In this document: piece by piece, positions 1 through 64,000 of the stretch
Layout of the letters: the number at the start of each line of letters is the position of its first letter
How positions within the stretch are numbered: the first letter of the stretch is position 1
Origin: Olsenella sp. Marseille-P4559
GTDB taxonomy: Bacteria > Actinomycetota > Coriobacteriia > Coriobacteriales > Atopobiaceae
Reading direction: 5' to 3'
Length of the DNA stretch: 64,000 bases
Assembly (NCBI RefSeq): GCF_900605015.1
Contig: NZ_LR027575.1
Span: forward strand, 54,690-118,689
Notes under the pieces: model-generated
The model's database searches: none
What the model saw: only the letters and a program-made list of their open reading frames with translations
What the model was told of the DNA's origin: nothing
Made by a program: the position numbers and the translations under genes

Positions 1-905
1 AGGACCCTCCTCGGCCTGTCGTCGATCAGGTCCACCGCATGCTGGACCTCCTCGTCCGTGACCCTGCCGAAGTCGGTGCCCTTGGGGAAGAGCTCCCGCA
101 GGGGCCCGTTGGCGTCCTCCACCGTCGGCTTCTGCCAGGGATGGTGGGGGTCGCAGGAGCAGGACTGCACACCTCCCAAGGCCTTTGTGACATCCGCGTG
201 CCCCGCGGACCCCTTGCCCCCGTCTGGGGTGACCGTCCCGAGGGGGCGTCCCTGCAGCAGCGCGACCTCGGCCCTGCAGACGCTCCCGCTGTCGTGGTGG
301 CATCTCCTCGCGAGGGGCAGCCTCGACGCCCCGTCGGCGGGCGCGGGCAGGCACACGAGCCCGGGGCCGACGACCGTGCCGTCCTCCCAGTCCCCGGGGC
401 GAGACCTCTCATCGGCCTGCTTTGGCCTCTCCTCCACGGTGTGCGAGGCCCTGACCCTGCCCCTCGTCTCGGGCCCCTTCCTGCGCAGGTGGCGCCGCAC
501 CTGGCCTTCGGGGCCGGCACCCGGCAGGCCGGGGGCGCCCGCACGGGCCTCCCGGCAGGCCGTCGGGAGGCCCGCGACGCACCTTCCGCCGTTCTCCAGC
601 CTGGGCCTGCCGCCTGTCTCGTCCGGGGACCAGTGGCCGTCCATGATGAGCGAGCGCACCTTCTACGCGAGCGCGGGGCCCGAGAGCCGCCTCTTCGGCC
701 TGCACCTCCCGCGGCGCGCTTCCGCCCTCCCCTGTGCGGCGCATGCCCCATGGCGGCCGTGGCGGCCGTCCCCCTTGGGCTCGCGGCAGACGCTGGAGCT
801 GTCCCTGCCGGTCTCTCTCGCGATGTAGCCGATTGGCCTTCCCCCTGCATGCAGCGTGGCCATGCGGTCCCTCTCCTGAGGGCCAAGATGCCTGTAGTGG
901 CACAT
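1..905 (-). pseudogene. IS30-family transposase with an in-frame amber stop, 3' end missing
   Basis: Transposase of a cut-and-paste IS30 element. The N-terminus (starting MCHYRHLGPQERDRMATL at 905) is the typical IS30 helix-turn-helix, with GRPIGYIARETGRDSS following. One reading frame runs from 905 to the window edge, but a TAG codon at 663-665 splits it. After the stop the same frame gives the DDE domain: GDWEDGTVVG, TVTPDGGKG (second Asp at 222-224), DPHHPWQKPTVEDANG (third acidic residue), and ends in DDRPRRVL. The first catalytic motif reads WEDGTV, where relatives normally have WEGDTV, so the first Asp is displaced. An alternative upstream start exists at 974. Stop codon plus altered motif make it probably inactive unless the amber is read through. 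Confidence 0.8.
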
Positions 906-1011
906 TCCTTCCAGCTTCCGACGTTGGCCTGGACAACCAACATCGTAGCCTTCCGGGATGTGCCACGCCTTCATTCGGCGGGCTATCGTGTTGCACTCAG
1001 AATGCTAATCC
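1..1011 (-). mobile_element. IS30-family insertion sequence, cut by window start
   Basis: The element reads on the minus strand and leaves the window at base 1. Its 5' terminal repeat is 989-1011; the same 23-nt end recurs at 3066-3088 with one difference, in a second, deleted copy. It carries an IS30-type transposase. It lies directly against a truncated IS21-like gene whose reading frame stops making sense at 1011/1012, so it most likely inserted into that gene. The right end and target duplication are outside the window. Confidence 0.8.
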
Positions 1012-1447
1012 TCCCCTCGCCGGGGCCGGTCTCGTAGCGCCTCCCGCGGTTGCCCCGCGGCTCGGCGGCCCTGCGCTTCGGCGGCACGAGGTCCCTGTGC
1101 GCCGCGGCGTAGGTTTTCACCGTCGTGAGGCCGCCCTCGTAGCCCTGCGAGCGGATTCTCTCGAATGTCACCTGCGAGTTGGCGACGCCCCTCCGGAGTA
1201 GGTCGTCCACGACCCCGGCGAAGCCGGAGACCACCGTGCTGGCGGCCCGCATGCCCGTCCTGCCGTGGGGGAGCACCTCGAAGCCGTGCCTCCTGGGCGT
1301 CCTCGCCCCCTGGCGCGAGATCCCGGTCCTGCGGCAGAGCTCCGCCAGGCTGCAGGTCTGCGGGTCGAAGTCGCCCCCGGCCTCGGTGGCCATCGCCTCA
1401 AGGGCCTCGTCTATGATCTCCTGGAGGCCATCGCTCCTGTCAGTCAT
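1012..1447 (-). pseudogene. IS21-like (IstA) transposase, 5' part only
   Basis: The ATG at 1447 (MTDRSDGLQEII) follows a purine-rich GGGGGGAAAG site. The product has an N-terminal helix-turn-helix (LAELCRRTGISRQGARTPRR), then a segment typical of IS21 IstA upstream of the catalytic core: VTFERIRSQGYEGGLTTVKT and RGNRGRRYETGPGE. At GPGE, where the DDE core should begin, the coding meaning ends exactly at the terminal repeat of the IS30 element (1011). The formal frame continues into IS sequence and stops at 983. I read this as an istA gene broken by IS30; the remainder, if it survives, lies left of the window. Confidence 0.7.
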
Positions 1448-1585
1448 CGCATCTTTCCCCCCATCGCCGGCGCGTCGACAACACCAGCATAGGAGAGGGC
1501 GGGGACGGGGGCGATGGTTGCTTTTCACTGACTGGGATTGGCTGTTTTGCTTCGACTATTCGTGGTTGGAATCACTCGGTGCTAA

Positions 1586-2146
1586 CAGTATGCCCAGAGC
1601 ACCGCTACCGTCTCGGCCATCAATGCCCATATGCACGATATCAGGCACAAGGTCATGGCAACGCTCCAGGGAGAGGGCGTGGGCGTGACACAGGCAGCAG
1701 CGCAGGAGCTCGTGCATGACATCAGCATCTACGATGCTCAGGCCCATATGGGCAGTGCGGCGCTTGATTGCGTGCTGACAGAGAAGAGCTTCATCTGCCA
1801 GAAGGAAGGCATAGCACTCACGTGCATGGCAGACGGCAGCATGCTCCGCTTTGTGGCAGACGAGGATGTATATGCCCCCTTCTCCCTCCTGATCGATGCC
1901 GGATGCGCTGCTGCATCGACGTTTCCTGCCAAAGACGCCAAGGCCCTGAGCCTTACCACCAGACGGCAGGGCTCCCTTGCTGCGATACACCTCATGGGCA
2001 GCTGCACGCCTGAGGCTGATATGGCGCTCCAGGAGGCAGCAGGGCAGCTCTCGACGCTGATCAAACGGTATGGCGGAACAGCGACGGCTGCAGCAGAGGG
2101 TAGCAGCTTCTCTATCGACATCCTGTTTCCCCTGGAGCAATCTTGA
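1586..2146 (+). pseudogene. GHKL-type sensor histidine kinase remnant
   Basis: The open frame follows a stop at 1583-1585; the first ATG is 1631. The translated part resembles the cytoplasmic half of AgrC/VirS-like kinases: a phospho-acceptor-like NAHMHDIRHK, then ALDCVLTEKSFICQKEGI, which matches the linker before the ATPase fold, and FSLLIDAGCAAAS in place of the usual N-box (NLLDNAIEA in the family). The membrane sensor half is missing and the N-box Asn is replaced, so ATP binding is doubtful. It sits between two IS relics and has no response regulator beside it. Probably a dead fragment of a two-component system; a stand-alone role cannot be excluded. Confidence 0.5.
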
Positions 2147-2199
2147 CCCCACCTTCCTATATGTGATACTTCTGTCAACCGGAAGTATAGGAGCCGCCC

Positions 2200-2475
2200 T
2201 TGGAGTTCCGCGACGCTGACATACAGGATTTCTGGGAGGGAACAAACCTCGCGCCCCGAAGGGTTCCCTCTGACGTACGCAGGGCATTGGTGCGCAAGCC
2301 GCAGCTTCTGGATGCCGCTCACGCCTTGGATGATCTGAAGGTCCCTCCAGGGAATCGACTCGAGGCGCTCACGGAAGACAGGAGAGGCCAATACAGCATC
2401 AGGGTAGATCGTCAGTGGCGTCTACGCTTCAAGTGGATTGATGGCGAAGCGAAGGGGGGGGGTCGAGTTTGTTGA
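2200..2475 (+). CDS. higB: HigB-type toxin, frameshifted at a G9 tract near its C-terminus
   Basis: RelE-superfamily mRNA interferase of the HigB branch, expected to cleave ribosome-bound mRNA and to be neutralised by the neighbouring HigA. The start is TTG at 2200 (LEFRDADIQDFWEG). Family features are NRLEALTEDRRGQYSIRV followed by DRQWRLRFKWIDG. At 2454-2462 there is a run of nine G. As read, the frame ends GGRVC. Removing one G gives a product ending GVEFVDCHA, which matches the usual HigB tail (VDYH-like), and its stop (2486-2488) would overlap higA by 8 nt as normal for the pair. The last residues, often needed for activity, are therefore lost in this allele, or the base is a sequencing error, or the tract is phase-variable. 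Confidence 0.8.
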   Translation: MEFRDADIQDFWEGTNLAPRRVPSDVRRALVRKPQLLDAAHALDDLKVPPGNRLEALTEDRRGQYSIRVDRQWRLRFKWIDGEAKGGGRVC

Positions 2476-2480
2476 CTGCC

Positions 2481-2759
2481 ATGCGTGACCTTATGAGCAC
2501 CCCAGGCGAGATTCTCAAGGAAGAATTCCTGGGGCCGCTTGGTATTAGCCAGTATCGGCTTGCAAAGGTTATCGGCAAATCGGAATCGGCAGTCTCGGAG
2601 ATTGTGAACGGCAAGCGCGCCATCACAGTCGAGATGGCATGGCTGCTTGCTGAAGCGCTGGGCACGACGCCCGAGTTCTGGATGAAGCTCCAGACCACCT
2701 ATGATCTCAAGACTTTTGATCCCTCGGCTCTCCCCGAAGTAGCCGCACTGGCTGTATAG
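2481..2759 (+). CDS. higA: HigA antitoxin, XRE-family DNA-binding protein
   Basis: Antitoxin partner of the upstream HigB; it binds the toxin and autoregulates the operon. The 92-aa product (MRDLMSTPGEILKEEFL) has the HigA lead-in, then an XRE helix-turn-helix: ISQYRLAKVIGKSESAVSEI, then VNGKRAITVEMAWLLAEALG, and the HigA tail TTPEFWMKLQTTYDLK. The in-frame ATG at 2493 is an equally common HigA start (MSTPGEILKEEF). I chose 2481 because it would overlap the repaired higB stop. The gene is intact even though the toxin gene is shifted. It lies between an upstream kinase remnant and the IS30 relic, a typical accessory setting. Confidence 0.85.
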   Translation: MRDLMSTPGEILKEEFLGPLGISQYRLAKVIGKSESAVSEIVNGKRAITVEMAWLLAEALGTTPEFWMKLQTTYDLKTFDPSALPEVAALAV

Positions 2760-2849
2760 GAAGATGCATTGATCGAAACTGCTGGAGAGCAGGTCTGAAA
2801 CCGTAGCTTCCCCAGGGAGCTGATGGGCCAGCCGTTACTTTAGAAGGGC

Positions 2850-3088
2850 AGATTGTCAAGCTGGGTGCGACATCTCCCCGTAGGCCTCGTCGGCCGTCCT
2901 GCATCCCAAGGCCTTCCCGGTCTGTCGTTGGTCAGGCCTACCGCATGTCGGACCCCCGTCCGTGGCCCTGCCGAAGCCCGTCTCCTTGGGGAAGAACTCC
3001 GCAGGAGCCCGTTCGTGTTCTCCATCGTCGGCTTCTGCCAGGGACGGCGCGGATCGAATCTATCCTGTTGCACTCAGAATGCCAATCC
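2850..3088 (-). mobile_element. 239-bp internally deleted IS30 relic with both terminal repeats
   Basis: Both ends are present: 3066-3088 matches the left end of the first IS30 (989-1011) with one mismatch, and 2850-2872 is its imperfect inverted partner (17 of 23 by eye). Between them only about 30 bp of the 5' end is joined to the transposase C-terminus: DPRRPWQKPTMENTNGLL is readable, then a one-base deletion shifts the rest (ending EMSHPA with a stop at 2856-2858). It has the shape of a MITE: mobilisable in trans but non-coding. Confidence 0.7.
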
Positions 3089-3315
3089 GTCTCCATAAAA
3101 AATGATGAGGTTTGGCTGGACATGCTGAGGCTTGGGAACAGTCTCTCTCATATCCACGGGGCTCGCAGAGGATTCGGCTCGCGAGGCTCTGGACGGATTC
3201 GTTTCCGCCCTTGCGACTTTCGAGCGGGATGCGTGCGAGGTGGTGGAAAACCTTCCCAGGTAGGTGCCGTGCGGTCTCGATTCCGCGCGTCCAGGACCTT
3301 TCCACCACATTGGAG

Positions 3316-3349
3316 TACGGGCCCGAGGCCGTTTGGCCTCGGGCCCGTA
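3316..3349 (-). terminator. Perfect 15-bp hairpin downstream of nfnB
   Basis: Arms 3316-3330 and 3335-3349 are perfectly complementary around a GTTT/AAAC loop, starting about 30 bp past the nfnB stop. No clear U-run follows on either strand, so it may act as an RNA 3'-end stabiliser or a Rho-assisted terminator. The rest of 3089-3382 shows no gene I can support. Confidence 0.6.
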
Positions 3350-3382
3350 CGCGCAAGGCATGCGTTGCCGAGAAGTACCGCG

Positions 3383-4795
3383 CTACCCTGCGGCGAGCGT
3401 CTCGGTGATGCTTGCTGCGGCGGTCTTGCCTGCACCCATGGCCAGGATGACCGTTGCGGCACCGGTGACGATGTCGCCGCCAGCCCAGATGCGGGGGTTG
3501 GAGGTGCGGCCGTTCTCGTCAGCCACGATGTAGCCCCACTTGTTGAGGTCCATGCCACCGATCTTCTTGGCGAAGGGGTTGGCGTTGGTGCCAATGGCGG
3601 AGATGGCTACGTCGCAAGGAATCTCCTCGATGGCCCCTTCGATGGGCACCGGGCGACGACGGCCGGAGGCGTCGGGCGCGCCAAGCTCCATCTTCTGGAC
3701 CTTCACGGCACACACGCTGCCGTCCTCGCCGGCGATGAACTCAAGCGGCGAGACGAGTGGCATGACCTCGACTCCCTCGGCCTTGGCGTGGTGAAGCTCG
3801 GCGCGACGGGCGGGCATCTCGGCCTCGGTGCGGCGGTATGCGATGATGGCGCGCTCGGCACCCAGGCGCTTGGCCGTACGCACGGCGTCCATGGCGACGT
3901 TGCCGCCACCAAAGACCACGACCTGCTTGGCGTGCTTGGTGGGGGTGTCGTACTTGGGGAACTCGTTCGCCTTCATGAGGTTCACGCGGGTGAGGTATTC
4001 GTTGGCGAAGAAGACGTTGGGCAGGTTCTCGCCCGGGATGTTGAGGAACTTGGGCAGGCCGGCACCGGTTGCCACGTAGATGGCATCGAAGCCCTTCTCG
4101 CCCAGCAGTTCCTCGGCGTTGGCGAGGTTGCCCATGACGGAATTGAACTCGAACTTGACACCCAGCTCCTTGAGGCCGTCGATCTCGCGCTTGACGACCG
4201 CCTTGGGCAGGCGGAACTCGGGGATGCCGTAGACGAGCACGCCGCCGCCGGTGAAGAACGCCTCGAAGACGGTGACGTCAAAGCCGTTGCGAGCAAGCTC
4301 GCCGGCGCAGGTGATGCCGGAGGGGCCAGAGCCGATGACGGCGACCTTCTTGCCGTTGGCAGGCCTCATCTGGGGCCTGCTCGCAAGTTCCGGCTGGTCG
4401 CCCAGGAAGCGCTCGAGCTGGCCGATGGCCACGGGCTCGGACTTCTTGCCGCGTATGCAACGGCCCTCGCACTGGCTCTCCTGCGGGCACACGCGGCCGC
4501 AGATTGCGGGGAGCATCGAGTCCTCGTGGATGACGTCGAGGGCGGCGCCAAAGTCCTGCGCACGTATCTTCTCGATGAACTGGGGGATCTTGATGTTGAC
4601 TGGGCAGCCCTCGACGCAGAGCGGCTTCTTGCAGTCCATGCAGCGCTCGGCCTCGGCCAGCGCCATCTCTTTGGTGAAGCCCTTGTCGACGGGGCGGAAG
4701 TCGTGGGCGCGCTCGTCCGCCTGCTCCTCGTTGTCGGGAGTGCGCGGAGACTTCATGTCGGGGGCAAAGCGACCGTTTACCTGTGGCATGCGCAC
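3383..4795 (-). CDS. nfnB: NADP-reducing flavoprotein, NfnB / GltA-like large subunit
   Basis: Large subunit of an electron-bifurcating NADH-dependent ferredoxin:NADP+ oxidoreductase; the family is often labelled glutamate synthase small chain. The 470-aa product has N-terminal cysteines for two [4Fe-4S] clusters (C52, C55, C60, C64 and C99, C103, C109, C113), an FAD site (VAVIGSGPSG, 151-160) and an NADPH site (VVVFGGGNVAMD, about 292-303). It overlaps the FNR-like nfnA by 19 nt, the standard order for Nfn. No glutamate synthase large subunit is nearby, which favours Nfn over GOGAT. It would couple NADH and ferredoxin oxidation to NADPH in the cytoplasm, useful for a fermenting anaerobe. Confidence 0.88.
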   Translation of the reverse strand: MRMPQVNGRFAPDMKSPRTPDNEEQADERAHDFRPVDKGFTKEMALAEAERCMDCKKPLCVEGCPVNIKIPQFIEKIRAQDFGAALDVIHEDSMLPAICGRVCPQESQCEGRCIRGKKSEPVAIGQLERFLGDQPELASRPQMRPANGKKVAVIGSGPSGITCAGELARNGFDVTVFEAFFTGGGVLVYGIPEFRLPKAVVKREIDGLKELGVKFEFNSVMGNLANAEELLGEKGFDAIYVATGAGLPKFLNIPGENLPNVFFANEYLTRVNLMKANEFPKYDTPTKHAKQVVVFGGGNVAMDAVRTAKRLGAERAIIAYRRTEAEMPARRAELHHAKAEGVEVMPLVSPLEFIAGEDGSVCAVKVQKMELGAPDASGRRRPVPIEGAIEEIPCDVAISAIGTNANPFAKKIGGMDLNKWGYIVADENGRTSNPRIWAGGDIVTGAATVILAMGAGKTAAASITETLAAG

Positions 4796-5619
4796 ATCGC
4801 CTCCTCATAGGCCTTGAGGGACTGGCCCTCCTCGGTACGATATGCGGCCTGACGCGCGCGGAGGTCGTTCCAGTCGACCTTGGTGGCGTCAAAGTCGGGG
4901 CCATCGACGCAGGCAAACTTGGTCTCGCCGTCGATTTCGACGCGGCAGCAACCGCACATGCCCGTGCCGTCGACCATGATGGGGTTGAGCGACGCGGTGA
5001 TGGGGGTGTTGTACTTCTCGGCCGTGAGCGTGGAGAACTTCATCATGGGGACAGGGCCAACGCAGAAGACCTCGTCGACGGCCTTGGCCTGAAGTAGGCG
5101 CTCGAGTGGGACGGTGACCACGCCCTTCTCGCCATAGGACCCATCATCGGTGGTGATGTGGATGTGGTCATCGGGCAGGAGTTCGCGGAACTGATCCTCG
5201 AGCAGCAGTAGGTCCTTGGTGCGCGCGCCCATGATGGCGTGTACCTCGTGGCCGGTCTTCACCAGCGTGCGGGCAACGGGGTACGCGATGGCCAGGCCAA
5301 CGCCGCCGCCTATGACGCAGGTGGTCCCGGGAGCCATGACCGTGGGCTGGCCCAGCGGTCCGGTGACGTCCTCGATGGAGTCACCGGGCTCGTAGCCGGA
5401 GAGCATCTTCGTGGTCTTGCCAACCACCATGAAGATGAACTCGACCCAGCCCTCTTCGGGGTTCCAGTCCGCAAAGGTGAACGGTACGCGCTCACCGGTC
5501 TCGTTGGCGCGAACCATCAGGAACTGGCCAGCGTGTGCGTGCTTGGCCATCTGTGGCGCCTCGATGCGGAACTTGAACACCTTCTCCGAGAACTGCGTCT
5601 TTTCGAGGATCTTGTACAT
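4777..5619 (-). CDS. nfnA: Ferredoxin-NADP reductase-like small subunit NfnA
   Basis: FNR-like subunit that carries FAD and a [2Fe-2S] cluster and binds NAD(H). The 280-aa start MYKILEKTQF at 5619 has a good AGGAGAGG site; a longer frame to 5667 lacks one. Visible parts: FAD-binding fold up to GQFLMVRANE and RVPFTFADWN, NAD site CVIGGGVGLAIAYP (101-114), and a C-terminal cluster motif with C222, C224, C225 and C237 (GMCGCCRVEI, FACVDGPDFDA). The start of nfnB overlaps its end. The 273 bp upstream (5620-5892) hold the promoter region and a small GCAGGATTCGTCCTGC hairpin, but no further gene. Confidence 0.88.
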   Translation of the reverse strand: MYKILEKTQFSEKVFKFRIEAPQMAKHAHAGQFLMVRANETGERVPFTFADWNPEEGWVEFIFMVVGKTTKMLSGYEPGDSIEDVTGPLGQPTVMAPGTTCVIGGGVGLAIAYPVARTLVKTGHEVHAIMGARTKDLLLLEDQFRELLPDDHIHITTDDGSYGEKGVVTVPLERLLQAKAVDEVFCVGPVPMMKFSTLTAEKYNTPITASLNPIMVDGTGMCGCCRVEIDGETKFACVDGPDFDATKVDWNDLRARQAAYRTEEGQSLKAYEEAMCACHR

Positions 5620-5892
5620 GAAGCAAACTCCTCTCCTGAACTGCCTGTTCCGTAGCGCCGCAGTCATCTGCGACGCTGACGTGCCATGCCTTGTCGCGCA
5701 GGCTTCCCAACCTACGCAAACACTTCCATTCTACTTAATGAGGTGCTGGCAGGAAGCAGGATTCGTCCTGCGCGGTTACTCCATCTGTTGGGCACGCAGC
5801 GGTCCGCAGAGGTGAGCGGTGCGTGCCCGCTTGTCCGCAGAGCATGTGGAGCCAAGCGGCTGCGGGCTGCGTGTGGAGCCGACGGTGCCGCC

Positions 5893-6465
5893 CTAACGCA
5901 GGGCGTCGGCAGGCATGCCATCGTTGATGATTTGGCCGCAAAGCGATGACGCATCCTGGGCCAGAATCTGGAACTCGTCCAGGAAGCCGCCTTTGAGCTC
6001 GCGCAGGACGTAGTCTGCCACCTGCATCTTCCCGGGTGGGCGGCCAATACCACAGCGTAGGCGCGAGAAGTCCCTCGTGCCCAGCTTGTTGGCAATGGAG
6101 CGCAGGCCGTTGTGGGCGTTGAGGCCGCCGCCCCACTTGGCGCGCACCTCTCCGGCGGGCAGGTCTACCTCGTCGTGCACCACAAGGATCTCTGCGGGGG
6201 ACAGGTGCTCCTGTCGCATGAGCCTTGAGAGCGGCCCTCCGCTCGTGTTCATGAAGCCTTGCGGCTTGGCGAGAATGACCTCGCGTCCGCCGATGGCCAC
6301 ACGGGCAACCATGCAGCCGGCCTCGCTTTTCCAGTAGCGCGTGCCGGCCCGCTCTGCCAGGGCGTCGACAGTGGCAAAGCCAATGTTGTGGCGCGTGTGC
6401 TCGTATTCCTGGCCAGGATTTCCCAGGCCGCACACGAGCCGGATTTCCTTGGGGCGTGCGGGCAT
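5893..6465 (-). CDS. pth: Peptidyl-tRNA hydrolase
   Basis: Releases tRNA from peptidyl-tRNA that drops off ribosomes; essential and cytosolic. The 190-aa product (MPARPKEIRL) has the family signature GLGNPGQEYEHTRHNIGF with the catalytic His in TRHN (H26), then KPQGFMNTSGG, VVHDEVDLPAGEVRAKWGGG and AHNGLRSI. Length is normal. The ATG at 6465 follows GAGAGGA at proper spacing; an in-frame ATG at 6498 would add 11 unconserved residues. The next gene upstream in the same orientation is ansA. Confidence 0.93.
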   Translation of the reverse strand: MPARPKEIRLVCGLGNPGQEYEHTRHNIGFATVDALAERAGTRYWKSEAGCMVARVAIGGREVILAKPQGFMNTSGGPLSRLMRQEHLSPAEILVVHDEVDLPAGEVRAKWGGGLNAHNGLRSIANKLGTRDFSRLRCGIGRPPGKMQVADYVLRELKGGFLDEFQILAQDASSLCGQIINDGMPADALR

Positions 6466-6583
6466 GCCGTTCCTCTCGCCGTTGGTGCTTGCGGTCACGG
6501 TAAGGGTAGCGCATGGGGGCAGGCCATGCGGGGCGGGATGGCGCCCCGGGGCCCCGGCGTCCTCGGCGTGCCGGAACTCGAAT

Positions 6584-7621
6584 CTACCGCACGGCCCGAT
6601 CGTGGTTCACAGGCCGATAGAAGAGCTCTGCCACCTCGGCCGGATCGCGCGTCTGTCCCAGCGCCCACATAGTCTTGGCCACCAGGGCCTCTGTGGTCAT
6701 GTCATCACCGCGAAGTATGGCCGGCTCCTTGGCGTAGGCACTCCCAACCTCGTAGACGCCCAGGTCAAGGCCCTCCTCCGAGACCTGCGTGGTGAGCACG
6801 ATGGTCTTGCCGCAGTCGATCCAGTCAAGGATCGCCTGCTCGAAGCGGGCATCCTCGCACTCTGGGATGCCGCCGATGCCAAAGGTCTCAAGGATCACGG
6901 CGTCGTAGTCTGGCCCCAGCGCGTCAAGGATGTTGGGCCCCAGGCCCGGGGTGAGGCGCACCACTACAACGTGCTCGTCCAGCTGCTCGTAGACGCGCGG
7001 GCGTCCCCGGCGCTGTCTCCCCGCCCCCGCGGCTCCGGGGATGGTCATGCCCTCCCGGCCCTCCCGGATGATGCGATTGTTGCGGATGATTGCCGGCAGC
7101 GGGTAGTTCACGCTGGTAAACGCGTTGAAGCTCATCGTGCGCTGCTTGTGGGCACGCGTCCCCACGATGACGGAGCCCCCAAACACGATGGACACGTCGT
7201 GCGAGGCGTCATCGGTGGCGTAGAGCAGCGACTGGTATAGGTTGAGCTTGGCGTCGGTGAAGGGGTTGGCCATGGGCTGCTGGGAGCCCGTGAGCACGAT
7301 GGGCTTGGGACTTCCCTGGATGAGGTAGGAGAGCGCCGCTGAGGTGTAGGCCATGGTGTCGGTGCCATGCAGCACAACAAAGCCGTCGTAGTCGTCGTAG
7401 GCATCCGTGATCGTTGCCGCGATGCGCTTCCAATCGCGCGGGCGCATGTTGGTGGAGTCGATGTTCATGGGCTGAACGATGTCCAGGTCACAAAGGCCGC
7501 GTGCTTGTGGTACGTAGCCGGCCAGCTCCTCTCCGGTGAGCGCCGGTGCAAGGCCGCCACCGTCTGCCTCCGGCATGGAGGCAATGGTCCCGCCCGTGGC
7601 GACCATGAGGATTCTCTTCAT
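6584..7621 (-). CDS. ansA: L-asparaginase, type I-like
   Basis: Hydrolyses L-asparagine to aspartate and ammonia. The 345-aa product has both asparaginase signatures: ATGGTIAS at the N-terminus (residues 8-15, nucleophilic Thr) and VLHGTDTMAYTSAAL (83-97, with the second Thr and Asp). No signal peptide is present, so it is cytoplasmic. A basic, low-complexity stretch (PGAAGAGRQRRGRPRVYE) sits mid-protein where relatives usually have a short loop; this looks like a lineage insertion rather than a frameshift because both sides stay in frame. It lies head-to-tail with pth and the amylase. Confidence 0.92.
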   Translation of the reverse strand: MKRILMVATGGTIASMPEADGGGLAPALTGEELAGYVPQARGLCDLDIVQPMNIDSTNMRPRDWKRIAATITDAYDDYDGFVVLHGTDTMAYTSAALSYLIQGSPKPIVLTGSQQPMANPFTDAKLNLYQSLLYATDDASHDVSIVFGGSVIVGTRAHKQRTMSFNAFTSVNYPLPAIIRNNRIIREGREGMTIPGAAGAGRQRRGRPRVYEQLDEHVVVVRLTPGLGPNILDALGPDYDAVILETFGIGGIPECEDARFEQAILDWIDCGKTIVLTTQVSEEGLDLGVYEVGSAYAKEPAILRGDDMTTEALVAKTMWALGQTRDPAEVAELFYRPVNHDRAVR

Positions 7622-7680
7622 GCGTCCCTCCGTTCGAGAAGTGCGTCTGCCGAGAGGTGCCGGCCACGCACCCCTCGGCT

Positions 7681-9180
7681 CTACGCTTCCGGCCTCACCA
7701 GGATGGGGATGCTATCCAACTTGTCAGCCGCCGTTGCAGGCAGGTAGACCGTAAGCTTGGCGCCACCGGTGGGAAACTCCGCCCAGCCCTCCTCGCCAAT
7801 CGCCACGGTGCCCTCGACGCCGAGCACGCAGCGCCACGTCTCGCCTGCGTGACCCGCGCCCACGCACATGCGCTTTGTGGCGTTGCCCGCGCGCGTGGAG
7901 AGCAGGATGGCCGTCCCCGAGACTCCGTGTCGAGCGGTGCCCTCGCGCGTCCAGCCGACGAGGTCCTTCTCGTCAAACCAGTCGCGCTGCTCGCCGTAGG
8001 CAAAGCGGCGACGGACCTCCATGAGCAGCTCGAGCTCGGGAACGGCCGGAATCTGGTCGTTGGGGAGGCCAAAGAGGTCGCCCATGAAGACGCAGGGATA
8101 TCCTGCCTCGCGCAGCAGGATGAGCGCGTAGGCAAGCGGCTTGAACCAGGGTTCGACCGTCGACTCGAGGGCCTGGTCGGGCTGGGTGTCGTGGTTGTCC
8201 ACGAAGGTCACGGCGTGAACGGGGTCGGCGCTCACGAGGCTTCCGTCCAGGATGTGTGCGAGGTCGATGTCGTCACCTGCCGTTGACGCGTGGTAGAAGT
8301 TGAAGTGGAGCGGCACGTCGAAGAGGCTCATGGCCCCCTCATGGCCAAGGTACGCCTGAAGCTCGCCTACGCTCTGGGACCAGTACTCTCCCACGGCAAA
8401 GAGCTCCTTGCCGGTCTTCTCGCGCATGCGAGAGAGCCAGTCAAGGTAGAACGAGCGGCTCATGTGCTTCACGGCATCCAGGCGCACGCCGTCCACTCCG
8501 GTAAGCCCCAGGTACCAGCCGCCCCACGTGGCGAGCTGCTTGCGCACGCGCGGGTCGTCCAGGTCGACGTCAGCGCCCATGAGGTAGTCGTAGTTGCCAA
8601 GCTCATGGCTCACCTCGCCTGACCACTGCTTGCCCACAAGGCGGTAGATGCCGTTGCGACCCTCGAGCTCGTCGTAGTCGACGCCCGTGAAATCCGTGAT
8701 GCCCCACTGGTAGCGGTCGAGCCTCCCGTCGCGGCCGGGGAACTCGAAGCGCGTGTAGGCACGAATCTCGCGCGGGTCGCCCACGGTCTGCATGCGGTCC
8801 TGGCCGTCGCATTCCTGTGCCAGCACCAGCTGCGTGCCGTCTGCGCCCATGCGGTGGTTGAGGACCACGTCGGCAAGCACGTTGACGCCCTGCTCCTGGA
8901 TGGCGCGGATGGCTGCCAGGTACTCGTGGCGCGTGCCGTACTTGGTGCGTACCGAGCCCTTCTGGTCGAACTCGCCGAGGTCCCAAAGGTCGTAGACGCC
9001 ATAGCCCACGTCCTCGGCGCCCGCCCGCCCCTTGTAGGCAGGCGGCATCCAGACCGAGGTGAAGCCCTTCTCCGCAAAGCGTGGGGCCATCTTGGCGAGG
9101 CGGCGCCAGTGCTGGCCGTCTGCTGGCAGATACCAGGAGAAGGCCTGGAGCATGAGTCCGTTCTTCGTGTTGACTGCCAT
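7681..9180 (-). CDS. Cytoplasmic alpha-amylase, GH13
   Basis: Cleaves alpha-1,4-glucan chains (glycogen, maltodextrin). The 499-aa product starts MAVNTKNGLMLQAFSWYLPA after GTAGGAG; there is no signal peptide, so it acts inside the cell, as bacterial AmyA-type enzymes do. The four GH13 regions are clear: DVVLNH (104-109), GVRLDAVKH (231-239, nucleophile D235), VGEYW (E265, acid/base) and FVDNHD (326-331, D331). It begins 7 bp after the glmU stop and is probably co-transcribed with it. It fits with malQ and glgP at 21.6-25.5 kb for intracellular glucan breakdown. Confidence 0.92.
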   Translation of the reverse strand: MAVNTKNGLMLQAFSWYLPADGQHWRRLAKMAPRFAEKGFTSVWMPPAYKGRAGAEDVGYGVYDLWDLGEFDQKGSVRTKYGTRHEYLAAIRAIQEQGVNVLADVVLNHRMGADGTQLVLAQECDGQDRMQTVGDPREIRAYTRFEFPGRDGRLDRYQWGITDFTGVDYDELEGRNGIYRLVGKQWSGEVSHELGNYDYLMGADVDLDDPRVRKQLATWGGWYLGLTGVDGVRLDAVKHMSRSFYLDWLSRMREKTGKELFAVGEYWSQSVGELQAYLGHEGAMSLFDVPLHFNFYHASTAGDDIDLAHILDGSLVSADPVHAVTFVDNHDTQPDQALESTVEPWFKPLAYALILLREAGYPCVFMGDLFGLPNDQIPAVPELELLMEVRRRFAYGEQRDWFDEKDLVGWTREGTARHGVSGTAILLSTRAGNATKRMCVGAGHAGETWRCVLGVEGTVAIGEEGWAEFPTGGAKLTVYLPATAADKLDSIPILVRPEA

Positions 9181-9187
9181 GGGTCTC

Positions 9188-10582
9188 CTACTTTCGGGGC
9201 TTGATACCCAGGCGCTCGCGACGGGCGATGGCGTAGCCCTCGACGTTCTTCTGCTTGCTGCGCTCGATGGCGAGCGCATCGTCGGGCACGTCGTGCGTGA
9301 TGCAGGAGCTGGCACCTGTAATGGCGCCGGCGCCAATGCTGATGGGTGCGACCATCATGGTGTCAGAGCCGATGAAGGCCCCGTCGCCGATGGTGGTGCG
9401 GCTCTTGTGCACGCCGTCATAGTTGCAGGTGATCGACCCGCCACCGATGTTCACCCCGGAGCCCATCTGCGTGTCGCCAATGTAGGAGAGGTGTGGCACC
9501 TTGGAGCCCTCGCCGACCACGGAGTTCTTGAGTTCCACGTGCGTGCCGGCCTTGGCACTGCGAAGGAGGTGGGTGTGGCCGCGCAGGTAGGCGCGAGGCC
9601 CGCAGTTGACGTCGTCGTCGATAGCGGAGTCTACGATTACGGTCTCGTCCACGGTGCAGTTGTTGCCCACCGTCGCGTCCTCGAGGCGACTGTTGGGGCC
9701 AACCACGCATGCCTCGCCCACGGACGTCTTGCCCCAGATGAAGGTCTGGGGGAGGAGGACGGTGTCCTTGCCAACGCGTGCCTCAGGGCCAATCCAGACC
9801 TGGTCGGGGTCGAGCATCGAGACGCCGGAGCGCATGAGGCCCTCGTTGGTGCGGCGCTGCATGACCTTGGTGACCTGCGCCAGCTGGACGCGGTCATTCA
9901 CGCCCAAGAGCTCCTCGTAGTCGTCGCAGTGGACAGCCGAGACGGGCTCGTCCATGTCCGCGTAGACGCCAACCATGTCGGTGAGGTAGTACTCGCCCTG
10001 GCTGTTGTCGTTCGTGATCGTGTCGATGCCGGACGAGAGGCGCTCGCCGCAGAAGCAGTAGGCGCCGGCGTTGCACTCAAGAAGCGTCGCGCGCTGCTCG
10101 GGCGTGCAGTCCTTGTCCTCGATGATGGCACGCACCTTGCCGTCCTCGATGAGAACGCGGCCGTAGCCCGCAATGTCGGGCGGGGTCATGGTGAGCAGCG
10201 TGCAGGCGCTGTGGCTCGCACGGGTGGCGTCAACCAAGGCCGAGATGGTCTGCGGGCGAATGAGTGGAAGGTCGCCGTTGAGAACCACCACGGGCCCGGC
10301 AAAGCCGCCCAGGGCGTCGCGCGCCACGCGCACGGCGTGGCCGGTTCCCAGGCGCTCGGTCTGCTCGGCAAACTCGACGCCCTTCTCGTCTGCGAAGCAG
10401 GAGCGAACCTCATCGGCGCCATTCCCCACGACAAGCACGATGCGGTCGACGCCGGCCTTGCGGGCGGCGTCGACAACCCACCATGCGAGGGGCTTGCCAA
10501 GGACCTCGTGCATGACCTTGGGGTGATGTGACTTCATGCGCGTTCCCTCGCCGGCGGCAAGGACGATCGCGGTGACGGGCAT
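9188..10582 (-). CDS. glmU: Bifunctional UDP-GlcNAc pyrophosphorylase / GlcN-1-P acetyltransferase
   Basis: Makes UDP-GlcNAc for peptidoglycan. The N-terminal pyrophosphorylase half shows AIVLAAGEGTRMKSHHPKVM and GTGHAVRVARDALGG. The C-terminal half is a left-handed beta-helix of hexapeptide repeats (GNNCTVDETVIVDSAI, GVNIGGGSITCNYDG) that carries acetyltransferase activity. At 464 aa the length is normal. It is followed by the amylase gene and preceded by prs, a common Gram-positive glmU-prs pairing; here about 430 bp of non-conserved sequence separates the two. Confidence 0.95.
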   Translation of the reverse strand: MPVTAIVLAAGEGTRMKSHHPKVMHEVLGKPLAWWVVDAARKAGVDRIVLVVGNGADEVRSCFADEKGVEFAEQTERLGTGHAVRVARDALGGFAGPVVVLNGDLPLIRPQTISALVDATRASHSACTLLTMTPPDIAGYGRVLIEDGKVRAIIEDKDCTPEQRATLLECNAGAYCFCGERLSSGIDTITNDNSQGEYYLTDMVGVYADMDEPVSAVHCDDYEELLGVNDRVQLAQVTKVMQRRTNEGLMRSGVSMLDPDQVWIGPEARVGKDTVLLPQTFIWGKTSVGEACVVGPNSRLEDATVGNNCTVDETVIVDSAIDDDVNCGPRAYLRGHTHLLRSAKAGTHVELKNSVVGEGSKVPHLSYIGDTQMGSGVNIGGGSITCNYDGVHKSRTTIGDGAFIGSDTMMVAPISIGAGAITGASSCITHDVPDDALAIERSKQKNVEGYAIARRERLGIKPRK

Positions 10583-10657
10583 GGCTGCCTCCTACGTTCG
10601 TGGTGGTTTAGGGGCTGCAAGGCCACCCCGACCTGTGCCGAGGGGCTGCATGACGGC

Positions 10658-11007
10658 TCAATGATAGCTCAGGCATATGGTTGAGACGTGCGGCCTGCCA
10701 TTCCCTTGCCGTGCCCGCGCGCTGCTGCGGTGCGGACGAGCGCCCATCCAATGGGAAGCGCCAGGAGCGCCCAGAGCGCTGGTGTGGGGCGCAAGGTAGT
10801 CGATGGGGCCAAGGCGTGACATTCCTGCGGTTGGCCCCAGGGGGCCGAACAGCCGAGAAGCCCCCATAGCGTCCAGCGCAAAGCCCGCGCCGTCAGCGAG
10901 TGCCACCAGGAGCATCATGCAGGCTACACGTACGAGAGCGACGCCGCGGGGGCTCTCTCGGCGGCGTTGATGATCCTCTCGCTTGCCTGGGGCTTCTTGT
11001 CCGCCAT
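10658..11007 (-). pseudogene. Possible decayed small membrane-protein gene after prs
   Basis: The 428 bp between prs and glmU hold no intact gene. A 27-codon ORF (MADKKPQASERIINAAERAP, ATG 11007, stop 10924-10926) starts 4 bp after the prs stop with a GAGG site. Changing frame at its stop continues as a hydrophobic segment (VACMMLLVALADGAGFALDA), and a third frame nearby gives LWALLALPIGWALVRT. This looks like a two-helix membrane protein broken by frameshifts. I do not recognise a family. Confidence 0.3.
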
Positions 11008-11010
11008 CCG

Positions 11011-12006
11011 TCAGACCTCGGAGTGGCCCGCCGCGCCTTGGGAGACCGAGTTGTTGGCGTAGACGTTGTAGATGCACGTTGCCAGGGGCTCGGCAATGCT
11101 GATCTGCTTGATCTTGGAGCCGGGCTTGTTTGCCGCCTCGCATGGGATGGCATCGGTGACCACGCACTCGACGATGGGCGCGTTCTGCAGGCGCTCGACG
11201 GCCTGGCCGGAGAAGATGCCGTGGGTGGCAGAGACGTAGATGTCGCCGGCGCCCATCTCCTTGAGCTTGTTGATGGAGCCCACAAGGGTGCCGCCCGTGT
11301 CAATCATGTCGTCGTTGATGATGCAGGTCTTGCCCACGATGTTGCCGATGACGCCCATGACCTCGGCAGCATTGTGCTTGGGACGGCTCTTGTGGGCGAT
11401 TGCCACCTCGCAGCCAAGGTAGTCCGCAAGCTTCTTGGCAACCTTTGCGCGACCCATGTCGGGCGAGACCACCACGGTGTCGTCCCAGTCGAAGTGCTTG
11501 GTCTTGAAGTAGTCACCAAAGTTGTAGAGGGCGGTGAGGTGCGTCACGGGGATGTCGAAGAAGCCCTGAATCTGGCCAGAGTGCAGGTCGAGGGTGATGA
11601 CGCGGTCTACGCCGGCAGCCTCGAGAAGGTTGGCCACCAGGCGGGCGGTGATGGGCTCGCGGCTTGAGGCCTTGCGGTCTTGGCGCGCGTAGCCGTAGTG
11701 GGGGATGACAGCCGTGAAGCTCTCCGCGCTTGCGCGGGTGGCGGCGTCGGCCACGATGAGCGTCTCCATGATGAGGTCGTTCACGTTCTTGCCGGCGATG
11801 GTCTGGATGAAGAAGACCTCGTCGCCGCGGACAGACTCCTCAAAGCGAGCGTAGATCTCCCCGTTGGCGAACTTCTCGATCTTGAGACCTTGGAGCTGGA
11901 GCTGGAGGATGCCTGCGATGTCCTGGGCGAGCTTGGGGTTGCTTGTACCGGAGTAAAGCTTGATTTCCTTTTGGTAGGTGGTGGGCTTGCTCAGGTCTTC
12001 GTACAT
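11011..12006 (-). CDS. prs: Ribose-phosphate pyrophosphokinase (PRPP synthetase)
   Basis: Transfers pyrophosphate from ATP to ribose-5-phosphate, giving PRPP for nucleotide, His and Trp synthesis. The 331-aa product shows the class I features: KLYSGTSNPKLAQDIAGIL, the regulatory loop FANGEIYARFEESVRG, the catalytic loop region around YGYARQDRKASSREPITA, and the PRPP-binding signature CIINDDMIDTGGTL. The extra 15 or so residues at the N-terminus relative to the usual start are plausible, since the ATG at 12006 is the only good one. It is also needed for purine salvage of bases taken up by the transporters at 46-55 kb. Confidence 0.95.
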   Translation of the reverse strand: MYEDLSKPTTYQKEIKLYSGTSNPKLAQDIAGILQLQLQGLKIEKFANGEIYARFEESVRGDEVFFIQTIAGKNVNDLIMETLIVADAATRASAESFTAVIPHYGYARQDRKASSREPITARLVANLLEAAGVDRVITLDLHSGQIQGFFDIPVTHLTALYNFGDYFKTKHFDWDDTVVVSPDMGRAKVAKKLADYLGCEVAIAHKSRPKHNAAEVMGVIGNIVGKTCIINDDMIDTGGTLVGSINKLKEMGAGDIYVSATHGIFSGQAVERLQNAPIVECVVTDAIPCEAANKPGSKIKQISIAEPLATCIYNVYANNSVSQGAAGHSEV

Positions 12007-12229
12007 CGGCTGCCGTCCTTCCGTCTCCTATGCCAGGTTATTCAGGTTGTTCTCGCAGGCACGATGATAGCGTAGCTCATGCGCCTGCCGCTACCTTACA
12101 TGAGCGCTTCATTCTCATCCCAGGAGGACCTTGGGAAGATCCCAGGGCTGGCGGGGCATGCGTTTTTGCCTGCGGGAAGTGTGGCGCCATGGCTTGGCTG
12201 CCGGGCCAAGAGGTGTGTGCGAGAAGGGA

Positions 12230-12304
12230 TTGGCTGGGGTAGTAGGATTCGAACCCACATTCCAGGCACCAAAAACCCGTGTCCTAACCGTTGGACGATA
12301 CCCC
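12230..12304 (-). tRNA. tRNA-Gln (anticodon TTG), CCA encoded
   Basis: Read on the minus strand, a full cloverleaf folds: acceptor TGGGGTA pairs with TACCCCA, D stem GTCC/GGAC, anticodon stem CGGGT/GCCTG with loop TTTTGGT (anticodon TTG, reading CAA), and T arm GTGGG-TTCGAAT-CCTAC. Discriminator G is followed by an encoded CCA (12230-12232). Confidence 0.93.
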
Positions 12305-12403
12305 AGTGCGTGTGGCGCCCGCCGAGCGGGCTTCTCGGCTAGTGTATCAGAGTGTGGGTGCGCGGGAGGGTGCGCTCCTCGTGTCGAGAGGGGAGATCAC
12401 AGC

Positions 12404-14020
12404 ATGATGAAAGCAATTCAGCGGTTTGGCGGTGCCCTCTTCACCCCTGCCATGCTCTTCGCCTTCGCGGGGGTTGTGGTGGGGCTGGGGACGCTCTTCA
12501 CCACCGAGCCCATCATGGGGCCCATTGCGGCGGCAGGTACCGCTTGGACAAAGTTTTGGACCGTGTTCCTTGATGGTGGGTGGACGGTCTTCAATCAGCT
12601 GCCGCTGCTCTTTGCCGTTGCGCTTCCCATCGGTCTTGCCAAGAAGCAGGCCGGCCGCTGCTGCCTTGAGGCGTTTGTCGCATATCTCACGTTTAATTAC
12701 TTCGTGAGTTCGATGCTCTCGGCGTGGGCACCTGAGCTGGGCGTTGACTTCTCGGCAACCGCCGGGACCTCCGAGGGCATCGTGGCCATAGCCGGCATAC
12801 GCACGCTCGACATGGGCATTGCGGGTGCGCTTCTCGTCTCCGGCGTGGTCATTGCGCTGCACAACAGGCTCTTTGACACCAGCCTCCCCGAATGGCTCGG
12901 GGTCTTCTCGGGCTCGACGTTTGTGTACATGGTCTCGTTCGTCGTGATGCTGCCGCTGGCGGGTGTGGCTGTGCTGGTCTGGCCCAAGGTCCAGTTTGGC
13001 ATGCGCGTTTTCCAGCAGCTCGTTCTCGATGCGGGCTCGGCGGGCGTGGGGGTCTTCGTCTTCCTTGAGCGCGTGCTCATCCCGTTTGGCCTGCACCACC
13101 TGCTCTACGCGCCGTTCTACTACGACAACGTGATAGTGCAGGGCGGCATCTACGCTGCCTGGGCAAACGCCCTGCCCCAGATGGCGGCCTCCACCAGGCC
13201 GCTTGCAGAGCTTGCGCCCTGGGCCTCGCTTACGGCGACGGGCTGGTCCAAGCTCTTCGGCATCCCAGGCATTGCGGCCGCCTTCTACGTCACGGCCAAG
13301 CCCGAGCGTCGCAAGCGCGTGCTGGCCCTTCTCGTCCCCGTGACGCTCACCTCTATTCTCTGCGGCGTTACCGAGCCCATCGAGTACACCTTCCTCTTTG
13401 TGGCACCGCAGCTCTTTGTGGTTCATGCTGCGCTCGCCGCCTGCCTTTCCATGACCATGAACGCCTTTGGCGTGGTGGGCGTCTTTTCGGGCGGGCTCAT
13501 CGAGATGTCATCGCTCGACTTTGTGCCCCTTTCGGCGACGCACGGTCAGACCTACCTCGTGGCCCTGGGGATTGGCCTGTGCTATACGGTCATCTACTTC
13601 CTGGTCTTCCGCCTTCTCATTCTGCGCTTCGACTTCAAGACACCTGGCCGCACTGACGAGGAGGACATCCGTCTGAACACGCAGGACGAGTACCGTGACG
13701 CCCATGGCATGCCGCGCGCGCAGGATGGCAGGCGGCTGGGAGCTGCGGGCGAGAAGGCAGACGGCGACCAGACGGATGCCTTTGCCACCCGCCTGGCTGA
13801 GCTGCTGGGTGGTGCGGAGAACATCGGGGGTATCACCAGCTGTGCCACGCGGTTGCGCGTGGACGTGCATGACCCCGGACGCGTTGCGGCAAACGGGGCG
13901 TTCGTGGCCGCTGGCGCGCGTGGTGCCATATGCAACGGACGTGCGGTACAGGTGATCGTGGGGCTCAACGTGATACAGGTGGCGGAGGGCATCCAGAAGG
14001 TTCTGGGGATGGGTGAGTGA
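12404..14020 (+). CDS. PTS alpha-glucoside transporter, IICB
   Basis: Membrane permease plus phosphoryl-transfer domain that imports and phosphorylates an alpha-glucoside such as maltose. The 538-aa product starts MMKAIQRFGGALFTPAML after GAGGGGAG. The EIIC domain has about ten membrane segments, with HHLLYAPFYYDN (231-242) and GVTEPIEYTFLF (321-332) typical of the glucose/alpha-glucoside superfamily. The C-terminal EIIB domain carries the phospho-cysteine C480 in GGITSCATRLRV. No EIIA domain is fused, so a separate IIA-Glc is required. No 6-phospho-alpha-glucosidase is adjacent. Substrate within the family is inferred. Confidence 0.85.
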   Translation: MMKAIQRFGGALFTPAMLFAFAGVVVGLGTLFTTEPIMGPIAAAGTAWTKFWTVFLDGGWTVFNQLPLLFAVALPIGLAKKQAGRCCLEAFVAYLTFNYFVSSMLSAWAPELGVDFSATAGTSEGIVAIAGIRTLDMGIAGALLVSGVVIALHNRLFDTSLPEWLGVFSGSTFVYMVSFVVMLPLAGVAVLVWPKVQFGMRVFQQLVLDAGSAGVGVFVFLERVLIPFGLHHLLYAPFYYDNVIVQGGIYAAWANALPQMAASTRPLAELAPWASLTATGWSKLFGIPGIAAAFYVTAKPERRKRVLALLVPVTLTSILCGVTEPIEYTFLFVAPQLFVVHAALAACLSMTMNAFGVVGVFSGGLIEMSSLDFVPLSATHGQTYLVALGIGLCYTVIYFLVFRLLILRFDFKTPGRTDEEDIRLNTQDEYRDAHGMPRAQDGRRLGAAGEKADGDQTDAFATRLAELLGGAENIGGITSCATRLRVDVHDPGRVAANGAFVAAGARGAICNGRAVQVIVGLNVIQVAEGIQKVLGMGE

Positions 14021-14223
14021 GCGTGGCGGGCGTCGGGGGCGCAACAGATGCCGCCATACTGGGTCGCTCTAACTTATTGGATAACATGTCTGATATGTAG
14101 GCCCCCTTGTTGTGGGTTTGAACAAGTGGTTGAATGACAGCAGGTAAGTTGCACTGGCGAAGATGCGGTGTCGCGAGTAAGCCCGCCCGCACCCCGCCGT
14201 AGGGATGAGAGACGAGGCCTGCC

Positions 14224-15033
14224 GTGGGCGAGCGCGTGACAGCGTTCTTTGACATCGATGGGACCCTGGGCTGGACCGATCCGGTTTCCCGCGAGCAGAT
14301 GGGTGACGGGGAGCGCAAGCTCTCACCGGCCCCAAGCCCAGCCGTGGCAGACGCCATCAAGCGCTTTGTGGCCAGGGGCAACCGTGCGTTCATCTGCACG
14401 GGGCGCGCGCCACAGGATGTCCACTCTCAGATGGCTGCCCTGCCCTTCTCGGGCATGGCCTGCCTGGCCGGTGCGTATGTGAGGGTAGAGGACCGCGTCC
14501 TTCGGGACGCCGCCCTGCCGGCAGAGGTCCTGACCTGCGTTGATGCGGTTCTCTCCCAGACCGGTATGGGTGCCCTTCTGGAGTCCACTCGTGGTTCCGT
14601 TGACGTGCGCGGGGGTGCCGCCGGCACACACCAGCCGTCTCCCGCGAACGTGGGCGAGGCCCTGCGGCTCATTCCGGGCGGACGCGTGCACAAAGTCGTG
14701 CTGCCAACGTCTGCCGCGAAAGCCGTGGCCGAGAGGCTCTCCGGTGTGGTGGGGCTCTCCGTCACGGGGCTTGAGCTTGGGAACAGCGAGGTAGGGCTGT
14801 CGGAGAACTGCAAGTGCGACGCCGTGAAGGCGATTCTCGACTACCTGGGCGACGCGGGCGCCACCTATGGATTTGGGGACTCCGAGAACGACCTTAGCCT
14901 GTTCGAACAGGTTGACGTATCCGTGGCGATGGGCAACGCCGCGCCGGCGGTGAGGGAGGCTGCGACCTACGTGACCGATACCGTGGGCAACGACGGCGTG
15001 GCCACAGCCCTCGCCAGACTGTGTCTCATTTAG
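14224..15033 (+). CDS. Cof-type HAD-family hydrolase
   Basis: Haloacid-dehalogenase-like phosphatase of the Cof subfamily, usually acting on sugar phosphates or nucleotides. Start GTG at 14224. The 269-aa product has motif I FFDIDGTLG (D10, D12), motif II CTGRAPQDV, and motif IV GFGDSENDLSLFEQ near the C-terminus; the intervening cap is a Cof-type C2 cap. The substrate cannot be told from sequence; the position after the PTS gene makes a sugar phosphate reasonable. The 200 bp upstream contain a TAACTTATTGGATAACAT stretch that could hold the promoter. Confidence 0.85.
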   Translation: MGERVTAFFDIDGTLGWTDPVSREQMGDGERKLSPAPSPAVADAIKRFVARGNRAFICTGRAPQDVHSQMAALPFSGMACLAGAYVRVEDRVLRDAALPAEVLTCVDAVLSQTGMGALLESTRGSVDVRGGAAGTHQPSPANVGEALRLIPGGRVHKVVLPTSAAKAVAERLSGVVGLSVTGLELGNSEVGLSENCKCDAVKAILDYLGDAGATYGFGDSENDLSLFEQVDVSVAMGNAAPAVREAATYVTDTVGNDGVATALARLCLI

Positions 15034-15055
15034 GCGTGTCCGGGCTGGTGTTGCG

Positions 15056-15691
15056 ATGACGGGGAAGACTCACATTGCCGTTGGGGCTGCGGCCGCCCTC
15101 GCGGTTGCTAAGCACGTCCCGGTGGCGCTGACGGGTGGGGTCCCGGTGCTTGCGGGCCAGGCTTCGTCGCTGGCATGCCTTGCCGCCGGTGGGGTAGGAG
15201 GCCTCCTCCCCGATGCCGACGTTTCGACCAGCGCGGCATCGCAGCAGCTCAGAAGGGCATGGTGGCTTCTCGTTGCCGTGGTTGCTGCCACATTTGCCGC
15301 GGATGCGCCCCTCGGGGGCGACCTCGGCGAGCAGGTCGTCGCCTTCGCGCGTGCTGCGGGGATGCACCAGGTTGCAGGGCTTGCCGTGATTGTGGCGGTG
15401 CTTGCCTGCGGGCGGGCATCTGGTCATAGGGGCTTCTCGCACTCGCTTGTCGCAACGCTCCTCTTCTTTGCGGGAGCGTATCTCGCGCTGCCGGGGCTTG
15501 CCCTTGCCCTTACGGTGGGATATGCGTCCCACCTGGTGATTGACCTTCCCAACAGGATGCCCGAGCGCATCTTTTGGCCCGTGTCAAAGGGTCAGTCGCT
15601 GGGTCTGTGCAAAGCCGGGGGCGTGGTGGACGGGCTGCTTCTCGCCCTGGGGGCTCTCGCCACGGCCGCACTGCTCGCGGGGTGGCTGTAG
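15056..15691 (+). CDS. YdjM-like membrane-bound metal-dependent hydrolase
   Basis: The 211-aa inner-membrane protein of the YdjM/DUF457 family has the hallmark histidines: MTGKTHIAVGAAAA at the start, GGLLPDADVSTS, SGHRGFSHSLVATLL and GYASHLVIDLPN. Four or five hydrophobic segments alternate with these motifs. The family is predicted to be metal-dependent hydrolases linked to phospholipid or stress functions, but no substrate is proven. It follows the HAD gene by 22 bp and is likely its operon partner. Confidence 0.8.
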   Translation: MTGKTHIAVGAAAALAVAKHVPVALTGGVPVLAGQASSLACLAAGGVGGLLPDADVSTSAASQQLRRAWWLLVAVVAATFAADAPLGGDLGEQVVAFARAAGMHQVAGLAVIVAVLACGRASGHRGFSHSLVATLLFFAGAYLALPGLALALTVGYASHLVIDLPNRMPERIFWPVSKGQSLGLCKAGGVVDGLLLALGALATAALLAGWL

Positions 15692-15853
15692 TCGCTGGGC
15701 CTGCGCGGCCGTCATCAGGACGTGGGGAATCGCCAGTCAGACGGGCTTAGGCGTCCGGGGGATTCCCAACCGGCGAAGAAGCGCGGTAGAGTGCGCCTTG
15801 CGGCGTCAACGCGCCGGGAAGCCATGCAGCCAAGACCTGCGTACCTGCCGTGC

Positions 15854-16573
15854 CTACCGCCTTGAGACGGTAGTGAAGCAGAAGATCTCCGGATGGTGGC
15901 GTACCTGCGTGTACTCGAACATCACGCCGTCAGAGTTGTAGGACTGGCTCTCGACCACGGCTACGCAGTTGTAGGGGTCGAGGTCCATGTAGCTGCAGTC
16001 CTCGTCGGTTGCAAGCTGCACCGTGATCCGGCGTCGACTCGTGAGAATGCGCATCCCCAGGTTTTTCTCGAGGTAGCTATAGACGGACTTCTCAGCCTGT
16101 TCGGCAGTGAGCCTTGGAACGGCAGACGCCAGGAAGTAGTCGTGGTCGACCTGGCGGGCAACATCATCCAGCGTGCGCACGCGCACAATGCGCACGAGCT
16201 CGACGCCCTCGGCAAAACCGGTGCGCCGCGCAAGTCCCGCGCCGCAGGCGACGCGTTCAAATGACTTTACCTGCGTGTCAGGGACAAGGCCGTTTCTGCG
16301 CGCATACTCGCCAAAAGACTCGACACCCTCAAGCGAGCCCTGGGCGCTGTGGGACTCGCGCTGCCAGATAACCCGTACCCCCCGCCCATGCATGGGCTGC
16401 ACGTACGCGTCATCCGCAAGCATGGAGACCGCCCGTCTCAGCGTGTTGCGCGAGCAGCCGTACTCTGTCGTAAGCTCTCCCTCTGAGGGAAGAAGCTCCT
16501 GGTAGGAGTAGGTTCCCTCCTGAATCTTGCCCTTGAGGTCACGGTAGATGCCCTCAAAGATTGCCTTAGGCAT
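15854..16573 (-). CDS. GntR-family repressor with UTRA domain (TreR-like)
   Basis: Transcription factor probably controlling the divergent sugar transporter. The 239-aa product starts MPKAIFEGIYRDLKGKI at 16573 after GAGGAGAGA. The winged HTH is clear: SYQELLPSEGELTTEYGCSR, then NTLRRAVSMLADDAYVQPMH and GRGVRVIW. The C-terminal UTRA ligand-binding domain ends QVRHHPEIFCFTTVSR and resembles the trehalose repressor TreR. A 14-bp palindrome overlapping the -35 box of the divergent gene (16806-16819) is a good operator candidate. Effector sugar is inferred only; the longer frame to 16741 has no conserved residues. Confidence 0.85.
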   Translation of the reverse strand: MPKAIFEGIYRDLKGKIQEGTYSYQELLPSEGELTTEYGCSRNTLRRAVSMLADDAYVQPMHGRGVRVIWQRESHSAQGSLEGVESFGEYARRNGLVPDTQVKSFERVACGAGLARRTGFAEGVELVRIVRVRTLDDVARQVDHDYFLASAVPRLTAEQAEKSVYSYLEKNLGMRILTSRRRITVQLATDEDCSYMDLDPYNCVAVVESQSYNSDGVMFEYTQVRHHPEIFCFTTVSRR

Positions 16574-16805
16574 ATGGTCTCTCCTCGATGACGAACTGCT
16601 GGCCCGCTCAGGCACGATTGCAACGGAATGCGTGCGGAGCGCAAGCAGGCCACACGCGATACCCGACATCCTAAAGCTCTCAAAGGATGTTTGGACGAGT
16701 GACTGGTGAAGCCACAGAAACAGACGGCAGTCTACCTGCAAGAAAGATGTTATCCACTTACACGTGCCTACCGTTTACCACGAAATAGGTACCGTTCAGT
16801 CAAAA

Positions 16806-16838
16806 CTTGTTTGAACAAGATTCCTGTCACGCTATCGT
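16806..16838 (+). promoter_or_regulatory. Promoter with overlapping GntR-type operator for the sugar ABC genes
   Basis: CTTGTT-TG-AACAAG (16806-16819) is a perfect 6-bp inverted repeat. It contains the -35 hexamer TTGAAC (16811-16816), followed after 16 bp by TATCGT (16833-16838). A repressor bound here would block RNA polymerase. Otherwise the 372-bp divergent gap 16574-16945 shows only leader sequence for both genes. Confidence 0.6.
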
Positions 16839-16945
16839 CATGCACAGGAAACGGGTCGTTACCTGGGCGAGTTCGTGTAGCGGCTCCGCGATATGCGAGA
16901 GCGACGGAGGGTGTCGTTCGAGAAGAAAGCAACGGGAGGATCACG

Positions 16946-18268
16946 ATGGGGAACATTTCGAGGAAGCAGTTCATCACGCTCGGTGCGGCGTCGGCGGCCG
17001 TCCTTGGCCTCGCCGGCTGTGGTGGCAGCCCCAGCTCCACCACCAGTAGCTCGAGCAGCGAAGACCGCTCCGGCAGCGTCTACTGGCTCAACTTCAAGCC
17101 CGAGCTGGACGACGCCGCCCAGAAGCTTGCCAAGAGCTACATGGAGAAGTACCCCAACGTCAAGGTGAAGGTCCAGACCGCCGCGTCCGGCACCTACGAG
17201 CAGACGCTCACCTCCGAGATGGACAAGACGGACGCCCCCACGCTCTTCAACATCGGCACCACCGCCGGCGTCAAGGAGTGGGGCCCCAACGCCATGGACC
17301 TCTCCGGCACCGACATCGAGAAGGCCCTCTCCACCGACGAGTACACCTACAAGGATGACCAGGGCCGCCTTGTCTGCGCTGGCCTCTGCTACGAGTCCTA
17401 CGGCATCGCCGTCAACTCTGACCTGGTCGAGAAGGCCGGCCACAGCGTGGACGACATCAAGGACTTCGACTCCCTGAAGACCGTCGCCGAGGACATCCAC
17501 AAGAACGCCTCCACCCTCGGCTTCGACGCCTTCGCGGCCACCGACCTCGACGACTCCTCGTCTTGGCGCGTGACTGGCCACCTCGCCAACCTCGAGTACT
17601 ACTACGAGGAGAAGGACGCCGGCGGCTGGACCGAGACCCCCGCTGCCATCAAAGGCACCTACCTCCCCAACTACAAGAACATCTTCGACTTGGCCATCAA
17701 CAACTCCGCTGAGGACCCCTCGACCCTCTCCACCGGCGGCCACGATCCCTCGACCGAGTTCACCAGCGGCAAGGCCGCATTCTTCTTCACCGGCTCCTGG
17801 GACTACGCCACCATCGCCGCTGCCCAGAAGAACACCACGATGATCCCGTACTACTGCGGCGTCTCCGGCGAGGAGAAGGCCGGCCTCAACAACGGCACCG
17901 AGAACCGCCTCGCCATCAGCGACGCAGCCTCCGACGAGGACAAGAAGGCCACCATGGACTTCTGGCTCTGGCTCGTCACCGATCCCGAGGCCTCCAAGGA
18001 AATGGTCGCGCAGCTGGGCGTCCTCCCCTACACCAACGCCGCCAAGGGCGACAACGGCTACCTCAACAAGGCCGAAGAGCTCTCTAAGGCTGGCAACTAC
18101 ACCATGGACTGGGCTACGAACTACCAGCCCAACGTCGACCAGTACCGCAAGGCCCTCGTGTCTGCCCTCAACGCCTACACGGCCGACCAGTCCGACGCCA
18201 ACTGGGGCACCTTCGCGACCGCGTTTGTCGACGGCTGGGCCCAGAACTACAAGGTTGAGAACGCCTAG
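16946..18268 (+). CDS. Sugar ABC transporter substrate-binding lipoprotein
   Basis: Extracellular solute-binding protein (family 1) anchored by lipid; it captures an oligosaccharide for the permeases downstream. ATG 16946 follows GGGAGGA. Signal: MGNISRKQFITLGAASAAVL with lipobox LAGC (C25), then a Ser-rich linker and the binding fold (VYWLNFKPELDDAAQKLAKS onward). The mature part is rich in Asp, Tyr and Trp, as for sugar binders. At 440 aa the length is usual. A terminator-like hairpin follows, which would keep this gene more highly expressed than the permeases. The sugar could be maltodextrin or trehalose-like, judging by malQ, glgP and a TreR-like regulator. Confidence 0.85.
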   Translation: MGNISRKQFITLGAASAAVLGLAGCGGSPSSTTSSSSSEDRSGSVYWLNFKPELDDAAQKLAKSYMEKYPNVKVKVQTAASGTYEQTLTSEMDKTDAPTLFNIGTTAGVKEWGPNAMDLSGTDIEKALSTDEYTYKDDQGRLVCAGLCYESYGIAVNSDLVEKAGHSVDDIKDFDSLKTVAEDIHKNASTLGFDAFAATDLDDSSSWRVTGHLANLEYYYEEKDAGGWTETPAAIKGTYLPNYKNIFDLAINNSAEDPSTLSTGGHDPSTEFTSGKAAFFFTGSWDYATIAAAQKNTTMIPYYCGVSGEEKAGLNNGTENRLAISDAASDEDKKATMDFWLWLVTDPEASKEMVAQLGVLPYTNAAKGDNGYLNKAEELSKAGNYTMDWATNYQPNVDQYRKALVSALNAYTADQSDANWGTFATAFVDGWAQNYKVENA

Positions 18269-18294
18269 AGCCTCATCCGACCCTTGACAGGCAC

Positions 18295-18339
18295 ACGGGG
18301 CCGGGTGTGATTGCGGCGCCTGGCCCCCCGTTTCTTTTC
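18295..18339 (+). terminator. Hairpin with U-rich tail between binding protein and permeases
   Basis: ACGGGGCC pairs with GGCCCC(CC)CGT across 18295-18331 and is followed by TTTCTTTT. Its position between the first and second genes of the operon suggests partial termination that lowers permease expression relative to the binding protein. Confidence 0.6.
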
Positions 18340-18359
18340 TCACGCGGGAGTGGAGAAGC

Positions 18360-19262
18360 ATGAAAAGCAAAGCCTTAAAGCGGAGCTCCCAGATATCGTC
18401 AGCCAGACACTTCTGGTGGCTCTTCCTCCTGCCCGTGACGGCCGCGTTCTGCATTGGCTTCGTCTGGCCGTTCCTCCAGGGCATCTATCTTTCCTTCTGC
18501 AAATTCAAGACCATCTCGAGCGCACAGTTCATCGGCCTCTCCAACTACGCATCCGCGTTCTCGGACGAGTCCTTCCAGCACTCCTTCTGGTACACGGCAC
18601 TCACGGCGGTCGTGTGCCTCGTCCTTATCAACGTGGTCGCGTTCGCCATTGCCTACGCGCTCACGCAGAGCATCAAGGGCTCAAACATCTTCCGCACGGT
18701 GTTCTTTGCGCCCAACCTCATCGGCGGGATCGTGCTTGGCTATATCTGGTCGATGATCTTCGACGGCATCCTGCAGCAGTACGGGACGTCGGTGGTCCTT
18801 GAGACGAGGTATGGCTTCTGGGGTCTCATCATCCTCATGTGCTGGCAGCAGATCGGCTACATGATGATCATCTACATCGCCGGCATCCAGTCCGTCCCCG
18901 AGGACATGGTCGAGGCCGCCAAGATCGACGGTGCGACCAAGGCGCAGACGCTCTTCAAGGTAATCATCCCCAACGTGATGCCCTCGATCACCATCTGCAC
19001 GTTCCTCTCCCTCACCAACGGCTTCAAGCTCTTCGACCAGAACCTCGCGCTTACGGGTGGCCTGCCATACCAGCAGCTTGCCGATGGCACGACCATCAAT
19101 ACAACCGAGATGATGGCCCTGAACATCTACAACACGTTCTACTCGGGTACCGGTGCGTCGCGCGGCGTGGCCCAGGCGAAGGCAGTCATATTCTTCGTCC
19201 TTGTGGCAGCCATGGGGCTCGCGCAGCTCTCGTACACCCGTAAGAGGGAGGTGCAGCAGTAA
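18360..19262 (+). CDS. Sugar ABC transporter permease, MalF-type
   Basis: First membrane subunit of the importer. The 300-aa product has about six transmembrane segments and the cytoplasmic EAA loop that docks on the ATPase: MVEAAKIDGATKAQTLFKVI, then IPNVMPSIT. A good GGGAGTGGAG site precedes ATG 18360. Its stop overlaps the ATG of the next permease (TAATG), so the two are translationally coupled. The family is the carbohydrate uptake transporter-1 type. Confidence 0.9.
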   Translation: MKSKALKRSSQISSARHFWWLFLLPVTAAFCIGFVWPFLQGIYLSFCKFKTISSAQFIGLSNYASAFSDESFQHSFWYTALTAVVCLVLINVVAFAIAYALTQSIKGSNIFRTVFFAPNLIGGIVLGYIWSMIFDGILQQYGTSVVLETRYGFWGLIILMCWQQIGYMMIIYIAGIQSVPEDMVEAAKIDGATKAQTLFKVIIPNVMPSITICTFLSLTNGFKLFDQNLALTGGLPYQQLADGTTINTTEMMALNIYNTFYSGTGASRGVAQAKAVIFFVLVAAMGLAQLSYTRKREVQQ

Positions 19263-20125
19263 TGGCAAACCAGCCACAGACGCTCGCATCCGAGGCGCGT
19301 CACAAGAAGATCTTGACCGTCGTGTTCGCCATCATCTGCGTCATCTGGGTCCTGCCGGTCGTGTGCGTGGCGATCAACTCCTTCAAGCTGAACACCTTCG
19401 TCAAGACCGAGACCTTCGCCCTGCCCACTGAGGAGAGCTTTGCCGGGTGGTCCAACTTCGTCACCGGCATGACCTTCGGCAACTATCCGTTCTGGAGCGC
19501 GTTTGGCTACAGCGCCCTCATCACCGTGCTCTCCGCCGCGCTGATCCTCATCTGCTGCTCCATGGCGGCCTGGTACATCGCCCGTGTGAACTCCAGGTTC
19601 TGCAAGGTCATCTACACGCTCTGCATCTTCTCGATGGTCGTGCCCTTCCAGATGGTCATGTTCACGCTGTCCAAAACGGCCGATACGCTGGAGCTCAACA
19701 CGCCCTTCACCATACCCATCGTCTACCTGGGCTTTGGCGCTGGCCTCGCAATCTTCATGTTCGTCGGCTTCGTGAAGTCCATCCCGCTGGAGATCGAGGA
19801 GGCTGCCGCAATCGACGGCTGTGGCCCGGTGCGCACCTTCTTCCTGGTGGTGCTTCCCATGCTCAAGCCCACGCTCATCTCCGTCGGCATCCTCGAGATC
19901 ATGTGGGTCTGGAACGACTACCTCCTTCCGTACCTGGTCCTGGACATCAACAAGTACCGCACCATCCCCATCCAGATCCAGTACCTCAAGGGCAGCTACG
20001 GAACGGTCGACCTCGGTGCGACCATGGCGATCATCCTCATGGCCATCATCCCCGTCATCGTGTTCTACCTCGCCTGCCAGAAGTACATCATCAAGGGTGT
20101 TGCGGCCGGCGCCGTCAAGGGTTAG
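19262..20125 (+). CDS. Sugar ABC transporter permease, MalG-type
   Basis: Second membrane subunit. The 287-aa product has six predicted transmembrane segments and the EAA motif EIEEAAAIDGCGPVRTFFLV, then VLPMLKP. It begins on the stop codon of the MalF-type gene. It pairs with that permease and the ATPase encoded at 20281. A strong GC hairpin follows at 20168-20204. Confidence 0.9.
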   Translation: MANQPQTLASEARHKKILTVVFAIICVIWVLPVVCVAINSFKLNTFVKTETFALPTEESFAGWSNFVTGMTFGNYPFWSAFGYSALITVLSAALILICCSMAAWYIARVNSRFCKVIYTLCIFSMVVPFQMVMFTLSKTADTLELNTPFTIPIVYLGFGAGLAIFMFVGFVKSIPLEIEEAAAIDGCGPVRTFFLVVLPMLKPTLISVGILEIMWVWNDYLLPYLVLDINKYRTIPIQIQYLKGSYGTVDLGATMAIILMAIIPVIVFYLACQKYIIKGVAAGAVKG

Positions 20126-20167
20126 GCCAAAGGCCCATGCTCGTCTGAGTTTGTCCCCTCTTTCCCA

Positions 20168-20204
20168 CCCCCTTCGCGGGGTCAACGCGGCCCCGCGAAG
20201 GGGG
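20168..20204 (+). terminator. 14-bp GC-rich hairpin after the permease genes
   Basis: Arms 20168-20181 and 20191-20204 are perfectly complementary (CCCCCTTCGCGGGG and its complement) with a 9-nt loop. No U-run follows, so it may be a pause or RNA-stability element before the ATPase gene rather than a full stop. Confidence 0.5.
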
Positions 20205-20280
20205 GGACCTCCTTGAAGACATGCAGCCCGATACGGGGGCGCGGGCCCCGGCTGCGACCTACGGAAGGAATCCGAGAGCC

Positions 20281-21489
20281 ATGGCAGAAGTCAGCCTGAA
20301 GCACATCACAAAGATCTATCCGAACATCGAGAAGACCGCGAAGCATCGCCTCGGCAAGAGGGGCCCAGAGCCCGAGAAGAAAAAGAGCAACCTCAAGGTT
20401 ACCGACGAGGGCGTCGTGGCGGTCGAGGACTTCAACCTCGACATCACAGACCGCGAGTTCGTCGTCCTCGTCGGCCCCTCCGGCTGCGGCAAGTCCACGA
20501 CGCTGCGCATGGTCGCCGGCCTCGAGAGCATCTCCGGCGGCGAGCTCACCATCGACGGCAAGGTCATGAACGAGGTGGCCCCCAAGGACCGCGACATCGC
20601 CATGGTCTTCCAGAGCTATGCCCTCTACCCCCACATGACCGTGTACGACAACATGGCCTTCCCCCTGAAGCTCCGCAAGGCCCCGCAGGACCAGATCGAC
20701 CAGAAGGTCCGCCAGGCGGCAGAGACGCTGGGCATCACCCAGTACCTCGACCGCAAGCCCAAGGCCCTCTCCGGCGGCCAGCGCCAGCGTGTGGCCATCG
20801 GCCGCGCCATCGTGCGCGACCCCAAGGTGCTCCTCATGGACGAGCCCCTCTCGAACCTGGACGCCAAGCTCAGGAACCAGATGCGTGCCGAGATCATCAA
20901 GCTCCGCAAGCGCATCAACGCGACCTTCATCTACGTCACGCACGACCAGACCGAGGCCATGACCCTGGGCGACCGCATCGTGATCATGAAGGACGGCGTG
21001 GTCCAGCAGGTCGGCACCCCACAGGAGGTCTTCAACGAGCCGGCCAACCTCTTCGTGGCCGGCTTCATCGGCGTCCCGCAGATGAACTTCTTCGACGGCC
21101 GTCTCGAGAAGACCGCTTCGGGCTGCGTCCTGCACGCGCTGGACACCCAGATTGCCGTCTCGCGCGAGACGGGCAAGGCCCTCGCTGCTGTTGGCATCAC
21201 CTCTGCCGATGTCACCGCAGGCGTGCGCCCCGAGCAGATCCAGCTCGCCAGCGCAGGCGAGCCCGGCACCATCTCCGGCACCATCGACGTCTCCGAGCTC
21301 ATGGGCTCTACGGTCCATGTGCACGCCAGCGTCAAGGGATATGACTTCGTCCTGGTCATCCCCACCATCGATTTCGACGGCGCCCTTGGCAGGTCCTTCG
21401 CCGACGGCGCACCCATCTCCTTCAAGTTCGAGCCGAACGCGGTCCACTTCTTTGACAAGACGTCCGGCAAGAACATCATCAAGCCGTAG
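20281..21489 (+). CDS. msmX: Sugar ABC transporter ATPase (MsmX/UgpC-like)
   Basis: Energises carbohydrate importers; MsmX-type ATPases often serve several transporters. The 402-aa product starts MAEVSLKHITKIYP after GGAAGGA; the upstream extension to 20221 is not conserved. It has Walker A GPSGCGKST (65-73), Q-loop AMVFQSYALYPHMT, signature LSGGQRQRVAIGRA, Walker B VLLMDEPLSNLDA, H-loop VTHDQTEA, and a C-terminal TOBE region. An extra charged stretch of about 25 residues (including KKKSN, about 18-43) interrupts the usual VAVEDFNLDI lead-in; typical MsmX lacks it. The gene is separated from the permeases by a hairpin and could be expressed on its own. Confidence 0.88.
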   Translation: MAEVSLKHITKIYPNIEKTAKHRLGKRGPEPEKKKSNLKVTDEGVVAVEDFNLDITDREFVVLVGPSGCGKSTTLRMVAGLESISGGELTIDGKVMNEVAPKDRDIAMVFQSYALYPHMTVYDNMAFPLKLRKAPQDQIDQKVRQAAETLGITQYLDRKPKALSGGQRQRVAIGRAIVRDPKVLLMDEPLSNLDAKLRNQMRAEIIKLRKRINATFIYVTHDQTEAMTLGDRIVIMKDGVVQQVGTPQEVFNEPANLFVAGFIGVPQMNFFDGRLEKTASGCVLHALDTQIAVSRETGKALAAVGITSADVTAGVRPEQIQLASAGEPGTISGTIDVSELMGSTVHVHASVKGYDFVLVIPTIDFDGALGRSFADGAPISFKFEPNAVHFFDKTSGKNIIKP

Positions 21490-21522
21490 CCTTCCCTCCC
21501 TCCCGCGACATCGGCTTGATGC

Positions 21523-21562
21523 GGCCCCGGCCCGCTTTTCTCGGACGGGTCGGGGCCCTTTT
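21523..21562 (+). terminator. Rho-independent terminator between the ATPase gene and malQ
   Basis: GGCCCCGGCCCG (21523-21534) pairs with CGGGTCGGGGCC (21546-21557, one mismatch) and is followed by CTTTT. It should end the transporter transcript. Confidence 0.65.
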
Positions 21563-21619
21563 GCGGGAGTGCCCAAGGTGACGGCGTGCGTATGTGCGCA
21601 AGAGAGAAGGAGGCCACAC

Positions 21620-23128
21620 ATGGAGAGAGCAAGCGGCGTGCTCATGCCCGTCTCGTCGCTTCCGGGCATCGTGGGCATTGGCACCTTTGGTCGAGAGGCG
21701 TACGACTTCGTCGACTTCCTGGCTCGTACCCACCAGCGCTACTGGCAGGTGCTGCCCCTCACCACCACGAGCTTTGGAGACTCGCCCTACCAGTCATTCT
21801 CCGCTTTTGCGGGGAATCCGTACTTCATAGACGTCGAGGACCTGGTGCGCCTGGGCTACCTCTGCGAGAAGGACCTTGTCGTTCTGCCCTTTGGCGACAA
21901 CCCGGAAGACGTTGACTACGGGACCCTCTTCCGTGGCCACCGTGCCCTGCTCGAGCGCGCGCTCCCGAGCTTCTCGGCAGCGCCTCCCGCAGGCTTCGAT
22001 GCCTTCCGCGAGGCGAACGACCCCTGGCTTAAGCCCTACTGCGAGTTCATGACCACCAAGGAGGAGTTTGGCCTCAAGGCCTACTACGAGTGGCCGCGCG
22101 AGTACCGCAGGCGTGGCAAGGTGAGCGCGGAGCTCTGCGCCGAGCGTCCCGAGCGCATGCGCTACCACGAGATGACGCAGTACCTCTTCTACCACCACTG
22201 GAAGGGCCTGAAGGATTACGCCAACAAGCGTGGCGTCCTTATCGTGGGTGACATCCCCATCTACGTGTCCCGCGACTCGGTCGAGATGTGGGCCACGCCA
22301 GAGCTTTTCCGCGTGGACGCGACCGGCAACCCCACCTGCGTTGCCGGCACGCCGCCCGACCAGTTCTCTTCCACCGGCCAGTACTGGGGTAACCCCATCT
22401 ACGACTGGGCTGGCATGGCTGAGGATGGCTACAGCTGGTGGCTCGAGCGCCTGCGTGCGAACCTCAAGCTCTATGACATCCTGCGCATCGACCACTTCCG
22501 CGGCTTTGAGTCCTACTGGTCTGTGCCCTTTGGCGCACCAGACTCGAGCTTTGGCCGCTGGGCCAAAGGCCCTGGCAGCGATGTCTTTGATGCCGTGGCC
22601 GAGCAGCTGGGCAAGCTTCCCATCATCGCGGAGGACCTGGGCTTCATGACATCCGAGGTCATTGCCATGCGCGAGCACACGGGCTTTCCTGGCATGAGGA
22701 TCCTCCAGTTTGGCCTTGATGCCGAGGGGGACTCGCTTGACCTCCCGCACCGCTATGTTGCCAACACCGTTGCCTATGTGGGAACGCACGACAACGAGAC
22801 GGCCATGGGCTGGCTCAAGGACACGGCAACGCCCAACGCCCGCGAGAAGGCCGCCCGCTACCTCGCCCTTGCGCCGGGAGAGACCGTGGCACAGGGTTGC
22901 AACCGCGCCATTGCCGCCTCGGTGAGCGACACCTGCATCTTCCGCATGCAGGACCTTCTGGGGCTGGACAACTCCGCCCGCATCAACACACCCTCGACCG
23001 TTGGGAAGAACTGGCGCTGGCGCATGCTTGCGGATGCCGTGACGCCCGAGGTCGAGGCAGAGCTCTCCGACCTGACCACCACCTACTACCGGGTCCCCGG
23101 CACGAAGGGGCCCGAGCTTCCCGAATAG
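21620..23128 (+). CDS. malQ: 4-alpha-glucanotransferase (amylomaltase)
   Basis: Disproportionates maltodextrins, releasing glucose and making longer chains for phosphorylase. ATG 21620 follows AGAAGGAGG; the longer frame to 21152 is a shadow. The 502-aa product has GH77 features: GVLMPVSSLPG at the start, RYWQVLPLTTTSFGDSPYQS, IVGDIPIYVSRDSVEMWATP, LRIDHFRGFESYW (nucleophile Asp region), PIIAEDLGF (acid/base Glu) and YVGTHDNETAMGW. Length is normal. Glycogen/maltodextrin phosphorylase follows, a classical maltodextrin degradation pair, downstream of the sugar importer. Confidence 0.95.
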   Translation: MERASGVLMPVSSLPGIVGIGTFGREAYDFVDFLARTHQRYWQVLPLTTTSFGDSPYQSFSAFAGNPYFIDVEDLVRLGYLCEKDLVVLPFGDNPEDVDYGTLFRGHRALLERALPSFSAAPPAGFDAFREANDPWLKPYCEFMTTKEEFGLKAYYEWPREYRRRGKVSAELCAERPERMRYHEMTQYLFYHHWKGLKDYANKRGVLIVGDIPIYVSRDSVEMWATPELFRVDATGNPTCVAGTPPDQFSSTGQYWGNPIYDWAGMAEDGYSWWLERLRANLKLYDILRIDHFRGFESYWSVPFGAPDSSFGRWAKGPGSDVFDAVAEQLGKLPIIAEDLGFMTSEVIAMREHTGFPGMRILQFGLDAEGDSLDLPHRYVANTVAYVGTHDNETAMGWLKDTATPNAREKAARYLALAPGETVAQGCNRAIAASVSDTCIFRMQDLLGLDNSARINTPSTVGKNWRWRMLADAVTPEVEAELSDLTTTYYRVPGTKGPELPE

Positions 23129-23201
23129 GGGAGCACGGTTGCGCTGCGCAACCGTCGCCCGTCCTGCCATGTCAACGCGACATTTGGAGGTATCGCATCG
23201 C

Positions 23202-25463
23202 ATGAAGACCGATCTTGAGGCACGCTCCCAGGAAAAGTATGGTCGTCCGCTCTCCGAGCTCGATGACTCCACCATCTGCACCATGCTCGAGGGCCTCGTT
23301 CGCGAGCATACGGCGACCATGCCGCTCAACGAGGGCAAGCGCCGCCTGTACTACCTCTCCGCCGAGTTCCTTATCGGCCGTCTGCTCACCAACAACCTCA
23401 TCGAGCTGGGCGTGTACGACGAGGTCAAGTCCCAGCTGGCCGCTGCTGGCCACGATCTGGGTGCCGTGGAGGAGTGCGAGGTTGAGCCGTCCCTGGGCAA
23501 CGGAGGCCTGGGTCGTCTCGCCGCATGCTTCCTGGACTCCATCGCCACGCTGGGCCTCCCCGGCGACGGCGTGGGCCTGAACTACCACTACGGCCTCTTC
23601 CGCCAGCACTTTGTCGACCTGCAACAGGCAGCGGAGCCCGATGGCTGGCTGGACCGACAGGGCTGGCTCGCGAGAGACGAGAGGGCCTATACCGTGGAGT
23701 TCGGCGGCTTCGCCGTAAAGTCTCGCCTCTACGACATTGACGTCTTGGGCTATGGGCGCACCACCAAGAACAGGCTCCGCCTCTTCGACCTCGAGGGCGT
23801 TGACGACTCCCTGGTACCGGTGAACTCGATTGACTTTGACAAGGGGGGGCTGGCCAAGAACCTCACGCTCTTCCTCTATCCCGACGACTCCGATGACGCT
23901 GGTCGGCTGCTTCGCGTGTACCAGGAGTACTTCATGGTCTCCAACGCGGCCCAGCTCATCCTCGATGAGGCCGTCGCGCGCGGCTCCAACCTGCATGACC
24001 TGCCCGACTACGCCGTGGTGCAGATCAACGACACGCACCCCTCGATGGTCATTCCCGAGCTGGTGCGCCTGCTCGTAGACGTTCACGGCTTCGAGCTTGA
24101 CGAGGCCGTCTCGGTCGTGCGTCGCATGGTTGCCTACACCAACCACACCATCCTTGCCGAGGCACTCGAGAAGTGGCCGCTCGCGAGCCTTGAGACCGTG
24201 GCTCCGCGCATCGCGCAGATCGTGGTCAAGCTCGACGAGCTCGAGCGTGCCGAGCATGGCGACGATGACGCCGTGGCCATCGTATGCGATGGCCTGGTGC
24301 ACATGGCCCACATGGCCATCCACTACGGCTTCTCGATCAACGGCGTGGCGGCGCTGCACACCAAGATCCTCGAGGACACCGAGCTTCACCCCTTCTACGA
24401 GCTGTATCCCGAGAAGTTCTCCAACAAGACCAATGGCATTACCTTCCGCCGCTGGATCATGGATGCAAACCCGGCCCTCTCGGGCGTGCTCGACGACGTC
24501 CTGGGCACGGACTGGCGCAACACCTGCGACCTCTCCGGGCTTCTCGACTTCACGGATGACGAGGCGGTGCTTGCCCGCCTGGATGACGCAAAGGCTGAGG
24601 CCAAGGCCGGCATGCGCGAGTTTCTCATGCAGACGCAGGGCGTGAGCATCCCCGAGAACGCCATCATCGACGTGCAGGTGAAGCGCATCCATGAGTACAA
24701 GCGCCAGCAGATGCTCGCGCTCTACATCATCTGGAAGTACCTCGACATCAAGAACGGAAACGTCCCCGCGCGTCCGCTCACCATCGTCTTCGGCGGCAAG
24801 GCCGCGCCCGCCTACACGATTGCGCAGGACATCATCCACCTCATCTTGCTGCTCTCCCATTGGATTGCGGCAGACCCGGTCGTCTCGCCGCACCTTCAGG
24901 TGGTCATGATCGAGAACTACAACGTGAGCGCGGCCGAGCGTGTGATTCCCGCCGCGGACATCTCCGAGCAGATCTCGCTTGCCTCCAAGGAGGCCTCGGG
25001 CACCTCGAACATGAAGTTCATGCTCAACGGTGCCGTGACCCTCTGCACGCTCGATGGTGCCAACGTCGAGATCGCAGACCTTGTGGGAGACGAGAACATC
25101 TACACCTTTGGCGCCTCCTCCAAGGAGGTCGAGCGCCTGTATGCCGAGCGCGCCTACGACGCGCATGCGCACTACCTGCGCCCGGGCGTGAAGCTTCTGG
25201 TCGACTTCATCGCCAACCCGGCGTTCCTCGCACTGGGCAACGCCGAGCGCCTGAGGCGCCTGCACGACGACATGGCGTGGAAGGACTGGTTCATGGCGCT
25301 GCTCGACATCGAGGAGTACATCCAGAGGAAGGAGCAGATGCTCACCGACTACGAGGACCGTGGTGCCTGGCGCAGGAAGTCGCTGATGAACATCGCCAAG
25401 TCCGGCGTGTTCTCGTCCGACCGCACGATTCGCCAGTACGACGAGGACATCTGGCACCTGTAG
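23202..25463 (+). CDS. glgP: Glycogen/maltodextrin phosphorylase
   Basis: Phosphorolysis of alpha-1,4-glucans to glucose-1-phosphate, using PLP. ATG 23202 (MKTDLEARSQEKYGRPLSEL) follows TTTGGAGG. The 753-aa product is a normal GT35 enzyme: RRLYYLSAEFLIGR, EPSLGNGGLGRLAACFLDS, YHYGLFRQ, QINDTHPSM, and the PLP-lysine signature EASGTSNMKFMLNGA. It is probably co-transcribed with malQ; a small hairpin (ACGGTTGCG/CGCAACCGT, 23137-23157) lies between them. Product Glc-1-P would feed glycolysis. Confidence 0.95.
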   Translation: MKTDLEARSQEKYGRPLSELDDSTICTMLEGLVREHTATMPLNEGKRRLYYLSAEFLIGRLLTNNLIELGVYDEVKSQLAAAGHDLGAVEECEVEPSLGNGGLGRLAACFLDSIATLGLPGDGVGLNYHYGLFRQHFVDLQQAAEPDGWLDRQGWLARDERAYTVEFGGFAVKSRLYDIDVLGYGRTTKNRLRLFDLEGVDDSLVPVNSIDFDKGGLAKNLTLFLYPDDSDDAGRLLRVYQEYFMVSNAAQLILDEAVARGSNLHDLPDYAVVQINDTHPSMVIPELVRLLVDVHGFELDEAVSVVRRMVAYTNHTILAEALEKWPLASLETVAPRIAQIVVKLDELERAEHGDDDAVAIVCDGLVHMAHMAIHYGFSINGVAALHTKILEDTELHPFYELYPEKFSNKTNGITFRRWIMDANPALSGVLDDVLGTDWRNTCDLSGLLDFTDDEAVLARLDDAKAEAKAGMREFLMQTQGVSIPENAIIDVQVKRIHEYKRQQMLALYIIWKYLDIKNGNVPARPLTIVFGGKAAPAYTIAQDIIHLILLLSHWIAADPVVSPHLQVVMIENYNVSAAERVIPAADISEQISLASKEASGTSNMKFMLNGAVTLCTLDGANVEIADLVGDENIYTFGASSKEVERLYAERAYDAHAHYLRPGVKLLVDFIANPAFLALGNAERLRRLHDDMAWKDWFMALLDIEEYIQRKEQMLTDYEDRGAWRRKSLMNIAKSGVFSSDRTIRQYDEDIWHL

Positions 25464-25498
25464 GACGCGCGGCCTCAGGCAGCCAGCCGGTAAGCGAA

Positions 25499-25528
25499 GG
25501 GCCCCGAAGCATCGCCGCTTCGGGGCCC
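25499..25528. terminator. Bidirectional hairpin between glgP and the convergent peptidoglycan-binding gene
   Basis: GGGCCCCGAAGC (25499-25510) and its exact complement (25517-25528) form a 12-bp stem with loop ATCGCC, placed between two convergent stops. Confidence 0.7.
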
Positions 25529-25554
25529 ATCCTGTGATACGTCGCGGTGCCCTT

Positions 25555-26478
25555 TCACAGCTGGATGCCCTCAAACGCGGCACAGATGGCGTCGAGCATC
25601 AAGACGGCGTAGGTCTGGGCGTCGCTCGTCGTGAAGGTGCCCTCGAAGTTGGGGCCCACGGGCAGCTCGATGCGTACCACGGGCACGTCCTCGCGCGAGC
25701 TCTCGACGGCGGTGCGCAGGCGCAAGGGGAGCGTATCGACGTCGTCCATGATCACGTTTGAGGTGGTGGAGCCGTCTGGCAGGGGTGCGGCCGAGAGAAC
25801 GAGTACGGCCTGGGCCCCCTTGCAGGCGGCAGGGGCCGAGGAGTCGACAAGCTCAAGGCCCGAGGCATCGGTTGTGGCACTTGCCAGGTTCCAGATGCGA
25901 CCCGCGACGTTTCTCGAGATGGGGTCCTCGCCGGTGATGCAGAGCTTGACGACTTCGAGCACGCCGGCTGCGCGGGCAAAGCCCATGCCGCCCTGTGGGT
26001 GCGGTCCCACCGCGGGGTTTCCGCCCCATACATGCCTCAGGCGGTCGATGGCGTCAAAGGTGTCGGGGAAGGCCATGCCGTCTGCCAAGAGCCCTACGCT
26101 CTCCTGGAACTGCTTGACTGCGGCTTCGGTGTGGGCGCCGTATTGTCCATCCACCGCGCCGCAGGAGAAGCCAAGCACGTTGAGGCGCTCCTGGAGCTGA
26201 TGCACGTCGTTGCCGTGGAAGTTGGGGAGACGCAGGTAGAGGGTGCGGTCACCGATCTGGTAGCACTCGTCCACGAGTGCCGCCCACGTAGCCGTATCGA
26301 TTGCCTCGCCCAGCTGGAGGCCGTGGTCAAGCCGGAAGCGCGCAACGGCGGTGGCAGTCGAGCGGCCAAAGGCCTTCTCGTCAGTCTCTGCCCTGTCGAT
26401 CTTGTATCCCAGCGACCCCAGGCGCTCCTGGATGTCCTCCACAGCGGCGCCTGACGCGCCCTCGCGAATAGGTTCCAT
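25555..26478 (-). CDS. Peptidoglycan-binding domain protein
   Basis: The 307-aa protein has two tandem PG_binding_1-like repeats: GAAVEDIQERLGSLGYKIDR to AVARFRLDHGLQLGEAIDTATWAAL rewritten here as its edges VEDIQERLGSLG and ARFRLDHGLQLG (about 11-70), and NDVHQLQERLNVLGF to AVKQFQESVGLLADG, edges VHQLQERLNVLG and VKQFQESVGLLA (about 89-135). The C-terminal half resembles the alpha/beta fold of amidase-linked proteins, but I see no complete metal triad, so enzyme activity is uncertain. There is no signal peptide or membrane segment, which is odd for a wall binder. It is the last gene of a galE-prenyl synthase operon. Possible cell-wall role; unproven. Confidence 0.7.
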   Translation of the reverse strand: MEPIREGASGAAVEDIQERLGSLGYKIDRAETDEKAFGRSTATAVARFRLDHGLQLGEAIDTATWAALVDECYQIGDRTLYLRLPNFHGNDVHQLQERLNVLGFSCGAVDGQYGAHTEAAVKQFQESVGLLADGMAFPDTFDAIDRLRHVWGGNPAVGPHPQGGMGFARAAGVLEVVKLCITGEDPISRNVAGRIWNLASATTDASGLELVDSSAPAACKGAQAVLVLSAAPLPDGSTTSNVIMDDVDTLPLRLRTAVESSREDVPVVRIELPVGPNFEGTFTTSDAQTYAVLMLDAICAAFEGIQL

Positions 26479-26521
26479 ACCCTAGTTCCCCCCGATATCG
26501 CGGGCGCAAGGCGTCATCCGG

Positions 26522-27586
26522 CTAGCCCCTGCGCTCCACAAAGAAGTCTGCCATAGAATCGAGGACCGCGCGCGTGTCTCCGGCAAGCTCGACGCCCTCG
26601 AGGCGCCCCTGCGCGCTGCCCGCGAGGGCGCGTGCGCGATCCTGCACGGCATCGATGGCCCCTGCCCCCTCCATGAGCCTGACGGCACGGGCAAGCACCC
26701 GCGTATCTGTGGCATGCGACGAGAGGATGCCGAGAAGCTCGCCCCTCTCGGCCCCCGACAGGTGCTCGAGTGCCCAGCACACGGCCATGGTGCGCTTGCC
26801 CTCGGTGATGTCGCTCCTGAAGTCCTTGCCCTGTGCCTCGGCGCTGCCAACAAGGTTGAGCAGGTCATCCTGCAGCTGGAAGGCGAGGCCCGCGTCCATG
26901 CCAAAGGCCCTCAAGGCGTCCGTCTGCTCTTGGGTGCCCCCGCCGCAGATGGCACCCATGGCAAGCGGCGTTGCCGCCGAGTAGAATGCGGTCTTGCGTG
27001 TGGCCATGCACAGGTAGTCTGCGACGGATACGTCCCAGCGCCCGTCGCGGACCCAGCCCAAGTCGAGCGCCTGGCCCTCGAGCGTGCGGCGCTCCATCTC
27101 GACCAGCTCGCGCACTATGCGCAGGCGGCATGCGTCATCAAGGGCGGGGTCTGCCACAACCTTGCCGACGACCTCGACAAGCGCGAGGTCGCCCACGTTG
27201 ATGGCGATGCCCGTGCCCTCGGCGCGGTATGTGCAGGGCTGGCCGCGGCGCACCTCGCCCTCATCGGCAATGTCGTCATGGATGAGGGCGGCAGACTGGA
27301 AGTCCTCGATGGCCGCGGCTGCCGCGAGGGCACGCGAGGCGTCCCCTCCCACAGCCTCGCAGCCGAGCAGCACCAGCGCGGGGCGAGTGCGCTTGCCGCC
27401 CGAGCGCGTGAAGCGCGCGAGCGGGGCATAGAGGTAGCGGGAGAGGTCTTGCTCCGCACCCTGTCCTGCGATGGACTGGGGCAGGTGTGCGGAGATGTAG
27501 TCCTCGATGCGAGGCCGGCGCTCGGTGAGCCAAGCGGCAAAGAGCCCGCCCCCGTCGCCGGCGGTCGTGGTGCCGCGTGTTGCCAT
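26522..27586 (-). CDS. Polyprenyl (isoprenyl) diphosphate synthase
   Basis: Chain-elongating prenyltransferase making isoprenoid carriers or quinone side chains. The 354-aa product shows GGKRTRPALVLL, first Asp-rich motif LIHDDIADEGEVRRGQP and second QLQDDLLNLVGS, where the third Asp of DDxxD is Asn as in many family members; KRTMAVCWALEHL follows. A Gly-rich N-terminal tail of about 15 residues is extra. It begins 2 bp after the galE stop, so the two are co-transcribed. Chain length cannot be predicted reliably here. Confidence 0.88.
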   Translation of the reverse strand: MATRGTTTAGDGGGLFAAWLTERRPRIEDYISAHLPQSIAGQGAEQDLSRYLYAPLARFTRSGGKRTRPALVLLGCEAVGGDASRALAAAAAIEDFQSAALIHDDIADEGEVRRGQPCTYRAEGTGIAINVGDLALVEVVGKVVADPALDDACRLRIVRELVEMERRTLEGQALDLGWVRDGRWDVSVADYLCMATRKTAFYSAATPLAMGAICGGGTQEQTDALRAFGMDAGLAFQLQDDLLNLVGSAEAQGKDFRSDITEGKRTMAVCWALEHLSGAERGELLGILSSHATDTRVLARAVRLMEGAGAIDAVQDRARALAGSAQGRLEGVELAGDTRAVLDSMADFFVERRG

Positions 27587-27588
27587 TG

Positions 27589-28644
27589 CTAGCCCTCGTA
27601 GCCGTTGGGGTTCTTGGACTGCCAGTTCCAGGAGTCACGGCACATGTCGCCGATGTCGTACTTGGCCACCCAGCCCATCTCGCGCTTGGCCTTAGAGCAG
27701 TCGGCGTAGTTGGCGTCCACATCGCCGGGGCGGCGCGGGTCAATCTGGTAGGGGAGGTCCTTGCCGCAGGCGAGCGAGAAGGCCTTGATGATCTCGAGGA
27801 CCGAGGTGCCCCTGCCGGTGCCGAGGTTGAAGATCTCGACGCCGGTGCGGCCATTCATCCAGTTGAGGGCCGCAGCGTGGCCGGTTGCGAGGTCGCATAC
27901 GTGGATGTAGTCACGCACGCCGGTACCGTCGGGCGTGTCGTAGTCGTTGCCAAAGACGTGTACGCACGCGCGCTTGCCAATGGCCACCTGTGCGACGTAG
28001 GGCAAGAGGTTGTTGGGAATGCCCTTGGGGTCCTCGCCCATGAGTCCCGAGGGATGCGCGCCAATGGGGTTGAAGTAGCGGAGCAGCACGACGTTCCACG
28101 CGGGGTCTGCGGTGTGGAGGTCGGTCAGGACCTGCTCGATCATCCACTTGGTCCAGCCGTACGGGTTGGTTGCGGGCTTCTTGGGGCTCTCCTCGGTAAG
28201 CGGGAGGCTGTCCGGGTCACCGTAGACCGTGGCGGAGCTGGAGAAGATGATGTCCTTGCAGCCATGGTTGCGCATCACGTCGACGAGGGTGAGCGTGTTG
28301 CCAAGGTTGTTGGCGTAGTACTCGATGGGCTTGCTCACAGACTCGCCCACGGCCTTGAAGCCAGCGAAGTGAATCACACGGTCGATGTGGTCCCCGTCGA
28401 AGACCGCGCTCATGGCCTCGCGGTCGTTGACGTCGGTGCGGTAGAAGGTGAGGCGGGCGGCCGCCGCGTCACCCACGATGGTCTTGATGCGGTCGATGAC
28501 CCTCTCGGACGCATTGGAGAGATCGTCGACGACGACCACCTTGTAGCCGTCCTGCAAAAGCTCGACCACGGTGTGGCTTCCAATGAAGCCCGCGCCGCCG
28601 GTGACGAGCACGCAGGTGTCCTGGGGGTCTTTTGCCTCGCTCAT
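27589..28644 (-). CDS. galE: UDP-glucose 4-epimerase
   Basis: Interconverts UDP-glucose and UDP-galactose, in sugar catabolism and surface polysaccharide synthesis. The 351-aa SDR-extended product has the NAD site VTGGAGFIGSH (14-24), IHFAGFKAVGES, FSSSATVYG and the catalytic PYGWTK (Y162, K166), then LRYFNPIGAHPSG and a C-terminal PRRPGDVDANYADCSKA. First gene of a three-gene minus-strand operon. It faces modA across 348 bp. Confidence 0.94.
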   Translation of the reverse strand: MSEAKDPQDTCVLVTGGAGFIGSHTVVELLQDGYKVVVVDDLSNASERVIDRIKTIVGDAAAARLTFYRTDVNDREAMSAVFDGDHIDRVIHFAGFKAVGESVSKPIEYYANNLGNTLTLVDVMRNHGCKDIIFSSSATVYGDPDSLPLTEESPKKPATNPYGWTKWMIEQVLTDLHTADPAWNVVLLRYFNPIGAHPSGLMGEDPKGIPNNLLPYVAQVAIGKRACVHVFGNDYDTPDGTGVRDYIHVCDLATGHAAALNWMNGRTGVEIFNLGTGRGTSVLEIIKAFSLACGKDLPYQIDPRRPGDVDANYADCSKAKREMGWVAKYDIGDMCRDSWNWQSKNPNGYEG

Positions 28645-28842
28645 GGGTTTCCTTTCGGGTCTTGTGCCAAGGTACCTCGCGGCGAATAAGCCAAGAAGAC
28701 AGTATACGTTGCCGATGTGTGCACATCGTTGGGTTTGCCAGGTGGCTTGGGGGCTCGTCGTCCATCCTGCCCCGCCACAGCCCTACCGTCCGCGTCGCAA
28801 CTTCTCCGCCTGCCACCTTTCCCAAACTTTTTGTTTGCATAG

Positions 28843-28866
28843 CGTTATAGTCTGTAAGCAAGAACG
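28843..28866 (+). promoter_or_regulatory. ModE-like box upstream of modA
   Basis: CGTTATA-N10-AAGAACG spans 24 nt with the layout of the ModE operator half-sites (CGTTATA facing TATAACG). The right half matches in 5 of 7 positions. A TATAGT -10-like hexamer lies inside it (28846-28851), so binding would block transcription. A perfect version occurs at 38283-38306. The rest of the galE-modA gap (28645-28992) has no gene. Confidence 0.4.
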
Positions 28867-28992
28867 CCGTCGTTGGACAGGCTTCACATCCTCGGCGGCG
28901 AAGTCCACAGGCACCACATGGGCGGCACGTGAAAAGCATCGCTCCAGAGATGCGCCCCAGGCAGGCATCACACCCAGGGAAAGGAAAGTACC

Positions 28993-29880
28993 ATGGCAGG
29001 AACAAGCGTTACCAGGCGTTCGTTTGTGTCGGTGGCAGTTGCTGCGGCAGGCCTCGGGCTGGCGGCATGCGGAGGCACGCAATCGCAGACCGCTCAGTCG
29101 GCCAGCTCGGCCACAGCGGATACGACGTCTGCGGCAGAGGCAAGGACGCTCACCGTCTTTGCTGCCGCATCGCTCACCGAGTCGCTCACCGAGGCCGGCG
29201 ACCTCTTCAAGGCCGCCAACGATGGCGTAGACATCAGCTTCAACTTTGATTCCTCGGGCACCCTCAAGAAGCAGATTCAGGAGGGCGCAGACTGCGACGT
29301 CTTCATCTCTGCAGGCCAGAAGCAGATGAACCAGCTCGATGCCCAGGCCGCATCCGGCAACGACGACGGCCTCGACTACATCGACCACGCCACCCGCTTT
29401 GACATCCTCGAGAACAAGGTCACGCTCTGCGTGCCCGATGGCAACCCCAAGGCCGTCCAGAACTTCGACGACATGGCATCCAAGCTCCAGGCACACGACG
29501 TCCTTCTCTGCATGGGCAACTCCGATGTCCCCGTGGGCCAGTACACCCAGAAGATCCTTGCGTACTACAACCTCGACGAGACGGAACTCGCCAACGCCGG
29601 CTGTATCACCTACGGCAGCAACGTGAAGGAGGTCACCTCGCAGGTATCCGAGGCCACCGTCGACTGTGGCGTCATCTACAAGACCGATGCCACCTCCGCC
29701 AGCCTCACGATGGTCGACGAGGCCACCGAGGAGATGTGCGGCCGCGTGGTCTATCCCGCGGCAGCAACGAAGTCTGCGCTCGAGCCCGAGCTTGCCAAGT
29801 CCCTCCTCGACTTCCTCAGGACGAAGGACGCAAGCGATTGCTTCGAGAAGGTCGGCTTCACGCCGCTTGCCGAGGCATAG
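28993..29880 (+). CDS. modA: Molybdate ABC transporter substrate-binding lipoprotein
   Basis: Captures molybdate (or tungstate) outside the cell. The 295-aa product has a twin-arginine-like signal TRRSFVSVAVAAAGLG with lipobox LAAC (C26), then ModA core motifs: TVFAAASLTESLTEAG, SFNFDSSGTLKKQI, CDVFISAG, DVPVGQYTQKIL and GVIYKTDATS. ATG 28993 follows AAAGGAAAG. First gene of a molybdenum uptake and cofactor operon of seven genes, the supply line for the molybdenum hydroxylases at 43-46 and 57-60 kb. Confidence 0.93.
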   Translation: MAGTSVTRRSFVSVAVAAAGLGLAACGGTQSQTAQSASSATADTTSAAEARTLTVFAAASLTESLTEAGDLFKAANDGVDISFNFDSSGTLKKQIQEGADCDVFISAGQKQMNQLDAQAASGNDDGLDYIDHATRFDILENKVTLCVPDGNPKAVQNFDDMASKLQAHDVLLCMGNSDVPVGQYTQKILAYYNLDETELANAGCITYGSNVKEVTSQVSEATVDCGVIYKTDATSASLTMVDEATEEMCGRVVYPAAATKSALEPELAKSLLDFLRTKDASDCFEKVGFTPLAEA

Positions 29881-29887
29881 CCTTGCC

Positions 29888-30574
29888 ATGGACTGGTACC
29901 CACTCCTTAACTCGCTGAGGATTGCCGCCGTCTCGACGGTGGTGGTGTTTCTCCTCGGCGTGTGGCTCGCAGATGTGGTGGCCCATGCCCACCGCGTGGT
30001 GAAGGGCGTGCTCGACGTCGTCCTCACCCTTCCCCTGGTGCTGCCGCCCACCGTCGTGGGATACATGCTGCTGGTGCTTCTCGGTCCCAGGCGTCCCGTG
30101 GGCGCCTGGGTGCTCTCCGCCTTTGGCATCAAGCTCACCATGACATGGTACTCGGCCATCTTCGCCACCGTGGTCGTGAGCTTCCCGCTCATGTACCGCA
30201 CGGCGCGTGGCACCTTCGAGAGCTTTGACCAGAGCCTCGCCAGCGCTGCGCGCACGCTGGGCAAGTCGAATGCCTGGGTGTTCTGGCGGGTTAAGATGCC
30301 TTGCTGCAGGCAGGGGGTCATCGCTGGCTCCGTTCTGGCCTTCGCCCGCGCACTGGGCGAGTATGGCGCCACCTCCATGATCGCCGGCTACACGCCAGGG
30401 TCTACGGCCACCATCTCCACGACGGTCTACCAGCTGTGGCGCACGGGCGATGACGCGCAGGCCTTCCAGTGGGTTCTTGTGAACCTTGCGATAAGCGCCG
30501 TGGTGCTGCTCGTCCTCAACCTCTTTGAGGGTCGCCAGCGCTCGGGCGCGGCGCGAGCGGGGGCGGCATCATGA
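29888..30574 (+). CDS. modB: Molybdate ABC transporter permease
   Basis: The 228-aa membrane subunit has five or six hydrophobic segments, and family motifs TLPLVLPPTVVGYMLLVLLG, the EAA-like docking loop SLASAARTLGKSNAWVFWRV, and FARALGEYGATSMIAGY. It starts 7 bp after modA and overlaps modC by 4 nt (ATGA). Length is normal for ModB. Confidence 0.93.
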   Translation: MDWYPLLNSLRIAAVSTVVVFLLGVWLADVVAHAHRVVKGVLDVVLTLPLVLPPTVVGYMLLVLLGPRRPVGAWVLSAFGIKLTMTWYSAIFATVVVSFPLMYRTARGTFESFDQSLASAARTLGKSNAWVFWRVKMPCCRQGVIAGSVLAFARALGEYGATSMIAGYTPGSTATISTTVYQLWRTGDDAQAFQWVLVNLAISAVVLLVLNLFEGRQRSGAARAGAAS

Positions 30575-31695
30575 CGGTCTTGGAAGTTGACATCGAGAAG
30601 CGCCTGCGTGGCTTTACGCTGGGCGTCTCGTTCTCCCTGGAGCGCCCGGAAGAGATCATGGCCCTTCTGGGGCCATCGGGCTGTGGCAAGTCCATGACGC
30701 TCAAGTGCATTGCGGGCGTCGAGCGACCAGACGCCGGCCGCATCGTGCTGGGTGAGCGCACGCTCTTTGACAGCGAGGCAAAGGTAGACCTCCCACCGCA
30801 GAGGCGCCACGTGGGTTACCTCTTCCAGAGCTATGCCCTCTTCCCAACCATGACGGTCGAGCAGAACGTGCTCTCCGGTGCCTTTGGCGCCACGAGGGAG
30901 GAGCGCCTTGCTCGCGCGAGGCGCGAGATGGCGGCCATGCGCCTGGATGGCCTCGAGCGCCATCGCCCGCGCGAGCTCTCTGGCGGGCAGCAGCAGCGCT
31001 GCGCCATGGCACGCATCCTTGCGAGCGACCCAGAGCTCATCCTCTTGGACGAGCCCTTCTCGGCGCTTGACGGCTATCTGCGCTGGCAGCTTGAGCTTGA
31101 GCTGGCAGACGTCCTGCGTGGGTTCCCGGGCGGTGCGGTGTACGTCTCTCACAATCGCGACGAGGTCTACCGCATGTGCGATACGGTCTGCGTGCTGGAC
31201 CGCGGCCGCTCTGACGCCAAGGTGGGCGTGCACTCGCTCTTCGACGCCCCCTCCAGCGTGGCGGCGGCCCTGATCAGCGGCTGCAAGAACGTGAGCCGTG
31301 CGCGCATGGCGGGCGAGGCCGGCGCGCTTGCCTGCGACGACTGGGGCGTCACGCTTGCCACGTCGATGCCGTGCCCCAAGGATGTCTCGCACGTGGGGAT
31401 CCGTGCGCACTACTTCACCATCACCCCGGGCCTGCACCCCGGCGGGCCAAACGCAATCCCCTGCGAGGTGGACCGCGTGATTGACTCCACGTTCTCGACC
31501 ATCGTGATGGCAAGGACCCCTGCGGGCGCGCTGCTGCGCTATGAGTGCGACAAGGACGCATGGGCCAGTCTCGAAAGTCCGACCCAGGTCACGCTGGGCA
31601 TTGCTCCCGAGAAGGTCATGCCGCTCGTCTCCGGGGGCGCTTCGCAGGAGGCCGGCAACGCCAAGGCCGCCACGGAGGACGCGCCTCATGCATGA
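30571..31695 (+). CDS. modC: Molybdate ABC transporter ATPase
   Basis: The 374-aa ATPase has Walker A GPSGCGKSMT, Q-loop YLFQSYALFPTMTVE, signature LSGGQQQRCAMARIL, Walker B LILLDEPFSALDG and H-loop VSHNRDEVYRM. The C-terminal third has a MOP/TOBE-like region that senses oxyanion. It overlaps modB at its start and moaA at its end (8 nt), indicating a tightly coupled operon. Confidence 0.92.
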   Translation: MTVLEVDIEKRLRGFTLGVSFSLERPEEIMALLGPSGCGKSMTLKCIAGVERPDAGRIVLGERTLFDSEAKVDLPPQRRHVGYLFQSYALFPTMTVEQNVLSGAFGATREERLARARREMAAMRLDGLERHRPRELSGGQQQRCAMARILASDPELILLDEPFSALDGYLRWQLELELADVLRGFPGGAVYVSHNRDEVYRMCDTVCVLDRGRSDAKVGVHSLFDAPSSVAAALISGCKNVSRARMAGEAGALACDDWGVTLATSMPCPKDVSHVGIRAHYFTITPGLHPGGPNAIPCEVDRVIDSTFSTIVMARTPAGALLRYECDKDAWASLESPTQVTLGIAPEKVMPLVSGGASQEAGNAKAATEDAPHA

Positions 31696-32635
31696 CGACC
31701 TTGGCCGTGACATACGCTACCTGCGCCTCTCCGTAACGGACCGCTGCAACTGCCGCTGCATCTACTGCATGCCCGAGCATGGCGTGCCCATGCTGTCGCA
31801 TGCCGACATCCTCTCGTTCGAGGAGATGCGCGGCATCGTTGCCGCGGCGGCGTCCCTGGGCGTGCAAAAGGTGCGCCTTACGGGTGGCGAGCCTCTGGCG
31901 AGGCGCGGCATCGTGGACCTCGTGGGCATGGCCTCCTCTGTTCCTGGCATCGAGGAGGTGGACATGACCACCAACGCCACGCTGCTTGCACCCGTGGCAA
32001 AAGACCTGCGGGCTGCGGGGCTCTCCCGTCTCAACGTGAGTCTCGACACGCTGAATGCCGAGCGCTACGCGCGCATCACGCGACGCGGCTCGCTTGCGGA
32101 CGCGCTTGCAGGGCTCGAGGCCGCGCACGATGCGGGCTTCTCGAACACCAAAGTCAACTGCGTGCTCGTGGGCGGTGTGAACGACGACGAGCTTCGTACC
32201 ATGGCGCTTCTCGCGTGCGACCACGACCTCACGGTGCGCTTCATCGAGCTCATGCGTATGGGGGAGTGCGCCCGGTGGCCCAAGGGGCGCTTCGTCTCTG
32301 CCGATGCGGTATTAGATGCCGTGCCCGAGCTTGCCCCCGTTGGGAAAGAGGGCGTCTCGGAGCTGTACCATGCCCCCGGCTGGCGTGGTAGCGTTGGGCT
32401 CATACGGCCCATGACGCACAGGTTCTGCTCGGGCTGTGACCGCATTCGCGTGACGGCGGACGGTCGCCTGAAGCCGTGCCTTCACTCCTCGGTCGAGGTC
32501 AGCCTACGTGGGCTTACCGGCCAGGAGCTGGTTGAGGCCATGCGAGGCGGCATCGCGTCAAAGCCTCGGGGACACCGGATGGACGACGGTCGTGCGAGCG
32601 ACTCCGCACGGCCCATGAACGAGATAGGGGGCTGA
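31688..32635 (+). CDS. moaA: GTP 3',8-cyclase MoaA
   Basis: Radical-SAM enzyme that starts molybdopterin synthesis from GTP. The 315-aa product begins MHDDLGRDIRYLRLSVTDRC with the SAM cluster C20-x3-C24-x2-C27 (CNCRCIYCMPEHG), then LTGGEPLARRG, RLNVSLDTL and the C-terminal cluster motif HRFCSGCDRIRVTADGRLKP. It ends in the conserved Gly-Gly needed for activity. Only 3 bp separate it from moaC. Confidence 0.94.
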   Translation: MHDDLGRDIRYLRLSVTDRCNCRCIYCMPEHGVPMLSHADILSFEEMRGIVAAAASLGVQKVRLTGGEPLARRGIVDLVGMASSVPGIEEVDMTTNATLLAPVAKDLRAAGLSRLNVSLDTLNAERYARITRRGSLADALAGLEAAHDAGFSNTKVNCVLVGGVNDDELRTMALLACDHDLTVRFIELMRMGECARWPKGRFVSADAVLDAVPELAPVGKEGVSELYHAPGWRGSVGLIRPMTHRFCSGCDRIRVTADGRLKPCLHSSVEVSLRGLTGQELVEAMRGGIASKPRGHRMDDGRASDSARPMNEIGG

Positions 32636-32638
32636 GCC

Positions 32639-33601
32639 ATGGGGCTCACGCACTTCAACGGGGAGGGACGCGCCCGCATGGTGGACGTGTCCGCCAAGCC
32701 AAAGACGCAGAGGGTCGCCCGCGCAGCGGGCAAGGTCCTCATGCGTCCGGACACGCTGGAGCTGGTGCGCGCGAGCGGCATCCACAAGGGCGATGTGCTC
32801 GCCGTGGCGCAGGTGGCGGGCATCATGGCCGCAAAGCGCTGCTGGGAGCTGGTGCCCATGTGCCACCCCATCCAGCTCACGGGTGCCGACGTGTCGTTCT
32901 CATACGAGAAGGACGGCATCGCCTTCACGGCAACCACGCGCTGCTGCGGCGAGACGGGCGTCGAGATGGAGGCGCTCACGGCTGCCTCGGTCGTGGGTCT
33001 CACGATCTACGACATGTGCAAGGCGCACCAGCGCGACATGGTCATCACCGAGGTGCGCCTGCTTGAGAAGGACGGCGGCAGATCCGGGCACTTCGTGCGG
33101 ACCGCGGGTGACGCTCCCGCGGCATCGGCGGAGGCCGCCACGGCGTCTCTGCCGCACGGCACCGTGGTTGCCACCTGCATATCCGAGAAGAAGGGCACGC
33201 GCAAGCACACCGTTGACGCTATCGAGCTCAAGGTGGGCAAGGGCGTCGAGGGCGACGCTCACGCTGGCGGCTGGCACCGCCAGGTGAGCCTTCTCGCCAA
33301 CGAGTCCGTGGACCTCATGCGCGCCAAGGGCATCGAGCTTGCGCCGGGGGACTTTGCCGAGAACGTGCTCACGCAGGGGGTCGATGTCAAGAGCCTGCCC
33401 GTGGGCACCACGCTTGCCGTGGGCCCTGCCCGCATGGTGGTGACGCAGATCGGCAAGGCCTGCCACAACGATTGCGAGATACGGCGCCTTACGGGTGCGT
33501 GCGTGATGCCCACCGACGGCATCTTCTGCGTGGTGACGCGCGGTGGAACCGTGCGCGCCGGTGACGAGGTTCGCGTGATGGGAGAGGGCGAGCTGGCATG
33601 A
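32639..33601 (+). CDS. moaC: MoaC-MOSC fusion protein
   Basis: Residues 1-155 are cyclic pyranopterin monophosphate synthase: MVDVSAKPKTQRVARA, VPMCHPIQLTGADV (73-86), EMEALTAASVVGLTIYDMCK (109-128). Residues about 172-320 are a MOSC domain, the fold that carries sulfur to or binds molybdenum cofactor: VEGDAHAGGWHRQVSLL, GDFAENVLTQG and the cysteine motif GKACHNDCEIRR (C275). One protein thus joins an early step with a late cofactor-handling activity. The two domains are linked by an Ala-rich stretch. It overlaps the following gene by 4 nt. The domain fusion is clear; the MOSC substrate is unknown. Confidence 0.9.
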   Translation: MGLTHFNGEGRARMVDVSAKPKTQRVARAAGKVLMRPDTLELVRASGIHKGDVLAVAQVAGIMAAKRCWELVPMCHPIQLTGADVSFSYEKDGIAFTATTRCCGETGVEMEALTAASVVGLTIYDMCKAHQRDMVITEVRLLEKDGGRSGHFVRTAGDAPAASAEAATASLPHGTVVATCISEKKGTRKHTVDAIELKVGKGVEGDAHAGGWHRQVSLLANESVDLMRAKGIELAPGDFAENVLTQGVDVKSLPVGTTLAVGPARMVVTQIGKACHNDCEIRRLTGACVMPTDGIFCVVTRGGTVRAGDEVRVMGEGELA

Positions 33602-34671
33602 GGCTTGTAAAGACCGAGGACGCCATCGGGCACGTGCTGTGCCACGACATGACCCAGATTCTGCCCGGTGACCGCAAGGGTTCGCCGCGCTACAAGGGGC
33701 CTCGCTTCAAGAAGGGCCACAGGGTCACGGCCGAGGACGTGCCGGTGCTGCTCTCCATGGGCAAGGAGCACCTCTACGTGTGGGAGACCGGACCCGGCAT
33801 GCTCCACGAGGACGATGCCGCCCGGCGTCTGGCCGCGCTCTGCCTGGGCCCGGGCTGCGTGGCGTCGGGCGAGCCCCGCGAGGGCAAGATCGGCATCAAG
33901 GCCGCGCACGACGGCGTCTATCTTGTCGACTCGGGGCGCCTTGTGGCGGTGAACGGCTGCGAGGAGGTCATGATTGCCACGCGCAAGGGCGGCTTTGCCG
34001 TATCCGCAGGCGACGACCTTGCTGGCACACGCGTGGTCCCGCTGGTCGTGAGGGAGTCTGTGGTCGAGGCGGCAGAGCGCGCGGCAGACATCGGGAGGAT
34101 GGGCCCGCTCATGCGCGTGGAGCCGTGGCGCCTGGGGACGGCGGCCATCATCGCCACGGGATCCGAGGTGGCCAAGGGCCTTATCGAGGACCGCTTCACC
34201 CCTGTGGTGGAGGCCAAGCTCGCACGCTACGGCGTCAAGACGACCTGGCACGCCACGCCCGGCGACGATATGGACGCGCTGGTGGCGGCCATAGGCGAGG
34301 CGCGCGAGACCGGGGTCGACATGGTTGTGTGCACGGGTGGCATGAGCGTTGACCCAGATGACAACACCCCCGGCGCCATCAAGCGTGCGGGTGCGCGCAT
34401 CGTGACCTATGGCGCGCCGGTCCTGCCGGGCGCGATGCTTCTCGTGGGCTACTTTGACGAGAGCGATGCTGCTGGCGAGCCGCGCGCGGTTCCCGTGGTG
34501 GGTCTGCCGGGCTGCGTCATGTACAGTGCCGCCACGGTCTTTGACCTGGTGCTGCCTCGCATTGCGGCCGGCGTGGAAGTGCGCCGACGCGACGTTGTGC
34601 AACTGGGCGAGGGCGGCCTGTGCCTGCATTGCGAGCCCTGCACCTTCCCCGTGTGCCCGTTTGGAAAGTAG
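33598..34671 (+). CDS. MoeA-like molybdopterin-binding protein
   Basis: The 357-aa protein has a C-terminal MoCF_biosynth/molybdopterin-binding fold: GTAAIIATGSEVAKGLIEDR, then MVVCTGGMSVDPDDNTPGAI and VVGLPGCVMYSAATVFDLVL. The N-terminal half (MRLVKTEDAIGHVLCHDMTQ, PRFKKGHRVTAEDVPVLLSM) resembles a shortened MoeA lead domain rather than complete MoeA. Such proteins are found with molybdenum hydroxylases and probably insert or modify Mo cofactor. The C-terminus ends in three cysteines (HCEPCTFPVCPFGK), which might bind metal. Specific role inferred from the operon. Confidence 0.8.
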   Translation: MRLVKTEDAIGHVLCHDMTQILPGDRKGSPRYKGPRFKKGHRVTAEDVPVLLSMGKEHLYVWETGPGMLHEDDAARRLAALCLGPGCVASGEPREGKIGIKAAHDGVYLVDSGRLVAVNGCEEVMIATRKGGFAVSAGDDLAGTRVVPLVVRESVVEAAERAADIGRMGPLMRVEPWRLGTAAIIATGSEVAKGLIEDRFTPVVEAKLARYGVKTTWHATPGDDMDALVAAIGEARETGVDMVVCTGGMSVDPDDNTPGAIKRAGARIVTYGAPVLPGAMLLVGYFDESDAAGEPRAVPVVGLPGCVMYSAATVFDLVLPRIAAGVEVRRRDVVQLGEGGLCLHCEPCTFPVCPFGK

Positions 34672-34676
34672 GAGCC

Positions 34677-35213
34677 ATGAGCCATAGCGAGACAGACAAG
34701 CAGCAGGCTACAGCAAGTGAGGCCTACACGGCAGTTGTGATTACCGTGAGCGACCGCTGCTCGCGCAAGGAGCGCGAGGACGCCTCTGGACCGGCGCTCG
34801 TAGCGCTTCTCGGCGAGAGGGGCTACCGCGTGGTGGCAACGCGCGTGGTGCCCGACGAGCAGCCACAGATAGAGGCGGCCATCAGGGCGGCGGCAGAGCG
34901 GGATGCGGCGCTCGTCCTCACCACGGGTGGCACGGGCTTCTCGCCACGCGACGTGACGCCCGAGGCAACTGCGGCCGTGTGCACGCGCATGGCACCAGGG
35001 ATCCCCGAGGCCATGCGTGCCGCCTCGATGGCCATCACGCCGCATGCCTGCCTCTCGCGCGAGGTGGCTGGCATCCTGGACCGCACGCTCGTGGTGAACC
35101 TGCCGGGGAGCCCCAAGGCCGCAATCGAGAACGTCTCCGCAGTCATCGGGCCCATCGCGCACGGGATCAAGATGCTGCGTGGCGGGCAGGCGGACTGTGC
35201 GGCCGAGAAGTGA
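34677..35213 (+). CDS. mog: Molybdopterin adenylyltransferase (MogA/MoaB-like)
   Basis: Activates molybdopterin by adenylation before Mo insertion. The 178-aa product shows AVVITVSDRCSRKEREDASG, LVLTTGGTGFSPRDVTPEAT, then PHACLSREVAGI and LPGSPKAAIENVSAVIGPIA. It starts 5 bp after the MoeA-like gene with GTAGGAGCC as ribosome site. Last gene of the mod-moa operon. Confidence 0.92.
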   Translation: MSHSETDKQQATASEAYTAVVITVSDRCSRKEREDASGPALVALLGERGYRVVATRVVPDEQPQIEAAIRAAAERDAALVLTTGGTGFSPRDVTPEATAAVCTRMAPGIPEAMRAASMAITPHACLSREVAGILDRTLVVNLPGSPKAAIENVSAVIGPIAHGIKMLRGGQADCAAEK

Positions 35214-35249
35214 CTTCTGCCCCGCCGATGCCGCAAGGCGCGTTTGCGC

Positions 35250-35880
35250 AGGCCTTCTCGTGATGTCTTGCCGTTTAGGGCTTTGCGGACCTGAGCCCTC
35301 ACTCCAAGTGCAACGTCCCGTGAGCTGTGGCGGCCCATGGCCGAGCGGTCCTCGCCCACGGGAATCCCTGCCGTGCGACCTGGCTCGATGGCAAGCTCGT
35401 AGTAGTCGAGTGGTAGGTACCCACCAACGAATCCCTGGCGAGAGGTGCCGTCGCCCTCGGTGAGGCTGCCCGCGGGCAGCCGCAGCACGTCTCTCTCGAG
35501 CTTCACGGGCTCGATGGTGCCGCGCTTCACGGCGTGGTAGGTGGGATGTGCCATCCTGTCCGCCCGGGGCAGGCTGAGCCACAACTGCACACCAGGCAGG
35601 CACCGCGCGATGGGAACTCTCCTCGTGCTCGGCACCCGACCCGCACGCATCCACCGCACCTCGCCCGAGGTCACCATGTCTTCGAAGCCTATGCTGTCAC
35701 GGTGGTGCATCGACCCCTCGCGCACGTGGCTCACGGTCCCGATGCCGCGGTGGGGGTGGAGCGGAAAGCCTGCCGTGTAGTCGTCCAGTCGTTCGGGTCG
35801 ATGCTGTCGAACGAGTCCAGCATGAGGAAGGGGGGCCAAAGCCGTGCGCGGTCTGGTCCCCGGAATCCGCACAAGGCTCG
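35250..35880 (-). pseudogene. Pirin-family protein, degenerate
   Basis: Pirin pieces are readable in three frames: FLMLDSFDSIDPNDW, then DYTAGFPLHPHRGIGTVSH and GSMHHRDSIGFEDMVTSGEV, a short GSGAEHEESSHR in another frame, then PGVQLWLSLPRADRMAHPTY and YLPLDYYELAIEPG. At least three frameshifts and the lack of the second cupin half show it is dead. Its bases overlap nothing else; the remaining gap to 36081 is empty. Confidence 0.75.
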
Positions 35881-36081
35881 CGCCCGCGCCATCTTGTCCG
35901 GTATCCCCTTACAACGTTGGTCGCGTGTCCGAGCACGCGCCCCTCCTCTGCTCGACCGCGATGCGGGCCTGGTCACTGGGAGCCTTATACCCTACCTGGC
36001 AGATAGCATTGAAGTGCGCCCGTGACCGGCTGGCCAATCACAGTATGAACACGGGCTACGCAAGGTGCCGCCTTGAGTGGA

Positions 36082-37308
36082 CTACCCCCACAGCACGTCT
36101 GCGGCGAGGCGCGAGAGAACCGCACGCACGCGAGCGAGGTCGGCCACAGGTACGTGCTCGTTGGGCTTGTGCGCAAGCTCAAGGCTGCCCGGGCCATACG
36201 AGAGGCACGTAGGGTTTCCGCAGGTGCCAGCCACCACGGCAGAGTCGGTGTAGCCGGTGAAGACGTCTGTGGCTGGCACAATGCCCCATGCCTCCTCGCT
36301 TGCGCGCGCAAGGGCGGCCAAGAGAGGGGAGGCAGGGTCAAGCTCGATGGGCGGCCTGTCTCCGGCACAGCGTACGTCGGCGTGCGTGCCCGGGATGGAG
36401 GCCTCTGCTATGGCAACGGCCTCCTGCACGACCCTCTCGGCAGCTTGAGAGCCCGTAGGCGGCACAAGCCGCATGTCGATGGTGACGTGGCACTCGTCCG
36501 GCACCACATACGGGCTGTAGCCGCCCTCGACCTGCCCAAACGTGACTGTCGAGCGGCCAAGCTCGGGGTGCGTGGGAAGTGCGGCAACGGCAGCGCGTAT
36601 GTGGCAGATGGCCTCTGCCATGGCAGCGATGGCGTCTGCGCCGCGCCATGGCGTGCTTGCGTGGGCAGTGGCCCCGTGCATATCGATTGCATACCACGTG
36701 CGCCCCTTGTGGGAGCCACGTGCGCGGCCATCGGTGGGCTCGGTGTCAAGCACCCAGCCCGCAGCACCCAGCCAGCCGGCGCGGATGGCGGCCTCGGAGC
36801 CGCGCATCCGGTCCTCCTCGTCCACCGTGCAGACGATCGCCAGGGAATGCGCGGGCAGGCAACCGCGCCGCCCCACCTCGTCAAGCGCGTCCGAGAACGC
36901 CAGCAGGGCGCAGGCCAGGCCGCCTTTCATGTCGCATGAGCCGCGACCATAGAGTTCGCCGTCGCGCAGTGTGGGCGAGAGGGCCGGCGTGCCATCGCCC
37001 CATCCTGCACCCACGCGGACGGTGTCCATGTGGCAGAGAAGCGTGAGGTCCGCTGGCGTGGACGTGGCATCGGCAGGCCCGGCGGTGGGGATCACCGCCC
37101 GGATGCAACGGCGGCCAGGCAGTGCCTCGAGCTCCTCGATGCGTACGGCATCGGCGAGGTCGCCCGCCCTCTTGCGACGCCTTTCCAGCCACGAGTGAAC
37201 AAACTGCTCGATGGCACCCTCAAAGGCCCCGGGATCTGTGCTCTCCATGCCCACGAGCCGTGCTGTGAGCCCTGTCGCCTCGTCATCGGTGCGGCGTCGA
37301 GCGCACAT
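36082..37308 (-). CDS. M20-family metallopeptidase/deacylase (ArgE/DapE type)
   Basis: The 408-aa dinuclear zinc hydrolase starts MCARRRTDDEATGLTARLVG at 37308 after GGGGAGGAG. Metal and catalytic motifs: LLCHMDTVRVG, LYGRGSCDMKGGLACALLAF, TVDEEDRMRGSEAAI, DTEPTDGR and the C-terminal HKPNEHVPV; the dimerisation domain contains HGATAHASTPWRGADA. The substrate is an N-acyl amino acid or peptide-like amide, not predictable further. It lies 4 bp behind a YheO-type regulator, divergent from ssnA. The YgeY hydrolase of E. coli purine loci is also M20, but I see no specific YgeY similarity here. Confidence 0.85.
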   Translation of the reverse strand: MCARRRTDDEATGLTARLVGMESTDPGAFEGAIEQFVHSWLERRRKRAGDLADAVRIEELEALPGRRCIRAVIPTAGPADATSTPADLTLLCHMDTVRVGAGWGDGTPALSPTLRDGELYGRGSCDMKGGLACALLAFSDALDEVGRRGCLPAHSLAIVCTVDEEDRMRGSEAAIRAGWLGAAGWVLDTEPTDGRARGSHKGRTWYAIDMHGATAHASTPWRGADAIAAMAEAICHIRAAVAALPTHPELGRSTVTFGQVEGGYSPYVVPDECHVTIDMRLVPPTGSQAAERVVQEAVAIAEASIPGTHADVRCAGDRPPIELDPASPLLAALARASEEAWGIVPATDVFTGYTDSAVVAGTCGNPTCLSYGPGSLELAHKPNEHVPVADLARVRAVLSRLAADVLWG

Positions 37309-37312
37309 GCGC

Positions 37313-37963
37313 CTACTCCTCCCCGTGTGACTTGGCCTCGTCCATGTAGCTGTAGAGCGTGTACTTTGAGATGCCAAAGTAGCTGCAGATCTTCTGCCCG
37401 GCCTTAGTGATGAGAAATGCGCCGGAGTCGTTGAGAAAACCTATGGCCCTGACCTTGTCGTCCCTGGTCATGAGCGCCACCGGCTTGCCCACCACGCGCA
37501 CGCTCTGGTCTATGAGTTCGTCGAGAAGGTCGTTCACGTTATGGGGGATAACGTCTGGCTCGTCCGAGGCCGTGCTGGCGAGCGAGGTGAAGTCCTTGAG
37601 CATGTTCTGGAGCGCCATGATGGGCGTGGAGTCGAAGTTAATGGCAAAGATGGCCACTGGCTTGCCAGTCTCGTCGCGGAAGAACACCGTGCTCGAACGC
37701 AGCTCTCGACCGTCCTCGGTGCGCGTGTGATACGCAAGGTGGTCCTGCAGCTTGTCTGGGCCCGAGCTCAGGGCCTTGAGAACCACGTTCGATGGACCGT
37801 CGCCGAGCTTTCTGCCCGAGACCTGGCCGTTCTCTATGGCCACGATGGTGCTGTCGGGGTCTTTGGACTCAAGGTCATGAACGACAACCTCGCAGTTGCT
37901 GCCGAACTGCGCAGCGATGCCCCTTGCAAGGCGAGAGAGAAACTCGATCTCTGACTTCTTCAT
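37313..37963 (-). CDS. YheO-like PAS/HTH transcriptional regulator
   Basis: The 216-aa regulator has an N-terminal YheO PAS-like domain (IAAQFGSNCEVVVHDLESKD, RSSTVFFRDETGKPVAIFAI) and a C-terminal DNA-binding helix pair (GAFLITKAGQKICSYFGISK, then YTLYSYMDEA). The family senses small molecules and often sits with amino-acid or deaminase genes. It probably controls the M20 gene behind it and perhaps the divergent purine locus, 657 bp away. No operator can be assigned with confidence. Confidence 0.82.
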   Translation of the reverse strand: MKKSEIEFLSRLARGIAAQFGSNCEVVVHDLESKDPDSTIVAIENGQVSGRKLGDGPSNVVLKALSSGPDKLQDHLAYHTRTEDGRELRSSTVFFRDETGKPVAIFAINFDSTPIMALQNMLKDFTSLASTASDEPDVIPHNVNDLLDELIDQSVRVVGKPVALMTRDDKVRAIGFLNDSGAFLITKAGQKICSYFGISKYTLYSYMDEAKSHGEE

Positions 37964-38162
37964 GTGTCCTCGATCCCTTCATGACGGGTCCTGCCCATCG
38001 GCCGCGCACCCTTTCGGCGCGTCGAGTCAAGCCGCGAGGTACGGTCACGCACAGACGGGGAGGTCAACAACGAGCACATACTAGCACCTAAACCCTAATA
38101 AAATGTAAGGTGAGCCATTATTTGACAAAGACGGGAGGGAGCGGCGTGCCCCAATGGGGCAG

Positions 38163-38204
38163 ACGGCATTGCATCGCCGCTTAGCGGCACCCAATGCCGT
38201 TTTC
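38163..38204 (+). terminator. Hairpin with T tail in the ssnA upstream region
   Basis: ACGGCATTG (38163-38171) pairs with CAATGCCGT (38192-38200) and an inner GCCGC/GCGGC stem is nested; TTTTC follows on the plus strand. No plus-strand gene lies upstream, so it would end antisense transcripts or act as a leader attenuator. In the 657-bp gap 37964-38620 I otherwise see the ModE-like box, a promoter and no gene. Confidence 0.45.
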
Positions 38205-38281
38205 GTATTGCAGAGAGCAAAGACCCAGTTAGAGACCGCATCCAACCAGGCAATGCGCTTCTCGGCGGACGTTTTGGGCCC

Positions 38282-38307
38282 ACGTTATACAACGAAAAAT
38301 ATAACGT
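38282..38307 (+). promoter_or_regulatory. Perfect ModE-like palindrome upstream of ssnA
   Basis: ACGTTATA (38282-38289), 10 nt, TATAACGT (38300-38307): a perfect 8-bp inverted repeat with the sequence and spacing of the ModE operator. It lies about 67 bp before the -35 box of the candidate ssnA promoter, a position suited to activation. No modE gene is in this window. Confidence 0.5.
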
Positions 38308-38373
38308 TACCGTCCACACCGGCAATCGACCGTACGCCGATGTTCTCCAGACCGCGGCACGCCAGACGTCAAT

Positions 38374-38402
38374 TTGAAGCAAAATATTTGTTAGGTTGTA
38401 TT
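38374..38402 (+). promoter_or_regulatory. Candidate promoter of the purine operon (ssnA)
   Basis: TTGAAG (38374-38379), 17-bp AT-rich spacer, TGTATT (38397-38402). It lies in a local AT-rich island in otherwise GC-rich DNA, 218 bp before the ssnA ATG. Assigned by eye only. Confidence 0.4.
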
Positions 38403-38620
38403 ACAAGATGTGCGAAGATTTGCCAAAAGGGTGATTCGCGAGGAGAGGCCAACGGGGAGGGGCCTCGTACCTGCGCTTCGTTTGCAGCTGGGTAGTCGGG
38501 TGCCCATGCGGCGCAGTCACGTTCGCGCAATGCCCGGCCGCTGCGGCATGAGAGGGCTGCGGCGAACACAGGTTTGGCCGTAGCTGATCTGCGGCATGCA
38601 GCGAGGAGGAGAGAGGTCCT

Positions 38621-39976
38621 ATGCTACTTGTTGGAAACGGTCGGGTCGTGACCAGGGACCCCGAGAAGCCCTTCGTCGAGAACGGCGCCGTTGTCATCGA
38701 CCGCGACAAGATCGTGGCCGTTGGCACTCGTGCGGAGATGGGCGCCGCCTACCCCACGGCCGAGTTCGTCGACGCCCATGGCGGCCTCATCATGCCCGGT
38801 CTCATCAACTGCCACACCCACATCTATTCCGGACTGGCGCGCGGCCTTGCCATCAAGGGGTGCAATCCCACCAACTTCCTCGAGAACCTCGAGCAGCAAT
38901 GGTGGAACATCGACCGTCACCTCACGCTTGATGGCACGCGCGCCTGCGCATACGTGACCATGATGGAGTCGTTCCGCAATGGCGTGACCACCATCTTTGA
39001 CCACCACGCGAGCTTCTGCCAGATTCCCGGGTCCCTCTTTGCCATCAAGGACGTCGCGCAGGAGATGGGCATGCGTGCCTGCCTGTGCTACGAGGTGTCG
39101 GACCGCGATGGCAAGGAGAAGCTCGCCGAGTCCATCCAAGAGAACGCCGACTTTGCCCGCTGGGCTACCAACCAGGACTCTGACATGATTGCCGCCATGT
39201 TCGGCGGGCATGCCCTCTTCACGCTGTCGGACGAGACGCTCGACCGTATGGCAGAGGCCAACAACGGCCTCACCGGCTTTCACATCCACGTGTGCGAGGG
39301 CATGGATGACGTCTATGACTCCGCCCAGAGGCACGGCTGCACCTCGATCCACCGCCTCCTTGACCATGGTGTCCTGGGCGAGAAGACCATGCTTGGCCAC
39401 TGCATCCACATCACCCCTGCCGACATGGACGTATGCGCCGAGACCCACACCAAGATCGTCAACAACCCGCAGTCCAATGCCAACAACGCCGTGGGCACCG
39501 CGCCGGTGCTCGAGTTCTTCAGGCGTGGCATCACCGTGACCATGGGAACCGATGCCTACACCCACGACATGCTTCAGTCCCTCAAGGCCTTCGTGCCGCT
39601 GCAGCGCCTCAACTCCGCGCTGCCCAACGTGGCCTGGGGTGAGGCCATGACCATGCTCTTCAAGAACAATGCTGAGGTCGCGAACATGTACTTTGCAACC
39701 AAGCCGCAGGGCAAGCCCCTAGGCGTGCTTGCGCCCGGTGCCGCGGCGGACGTTGCCGTGTTCGACTACCCCGCGCCTACGCCCATCGGCGCGGAGAACA
39801 TCGACGGCCACATCCTCTTTGGCGTCGAGGGACACGACTGCCGCACTACCATCGCGAATGGCCGCGTAGTCTACCGCGACCATACGTTCACAGACATTGA
39901 CAAGGAAAGGATCGACGCCTTCGTGCTCGACCAGGCAAAGAGGCTCTGGGGAGAGCTTAACGGCTGCGAGCACTAG
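38621..39976 (+). CDS. ssnA: SsnA-type aminohydrolase
   Basis: Amidohydrolase-superfamily deaminase of the SsnA branch, found in purine-degradation and selenium-linked loci. The 451-aa product has the metal motif INCHTHIYSGLARG (H65, H67), FHIHVCEGMDD, LGHCIHITP, and the metal Asp in VTMGTDAYTHD; the C-terminal composite-barrel tail ends TIANGRVVYRDH. ATG 38621 has a strong GAGGAGGAGAG site. It is followed by ygfK, the standard neighbour. The substrate is thought to be a purine-derived compound, not shown here. Confidence 0.92.
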   Translation: MLLVGNGRVVTRDPEKPFVENGAVVIDRDKIVAVGTRAEMGAAYPTAEFVDAHGGLIMPGLINCHTHIYSGLARGLAIKGCNPTNFLENLEQQWWNIDRHLTLDGTRACAYVTMMESFRNGVTTIFDHHASFCQIPGSLFAIKDVAQEMGMRACLCYEVSDRDGKEKLAESIQENADFARWATNQDSDMIAAMFGGHALFTLSDETLDRMAEANNGLTGFHIHVCEGMDDVYDSAQRHGCTSIHRLLDHGVLGEKTMLGHCIHITPADMDVCAETHTKIVNNPQSNANNAVGTAPVLEFFRRGITVTMGTDAYTHDMLQSLKAFVPLQRLNSALPNVAWGEAMTMLFKNNAEVANMYFATKPQGKPLGVLAPGAAADVAVFDYPAPTPIGAENIDGHILFGVEGHDCRTTIANGRVVYRDHTFTDIDKERIDAFVLDQAKRLWGELNGCEH

Positions 39977-40090
39977 GCGTCTTTCCGGCAGTGGCATCCT
40001 TCGGGCGCCACTGCCATGACGTGCGCGGATCCCGTGGCGCCGCGCACGCCTCACGTCCCCACGGAAATGCGTTTCTGGAGAGGAATCGCA

Positions 40091-43084
40091 ATGAGCGACA
40101 TCATGCGCCCCATTCCGTTCGGCCAGCTCATGGACTGGATCCTAACCGAGAAGAAGGCCCAGGGAACCGTCTTTGGCGAGTCTCGCCTCGCCAAGCTCGG
40201 CGGTCATGCCCGTCCCATCTTTGGCGAGAGGGTCGAGTCGCCCGTTGGGCCGGCGGCGGGCCCCAACACCCAGCTTGCCCAGAACATCATCGCCTCCTAC
40301 GTTACCGGCGCCCGCTTCTTCGAGCTCAAGACCGTCCAGAAGATGGATGGTGCCGAACTTTCCGCCTGCGTGAACAAGCCCTGCATCCTCGCAGCCGATG
40401 AGGGCTACAACTGCGAGTGGTCCACCGAGCTCACCGTACCCGATGCCTTTGATGAGTACGTCAAGGCCTGGGTTGCCTGCAAGCTCCTCGCGCGCGAGTT
40501 CGACTTGGGCGACCCGGATGGCTTTGTCTTCAACATGTCGGTTGGCTACGACCTTGAGGGCATCAAGGGCGAGAAGGTCAACACCTACATCGACAGCATG
40601 AAGGATGCCTCGGGCACCCCCGTCTTCCAGGAGGCCATTGCCTGGGCCAAGGCCAACCTCGATCACTTCCAGAACGTTGACGCCGCCTTTGTCGACTCCA
40701 TCTCGCCGCATGTGTCCCGCTCGGTTACCGAGTCCACACTTCACGGTTGCCCGCCCGCAGAGATCGAGCGCATCGCGACGCACCTCATCGCCGAGAAGGG
40801 CCTGAACACCTACATCAAGTGCAACCCCACGCTCTTGGGCTACGAGTATGCCCGCAAGACCCTGGACTCGCTGGGCTTCGATTACATCGTCTTCGACGAG
40901 CACCACTTCAACGAGGATCTGCAATGGGCAGATGCCGTACCCATGCTCCGGCGCCTTATCGCCCTGGCAGCCGAGTGCGGCGTGGAGTTTGGCGTCAAGC
41001 TCACCAACACCTTCCCCGTTGACGTCACCCGCTCCGAGCTTCCCAGCGACGAGATGTACATGTCCGGCCGCTCGCTCTACCCGCTCACCACCTCGCTTGC
41101 CAAGCGCATCGCCGACGAGTTCGATGGCCACCTGCGCATCTCCTTCTCCGGCGGCGCGGACGCGCTGAACATCCGCGCGCTCGTCGACGCCGGCATCTGG
41201 CCGGTCACCATGGCGACAACGCTGCTCAAGCCGGGTGGCTACCAGCGCCTGGTCCAGGTTGACGAGTCTCTCTCCGGCATCGATGACGCCCCGTTCTCGC
41301 GCGTTGACCTCGCCAAGGTTTCCGCCATCGTGGACGACGCCCTCACCAACCCCCGCTACCGTAAGCCCGTCAAGCCCATGCCCGAGCGCCACGTGGGCCA
41401 CGAGCTGCCGCTCATCGACTGCTTCACGGCACCCTGCCGCGAGGATTGCCCCATCGAGCAGGACATCCCGGGCTACCTGCGCGCCTGTGGAGAGGGCCGC
41501 TATGCCGACACCCTCCGCATCATCCTCGAACGCAACGCCCTGCCCTTCACGACGGGCACCATCTGCCCGCATACCTGCGGCGACTCCTGCATGCGCAACT
41601 ACTACGAGGAGCACGTGCACATCCGCGAGTTCAAGCTCCTGGCTGCCGAGAAGGGCCTGGCCGAGGTGCTTCCCACGCTCTCCCCGCGTGGCACCGTGGC
41701 CAATCGCAAGGTTGCCGTTGTGGGCGCCGGTCCCGCCGGCCTTGCTGCGGCATCGTTCCTCTCTCGCGCGGGCGTCGACGTCACCGTGTTCGAGCGCACC
41801 GGTGAGCTCGGTGGCATCGTGCGCCATGTGATCCCGGGCTTCCGCATCTCTGACGAGGCCATCGACCACGACGTGGAGCTCTGCTCGGCATATGGCGCCA
41901 CGTTCAAGACGGGTGTCGGGGTCACCAACGCGCGCGACCTTCTCGACCAGGGGTTTAGCGATGTCGTGGTGGCCATTGGCGCTTGGGCGCCAGGCCGTCC
42001 GGCGCTCCGTAGCGGCGAGGCGCTCGACGCCATCGACTTCCTCCGTGACTTCAGGGACGATCCTGCGCAATGCCGGCTTGGCACCGACGTCGTGGTCATT
42101 GGCGGTGGCAACACGGCCATGGACGTGGCGCGTGCCGCCAGGCGCGTGCCCGGCGTCGAGCACGTGCGCCTGGTCTATCGCCGTACCCGTCGCTACATGC
42201 CTGCCGACGAGGAGGAGCTCGTCATGGCGCTCGAGGACGGTGTGGAGTTCATGGAGCTCCTCTCGCCGGCAGACCTTGCTAACGGCGTGCTGACCTGCGA
42301 GGTCATGCGCCTTGGCGCGCCGGATGCCTCTGGTCGTCGCGCCCCCGAGCCTACGGGCGAGACCGTGAGCGTGCCCGCCACCGCGGTCATCACCGCCGTT
42401 GGCGAGCGTATCGAGCAGGGGCTTTACCTGGCAACGGGCTGCGATCTTGACGGGAAGGGCCGCCCCGTGGTGAGCGACTCCCTCGAGACCAGCGTGCCGC
42501 ACGTCTTTGCCGTAGGCGATGCGCGCCGCGGCCCCGCTACCGTGGTCAAGGCCATCGCCGATGCCATGACCGTCACGCGTGCCATCTCCGGCGCCTCCTT
42601 CGACGGCATGGGGGAGTCCAACGTTGACCCCAGCTACGAGTCGTCGCTTGCGTCGCGTGGCAGCCTCGAGGCCGACGTCCAGTCGCTTGCCCACACGCGC
42701 TGCCTTGGCTGCGCAACCGTGTGCGAGACCTGCTGCGAGGTCTGCCCCAACCGTGCCAACGTGGCCGTCCGCGTACCCGGCATGCGCGAGCGCCAGATTG
42801 TCCACGTGGATGGCATGTGCAACGAGTGCGGCAACTGCGCCGTGTTCTGCCCGTACTCCGGGGGTCGCCCGTACAAGGACAAGCTCACGCTCTTCTGGAG
42901 CCGCGAGGACTTCGACGACTCCACCAACGAGGGCTTCCTGCCTGCCGAAGGCGGTATGCTCGTGAGGCTGGATGGCACCACCGCGGTCTATAACGTGGAC
43001 GATGCCGAGTGTGGCCTTCCCGAGGCGGTCCGCGCCACCATCGTGGCGGTGCGTGACAGCTACGGCTACCTTCTTGCAAGGTAG
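40091..43084 (+). CDS. ygfK: YgfK: large Fe-S flavoprotein, putative selenate reductase subunit
   Basis: The 997-aa multidomain oxidoreductase has a dihydroorotate-dehydrogenase-like N-terminus (ESPVGPAAGPNTQLAQNIIA, TESTLHGCPPAEIERIA), a GltD-type middle with FeS cysteines (CFTAPCREDCPIEQDIPGYL, ICPHTCGDSCMRNYYEEH), an FAD site VAVVGAGPAGLAAASFLSRA and NAD(P) site VVVIGGGNTAMDVARA, and a C-terminal ferredoxin part (CLGCATVCETCCEVCPNR, CNECGNCAVFCPYSG). It probably moves electrons from the Mo hydroxylase to pyridine nucleotide or ferredoxin. The historic selenate reductase name rests on E. coli genetics. ATG 40091 has GGAGAGG; the frame upstream is not conserved. Confidence 0.92.
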   Translation: MSDIMRPIPFGQLMDWILTEKKAQGTVFGESRLAKLGGHARPIFGERVESPVGPAAGPNTQLAQNIIASYVTGARFFELKTVQKMDGAELSACVNKPCILAADEGYNCEWSTELTVPDAFDEYVKAWVACKLLAREFDLGDPDGFVFNMSVGYDLEGIKGEKVNTYIDSMKDASGTPVFQEAIAWAKANLDHFQNVDAAFVDSISPHVSRSVTESTLHGCPPAEIERIATHLIAEKGLNTYIKCNPTLLGYEYARKTLDSLGFDYIVFDEHHFNEDLQWADAVPMLRRLIALAAECGVEFGVKLTNTFPVDVTRSELPSDEMYMSGRSLYPLTTSLAKRIADEFDGHLRISFSGGADALNIRALVDAGIWPVTMATTLLKPGGYQRLVQVDESLSGIDDAPFSRVDLAKVSAIVDDALTNPRYRKPVKPMPERHVGHELPLIDCFTAPCREDCPIEQDIPGYLRACGEGRYADTLRIILERNALPFTTGTICPHTCGDSCMRNYYEEHVHIREFKLLAAEKGLAEVLPTLSPRGTVANRKVAVVGAGPAGLAAASFLSRAGVDVTVFERTGELGGIVRHVIPGFRISDEAIDHDVELCSAYGATFKTGVGVTNARDLLDQGFSDVVVAIGAWAPGRPALRSGEALDAIDFLRDFRDDPAQCRLGTDVVVIGGGNTAMDVARAARRVPGVEHVRLVYRRTRRYMPADEEELVMALEDGVEFMELLSPADLANGVLTCEVMRLGAPDASGRRAPEPTGETVSVPATAVITAVGERIEQGLYLATGCDLDGKGRPVVSDSLETSVPHVFAVGDARRGPATVVKAIADAMTVTRAISGASFDGMGESNVDPSYESSLASRGSLEADVQSLAHTRCLGCATVCETCCEVCPNRANVAVRVPGMRERQIVHVDGMCNECGNCAVFCPYSGGRPYKDKLTLFWSREDFDDSTNEGFLPAEGGMLVRLDGTTAVYNVDDAECGLPEAVRATIVAVRDSYGYLLAR

Positions 43085-43111
43085 TCAGGCATGCGCCGGT
43101 AAGAGCCCACT

Positions 43112-43139
43112 GGCGGGACGGCCGCACGGCCGTTCCGCC
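43112..43139 (+). terminator. Hairpin between ygfK and the ferredoxin gene
   Basis: GGCGGGACGGCC and GGCCGTTCCGCC form a 12-bp stem (one G-T) with loop GCAC. No U-run, so likely an RNA processing or pausing element inside the operon. Confidence 0.45.
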
Positions 43140-43164
43140 GTAGTACACACGGGGGGATTAGTTC

Positions 43165-43635
43165 ATGGCACGAAAGAGGGACAAAGTCGCGGTCGTGAGG
43201 TGCGCAGGCGGGGTCGCGCCCGACCGCTGCTCGGAGGGTTGCATCGGGTGTGGCGCGTGCGTCGCCGCCTGCCGCATGCACGCGATCCAGCTTGACGGGA
43301 ACGGCGTGGCGGTTGTCGACCGCGACGCATGCATAGGATGTGGCCTCTGCGCGCGCATGTGCGAGCAGCACATCATCGAGATCGTTCCGCGTCATCAGCG
43401 CATACAGGTGCTCTGCTCTAATCACGAGGTGGGGACCGCTGCACGCCAGATATGCCAGGCAAGCTGCATTGCCTGCGGCGCCTGCGAGCGCGTCTGCACG
43501 TCTGATGTCGTTCATGTTATCGATAACCTCGCCATCATTGACCAGCAGGAGTGCGTCTCCTGCGGCATGTGCGCAACCAAGTGCCCGCGCGGGGTCATCC
43601 ACGATGCCTTTGGCGTCGTCGCCGGGCAATTCTAG
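43165..43635 (+). CDS. Polyferredoxin with four [4Fe-4S] motifs
   Basis: The 156-aa protein carries four CxxCxxC...C motifs: CIGCGACVAACRMHAI, CIGCGLCARMCEQHII, CIACGACERVCTSDVV and CVSCGMCATKCPRGVI. The spacing resembles RnfB-type ferredoxin domains. Placed between ygfK and the Mo hydroxylase, it is the likely electron carrier between them. The N-terminus MARKRDKVAVVRCAGGVA is short and soluble; no signal peptide. ATG 43165. Confidence 0.88.
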   Translation: MARKRDKVAVVRCAGGVAPDRCSEGCIGCGACVAACRMHAIQLDGNGVAVVDRDACIGCGLCARMCEQHIIEIVPRHQRIQVLCSNHEVGTAARQICQASCIACGACERVCTSDVVHVIDNLAIIDQQECVSCGMCATKCPRGVIHDAFGVVAGQF

Positions 43636-43647
43636 GAAGGAGGGAAG

Positions 43648-46446
43648 ATGGCAACCTACGGCTTCTTTGTGAACGGTCAGGAGGTCGCATGCGAGGAGAA
43701 CAAGCCGCTCCTGCGCTTCCTGCGCGACGACCTGCATCTCACCTCCGTGAAGGATGGCTGCTCGGAGGGTGCGTGCGGCACCTGTACCGTGGCTATCGAC
43801 GGCATTGCCACCAAGAGCTGCGTCATGACCACCAAGTTTGCCCAAGGCAAGCACATTCTCACCGTGGAGGGGCTTGAGCCCGCCGAGAAGGAGGCCTTCG
43901 TCTACGCCTTTGGCGCCGTGGGCGCCGTGCAGTGTGGCTTCTGCATCCCTGGCATGGTGATGAGCGGTGCGGCCTTGGTGCGCCGGAACCCCAACCCCAC
44001 AGATGACGAAGTCAAGTGGGCCATACGCGGCAACATCTGCCGCTGCACCGGCTACAAGAAGATCATCGAGGGCATCCGGCTTGCCGCCGCCGTCCTGCGT
44101 GGTGACGCGCAGATAGACGAGGACCTCGAGCGCGGTGACGACTACGGCGTGGGCAAGCGTGCCTTCCGCGTGGACGTGCGCCGCAAGGTCCTGGGATACG
44201 GCAAGTACCCCGACGACCTCGACGAGCGCGACTTCCCCGGCATGGTATACGGCTCATGCGTGCGCTCCAAGTACCCTCGCGCCCGCGTCCTCAAGATCGA
44301 CACGTCCAAGGCAGAGGCCCTGCCGGGCGTCCTTGGCGTCCTTACGGCCAAGGACGTGCCGGTAAACCAGGTTGGCCACCTCATCCAGGACTGGGACGTC
44401 TTCATTGCCGAGGGCGACATCACGCGCTTCGTTGGCGACGCCATCTGCCTTGTTGTCGCCGAGGACACCAAGACGCTCGAGCGTGCCAAGCGCCTCGTGA
44501 AGGTCGACTACGAGCCGCTCGAGCCCGTGCGCAACATCGGCGAGGCAAAGGCCCCGGGCGCGCCCATCATCCACAAGAGCTTCAACGCATTCGGAAACCT
44601 CGTCGAGCTCCATGACAACGTCTGCCAGAGCCGTCACGTCACGCGCGGCGATGCGCATGCGGCGCTCGCCGCCTCCGCGCACGTGGTAACGCATTCGTTC
44701 GAGACGCCGTTCACTGAGCATGCGTTCCTCGAGCCCGAGTGCGCCGTGGCCATCCCCTACAAGGACGGCGTCAAGGTCTTCTCCACAGACCAGGGTGCCT
44801 ATGACACACGCAAAGAGGTCGCCCACATGTTTGGCTGGGATAAGACCCCAGAGCGCGTCGTTGTCCAGACCATGCTGGTGGGCGGTGGCTTCGGCGGCAA
44901 GGAAGACGTCACCACCCAGCACATCTCGGCGCTTGCCGCCTACCGGTTCAAGCGCCCTGTGAAGTGCAAGTTCACGCGTCAGGAGTCCCTGAACTTCCAC
45001 CCCAAGCGCCATGCCATGGTGGGCACGTTCACCCTGGGGTGCGACGAGGAGGGCAACTTCACCGCTCTCGACTGCGAGATCAACTTTGACACGGGTGCCT
45101 ACGCAAGCCTCTGCGGGCCCGTTCTCGAGCGCGCCTGCACGCACGCCGTTGGCCCCTACACCTACCAGAACACCGACATCCGCGGCTTTGGCTACTACAC
45201 AAACAACCCGCCCGCCGGGGCCTTCCGCGGCTTTGGGGTGTGCCAGAGCGAGTTTGCCCTCGAGTGCCTCATCGACCTGTTGGCCGACGAGGTGGGGATA
45301 AGCCCATGGGAGATTCGGTACAAGAACGCGATCGAGCCCGGCAAGGCCTTGCCCAACGGCCAGATCGCAGACTGCTCCACCGCGCTCAAGGAGACGCTCC
45401 TCGCGGTGAGGGACGTCTACGAGAGGAACGCGGACCACGCGGGACTCTCCTGCGCCATGAAGAACTCGGGCGTGGGCGTGGGCCTGCCCGACGCAGGCCG
45501 CGCCAACATCCGCGTTGAGGGCGGCCGTGCCGTCATCTACTCTGCCACCTCCGACATTGGCCAGGGCTGCAACACCGTCTTCCAGCAAGACGTCGCCGAG
45601 GCGACGGGGCTCCCCAAGAGCGCCATCGAGAACGGCGAGTGCTCCACCGAGGCCGCGCCCGACTCTGGCACCACCTCGGGTTCGCGCCAGACGGTCATCA
45701 CGGGCGAAGCCGTGCGTGGCGTGGCCTTCCTTCTGCGTGACGCCATGCTTGCCGTGGAGGCGGGCTGCCCCGTGCCGGACGAGCCCGTATGCGCCCACGG
45801 TGACGGCAAGACCGTGGAGTACGATGACGGGAACCCCTACGTGGACGAGCATCCGGAAGACCTCATGGCGGGCCATGCCCTGCGTGCAAAGGACCCGGTT
45901 GCCGCCCTCGCTGCCCTCGAGGGGCACGAGTTCCGCTACGTCTACTTCGAGCCTACCGACAAGCTGGGCGCCGACAAGCCCAACCCCAAGAGCCACGTGT
46001 GCTACGCCTATGCCACGACCTGCGCCGTCCTTGACAGGAACCGTCGCGTGAGCGACATCTATGCCGCGCATGACTCCGGCAAGGTCGTGAACCCCATCGC
46101 CATCCAGGGCCAGATTGAGGGGGGCGTCCTCATGAGCATGGGCTACGCGCTCACCGAGCGATTCCCGCTCAAGGACTGCGTGCCGCAGGTCAAGTACGGA
46201 ACGCTCGGCCTTCTCCGCGCCAACCAGACCCCCGAGATTCACGCCGACTACGTCGAGAAGGAGCGCCTGCTCTCCGTGGCGTACGGTGGCAAGGGCATAG
46301 GGGAGATCGCCTCCATCCCCACGGCGGCGGCAATCCAGAATGCCTATCGCAGGGTCGATGGTGTGCTTCGAACAAAGCTCCCGCTCGAAGGCACGCCGTA
46401 CTCCAAGAAGAAGACGAATGGCAAGGAGGCAGAAAAGCCCCTGTAA
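43648..46446 (+). CDS. xdhD: XdhD-like molybdenum hydroxylase with fused [2Fe-2S] domain
   Basis: Oxidises a purine, probably hypoxanthine or xanthine, at a molybdenum cofactor. Residues 1-145 are a two-cluster iron-sulfur domain (C38, C43, C46, C58 and C96, C99, C131, C133: DGCSEGACGTCTVAIDG, QCGFCIPGMVMSGA, CRCTGYKK). Residues about 165-932 are the Mo-binding part: VGGGFGGKED, PPAGAFRGFGVCQSEFALE, DIGQGCNTVFQQD, and C-terminal GGKGIGEIASIPTAAAIQNA with the catalytic Glu. No FAD domain is fused, so FAD is supplied by YgfK. The family (XdhD/Se-dependent XDH) may need labile selenium; no sel genes are present to test this. RBS AAGGAGGG before ATG 43648. Confidence 0.92.
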   Translation: MATYGFFVNGQEVACEENKPLLRFLRDDLHLTSVKDGCSEGACGTCTVAIDGIATKSCVMTTKFAQGKHILTVEGLEPAEKEAFVYAFGAVGAVQCGFCIPGMVMSGAALVRRNPNPTDDEVKWAIRGNICRCTGYKKIIEGIRLAAAVLRGDAQIDEDLERGDDYGVGKRAFRVDVRRKVLGYGKYPDDLDERDFPGMVYGSCVRSKYPRARVLKIDTSKAEALPGVLGVLTAKDVPVNQVGHLIQDWDVFIAEGDITRFVGDAICLVVAEDTKTLERAKRLVKVDYEPLEPVRNIGEAKAPGAPIIHKSFNAFGNLVELHDNVCQSRHVTRGDAHAALAASAHVVTHSFETPFTEHAFLEPECAVAIPYKDGVKVFSTDQGAYDTRKEVAHMFGWDKTPERVVVQTMLVGGGFGGKEDVTTQHISALAAYRFKRPVKCKFTRQESLNFHPKRHAMVGTFTLGCDEEGNFTALDCEINFDTGAYASLCGPVLERACTHAVGPYTYQNTDIRGFGYYTNNPPAGAFRGFGVCQSEFALECLIDLLADEVGISPWEIRYKNAIEPGKALPNGQIADCSTALKETLLAVRDVYERNADHAGLSCAMKNSGVGVGLPDAGRANIRVEGGRAVIYSATSDIGQGCNTVFQQDVAEATGLPKSAIENGECSTEAAPDSGTTSGSRQTVITGEAVRGVAFLLRDAMLAVEAGCPVPDEPVCAHGDGKTVEYDDGNPYVDEHPEDLMAGHALRAKDPVAALAALEGHEFRYVYFEPTDKLGADKPNPKSHVCYAYATTCAVLDRNRRVSDIYAAHDSGKVVNPIAIQGQIEGGVLMSMGYALTERFPLKDCVPQVKYGTLGLLRANQTPEIHADYVEKERLLSVAYGGKGIGEIASIPTAAAIQNAYRRVDGVLRTKLPLEGTPYSKKKTNGKEAEKPL

Positions 46447-46520
46447 CGGGGTGGCACAATAATTGGTTTGACTCGCGTACAGTTTGTTTGTTCGGCACCC
46501 GTAGGCGAAAGGCGGCAAGC

Positions 46521-48032
46521 ATGGCCGAGTTGCTGAGAATGGAGAACATCAGCAAGCGCTTCGGTTCGTTCTATGCGAACAAGGACGTCTCACTTGACGT
46601 GCAGGAGGGCGAGGTCCACACCCTCCTTGGCGAGAACGGCGCAGGCAAGTCCACACTCATGAATGTCCTCATCGGGCTCTACCAGCCCACTGATGGAAAG
46701 ATTTTCATGCGCGGCCAGGAGGTCCAGATAAGCTCACCGCGCGTGGCGGTCGAGCATGGCATTGGCATGGTGCACCAGCACTTCATGCTCATAGATGCCA
46801 TGACGGGCCTCGAGAACATCATCCTGGGCGACAAGCGCCACGGCTCCCCCACGCTCCAGGAGGCGGACGACCGCAAGGCCATCGAGGAGATCATGGACCG
46901 CTACGGCCTGGAGATTGACCTCGACGAGAAGGTCTCCGACATGTCGATTGGCATGCAGCAGCGCGTCGAGATCATGAAGGTGCTGTTCCGCGGCGCCGAC
47001 CTGCTCATCCTGGATGAGCCTACGGCAGTCCTCACCGACCTCGAGGTCGAAGGGCTCTTCGACATCATGCACTCGCTCACCGATGAGGGTAAGTCGATCA
47101 TCTTCATCTCCCACAAGATGCGCGAGGTCATGCGCATCTCCGATCGCGTTACCGTGCTTCGCCGTGGCGAGACCGTCGAGACCGTGTGCGTTGCCGATAC
47201 CACCGAGCAGGAGCTTGCCGACCTCATGATCGGCCAGAAGTTCGTCGAGAACACCTACGACAAGGTCACGGGTGCCGACAAGACGGAGTTCGAGCTTGAG
47301 GGCGTCTCGTACCACCCCGAAGCGAAGCATGGTGGCCTGAAGGACGTCTCTCTCACCATCCACCAGGGCGAGATCCTCGGCGTGGCGGGTATCGACGGCA
47401 ACGGGCAGACGCCTCTGGCCGAGGTCGTGACTGGCCTCGTGAAGCCTGAGTCCGGCAGGGTCATTGGCCCGGACGGCTCCGAGATCGCGATCTTCTCGCC
47501 CGAGACCTTCATCGAGGCCGGCCTGGGCAACATCCCCGAGGACCGCAACAAGATGGGCCTTGTGGGCGACATGACGGTTGCCGAGAACCTCGTGCTCAAG
47601 CAGACCGAGAGCGGCCAGTTCTCCCTTGGCCACGGTAAGTGGCTCAAGATGGCCGAGATCCACTCGTACGCGGACAGGCTTCGCGAAGAGAACGACATCC
47701 GCTGTACCTCTGTCGACCAGACGGCGCGCAGCCTCTCCGGCGGCAACCAGCAGAAGGTCATCCTCGCGCGCGAGCTTGAGGGACGCCCAAGGCTCCTCGT
47801 GGCCGTCTATCCCACGCGCGGCCTAGACATTGGTGCCACCGAGTTCATCCACAACCAGATCGTGGCGCAGCGCGACGCAGGATGTGCGGTGCTTCTCATC
47901 TCGGCTGACTTCGACGAGGTGCTCAAGCTCTCAGACCGCATTGTGGTGCTCTTCGAGGGCCAGGTCATGGGCACGTATCCGGGTGCGAACCCTCCCATCA
48001 AGGAGATCTCGCTCGCAATGGCAGGAAAGTAG
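46521..48032 (+). CDS. Nucleoside/purine ABC transporter ATPase, tandem NBDs (NupO-like)
   Basis: The 503-aa fused dual-ATPase is of the BMP-linked nucleoside importer class (YufO/NupO). The first domain has Walker A GENGAGKST (37-45), MVHQHFMLIDAMTGLENI, signature MSIGMQQRVEIMKVL, and Walker B LLILDEPTAVLTD. The second domain has a degenerate Walker A (VAGIDGNGQTPL, no Lys) as usual for this class, LSGGNQQKVILAREL and LLVAVYPTRGLDIGA. ATG 46521. It works with the next two permeases and the BMP lipoproteins. Substrates are probably purine nucleosides, given the neighbours. Confidence 0.9.
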   Translation: MAELLRMENISKRFGSFYANKDVSLDVQEGEVHTLLGENGAGKSTLMNVLIGLYQPTDGKIFMRGQEVQISSPRVAVEHGIGMVHQHFMLIDAMTGLENIILGDKRHGSPTLQEADDRKAIEEIMDRYGLEIDLDEKVSDMSIGMQQRVEIMKVLFRGADLLILDEPTAVLTDLEVEGLFDIMHSLTDEGKSIIFISHKMREVMRISDRVTVLRRGETVETVCVADTTEQELADLMIGQKFVENTYDKVTGADKTEFELEGVSYHPEAKHGGLKDVSLTIHQGEILGVAGIDGNGQTPLAEVVTGLVKPESGRVIGPDGSEIAIFSPETFIEAGLGNIPEDRNKMGLVGDMTVAENLVLKQTESGQFSLGHGKWLKMAEIHSYADRLREENDIRCTSVDQTARSLSGGNQQKVILARELEGRPRLLVAVYPTRGLDIGATEFIHNQIVAQRDAGCAVLLISADFDEVLKLSDRIVVLFEGQVMGTYPGANPPIKEISLAMAGK

Positions 48033-48044
48033 GAGGGGGACAAC

Positions 48045-49136
48045 GTGGTAAAGAAAGCTCTGAGCCCGGAGGAGCGCAGCGAGAAGAGGCTGATGATTCT
48101 CACGCCTGTCGTCTCGGTGCTCCTGGCTCTCATCATTGGCGCAATCATCATCGCCTGCCTTGGGAAAAGCCCGTTCGAGGGCTATGCGGCCATGATCCAG
48201 GGTTCGCTTGGAGATGCCGCCAAGATCAGCAAGACGCTTGAGCGCGCCTGCCCGCTCATCTTCACCGGTCTGTGCGCCGTGTTTGCCTACAAGTGCGGCG
48301 TCTTCAACCTCGGCGGCGAGGGGCAGTTCATCATGGGCGGCTGCGCTACGGCCTCGGTCATCCTGGGCCTTGGCCTTGACGGTCCGCTCGGCCTTGCGCT
48401 GGGGCTTCTCGCAGGCATTGTGGCGGGCGCCGTCTGGGGGCTTCTGCCTGGCATCATGAAGATCACGCGTGGCCTCAACGAGATGATCACCACGATCATG
48501 CTCAACTACGTGGCCATGTACTTCATGGAGTACATCTACAAGAACGTCTACTCGGATAACGGGCTGCCCAAGACCGTTGCCGTCCCGCAGGGCGCACGCC
48601 TTCCCGAAGTCGCGGGCACGCACATTGGCGTCATCGTCGCAATCGCGCTCGGCATCTTCGTGTGGTATGTGATCTTCCGCACCTCGTTTGGCTTCAAGAT
48701 TCGCGCCGTGGGACTGAACCCCATCGCCTCGAAGGTCAACGGCTTCCCCGTGAGGAGGCTCGTGCTGCTCGCCTTCATCATCTCTGGCGCCATCGCCGGC
48801 ATGGGTGGTGCCGTCGAGCTTCTCGGCAAGACGCCCTACCGTCTGGCAGACGGCTTTGGCTCCGGCTTTGGCTTTGATGGCGTGGCCATCGCGCTCATCG
48901 CACAGCTCAACCCCATTGCCGCACTCTTCGTGGCCCTGCTGTTTGGCATCCTCTCGACGGGCGGCACCATGATGCAGAGCGTCATCGGCGTACCCACCGC
49001 CATCGTCGAGATCATCCGTGGCCTCATCATCATCTTCGCCGTTGCCGGAATGGCTGCCGTGAAGCTCCCCAAGATCAAGGCGTTCGTTGCCGCAAGGCAG
49101 GACGCCAAGGCCAAGAAAGCCGAGGTGACTGCATAA
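48045..49136 (+). CDS. Nucleoside ABC transporter permease (NupP-like)
   Basis: The 363-aa branched-chain/ribose-type permease has about nine hydrophobic segments and the family loop CGVFNLGGEGQFIMGG, then NEMITTIMLNYVAMYFMEY, and the conserved AVGLNPIASKVNGFPVRRL that docks on the ATPase. Start GTG 48045 after AGGAGG. Its stop overlaps the ATG of the partner permease (TAATG). Confidence 0.88.
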   Translation: MVKKALSPEERSEKRLMILTPVVSVLLALIIGAIIIACLGKSPFEGYAAMIQGSLGDAAKISKTLERACPLIFTGLCAVFAYKCGVFNLGGEGQFIMGGCATASVILGLGLDGPLGLALGLLAGIVAGAVWGLLPGIMKITRGLNEMITTIMLNYVAMYFMEYIYKNVYSDNGLPKTVAVPQGARLPEVAGTHIGVIVAIALGIFVWYVIFRTSFGFKIRAVGLNPIASKVNGFPVRRLVLLAFIISGAIAGMGGAVELLGKTPYRLADGFGSGFGFDGVAIALIAQLNPIAALFVALLFGILSTGGTMMQSVIGVPTAIVEIIRGLIIIFAVAGMAAVKLPKIKAFVAARQDAKAKKAEVTA

Positions 49137-50068
49137 TGGATTTCATGATTGCGCTCCCCACCATCCTCAAGGCGATGACCATGGGCGCCGTGCCCATCCT
49201 TCTCGCCGCGCTTGGTGAGGTCTTCTCAGAGCGTGCCGGCCTCGTGAACATCGGTCTCGAGGGCATCATGGCAGTCGGTGCGTTTGTGGGCTTTGCCGTG
49301 GCCAAGATGACGGGCAACCTCTGGGTGGGACTTTTCGTGGGCATGCTTGCCGGCGTGCTCGTGAACATGCTCTACGCCTTCTGCACGGTCACGCTCTGTG
49401 CCGACCAGGTGGTCACCGGCATGGCCATCAACATCCTGGCCCCCGCCGTGGCGCTCTTCGGCTACAACCTCTTTGTGGGGTCTAACTCCGCAAACGCGAC
49501 TGGCTCGCAGATGGCGAGCATCGCCATACCGGGGCTCTCGCAGATACCCTTTGTCGGTGACGCCTTCTTCAACCAGACGCTCTTGGCCTACCTGGCCTTC
49601 ATTCTCGTGCCACTCGTGAGGTACTTCTTCAAGCACTTCCGAGCGGGGCTTTCGTTCCGCTCTGTGGGCGAGAACCCCCATGCTGCCGAGACGCTCGGAA
49701 TCGACGTCGTGCGCGTGAAGTACATCGCCTGCATCGCGTGCGGCGCGCTCGCCGCGGCTGGCGGCGCGTTCCTCACGCTGTGCTACACGCCCATCTACAC
49801 CGACGGAATCGTGATGGGCCGCGGATTCATCGCGCTGGCCACCGTAATCTTTGGTCGCTGGAGCGCCCTGGGCGTCCTTGGCGCAAGCATGCTCTTCGGC
49901 TTTTTCGACGGCCTCAACGTGGCCCTGCAGGCGCAGTTCCAGTCTGCTCCGGTCATGTTCTTCAAGATGATCCCGTACATCTTCACGATAGTAGCGCTCA
50001 TCTTCTTTGGGTCGAGGCATGCCGGGCCCAAGTCCAACGGTCAGCCGTACTTCCGCGAGCAGCGCTAG
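49136..50068 (+). CDS. Nucleoside ABC transporter permease (NupQ-like)
   Basis: The 310-aa second permease has about eight transmembrane helices and the motif AGLVNIGLEGIMAVGAFVGF, and the docking loop SVGENPHAAETLGIDVVRVK. Coupled to the previous gene by overlapping stop/start. Completes the ATPase-permease-permease core that precedes the two binding lipoproteins. Confidence 0.88.
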   Translation: MDFMIALPTILKAMTMGAVPILLAALGEVFSERAGLVNIGLEGIMAVGAFVGFAVAKMTGNLWVGLFVGMLAGVLVNMLYAFCTVTLCADQVVTGMAINILAPAVALFGYNLFVGSNSANATGSQMASIAIPGLSQIPFVGDAFFNQTLLAYLAFILVPLVRYFFKHFRAGLSFRSVGENPHAAETLGIDVVRVKYIACIACGALAAAGGAFLTLCYTPIYTDGIVMGRGFIALATVIFGRWSALGVLGASMLFGFFDGLNVALQAQFQSAPVMFFKMIPYIFTIVALIFFGSRHAGPKSNGQPYFREQR

Positions 50069-50230
50069 GGCGGCGCGCTCCCGGGTGGAGCGCTGCCTGT
50101 CACCGAGGAAGGTGCCTCACCTGGGAGTTGTTCGGTTCCACCCTCATTGCGTGCGGCTAACGTCGTGAGGTGCGGGTCATTGGGAGGGGGTGCGCGACGC
50201 ATCCCCCATGGAGGAAGGAAAGGGTACATC

Positions 50231-51355
50231 ATGAGTGAAACCAAGAAGTCTCTGTCCAACGTCATGCTCGACAGGCGCCAGGCAATCGCTCTGGGGCTTG
50301 GCAGCGTGGGCGCCCTTGCCCTTGCGGGCTGTGGCGGGTCCGGCAGCAGCCCCAGCTCGTCTGGCAGCTCCCCCTCTGGGGCCAGCTCCGAGCAGTCGAG
50401 CTACAAGGTCGCCATGATCATGAGCGGCATCATCACCGACGGCGGCTGGGACCAGGGCCACTACGAGTCCCTCAAGAGGGCCATCGAGTCCCACCCCAAG
50501 TGGGAGATGCTCGAGCCCAAGGAGAACACGGCCGATGCCGATGCCGCCACTGCGGCGCAGTCCTACGTCGACCAGGACGTCGACCTCATCATTGGCAACG
50601 GGAACCAGTTCGCCTCCGACTGGGCCGAGGTTGTGGCAGATGCGGCGGGCAGCCACCCCAAGGTCCACTTCCTCATCACGAACACCGATCCCGCCACCGA
50701 GATGACGGACTACGAGACCCTCGATTCCGTCGAGACGGTGCTTCCGGACTTTAAGCAGACCGGTGCCCTTGCCGGCGTTGTCGCTGGCCTCATGACCCAG
50801 ACCAAGAGCATCGGCTTCATCGGTGGCATGAAGCTTCCGTCCACCACCACGAAGTACTCCGCGTACCTCGCAGCGGCGCAGAAGGTCACGCCGGGCGTCC
50901 AGGGCCAGTACAACTTCGAGGCCGGCTTCACCGATGCCTCCCTGGGCACGAACCTCACCCAGCAGTGGATCAACTCCAACAACGTCGACGTCATGTGGGG
51001 CGACGCCTCCGCCGTCGACAACGGTGCGCGCAAGGTCCTTGAGTCTGCCGGCGCCGACACGCACTTTGACATTGCCCAGCCCATCGACATCGTAGGCGAC
51101 GACCAGCCCACCGTTGTGACCTCCACCGTCACGGACTGGATGATTGGCCAGGCCATGGACGAGATCGAGGCCGGCTCCTTTGGCGGCGGCAAGGCCATCA
51201 CCGGCAACATGAGCAACGGCGGCGTGTCCCTCGGCAAGTTCTCCGACAAGGTCTCCAAGGACGTGCAGGACAAGATCAACGAGTATGCCGAGCAGATCAA
51301 GGCCGGCACCTTCCTCACCGATGACGAGGTCTCGGCCATCTCCAAGACGCTGTAA
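50231..51355 (+). CDS. BMP-family nucleoside-binding lipoprotein 1
   Basis: Basic membrane protein (BmpA/PnrA-like) extracellular binder for purine nucleosides. The 374-aa product has a twin-arginine-type signal (DRRQAIALGLGSVGALALAG with lipobox LAGC), a Ser/Gly linker, and BMP motifs VAMIMSGIITDGGWDQGHYE, VDLIIGNGNQFASDWAEVVA, GFIGGMKLPSTTTKYSAYLA and NNVDVMWGDASAVDNGAR. ATG 50231 follows GAGGAAGGAAAGG. It is a close paralogue of the lipoprotein at 51986, with blocks of near-identical DNA. It supplies substrate to the NupOPQ-like core. Confidence 0.9.
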   Translation: MSETKKSLSNVMLDRRQAIALGLGSVGALALAGCGGSGSSPSSSGSSPSGASSEQSSYKVAMIMSGIITDGGWDQGHYESLKRAIESHPKWEMLEPKENTADADAATAAQSYVDQDVDLIIGNGNQFASDWAEVVADAAGSHPKVHFLITNTDPATEMTDYETLDSVETVLPDFKQTGALAGVVAGLMTQTKSIGFIGGMKLPSTTTKYSAYLAAAQKVTPGVQGQYNFEAGFTDASLGTNLTQQWINSNNVDVMWGDASAVDNGARKVLESAGADTHFDIAQPIDIVGDDQPTVVTSTVTDWMIGQAMDEIEAGSFGGGKAITGNMSNGGVSLGKFSDKVSKDVQDKINEYAEQIKAGTFLTDDEVSAISKTL

Positions 51356-51383
51356 ACGACGGTTCGTTCTTCGTAGGTCTATC

Positions 51384-51415
51384 GGGGGCGAGACACATGC
51401 GGGTGTCTCGCCCCC
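51384..51415 (+). terminator. 13-bp perfect hairpin between bmp1 and the deaminase gene
   Basis: GGGGGCGAGACAC (51384-51396) and its exact complement (51403-51415) enclose loop ATGCGG. No U-run follows. It ends 17 nt before the deaminase ATG, so it could lower downstream expression or cap the highly expressed bmp1 mRNA. Confidence 0.55.
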
Positions 51416-51432
51416 TCTGGAAAGGTTCTTGT

Positions 51433-51930
51433 ATGTCGCGAAAGCAGTTCACTCGCGAGAAGGACGTCGCGCTTCTCGAGCGCGCCATCGAGGTCTCCCG
51501 AGCGTCACGCGAACATGGCAATACGCCGTTTGGCGCGATTCTCGTCTCGCCCTCTGGCGACGTCCTTCTCGAGCAAGAAAACGTTGAGATTGGGACACAC
51601 AAGTGTACGGGCCACGCCGAGACCCAGCTCATGGAGCATGCGAGCCAGCTCTACGACAGGGACTATCTCTGGGACTGCTCGCTGTATGCCTCCGCCGAGC
51701 CCTGCTCGATGTGTGCGGGCGCCATCTACTGGGGAAACGTGGGTCGCGTGGTCTATGCCATGACGGAGCGGCGCCTGCTTGAGCTTACGGGGTCAAACGA
51801 GCAGAACCCTACGTTTGACCTGCCCTGCAGAAGGGTATTCGCGGCAGGGCAGAAGCCCATCGAGGTCGTGGGGCCGTTCCCGGAGCTGGAGGCCAAGGCG
51901 GCCGCCGTGCACGAGGGGTACTGGGACTAG
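51433..51930 (+). CDS. guaD: CDA-fold nucleoside/guanine deaminase
   Basis: The 165-aa zinc deaminase of the cytidine-deaminase superfamily has the zinc motifs CTGHAETQLMEHASQL (His and proton-shuttling Glu) and SAEPCSMCAGAIYWGNVGRV (two Cys). The size and the C-terminus (LPCRRVFAAGQKP, HEGYWD) match GuaD/YwnA-like guanine deaminase rather than TadA. It would convert guanine to xanthine or act on a related aminopurine. Sits between the two BMP lipoproteins, so it is part of the nucleoside uptake operon. A second, unrelated guanine deaminase is at 55359. Confidence 0.85.
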   Translation: MSRKQFTREKDVALLERAIEVSRASREHGNTPFGAILVSPSGDVLLEQENVEIGTHKCTGHAETQLMEHASQLYDRDYLWDCSLYASAEPCSMCAGAIYWGNVGRVVYAMTERRLLELTGSNEQNPTFDLPCRRVFAAGQKPIEVVGPFPELEAKAAAVHEGYWD

Positions 51931-51985
51931 GTGCTTCAGAGCCTGTCGCGGAGCAGAAGTGTCGGTTGCAACTGGGGAGGAAGCT

Positions 51986-53074
51986 ATGAGAATGAACATA
52001 ACGCGTAGGAACGCGCTATCGCTTGGGCTGGGAGGGGCTGCCGTGGCCTGCGGGCTCTCGCTTGCGGCATGTGGCTCGTCCTCGAGCCCAAGCTCGACGG
52101 ACTCTGCCGAGAAGTCAAGCTACAAGGTGGCTCTGGTCATCAGCGGTCCCAAGAACGACGGTGGCTGGGGACAGGGCCACTACGAGTCGCTCCAGAAGGC
52201 AATCGAGTCCCACCCCAAGTGGGAGATGCTCGAGCCCAAGGAGAACACCGCCTCGGCGGACGCGGCCTCTGCGGCACAGTCCTATGTCGACCAGGACGTC
52301 GACCTCATCATTGCCGCTGGCAACGAGTTTGTCTCTGCGTGGGGTGACGTGGTTGCCGAGGCGGCCGATTCCAACCCCAACGTGCACTTCCTCATGACCA
52401 ACACCGATCCCGCAACGGACCTCGCGGACTACGGGACCCTGGTCAAGGTGGAGACCGTCCAGGTAAACCTCAAGCAGACGGGTGCGCTTGCCGGTGTGGT
52501 GGCTGGCCTCATGTCCAACACGGGCCATATCGGCTTCATCGGCGGCATGCGCCTTCCCACCACGCTCACCAAGTACGCGGCCTACCTCGCCGCCGCGCAG
52601 AAGGTGAATTCCAAGATCGAGGGCCACTACAACTTTGATGCTGGCTTCACGGATGCCTCGTTTGGCACCAACATCACAAACCAGTGGATCAACTCGAACA
52701 ACGTCGACGTCATGTGGGGTGACGCCTCCGCCGTCGACAATGGTGCCCGCCAGGCGCTCGAGGAGGCAGGCGTCGACACGCACTTCGATATTGCGCAGCC
52801 TATCGACTCCGTTGGCGCGGACAATCCCAGCGTTATCACCTCGACCGTCACGGACTGGATGTTTGGCCAGGCCATGGATGAGATCGAGGCCGGTTCGTTT
52901 GGAAGCGGTGCCATCATCGAGGCAAACATGGACAACGGTGGCGTCTATCTGGGGAGCTACTCCGACAAGGTCTCGCAGGGGGTTCAGGACAGGGTAAAGG
53001 AGTACTCCGAGAAGATTCAGGCGGATGCCTTCCTCACCGATGGCGAGATCGATGCGGTGAAGGGTACGTTGTAG
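51986..53074 (+). CDS. BMP-family nucleoside-binding lipoprotein 2
   Basis: The 362-aa paralogue of BMP1 has a TRRNALSLGLGGAAVACG signal with lipobox LAAC, then the same motifs: VALVISGPKNDGGWGQGHYE, VDLIIAAGNEFVSAWGDVVA, GFIGGMRLPTTLTKYAAYLA, NNVDVMWGDASAVDNGAR. The binding-fold DNA is near-identical to BMP1 in several blocks but differs around the ligand-facing segments (NGNQFASD against AAGNEFVSA). ATG 51986 after GGGGAGGAAG. A second binder could widen the substrate range. Ends before a terminator hairpin at 53101. Confidence 0.9.
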   Translation: MRMNITRRNALSLGLGGAAVACGLSLAACGSSSSPSSTDSAEKSSYKVALVISGPKNDGGWGQGHYESLQKAIESHPKWEMLEPKENTASADAASAAQSYVDQDVDLIIAAGNEFVSAWGDVVAEAADSNPNVHFLMTNTDPATDLADYGTLVKVETVQVNLKQTGALAGVVAGLMSNTGHIGFIGGMRLPTTLTKYAAYLAAAQKVNSKIEGHYNFDAGFTDASFGTNITNQWINSNNVDVMWGDASAVDNGARQALEEAGVDTHFDIAQPIDSVGADNPSVITSTVTDWMFGQAMDEIEAGSFGSGAIIEANMDNGGVYLGSYSDKVSQGVQDRVKEYSEKIQADAFLTDGEIDAVKGTL

Positions 53075-53100
53075 GTGGTCACCACAGATCCTCTGCCGAC

Positions 53101-53130
53101 GGCCGCGGTTCCAGTGGGACTGCGGCCTTT
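53101..53130 (+). terminator. Terminator after the nucleoside transporter operon
   Basis: GGCCGCGGTTCC pairs with GGGACTGCGGCC (one or two mismatches, loop AGT), followed by TTTGT. Located 27 bp past the bmp2 stop. Confidence 0.6.
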
Positions 53131-53174
53131 GTCGTCCTAATTCCCAGAAGGGGTCAGGTGGCGAGAATCCTCTG

Positions 53175-53347
53175 TCGTGCGTGCGCACACGTGAGACTGT
53201 CTGCCCGATTGGCCCTTCTGAGGCGGGACTGTGGCAAGAAGGCGCGATTCTGCGTACGCACGAACGGGGTTATCTGACAAGGCCCCGGTGTTTGCCCAGT
53301 TGGCTGAGAGGTGCTTGTCAGGGAAGTGCGATTCTGCGTACGCACGA
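53175..53347. repeat. Intergenic repeats around TGCGTACGCACGA
   Basis: The 20-nt string GCGATTCTGCGTACGCACGA occurs twice in direct orientation, at 53244-53263 and 53328-53347. An inverted, diverged version (TCGTGCGTGCGCA) lies at 53175-53187. The core TGCGTACGCA is itself palindromic. No coding frame here is credible. Unknown family; could be a protein-binding array or a dispersed repeat. Confidence 0.6.
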
Positions 53348-53443
53348 TGGCGCAATCCCACCATGGGACGGGCCCTGCGGCCGAGTGGTGATAACAGGTC
53401 ATTGTAAATGCAATGCACACAAGGGTTAGCTGTTCAGATGCAT

Positions 53444-53824
53444 AACGGTATATAAAATTTCAAATCAAGAATTACCGTTGGCGATACGGGTTCAACCGTT
53501 CGCCTGTATTGGGGGCCACTTCCAGGGAGCACGGGGATAACATCCGTATAGCAAAAAATAAATAAGCAGATAAAAAAACTCTTTGGCAGATTCACCGATG
53601 AGAACACCGTGGCCTTCGGGCTTATCACCAATGGAAACCAGGGCCACCCTCCCGGCGTCTGCCAATGAGAGCAAACACCCCGCATGTCAGTTCAACCGCG
53701 CACCTGCCGGCAGTCACGATGGCTGCATTGGCGAGCTCCGATAGCTCGCTGAGAGCGCGGCACCTTCAGACAACACATCAGCGAAAGCGCACCCGCTGGA
53801 ACCGCATCCGGTTCCCGGCGGGCG
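53444..53824 (+). promoter_or_regulatory. Structured leader of the purine permease gene
   Basis: Hairpins visible by eye: AACGGTA/TACCGTT (53444-53450, 53473-53479); GGCGA-t-ACGG/CCGTTCGCC (53480-53504); GCGAGCT/AGCTCGC (53731-53749); and a long stem 53787-53804 with 53808-53824, ending 20 bp before the ribosome site. TTAGCT (53426), 17 bp, TATATA (53449) is a possible promoter; it overlaps the first arm, so a start further down would drop that stem. An A-rich stretch lies at 53550-53580. No known purine riboswitch core is recognisable. Together with the repeats this fills the 789-bp gap after bmp2. Confidence 0.4.
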
Positions 53825-53863
53825 CAAGCAGTCGGTTATCCGAGATAAGGAGTGATGCGCTGT

Positions 53864-55246
53864 ATGGAGAAGACGCTGGACAAGATCTTCCACCTGAGGG
53901 AGCGTGGGACAAACGTGAGGACCGAGCTTCTCGCCGGCCTCACAACGTTTGTCACCGCTGCCTACATCCTTGCGGTCAACCCCTCAGTCCTTGCGGCTAC
54001 GGGCATGCCTCAGGACGCCCTCTTCACGGCAACGGTCCTCATCTCGACCATCGGCACGCTGCTCATGGCAGCACTCACGAACTACCCGTTCATCCTGGCG
54101 CCGGGCATGGGCATCAACGCCTACTTCGCCTACACGGTCTGCCTGGGCATGGGCTACTCGTGGCAGGTGGCGCTCACGGCAATCTTCGTCGAGGGCATCA
54201 TCTTTGTGATCCTGTCGCTCACCAACGTACGAGAGGCGATATTCAATGCGATTCCGGTGAACCTCAAGTACGCGATCACCGTCGGCGTGGGCCTCTTCAT
54301 CACCATCATTGGCCTCAAGAACTCTGGCCTCGTGATCTCGAACGAATCCACGCTCGTCTCGATGTTCTCGTTCCACGGCTCGATCGAGGCAGGGACGTTC
54401 TCCACGGCCGGCATCTCTGCCCTTCTGGCCCTCGTCGGCATCGTGATCACCGCCATCCTCGTGTGCAACGGCGTGAAGGGCAACATCCTTCTGGGCATTC
54501 TCATCACGTGGGGGCTTGGCATCATCTGCCAGCTCACGGGCATCTATGCGCCCAACCCCGAGGCCGGCTTCGCAAGCCTGCTGCCGGACTTCTCGACCGG
54601 CCTCTCTGTCCCCTCGATTGCGCCCATCGCCTTCAAGCTCGACTTCTCGAACTTCTTCACGGTTGGGTTTGCCTCGGTGGTATTCGCGTTCCTCTTCACG
54701 AACCTCTTCGATACCATCGGCACGCTAATCGGCGCTGCCTCCAAGGCAGACCTTCTCGACGAGAATGGCAAGCTCCCCAACGTCAAGGGCGCCCTGCTTG
54801 CCGAGTCCTGCGCCACCACGCTGGCGGGCCTTATCGGTACCTCCTCCACTGCCACGGCTGTCGAGTGCACCGCCGGCATTGCCCAGGGTGGCCGTACGGG
54901 CCTCACCGGTGTCACGACCGCCCTCCTGTTCCTGCTATCGCTGTTCCTCTCGCCGATCTTTTTGGCCATCCCGTCGTTTGCCACGGCTCCCGCACTAGTC
55001 ATCGTCGGCTTCATGATGTTTGGCGCCGTCACGAGGATTGACTGGGGGACCGCAACCGAGGCGCTCCCTGCGTTTGTGGCCATCGTCGCCATGCCCTTCA
55101 TGTACTCCATCGCCGAGGGCATCTCGCTTGGCATCATCTCCTACGTGGCGATCAACGCCTGTTCAGGTGCCGAGAACCGCAAGAGGATCAGCGTTGTCAT
55201 GTGGGTCCTGTTCGTCCTGTTCTGCCTGAAGTACTTCTTCATTTAG
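53864..55246 (+). CDS. AzgA-type purine permease (NCS2/GHP family)
   Basis: Proton-coupled uptake of adenine, guanine or hypoxanthine. The 460-aa product begins MEKTLDKIFHLRERGTNVRT. Earlier in-frame GTG/ATG codons at 53852 and 53855 overlap or crowd the AAGGAG site (53847-53852); 53864 has better spacing and matches family starts. Features: TELLAGLTTFVTAAYILAVN, PFILAPGMGINAYFAYTV, FLFTNLFDTIGTLIGAAS and TSSTATAVECTAGIAQGGRT, all typical of AzgA-type carriers; about 12 membrane segments. Exact base specificity unknown. It stands between nucleoside import genes and guanine deaminase. Confidence 0.9.
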   Translation: MEKTLDKIFHLRERGTNVRTELLAGLTTFVTAAYILAVNPSVLAATGMPQDALFTATVLISTIGTLLMAALTNYPFILAPGMGINAYFAYTVCLGMGYSWQVALTAIFVEGIIFVILSLTNVREAIFNAIPVNLKYAITVGVGLFITIIGLKNSGLVISNESTLVSMFSFHGSIEAGTFSTAGISALLALVGIVITAILVCNGVKGNILLGILITWGLGIICQLTGIYAPNPEAGFASLLPDFSTGLSVPSIAPIAFKLDFSNFFTVGFASVVFAFLFTNLFDTIGTLIGAASKADLLDENGKLPNVKGALLAESCATTLAGLIGTSSTATAVECTAGIAQGGRTGLTGVTTALLFLLSLFLSPIFLAIPSFATAPALVIVGFMMFGAVTRIDWGTATEALPAFVAIVAMPFMYSIAEGISLGIISYVAINACSGAENRKRISVVMWVLFVLFCLKYFFI

Positions 55247-55318
55247 GGCATCGCTTGGGTATGGACCGCCTGCTGGCATGATGGACGCGCCTGCGTGCCG
55301 GCAACGGGCACAATAGGT

Positions 55319-55338
55319 GTGGGCGCCTGGACGCCCAC
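55319..55338 (+). promoter_or_regulatory. Small hairpin in the guanine deaminase leader
   Basis: GTGGGCG-CCTGGA-CGCCCAC, a perfect 7-bp stem 20 bp before the deaminase ATG. It precedes the AAAGGAAAGAGG ribosome site without covering it. Confidence 0.4.
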
Positions 55339-55358
55339 CCAAAGGAAAGAGGCTTTAC

Positions 55359-56642
55359 ATGTCTGAGAAAACCTTCGCGATTCATGGTGACATCGTCTGG
55401 TCGCGCGACCGGGCAAACCTTCAGTGGGCGAAGGACGGCTACCTCGTGGTGGTAGGCGGCGTCTCCAAGGGCGTCTTCCAGGAGCTTCCCGCCGAGTATG
55501 AGGGGATCGAGGTCATCGACCACGCCGGAAAGCTCGTGATTCCCGGCATGACCGACATCCACGTCCACGCGCCGCAATATGGCTTCCGCGGCCTGGGCAT
55601 GGACCTCGAGCTGCTCGAGTGGCTCAACACCCACACCTTCCCCGAGGAGAGCAAGTACGCAAACCTCGAGTACGCCGACAAGGCCTACGGAATCTTTGCC
55701 GGCGACCTTCTGCACTCGCCGACGACGCGCGCCGTGGTCTTTGGCACCATGCACGTCGAGCCCACAGAGCTGCTCATGGACAAGCTTGAGTCCACGGGCC
55801 TCAAGACGTATGTGGGCAAGGTCAACATGGACCGCAACAGCCCCGACTACCTCTGCGAGAAGGACGCTGCCACCTCGCTTGCCGACACGGTGCGCTGGCT
55901 GGATGACGTCGAGGCCAAGGGGTATGGCAACACCCGTCCCATCCTCACGCCGCGCTTCACGCCCACCTGCTCCGATGAGCTCATGGGGGGTCTCGGCAAG
56001 CTGAAGCAGGAGCGTGGCCTGCCGCTGCAGTCCCACCTCTCCGAGAACCTCTCGGAGATTGATTGGGTCCACGGCCTGTGCCCCTGGTCGTCCTGCTACG
56101 GACAGACCTACGAGCACTTTGGTGAGATGGACGGCGAGGGCAAGGTCGTGATGGCCCACTGCAACTACTCGACGGACGAGGAGGTTGCCATCCTCAAGCG
56201 CCACAACGTCTTCGTGGCCACCTGCCCGCAGTCCAACATGCAGCTCTCGAGCGGCATCGCGCCCATTCGGCGCTATCTCGTGGAGGGCGTGCACGTGGGT
56301 CTCGGAACGGACGTGGCCGGCGGCGCCACGCTCTCGATGTTCCGTGCGGTGGCAGACCTCGTCGGCTGCTCCAAGCTGCGTTGGCGCCTCGTCGACCAGA
56401 ACCTCAAGCCCCTCTCGACCGCCGAGGCCCTCTACATCGCCACGGTAGGCGGTGGCTCGTTCTTTGGGAAGGTGGGCAGCTTCGAGCGCGGCTTTGAGGT
56501 CGATGCCCTGGTGCTCGATGACTCGGGGATCCGCACGCCGCTCGACTGCGACCCCGCGGAGCGCGTTGAACGCTACATGTACCTTGCCGAGGAAGGTGGG
56601 CGCATCGTTGAGAAGTACGTCGCGGGCGTGCGCGTGCTCTAG
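55359..56642 (+). CDS. guaD: Guanine deaminase, amidohydrolase superfamily
   Basis: Converts guanine to xanthine and ammonia. The 427-aa product (MSEKTFAIHGDIVWSRD) has the metal motif PGMTDIHVHAPQYGFRGLGM, TRAVVFGTMHVEPTELL, LTPRFTPTCSDELM, QSHLSENLSEIDWV, MAHCNYS and the metal Asp in GLGTDVAGGATLSM: the GuaD set. ATG 55359 follows AAAGGAAAGAGG; the frame reaching to 55317 includes the leader hairpin and is not used. It feeds xanthine to xdhABC downstream and is chemically redundant with the CDA-fold deaminase at 51433. Confidence 0.92.
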   Translation: MSEKTFAIHGDIVWSRDRANLQWAKDGYLVVVGGVSKGVFQELPAEYEGIEVIDHAGKLVIPGMTDIHVHAPQYGFRGLGMDLELLEWLNTHTFPEESKYANLEYADKAYGIFAGDLLHSPTTRAVVFGTMHVEPTELLMDKLESTGLKTYVGKVNMDRNSPDYLCEKDAATSLADTVRWLDDVEAKGYGNTRPILTPRFTPTCSDELMGGLGKLKQERGLPLQSHLSENLSEIDWVHGLCPWSSCYGQTYEHFGEMDGEGKVVMAHCNYSTDEEVAILKRHNVFVATCPQSNMQLSSGIAPIRRYLVEGVHVGLGTDVAGGATLSMFRAVADLVGCSKLRWRLVDQNLKPLSTAEALYIATVGGGSFFGKVGSFERGFEVDALVLDDSGIRTPLDCDPAERVERYMYLAEEGGRIVEKYVAGVRVL

Positions 56643-56832
56643 CGGCCCTTCTGGCTGCCGGCGTCTCATGCGGACGCCTGCAGTCCGTCGTTTTGGGAGT
56701 GTTGGCTGTTTACTGAATGATGACCAGCTTGGAGGGGTTATGCAAGGATATGGTGAACGAGTGCGCCCATCCGTTCTTTCCGGGCCGCTCGCCGCATTCT
56801 CCGTGCGGCATGCTGTATTGGAACTAACATTT

Positions 56833-56849
56833 TGTAATGAGGCATTACA
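56833..56849 (+). promoter_or_regulatory. Palindrome upstream of xdhA
   Basis: TGTAATG-AGG-CATTACA is a perfect 7-bp inverted repeat 24 bp before the xdhA start, in an AT-rich patch. It could be the operator of a purine-responsive repressor. No other exact copy was seen in the window. Confidence 0.45.
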
Positions 56850-56873
56850 TCTTTCTATGAGAGGGGGCACGTC

Positions 56874-59216
56874 ATGGAGCAGCTGAAGGAGGTTGGGCGT
56901 CCCGCCAAGCGTGTTGACGCGTATGACAAGGTCACGGGACGTGCGATGTTTGCCGATGACCTCTGTCCCAAACCCTGCCTGGTGGCGAAGATCCTTCATT
57001 CCACAATCGGCAATGGACGCGTGGTCTCCATCGATACCGAGGAGGCCAAAAGGGTGCCGGGCGTCATCGGAGTCTTTACCTGCTTTGACGTGCCAGATAT
57101 CAAATATCCCGTGGCCGGGCACCCCTGGTACTCAGACTCCGCTGCCGAAAAGCGCGACAAGGCCGACAGGAGGCTGCTCGATGACCGCGTGCGCATCTAC
57201 GGTGACAACATCGCGGCCGTGGTTGCCGAGGACGACGTGACCGCCGACCGCGCGCTACGCAAGATCAAGGTGGAGTACGAAGAGTACCCGGTTGTCTACG
57301 ACGCGCGCGAGTCTCTCAAGGGCACGAACCCGCCCGTGCAGGACCGCTGGCCGGACAACCTCGCGGCGCACACGCTTGTCGAGACGAGCAAGGAGGACCT
57401 CGAGAAGCTGGGCTACGCGTCCTTCGACGAGGCGCTTGACGACCCTGCCTACCATCGCTTCTCCATCAAGACCTTCACGGGCGATCAGAGCCAGGCGCAC
57501 ATCGAGGTGTGCGTCTCGTACTGCTATGAGGAGAACGGCAAGATCACCTGCGTCTCGTCCACCCAGATTCCCCACATCTGCCGGCGCATCATTGGACAGG
57601 CGCTTGGCATCCCCTGGGGCCGCGTGCGCGTGATCAAGCCCTATATCGGCGGCGGCTTTGGCACGAAGCAGGACATCCACTATGAGCCGCTGAACGCGTG
57701 GCTCTGCCACCAGGTGGGTGGCCGCTGCGTCAAGCTCGAGCTTACGCGCGAGGAGTGCTTCTGGGACACCTCCGGACGCCAGCCCAAGGACTTCGAAGTG
57801 GAAGGCAGCGTAGGCGATGACATGCGCCTGCATGCCCGTTCCATCAAGGGCTGGTCGAACACCGGCGGCTACATCCACCATGGGCACGCGATCGTGCTCA
57901 ATTCCGTCAACAGCTTCCGGTGGCTCTATCACACCTGCGAACAGGCTGTCCGTTGCGAGGCGTGGACCGTCTTCACCAACGGCCCGCATACCGGCGCCAT
58001 GCGTGCCTATGGAGTGCCGGAAGGCGTCTGGACCGCTGAATGCCTCATGTCGGACATCGCCTACGACATGGGGTGGGATGGTGTCGAGTTCCGTCTGAAG
58101 AACGCCATTGCCCCTGGCTACGTGGATGAGTTCAGCCCTGGCAACACGATCTCCTATCGCACCGATGGCCTGCGTGCCTGCGTCGAGCGCGGCCGCGAGT
58201 ACATCGAGTGGGACAAGAAGAAGAAAGAGTACGCAGGCGAGACGGGCCCCATTCGCCATGGTGTTGGCGTCGCCTTCTTCGTGTACAAGACGGCCGTGGC
58301 GCCGTTTGCGCTCGAGACGGCAACATCCCAGATCACGCTCAACCAAGACGGCTCGTTCCAGCTGCAGATGGGCGCTACCGAGATTGGCCAGGGTGCCGAT
58401 ACCGTGTTCAGCCAGATGGCCGCCGAGGCCATTGGCGTGGACACCGAGGACATCCATGTCGTGAGCTTCCAGGACACTGATGTCACGCCCTACGACGCGG
58501 GGGCCTACGCCTCTCGTCAGACCTTTGTCTCGGGCACGGCCTGCAAGGAGGCGGGGCAGAAGCTCCGTGCCAAGATCCTGGCCTTCGCGAAGGGCCTCTA
58601 TCCAGACTCCCAGAGCGAACTCGACCTGCGTGACCATGCCATCTACGACAGCGGGGACAACAAGCTCTGCAGCCTGGAGGACCTTGCCCTGGAGGCGTAT
58701 TACAACATCCACCAGAACGACCAGCTCTCTGCACGTGCGACGGTGAACATCCACCAGAACGCGATCGCTACCGGCTGCACGTTCTGCGACGTGACAGTTG
58801 ACATGCCGCTCGCGCAGGTGACCATCAACAAGATCATCTCGGTACAGGACAACGGCCAGACCATCAACCCCAAGCTTGTGGAGCAGCAGATTCACGGCGG
58901 CATGGCGCAGAGCATAGGCTTTGCCCTCTCCGAGGAGGTCCTCGTCGATCCCAGGACCGGTCGTGTGCGCAACCCCACGCTGCTTGACTACAAGGTTCCG
59001 ACCACCATGGACGTGCCCGACCTTAAGGCCGAGAACATCCAGACATACGATCCTATGGGCCCCTATGGCAACAAGGCTGTGGGAGAGACCCCGATCATCA
59101 GCCCCGCGCCGGCAATCCGCGACGCGATCCTCGACGCGACGGGCGTCAAGTTCTACGAGATGCCCATGACCCCACAGCGACTCTTCGAGGGCTTCAAGAG
59201 GGAGGGACTCATCTGA
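56874..59216 (+). CDS. xdhA: Xanthine dehydrogenase molybdenum-binding subunit
   Basis: Large subunit of the three-part xanthine dehydrogenase. The 780-aa product shows RVDAYDKVTGRAMFADDL, the substrate/cofactor motifs PYIGGGFGTKQDIHYEPL, TGAMRAYGVPEGVWTAEC, MGATEIGQGADTVFSQM and the C-terminal NKAVGETPIISPAPAIRDAI carrying the catalytic Glu. No FeS or FAD domain is fused; these are the next two genes, with overlapping ends (stop/start share bases at 59216). ATG 56874 follows GAGAGGGGGCACGTC. Length matches XdhA-type subunits. Confidence 0.93.
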   Translation: MEQLKEVGRPAKRVDAYDKVTGRAMFADDLCPKPCLVAKILHSTIGNGRVVSIDTEEAKRVPGVIGVFTCFDVPDIKYPVAGHPWYSDSAAEKRDKADRRLLDDRVRIYGDNIAAVVAEDDVTADRALRKIKVEYEEYPVVYDARESLKGTNPPVQDRWPDNLAAHTLVETSKEDLEKLGYASFDEALDDPAYHRFSIKTFTGDQSQAHIEVCVSYCYEENGKITCVSSTQIPHICRRIIGQALGIPWGRVRVIKPYIGGGFGTKQDIHYEPLNAWLCHQVGGRCVKLELTREECFWDTSGRQPKDFEVEGSVGDDMRLHARSIKGWSNTGGYIHHGHAIVLNSVNSFRWLYHTCEQAVRCEAWTVFTNGPHTGAMRAYGVPEGVWTAECLMSDIAYDMGWDGVEFRLKNAIAPGYVDEFSPGNTISYRTDGLRACVERGREYIEWDKKKKEYAGETGPIRHGVGVAFFVYKTAVAPFALETATSQITLNQDGSFQLQMGATEIGQGADTVFSQMAAEAIGVDTEDIHVVSFQDTDVTPYDAGAYASRQTFVSGTACKEAGQKLRAKILAFAKGLYPDSQSELDLRDHAIYDSGDNKLCSLEDLALEAYYNIHQNDQLSARATVNIHQNAIATGCTFCDVTVDMPLAQVTINKIISVQDNGQTINPKLVEQQIHGGMAQSIGFALSEEVLVDPRTGRVRNPTLLDYKVPTTMDVPDLKAENIQTYDPMGPYGNKAVGETPIISPAPAIRDAILDATGVKFYEMPMTPQRLFEGFKREGLI

Positions 59217-60097
59217 TGTATGACATCGAATCGCTCTACGAGGCCACAAGCGTGGATGACGCATGCCGTGCCTTGGCCGAGGACCCCCAGGCCATTGTGG
59301 TGGCCGGTGGCACCGACGTGCTCGTGAAGGTGCGCGAGGGCAAGTTTGCGGGCGCCCACCTGGTCTCCATCCACGGCCTTTCTGACGAGCTCGACGGCGT
59401 CACGCTCGCCGATGACGGAACGGTAGAGATCGGCCCCCTCACGTGGTTCCACCACGTGACCACCTCGCCTGTGATCCAGGCAACCGTGCCCACGCTGGGC
59501 GAGGCGTGCGACACGCCCGGCGGCCCGCAGCTGCGCGTCTCGGGTACCATAGGCGGCAACGTGTGCAACGCCGCCACTTCTGCAGATTCCGCCTCGACGC
59601 TCTTTGCGTACGGCGCGCTTCTCGACGTGCGCTCTGTGCGAGGAGAGCGCACCATCCCCATCGAGGAGTGGTACACGGGCCCCGGCCGCTCCGTGCGGGA
59701 GCGTGACGAGGTGCTGGTGCGCATCCGCATCCCACGCAGCCACTACGAGGGCTTTACCGGCCATTATATCAAGTATGGCAAGAGGCGGGCCCTCGAGATC
59801 GCCACGATGGGCTGCTGCTGCCTGGTAAAGCTTTCGACCGATAAGGCCACTGTCGACGACATCCGCCTAGCCTTTGGCGTTGCGGCCCCCACGCCCATGC
59901 GTGCGCGTGGCGCCGAGGATGGCGTGCGCGGCCTTCCAGTGGCCGAGGCCGTCGAGAAGATCGGCGAGCTGGCCCAGGCAGACACGAACCCGCGTGACTC
60001 GTGGCGTGCGTCCAAGGACTTCCGGCTGCAGCTCATCAAGGAGATGTCGAAGCGTGCGCTTGCCGAGGGTGCGCGTAGGGGAGGAGCTGATATCTAA
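59216..60097 (+). CDS. xdhB: Xanthine dehydrogenase FAD-binding subunit
   Basis: The 293-aa flavin subunit of the CoxM/XdhB family binds FAD and passes electrons to NAD. Motifs: AIVVAGGTDVLVKVREGKFA, SGTIGGNVCNAATSADSAST, and a C-terminal CO-dehydrogenase flavoprotein domain (VAAPTPMRARGAEDG). The start overlaps the stop of xdhA, and its stop overlaps the ATG of xdhC, giving coupled translation of the complex. Confidence 0.93.
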   Translation: MYDIESLYEATSVDDACRALAEDPQAIVVAGGTDVLVKVREGKFAGAHLVSIHGLSDELDGVTLADDGTVEIGPLTWFHHVTTSPVIQATVPTLGEACDTPGGPQLRVSGTIGGNVCNAATSADSASTLFAYGALLDVRSVRGERTIPIEEWYTGPGRSVRERDEVLVRIRIPRSHYEGFTGHYIKYGKRRALEIATMGCCCLVKLSTDKATVDDIRLAFGVAAPTPMRARGAEDGVRGLPVAEAVEKIGELAQADTNPRDSWRASKDFRLQLIKEMSKRALAEGARRGGADI

Positions 60098-60609
60098 TGG
60101 ACATGAGGATCCTCAAGTGCACCGTCAACGGGAGGCCCGTGCAGGTTGGCTATGACCCGCGCGAGTCCCTTCTCGACACGCTTCGCGACAGGCTCCATCT
60201 CACGGGCGTCAAGCGTGGATGCGAGGTGGGGGAGTGCGGGGCCTGCACCGTCCTTGTCGATGGCGTGGCCACAGACTCCTGCCTGTACCTTACCGACTGG
60301 GCACAGGGCAGAGACATCCTCACCGTGGAGGGCCTCCAGGCAAAAGATGGCACGCTCGACCCCGTCCAGCAGGCATTTATTGACGAGTTTGCCGTCCAGT
60401 GCGGCTTCTGCATCCCCGGCATCATCATGAGTGCGGTCGAGATGGAGCGCTCGGGCAGGACCTACACGCGCGACGAGATTCGCAAGTGCCTCTCGGGGCA
60501 CCTGTGCCGCTGCACCGGCTACGAGAACATCGTGAACGCGGTCGAGAAGGCCGTGGACGTGATGGATGGCGTTGTGGGTGGGGGTGCCTCAAAGCCTGTG
60601 GAGGCGTAG
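60097..60609 (+). CDS. xdhC: Xanthine dehydrogenase [2Fe-2S] subunit
   Basis: The 170-aa iron-sulfur subunit has a plant-type [2Fe-2S] cluster (C42, C47, C50, C62: GCEVGECGACTVLVDG) and a second in the alpha-helical domain (C102, C105, C137, C139: QCGFCIPGIIMS, GHLCRCTGYENI). It relays electrons from the Mo site in XdhA to FAD in XdhB. Here xdhC means the FeS subunit as in E. coli, not the XdhC maturation factor of Rhodobacter, which is absent from the window. A convergent gene follows after 81 bp. Confidence 0.93.
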   Translation: MDMRILKCTVNGRPVQVGYDPRESLLDTLRDRLHLTGVKRGCEVGECGACTVLVDGVATDSCLYLTDWAQGRDILTVEGLQAKDGTLDPVQQAFIDEFAVQCGFCIPGIIMSAVEMERSGRTYTRDEIRKCLSGHLCRCTGYENIVNAVEKAVDVMDGVVGGGASKPVEA

Positions 60610-60690
60610 CCGTTCTCGACCTGCGTTGTGGGCGGGGTCGTCGCGGTCGCGGCGATCCCGTTCTTGGCTGCCGGCGGTTGTCGCCGTGCC

Positions 60691-61197
60691 CTACCCCCAG
60701 CTCACGATAATGGTGCTGTTGTCGTGTATGCCCTCGGCGGCAAGCTCCTCTCCTGCCTTCACGTCGTAACCTGTGCGACGCAGACGGCGCAGGAAGGCCA
60801 CAAGCTTGGCGTTGTACTCGTTGAGCAGGCGCATCTGCTGCCGCGGAGAGATTAGTGCCTGCTCGCGCCCGTGGATGATGGACGAGATCGCATCCGCCAC
60901 AAGCACGTTGCTGTTGGCGAGGAGGTCGTTGTAGAACGCATTGCCAGCCCCGGCGCAGTCCGTCTCGCCCGGGGCAAACTTGAGCATCACCGACGTCCTG
61001 CCGTACATGGCATAGGTGCGGATGCGTGTGCTGGTCTGCCCCTCTGCGTTGTGCATGGCCCAGCGCAGGGCATTCTCAGCAAGGGTATCGGCCTCTGCCT
61101 GGGAGCGGCCAGGCTTCGCGTTTGCCGTGAGGGCTCTAGCCTCATCAGCAGGGATGAGCTCGGTGGGCTGTGGCATCTGTGAGACCGTCTCAGGCAT
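60691..61197 (-). CDS. Hypothetical protein, 168 aa, unknown family
   Basis: I do not recognise it. It starts MPETVSQMPQPTELIPADEA at 61197 after CGGAGGAC; the extension to 61383 has no conserved character. The C-terminal two thirds look folded (RIRTYAMYGRTSVMLKFAPG, then a helical NAFYNDLLANSNVLVADAIS, and a final GYDVKAGEELAAEGI). No signal peptide or membrane segment. Its first 17 codons and upstream region recur in degenerate form at 63133-63198, showing that the divergent promoter region was duplicated. It faces away from the C_GCAxxG gene. Confidence 0.7.
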   Translation of the reverse strand: MPETVSQMPQPTELIPADEARALTANAKPGRSQAEADTLAENALRWAMHNAEGQTSTRIRTYAMYGRTSVMLKFAPGETDCAGAGNAFYNDLLANSNVLVADAISSIIHGREQALISPRQQMRLLNEYNAKLVAFLRRLRRTGYDVKAGEELAAEGIHDNSTIIVSWG

Positions 61198-61212
61198 GAT
61201 GTCCTCCGTTCT
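61147..61212 (-). repeat. Duplicated segment B, copy 1 (start of the 168-aa gene)
   Basis: 66 nt matching 63133-63198 with seven differences, all transitions (by hand). It includes the ATG and the first 17 codons of the minus-strand gene. Confidence 0.85.
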
Positions 61213-61487
61213 GGAACCGCACCCCGCGGCAGGCCTGCTGGGTCGCGAGCGTCGTCCAGCCGATGATACCGCGAACTCCCTCCGGCCGGGGGACAATCCG
61301 ACCAGGGGACGGCCCGCCACCGTGGGCGTGCGCGCGGTCCCCCGGAGTTCCCCGCCGCTCGTCGAACGGGAGCCTAATGACAAGTTAGGCTTCCTTACAA
61401 ACTGTTATCATCCGCTGTGGCACCGTTATGCATGGGCATGGATAGCGGTGCCCATTGCGGTCGCCCGCTGGGACACGGTTGGCGTGA

Positions 61488-61598
61488 GGACGCGCCCGGA
61501 CGGGGGAGTTGAAAACAGAAGAGGCACTCCGCAGGGCCTTCCCGGACGTGAGGACGTCAGCCATGCGTGGGCACAGGAGAGGAGCCACTATGGCAAAC
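61488..61598 (+). repeat. Duplicated leader segment A, copy 1 (before the C_GCAxxG gene)
   Basis: 111 nt matching 63229-63340 with nine substitutions, all transitions, and one inserted C in copy 2. It contains GACGT-GAGG-ACGTC and CCA-TGCG-TGG mini-hairpins and the AGGAGAGGAG ribosome site, and reaches into the first codons (ATG GCA AAC). The divergent gap 61198-61589 otherwise holds a TATCAT-type -10 candidate at about 61407. Confidence 0.85.
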
Positions 61599-62165
61599 GT
61601 TAAGATCAATGTGACTGAAGTAAGCCCGCATAAGGTGCAACGTCTGGCTGAGAGCTACTACAAGGGAGGGTTCTTCTGCGACGAGGCAGTCATGTGTGCC
61701 CTTCGCGATTCCTTCAAGCTCGATGTGCCTGAGCAGGTCATTGCAATGGTTTCAGGCATGTCGATGGGTGTCGGCAAGTCTGGCTGCATGTGTGGCGCTG
61801 CGAATGGCGGCGTCGCTGCACTCGGCCTGCTCTATGGACGCACCGCCCAGGATGGTCCTACTGACCCAGCCGTCCAGAGATGCATGAGCTTCACGCATGA
61901 GCTCCACGATTGGTTCCGCGACGAGAACGGCAAGCACGCCCTGTGCTGCCGCGTGCTTACCCGCGAGTTTGATATGGGTAAGGGAGCCCACAAGGAGCAG
62001 TGCATTTGGTTTACCGGCCTCTGCGCATGGAAGGTCGCTGCAATCGTGTGCCGCGAGGAGGGCATAAAGAATCTTGATGAGGGTGCCGAGGACGGCGCCG
62101 AGCCCCTGCCTCGCCTTAGGATCGAGGACGTTTTGCCCATGAAGAAGGAGGACTTCGTTGCTTAA
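61590..62165 (+). CDS. C_GCAxxG_C_C family redox protein
   Basis: The 191-aa protein has the family signature around C66/C68 (KSGCMCGAANGGVAALGL) plus flanking cysteines C30, C36, C119-C120, C138, C145 and C154; these are thought to bind metal or a redox cluster. The biochemical role of the family is unknown; members accompany anaerobic reductases. ATG 61590 has the AGGAGAGGAG site; an upstream TTG frame (61509) is not kept in the duplicate leader, so that leader is untranslated. It overlaps the transporter gene by 8 nt. Confidence 0.85.
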   Translation: MANVKINVTEVSPHKVQRLAESYYKGGFFCDEAVMCALRDSFKLDVPEQVIAMVSGMSMGVGKSGCMCGAANGGVAALGLLYGRTAQDGPTDPAVQRCMSFTHELHDWFRDENGKHALCCRVLTREFDMGKGAHKEQCIWFTGLCAWKVAAIVCREEGIKNLDEGAEDGAEPLPRLRIEDVLPMKKEDFVA

Positions 62166-63090
62166 GAGAGTCCCTCTTCCCATCACGGGGGTCATGCTAG
62201 GGTGCGCCGCTCTCGGTAACTTGCTGCAGGGCTACGGCGAAGGTTTCCATGCTGTCTTTGGCATCGTCGCGGTCCTGCTGGGTCTGCTCTTCGTAGCCAA
62301 ACTCATTGGAGATAACGAGTCCGTACAAAACGACATGAAGAACCCCATGCTTGCGAGCATCTCGGGCACCTTCTCCATGGCGTTGTTGCTGCTTGCCGGC
62401 TATGCAAAGCCGCTTTCTGCAGAGTTTGGCATTGTCCTGTGGTGGACTGGACTTGCCCTCCACATCTGCCTGATTGTGTGGTTCACGGTCAAGTATGTTG
62501 CCCATTTCGACCTCAGGCAGGTCTTCCCAAGCTGGCACATCGTCTACGTAGGCATCGCAGCCGCTTCTGTGACTGCGCCGGCCTTTGGCATGGAGGCAAT
62601 CGGTACGGCATGCTTCTGGTTTGGCCTCGTGACCTTTGCCATCCTTACGTTCGTGATCGTTAGGCGCTACACAAAGGTCGGGGAGCCTCCCGTTCCTGCG
62701 CGTCCTGTATTCTGCATCATGACGGCACCTGCCAGCCTTTGCGTTGCCGCATACGTCCAGTCCGTGACGCCCAAGTCGCTCGTACTGCTCGCTTGCATGG
62801 AGGTTGTCGCAACGGTTCTCTACGCTGTTGTTCTCTTGCGGCTTCCGAGATTCCTCAAGGTCACGGCTTTTGCGCCAAGCTACGCAGCCTACACCTTCCC
62901 GTTTGTGATTACCGCCATAGCACTTAAGCAGACCATGGCTTGTGTGGCCGCATTGGGGTCTCCCGCGCCTTGGCTTGCGCCGCTTGTGCTGGCTGAGACC
63001 ATTATTGCAACGGTGCTCGTGCTCTATGCGCTTGTCCGTTTCCTCATGCACATCTTTGGCGATGGGGGGACCCAGGTACAGAAAGCCTAG
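62158..63090 (+). CDS. TDT-family transporter (TehA/SLAC1-like)
   Basis: The 310-aa membrane protein has about ten hydrophobic segments, TDT/voltage-dependent anion channel fold: start TTG 62158 (LKRVPLPITGVMLGCAALGN), FPSWHIVYVGIAAASVTAPA, YTFPFVITAIALKQ. Members move small anions such as dicarboxylates, sulfite or tellurite. It overlaps the C_GCAxxG gene by 8 nt, so the two are co-translated. Substrate unknown; an anion handled by the redox proteins beside it is a guess. Confidence 0.83.
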   Translation: MLKRVPLPITGVMLGCAALGNLLQGYGEGFHAVFGIVAVLLGLLFVAKLIGDNESVQNDMKNPMLASISGTFSMALLLLAGYAKPLSAEFGIVLWWTGLALHICLIVWFTVKYVAHFDLRQVFPSWHIVYVGIAAASVTAPAFGMEAIGTACFWFGLVTFAILTFVIVRRYTKVGEPPVPARPVFCIMTAPASLCVAAYVQSVTPKSLVLLACMEVVATVLYAVVLLRLPRFLKVTAFAPSYAAYTFPFVITAIALKQTMACVAALGSPAPWLAPLVLAETIIATVLVLYALVRFLMHIFGDGGTQVQKA

Positions 63091-63132
63091 GATGCCTCAT
63101 GAGCCGTATCTTCCAATAGGAGATTAACCCCT

Positions 63133-63198
63133 AGCGGAGATGGGCTTGGTGGGCCGTGGCATCTGTGAGGCCGTCTCGGGCATGATGTCCTCCGTTCT
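63133..63198 (-). repeat. Duplicated segment B, copy 2
   Basis: Second copy of 61147-61212. The start of the 168-aa gene is kept (MPETASQMPRPTKPIS) but the frame stops almost at once, so this is a remnant. Between B and A only 30 bp remain here, against 275 bp in copy 1. Confidence 0.85.
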
Positions 63199-63228
63199 TG
63201 GGACCACGTCCCCGCAGCCCGCCGCCGT

Positions 63229-63340
63229 GGACGCACCCGGGCGGGGGAGTTGAAAACAGAAGGGGCACTCCCGCAGGGTCTTCCCGGACGTGAGGACGTC
63301 GGCCATGCGTGGGCACAGGAGAGGAGTCGCCACGGCAAAC
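63229..63340 (+). repeat. Duplicated leader segment A, copy 2 (before the YjiM-like gene)
   Basis: 112 nt matching 61488-61598. The position of the copy-1 ATG is ACG here (63332-63334), 5 nt after the same AGGAGAGGAG ribosome site. The following GCA AAC codons are also copied. Confidence 0.85.
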
Positions 63341-63937
63341 GAGTACGATTACCATAAGATGTGGGGCGACCTGGGTATGGGCGTCGAGGCACACGATGGC
63401 CTCCTTGGGGTCGTGGGCGAGATGCACCAGATCATGTACCTTACGCAGGAGAACAGGCCCGTATCCACGTCCTACCTCGATGGCGTTGCTGCCAACCTGC
63501 ACTCTGGACGCATTCGTGAGATGGTGGGCGGCCGTGGCGAGGGAGCTTCCAAGAAGATCATAGGAAGCTTCTATCTCTGCGTGTCCGAGGAGGTCGTAAC
63601 TGCGGCAGGAGCTGTCGAGGTGGGCCTCTGCGCTAGCGCCGAGTGGGCACCCGAGAAAGCCGAGCGCTACGTGCCGCACAACACCTGCCCGCTCATCAAG
63701 GGCTTCATGGGCTTCAAGATCGGTCGAGTTTGCCCCTACATCGAAAGCGCCGACCTCGTGGTAGGCGAGAGCACCTGCGACGGTAAGAAGAAGGCGTACG
63801 AGCAATTTGGAAAGCTCAAGCCCATGTACATCATGGACGTCCCGCACGTGCGCAACGATGACACCAAGCTCCAGTGGCGGCATGAGGTCCATACACTTGC
63901 GGCAAGGATTGAGGAGGAGATCGGCCAAAGATTGTAG
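63305..63937 (+). CDS. YjiM-like double-cubane / 2-hydroxyacyl-CoA dehydratase-type protein, frameshifted and cut by window end
   Basis: N-terminal half of a HgdB/YjiM-family iron-sulfur protein: SSAEWAPEKAERYVPHNTC-like region with NTCPLIKGFMGF, VCPYIESADLVVGESTCDGK and KLKPMYIMDVPH, cysteines that bind the double-cubane or [4Fe-4S] cluster. Start unclear: ATG 63305 is given, ATG 63359 has no ribosome site, and the homologous position 63332 is ACG. The frame ends GQRL at 63937, but a -1 shift at CCAAAG (63925-63930) restores family sequence (KIVEENLRTAIRPANDRRQA) to the window edge, so one A is probably missing. The family reduces small molecules with an ATP-driven activator, which would lie to the right. 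Confidence 0.8.
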   Translation: MRGHRRGVATANEYDYHKMWGDLGMGVEAHDGLLGVVGEMHQIMYLTQENRPVSTSYLDGVAANLHSGRIREMVGGRGEGASKKIIGSFYLCVSEEVVTAAGAVEVGLCASAEWAPEKAERYVPHNTCPLIKGFMGFKIGRVCPYIESADLVVGESTCDGKKKAYEQFGKLKPMYIMDVPHVRNDDTKLQWRHEVHTLAARIEEEIGQRL

Positions 63938-64000
63938 AGGAGAACCTGCGCACTGCCATCAGACCTGCTAATGACAGGCGTCAGGCCCTGCAGCGCCTCT

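Follow-up and report, generated by a model that had tools for sequence, protein, structure and literature searches.

Probable promoter capture and gene decay behind a repeated leader in Olsenella, with a candidate ModE box

Within a 64,000-nucleotide stretch of the Olsenella sp. Marseille-P4559 genome (contig NZ_LR027575.1, positions 54,690 to 118,689; here called the window), a two-segment repeat precedes both a C_GCAxxG family redox gene and a second gene first described as YjiM-like. The repeat is real and its origin is ordinary; the useful result is a promoter capture and a candidate ModE box. We consider it likely that a local duplication was followed by later losses, leaving copy 1 as a captured molybdate-linked promoter and copy 2 dead. 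Copy 1 probably drives the C_GCAxxG-SLAC1 gene pair under a regulator common to modABC and the Mo-hydroxylase/urate genes.

The recurrence of the two segments was reported in the initial annotation, together with 16 substitutions, all of them transitions, and one inserted C. Both reports are borne out. The copies are 89% identical in segment A and 91% identical in segment B, where copy 2 carries the inserted C (Table 1), and the match between them (E about 1e-40) lies far above chance; a recount gave 7 + 9 = 16 substitutions and 0 transversions. A third copy was sought in the 3.09-Mb genome (10 contigs) and none was found. Because one 540-kb contig carries both copies, and because they are about 10% diverged from each other, they do not represent an assembly duplicate. 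The spacing from A to B is about 275 nt in copy 1 versus about 30 nt in copy 2; the promoter-like block, the dyad and the stretch between the segments are present in copy 1 and not in copy 2.

Table 1. Features of the two repeat copies, the candidate ModE boxes and the ModE-type gene (window positions unless another locus is given)
Feature	Position	Strand	Basis or remark
Divergent gene, unknown family, 168 aa; 5' end is segment A	60691..61197	-	conserved in genus
Segment A of copy 1, at the divergent gene's start	61147..61212	.	repeat comparison
Promoter-like block CCTTACAAACTGTTATCAT (relatives: TATGAT)	61393..61411	+	near-invariant in genus alignment; putative role
28-bp dyad ACCGTTAT-N12-ATAGCGGT, candidate ModE box confined to copy 1	61422..61449	.	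consensus from PMC545781, PMC2700814
Hairpin 1, GAGG loop, outer pair broken in window; missing from copy 2	61481..61494	+	
Segment B of copy 1, covering the leader and the region of the C_GCAxxG start codon	61488..61599	+	repeat comparison
Hairpin 2, GACGT-GAGG-ACGTC, invariant in genus	61545..61558	+	
Ribosome-binding sequence AGGAGAGGAG ahead of ATG 61590	61575..61584	+	
Intact redox protein of the C_GCAxxG_C_C family (191 aa)	61590..62165	+	PF09719 1.7e-23; TIGR01909
SLAC1/TehA-type transporter, 310 aa	62158..63090	+	PF03595 8.4e-20
Segment A of copy 2, the divergent gene's 5' end as an orphan fragment	63133..63198	.	repeat comparison
Deletion junction; replaces about 250-275 nt of copy 1 (promoter-like block, dyad, part of hairpin 1)	63199..63228	.	
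Segment B of copy 2, what remains of the leader	63229..63341	+	repeat comparison
ACG where relatives' reductase starts ATG	63332..63334	+	alignment with relatives
Double-cubane reductase (HGD-D) pseudogene; frameshifts, stop at 63937	63332..64000, runs past window	+	
Dyad before modABC	28841..28868	.	modA starts 28993
Dyad before ssnA-ygfK-xdhD	38281..38308	.	ssnA starts 38621
Dyad before purine permease gene (53852)	53422..53449	.	same gene preceded by dyad in G002, G003
ModE-type HTH-MobA-like fusion	L134:1438-2463 (G000:C3 about 128.8-129.8 kb), about 10 kb beyond window		

The roles first given to the segments need correction. Segment A is not leader at all, as it covers the ribosome site and the opening codons of the divergent minus-strand gene, whose product shows 88-90% amino acid identity across six genus relatives and has no match in Pfam or NCBIfam. 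Nor does the repeat form a leader module that drives two redox genes: copy 2 is devoid of the promoter block and the dyad (best score -13.5 with the weight matrix described below), the start codon behind it reads ACG, and the gene itself is a pseudogene. In the relatives, this "YjiM-like" gene encodes an HGD-D family protein of about 425 aa, and one relative's protein scored 462 bits against NCBIfam NF040772 (double-cubane-cluster anaerobic reductase; cut-off 350). The reductase is thus the intact owner of the leader in the relatives, whereas in the window its frame is disrupted relative to the intact orthologues (one TGA and one TAG read through) and its last ~70 residues are missing, the match ending at about residue 354 of 425. 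As far as its sequence tells, copy 2 is a relic without function rather than a leader still at work. Immediately after the broken reductase (L009:6152-6406) lies an element of about 255 bp with inverted ends of ~49 nt; related arms occur at several other genome sites, and it looks like a MITE-like mobile palindromic element.

Gene order in the relatives suggests how this arrangement came about. All six genus relatives (G001, G002, G003, G005, G006 and G007) have the leader in single copy, directly before the intact reductase. In G003 the reductase is followed by C_GCAxxG, SLAC1 and a purine permease, while in the five others the permease directly follows the reductase and the C_GCAxxG-SLAC1 pair is missing from the locus. 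The window has the leader, C_GCAxxG-SLAC1, the shortened second leader and the broken reductase, in that order. The ancestral order would have been the divergent gene, a promoter with ModE-type box and leader, the double-cubane reductase, (C_GCAxxG and SLAC1, as in G003) and the purine permease. In the window strain, the unit from the divergent gene's start onward would then have been duplicated. The first unit would have lost its reductase, so that promoter and leader were joined to the C_GCAxxG start codon, and the second would have suffered deletion of promoter and box and decay of the reductase. ATGGCAAACG / ATGGCAGACG at the two start codons would have given short homology for the join. 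We infer this sequence of duplication and loss events from the gene orders.

The same short homology would serve the main alternative route, in which C_GCAxxG-SLAC1 was inserted between the leader and the reductase, with the leader duplicated meanwhile; copy 1 would be live and copy 2 dead as before. The pair is missing at the locus in five of the six relatives and, in other Olsenella (L050, L052), lies upstream of the reductase, as such a route would have it. We nevertheless hold insertion to be rather unlikely, as the pair immediately follows the reductase at this locus in G003, which makes duplication and loss simple, and as neither terminal repeats nor a transposase were seen at the joins. 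The initial suggestion that a duplication of recent date supplied a promoter ready for use comes close for copy 1, where the C_GCAxxG gene now sits behind the relatives' reductase promoter; copy 2 is dead.

The initial annotation also raised the possibility that a redox regulon shares a structured, riboswitch-like RNA leader, both copies being functional. Both GAGG-capped hairpins are indeed preserved across the genus and also in G056, a member of another genus, where A-T replaces T-A as the closing pair of hairpin 1 and the loop stays as it was, and covariation in the leader alignment scored 0.165 versus 0.125 in shuffles. However, that alignment holds seven closely related rows, in which hairpin 2 never varies and three stem pairs show double changes, against a shuffle mean of 2.7. 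Folding energies equal those of shuffles (z +1.07 for copy 1, +0.61 for copy 2 and -0.46 for G002). Of the mini-hairpins noted initially, GACGT-GAGG-ACGTC occurs in copy 1 and copy 2 alike, yet the full leader shows no folding advantage over shuffles; hairpin 1 is partly broken in copy 1 and gone from copy 2, whose gene is broken as well. Searches of the window and the six relatives against Rfam (E up to 5 / 1) gave no relevant match, the sole match being mir-2001 (E 0.28, far under the gathering score). The Moco RNA motif (PMC2408646), which would regulate genes of this type, had no match in the locus or the relatives in this search. A covariance-model search for the leader before other reductase genes had been proposed as a check. 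Our model (R1), run on 140 family genomes, found the leader in the six relatives, in the two window copies and in G056 before an intact reductase, and nowhere beyond this reductase's leaders and the window copies. The leader is one gene's, not a regulon-wide element, and a riboswitch-like leader is very improbable. The kept GAGG hairpins and the pair swap in G056 may be a weak sign of local RNA function in the relatives. Two further candidates were rejected: the idea that the GAGG hairpin pair is an RNA of the whole family, since the pair was seen only in this genus and one further genus, and a 25-nt motif that at first looked common to many genera and is just the ribosome site plus ATGGCAGA.

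The transition-only divergence had been put down either to mutational bias or to RNA that must keep its wobble pairs. The first of these fits, and our best reading is DNA under little constraint exposed to a mutation spectrum rich in transitions. MutS and NucS were sought in the window genome and neither was found; a published survey likewise reported neither in any Coriobacteriia analysed, and deletion of nucS in Mycobacterium smegmatis yields transitions only (PMC5290159). The transition bias fits a lineage lacking mismatch repair, to which it may be linked. Transitions make up about 54-77% in same-region comparisons between close relatives, a rate that makes 16 of 16 unusual (about 4e-4 at 0.61). 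The pattern is less unusual at the rate of the changes specific to the decaying reductase, 59 transitions to 19 transversions (0.76), which gives a probability of about 0.01. The relatives' range argues against an extreme bias, and the 16:0 pattern was picked for being striking. Selection for wobble pairs would also give 16 transitions among 16 differences. We find it hardly credible, since the relatives' orthologous leaders differ by many transversions, even in the conserved 3' part, segment A shows the same pattern and is coding DNA of another gene, copy 2 is dead, and the bias suffices. The copies of the palindromic element (ts:tv 39:65) were set aside as not comparable, being shaped by pairing as well as divergence.

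The part of copy 1 that folds well (z -5), and the sole one, is the dyad. Its 28-bp spacing is fixed and its central sequence free before reductase orthologues in three genera (g1, g25 and g18) and, imperfectly, in a fourth (g21); fixed spacing across genera combined with a free centre indicates a protein-binding site. With two or fewer mismatches, the dyad was found in 54 of 140 family genomes, and a reversed control pattern in few. We trained a weight matrix on other genomes only and scanned it over 75 kb of the window genome. Exactly four sites emerged (61422, 38281, 53422 and 28841), with scores of 18-25; the next real site scored 2.7, and the best score in 20 simulated sequences was 11. 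A dyad with three mismatches before xdhA (56736) was not above this null and was discarded. Among the genes that follow the dyad in other genera are some that, judged by eye from sequence, resemble YqeB, YqeC and YedF. The G056 reductase leader (L084 / L077) keeps the dyad along with both GAGG hairpins, the closing pair of hairpin 1 being swapped. Upstream of the reductase in G040 (L090) there is a perfect dyad, ACCGTTAT-N12-ATAACGGT, without the GAGG hairpins; the dyad is therefore more widely conserved than the hairpins.

The Escherichia coli ModE consensus is ATCGNTATATA-N6-TATATANCGAT (PMC545781, PMC2700814). As in a ModE box, the dyad spans 28 bp with CGNTAT...ATANCG half-sites 12 bp apart, adjoins the presumed transcription start and also precedes modABC and molybdoenzyme genes. 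It differs in that position 2 of the half-site is C in the window and T in E. coli, and in that the 61422 site does not retain the inner TA steps found in the E. coli core. Half-site spacing and recurrence before molybdate transport and molybdoenzyme genes are thus those of a ModE box. We regard the dyad as a putative ModE box, to which a ModE-type protein would bind.

Given its conserved anatomy, copy 1 would act as a promoter. Its dyad sits a short way downstream from the -10-like block, a position in which a bound repressor would shut off transcription, and the transcript would span both C_GCAxxG and SLAC1. Through the regulator, copy 1 would be coupled to molybdate or cofactor supply, like modABC and the urate/xanthine genes. 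The anatomy and its conservation can be read directly from the alignments; promoter activity, binding, sign and signal are predictions from them.

A candidate regulator is encoded about 10 kb beyond the window (Table 1). Its likeness to ModE (TIGR00637) is an N-terminal ModE-type HTH, matched with 53.6 bits (E 4.9e-14, model positions 3-84 of 100), which is under the NCBIfam cut-off of 98.5 bits; hence we call it ModE-type only. Unlike ModE, it carries no molybdate-binding domain, the HTH being fused instead to a MobA-like nucleotidyltransferase (PF12804): Pfam found no MOP/TOBE domains in the protein, only HTH_1 and MobA-like/cytidylyltransferase domains. The gene adjoins an amino-acid-kinase family gene (carbamate-kinase-like), in the region of the purine cluster. 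This anaerobic urate/purine degradation cluster (window 38621-60609 and L009:6789-11154) encodes SsnA, YgfK, an XdhD-like fusion, a guanine-deaminase-like amidohydrolase, XdhABC, NCS2 permeases and diaminopropionate ammonia-lyase. At 50147-51355 and 51779-53074 of the window lie tandem lipoprotein-like solute-binding paralogues with 77-82% DNA identity (300-nt blocks). The redox regulon envisaged by the initial annotation finds no support as an RNA but returns in another form, with a ModE-type DNA dyad linking the promoter to molybdenum and purine genes. Tentatively, and with more doubt than confidence, we propose that the Atopobiaceae ModE-HTH-MobA-like fusion, having no molybdate-binding domain, may control a regulon of molybdate uptake, anaerobic urate degradation and the double-cubane reductase, sensing cofactor supply via its enzyme domain, and that C_GCAxxG-SLAC1 may have been drafted into it by promoter capture in the window strain.

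The striking repeat ahead of the two "redox" genes is best read as a mark left by promoter capture and a gene's decay, not as a shared RNA switch. Its transition-only divergence offers a natural, if small, sampling of the mutation spectrum in a class that reportedly has neither of the two known mismatch-repair systems. Moreover, it exposes a testable molybdate regulon over anaerobic purine degradation in Olsenella-like gut bacteria.
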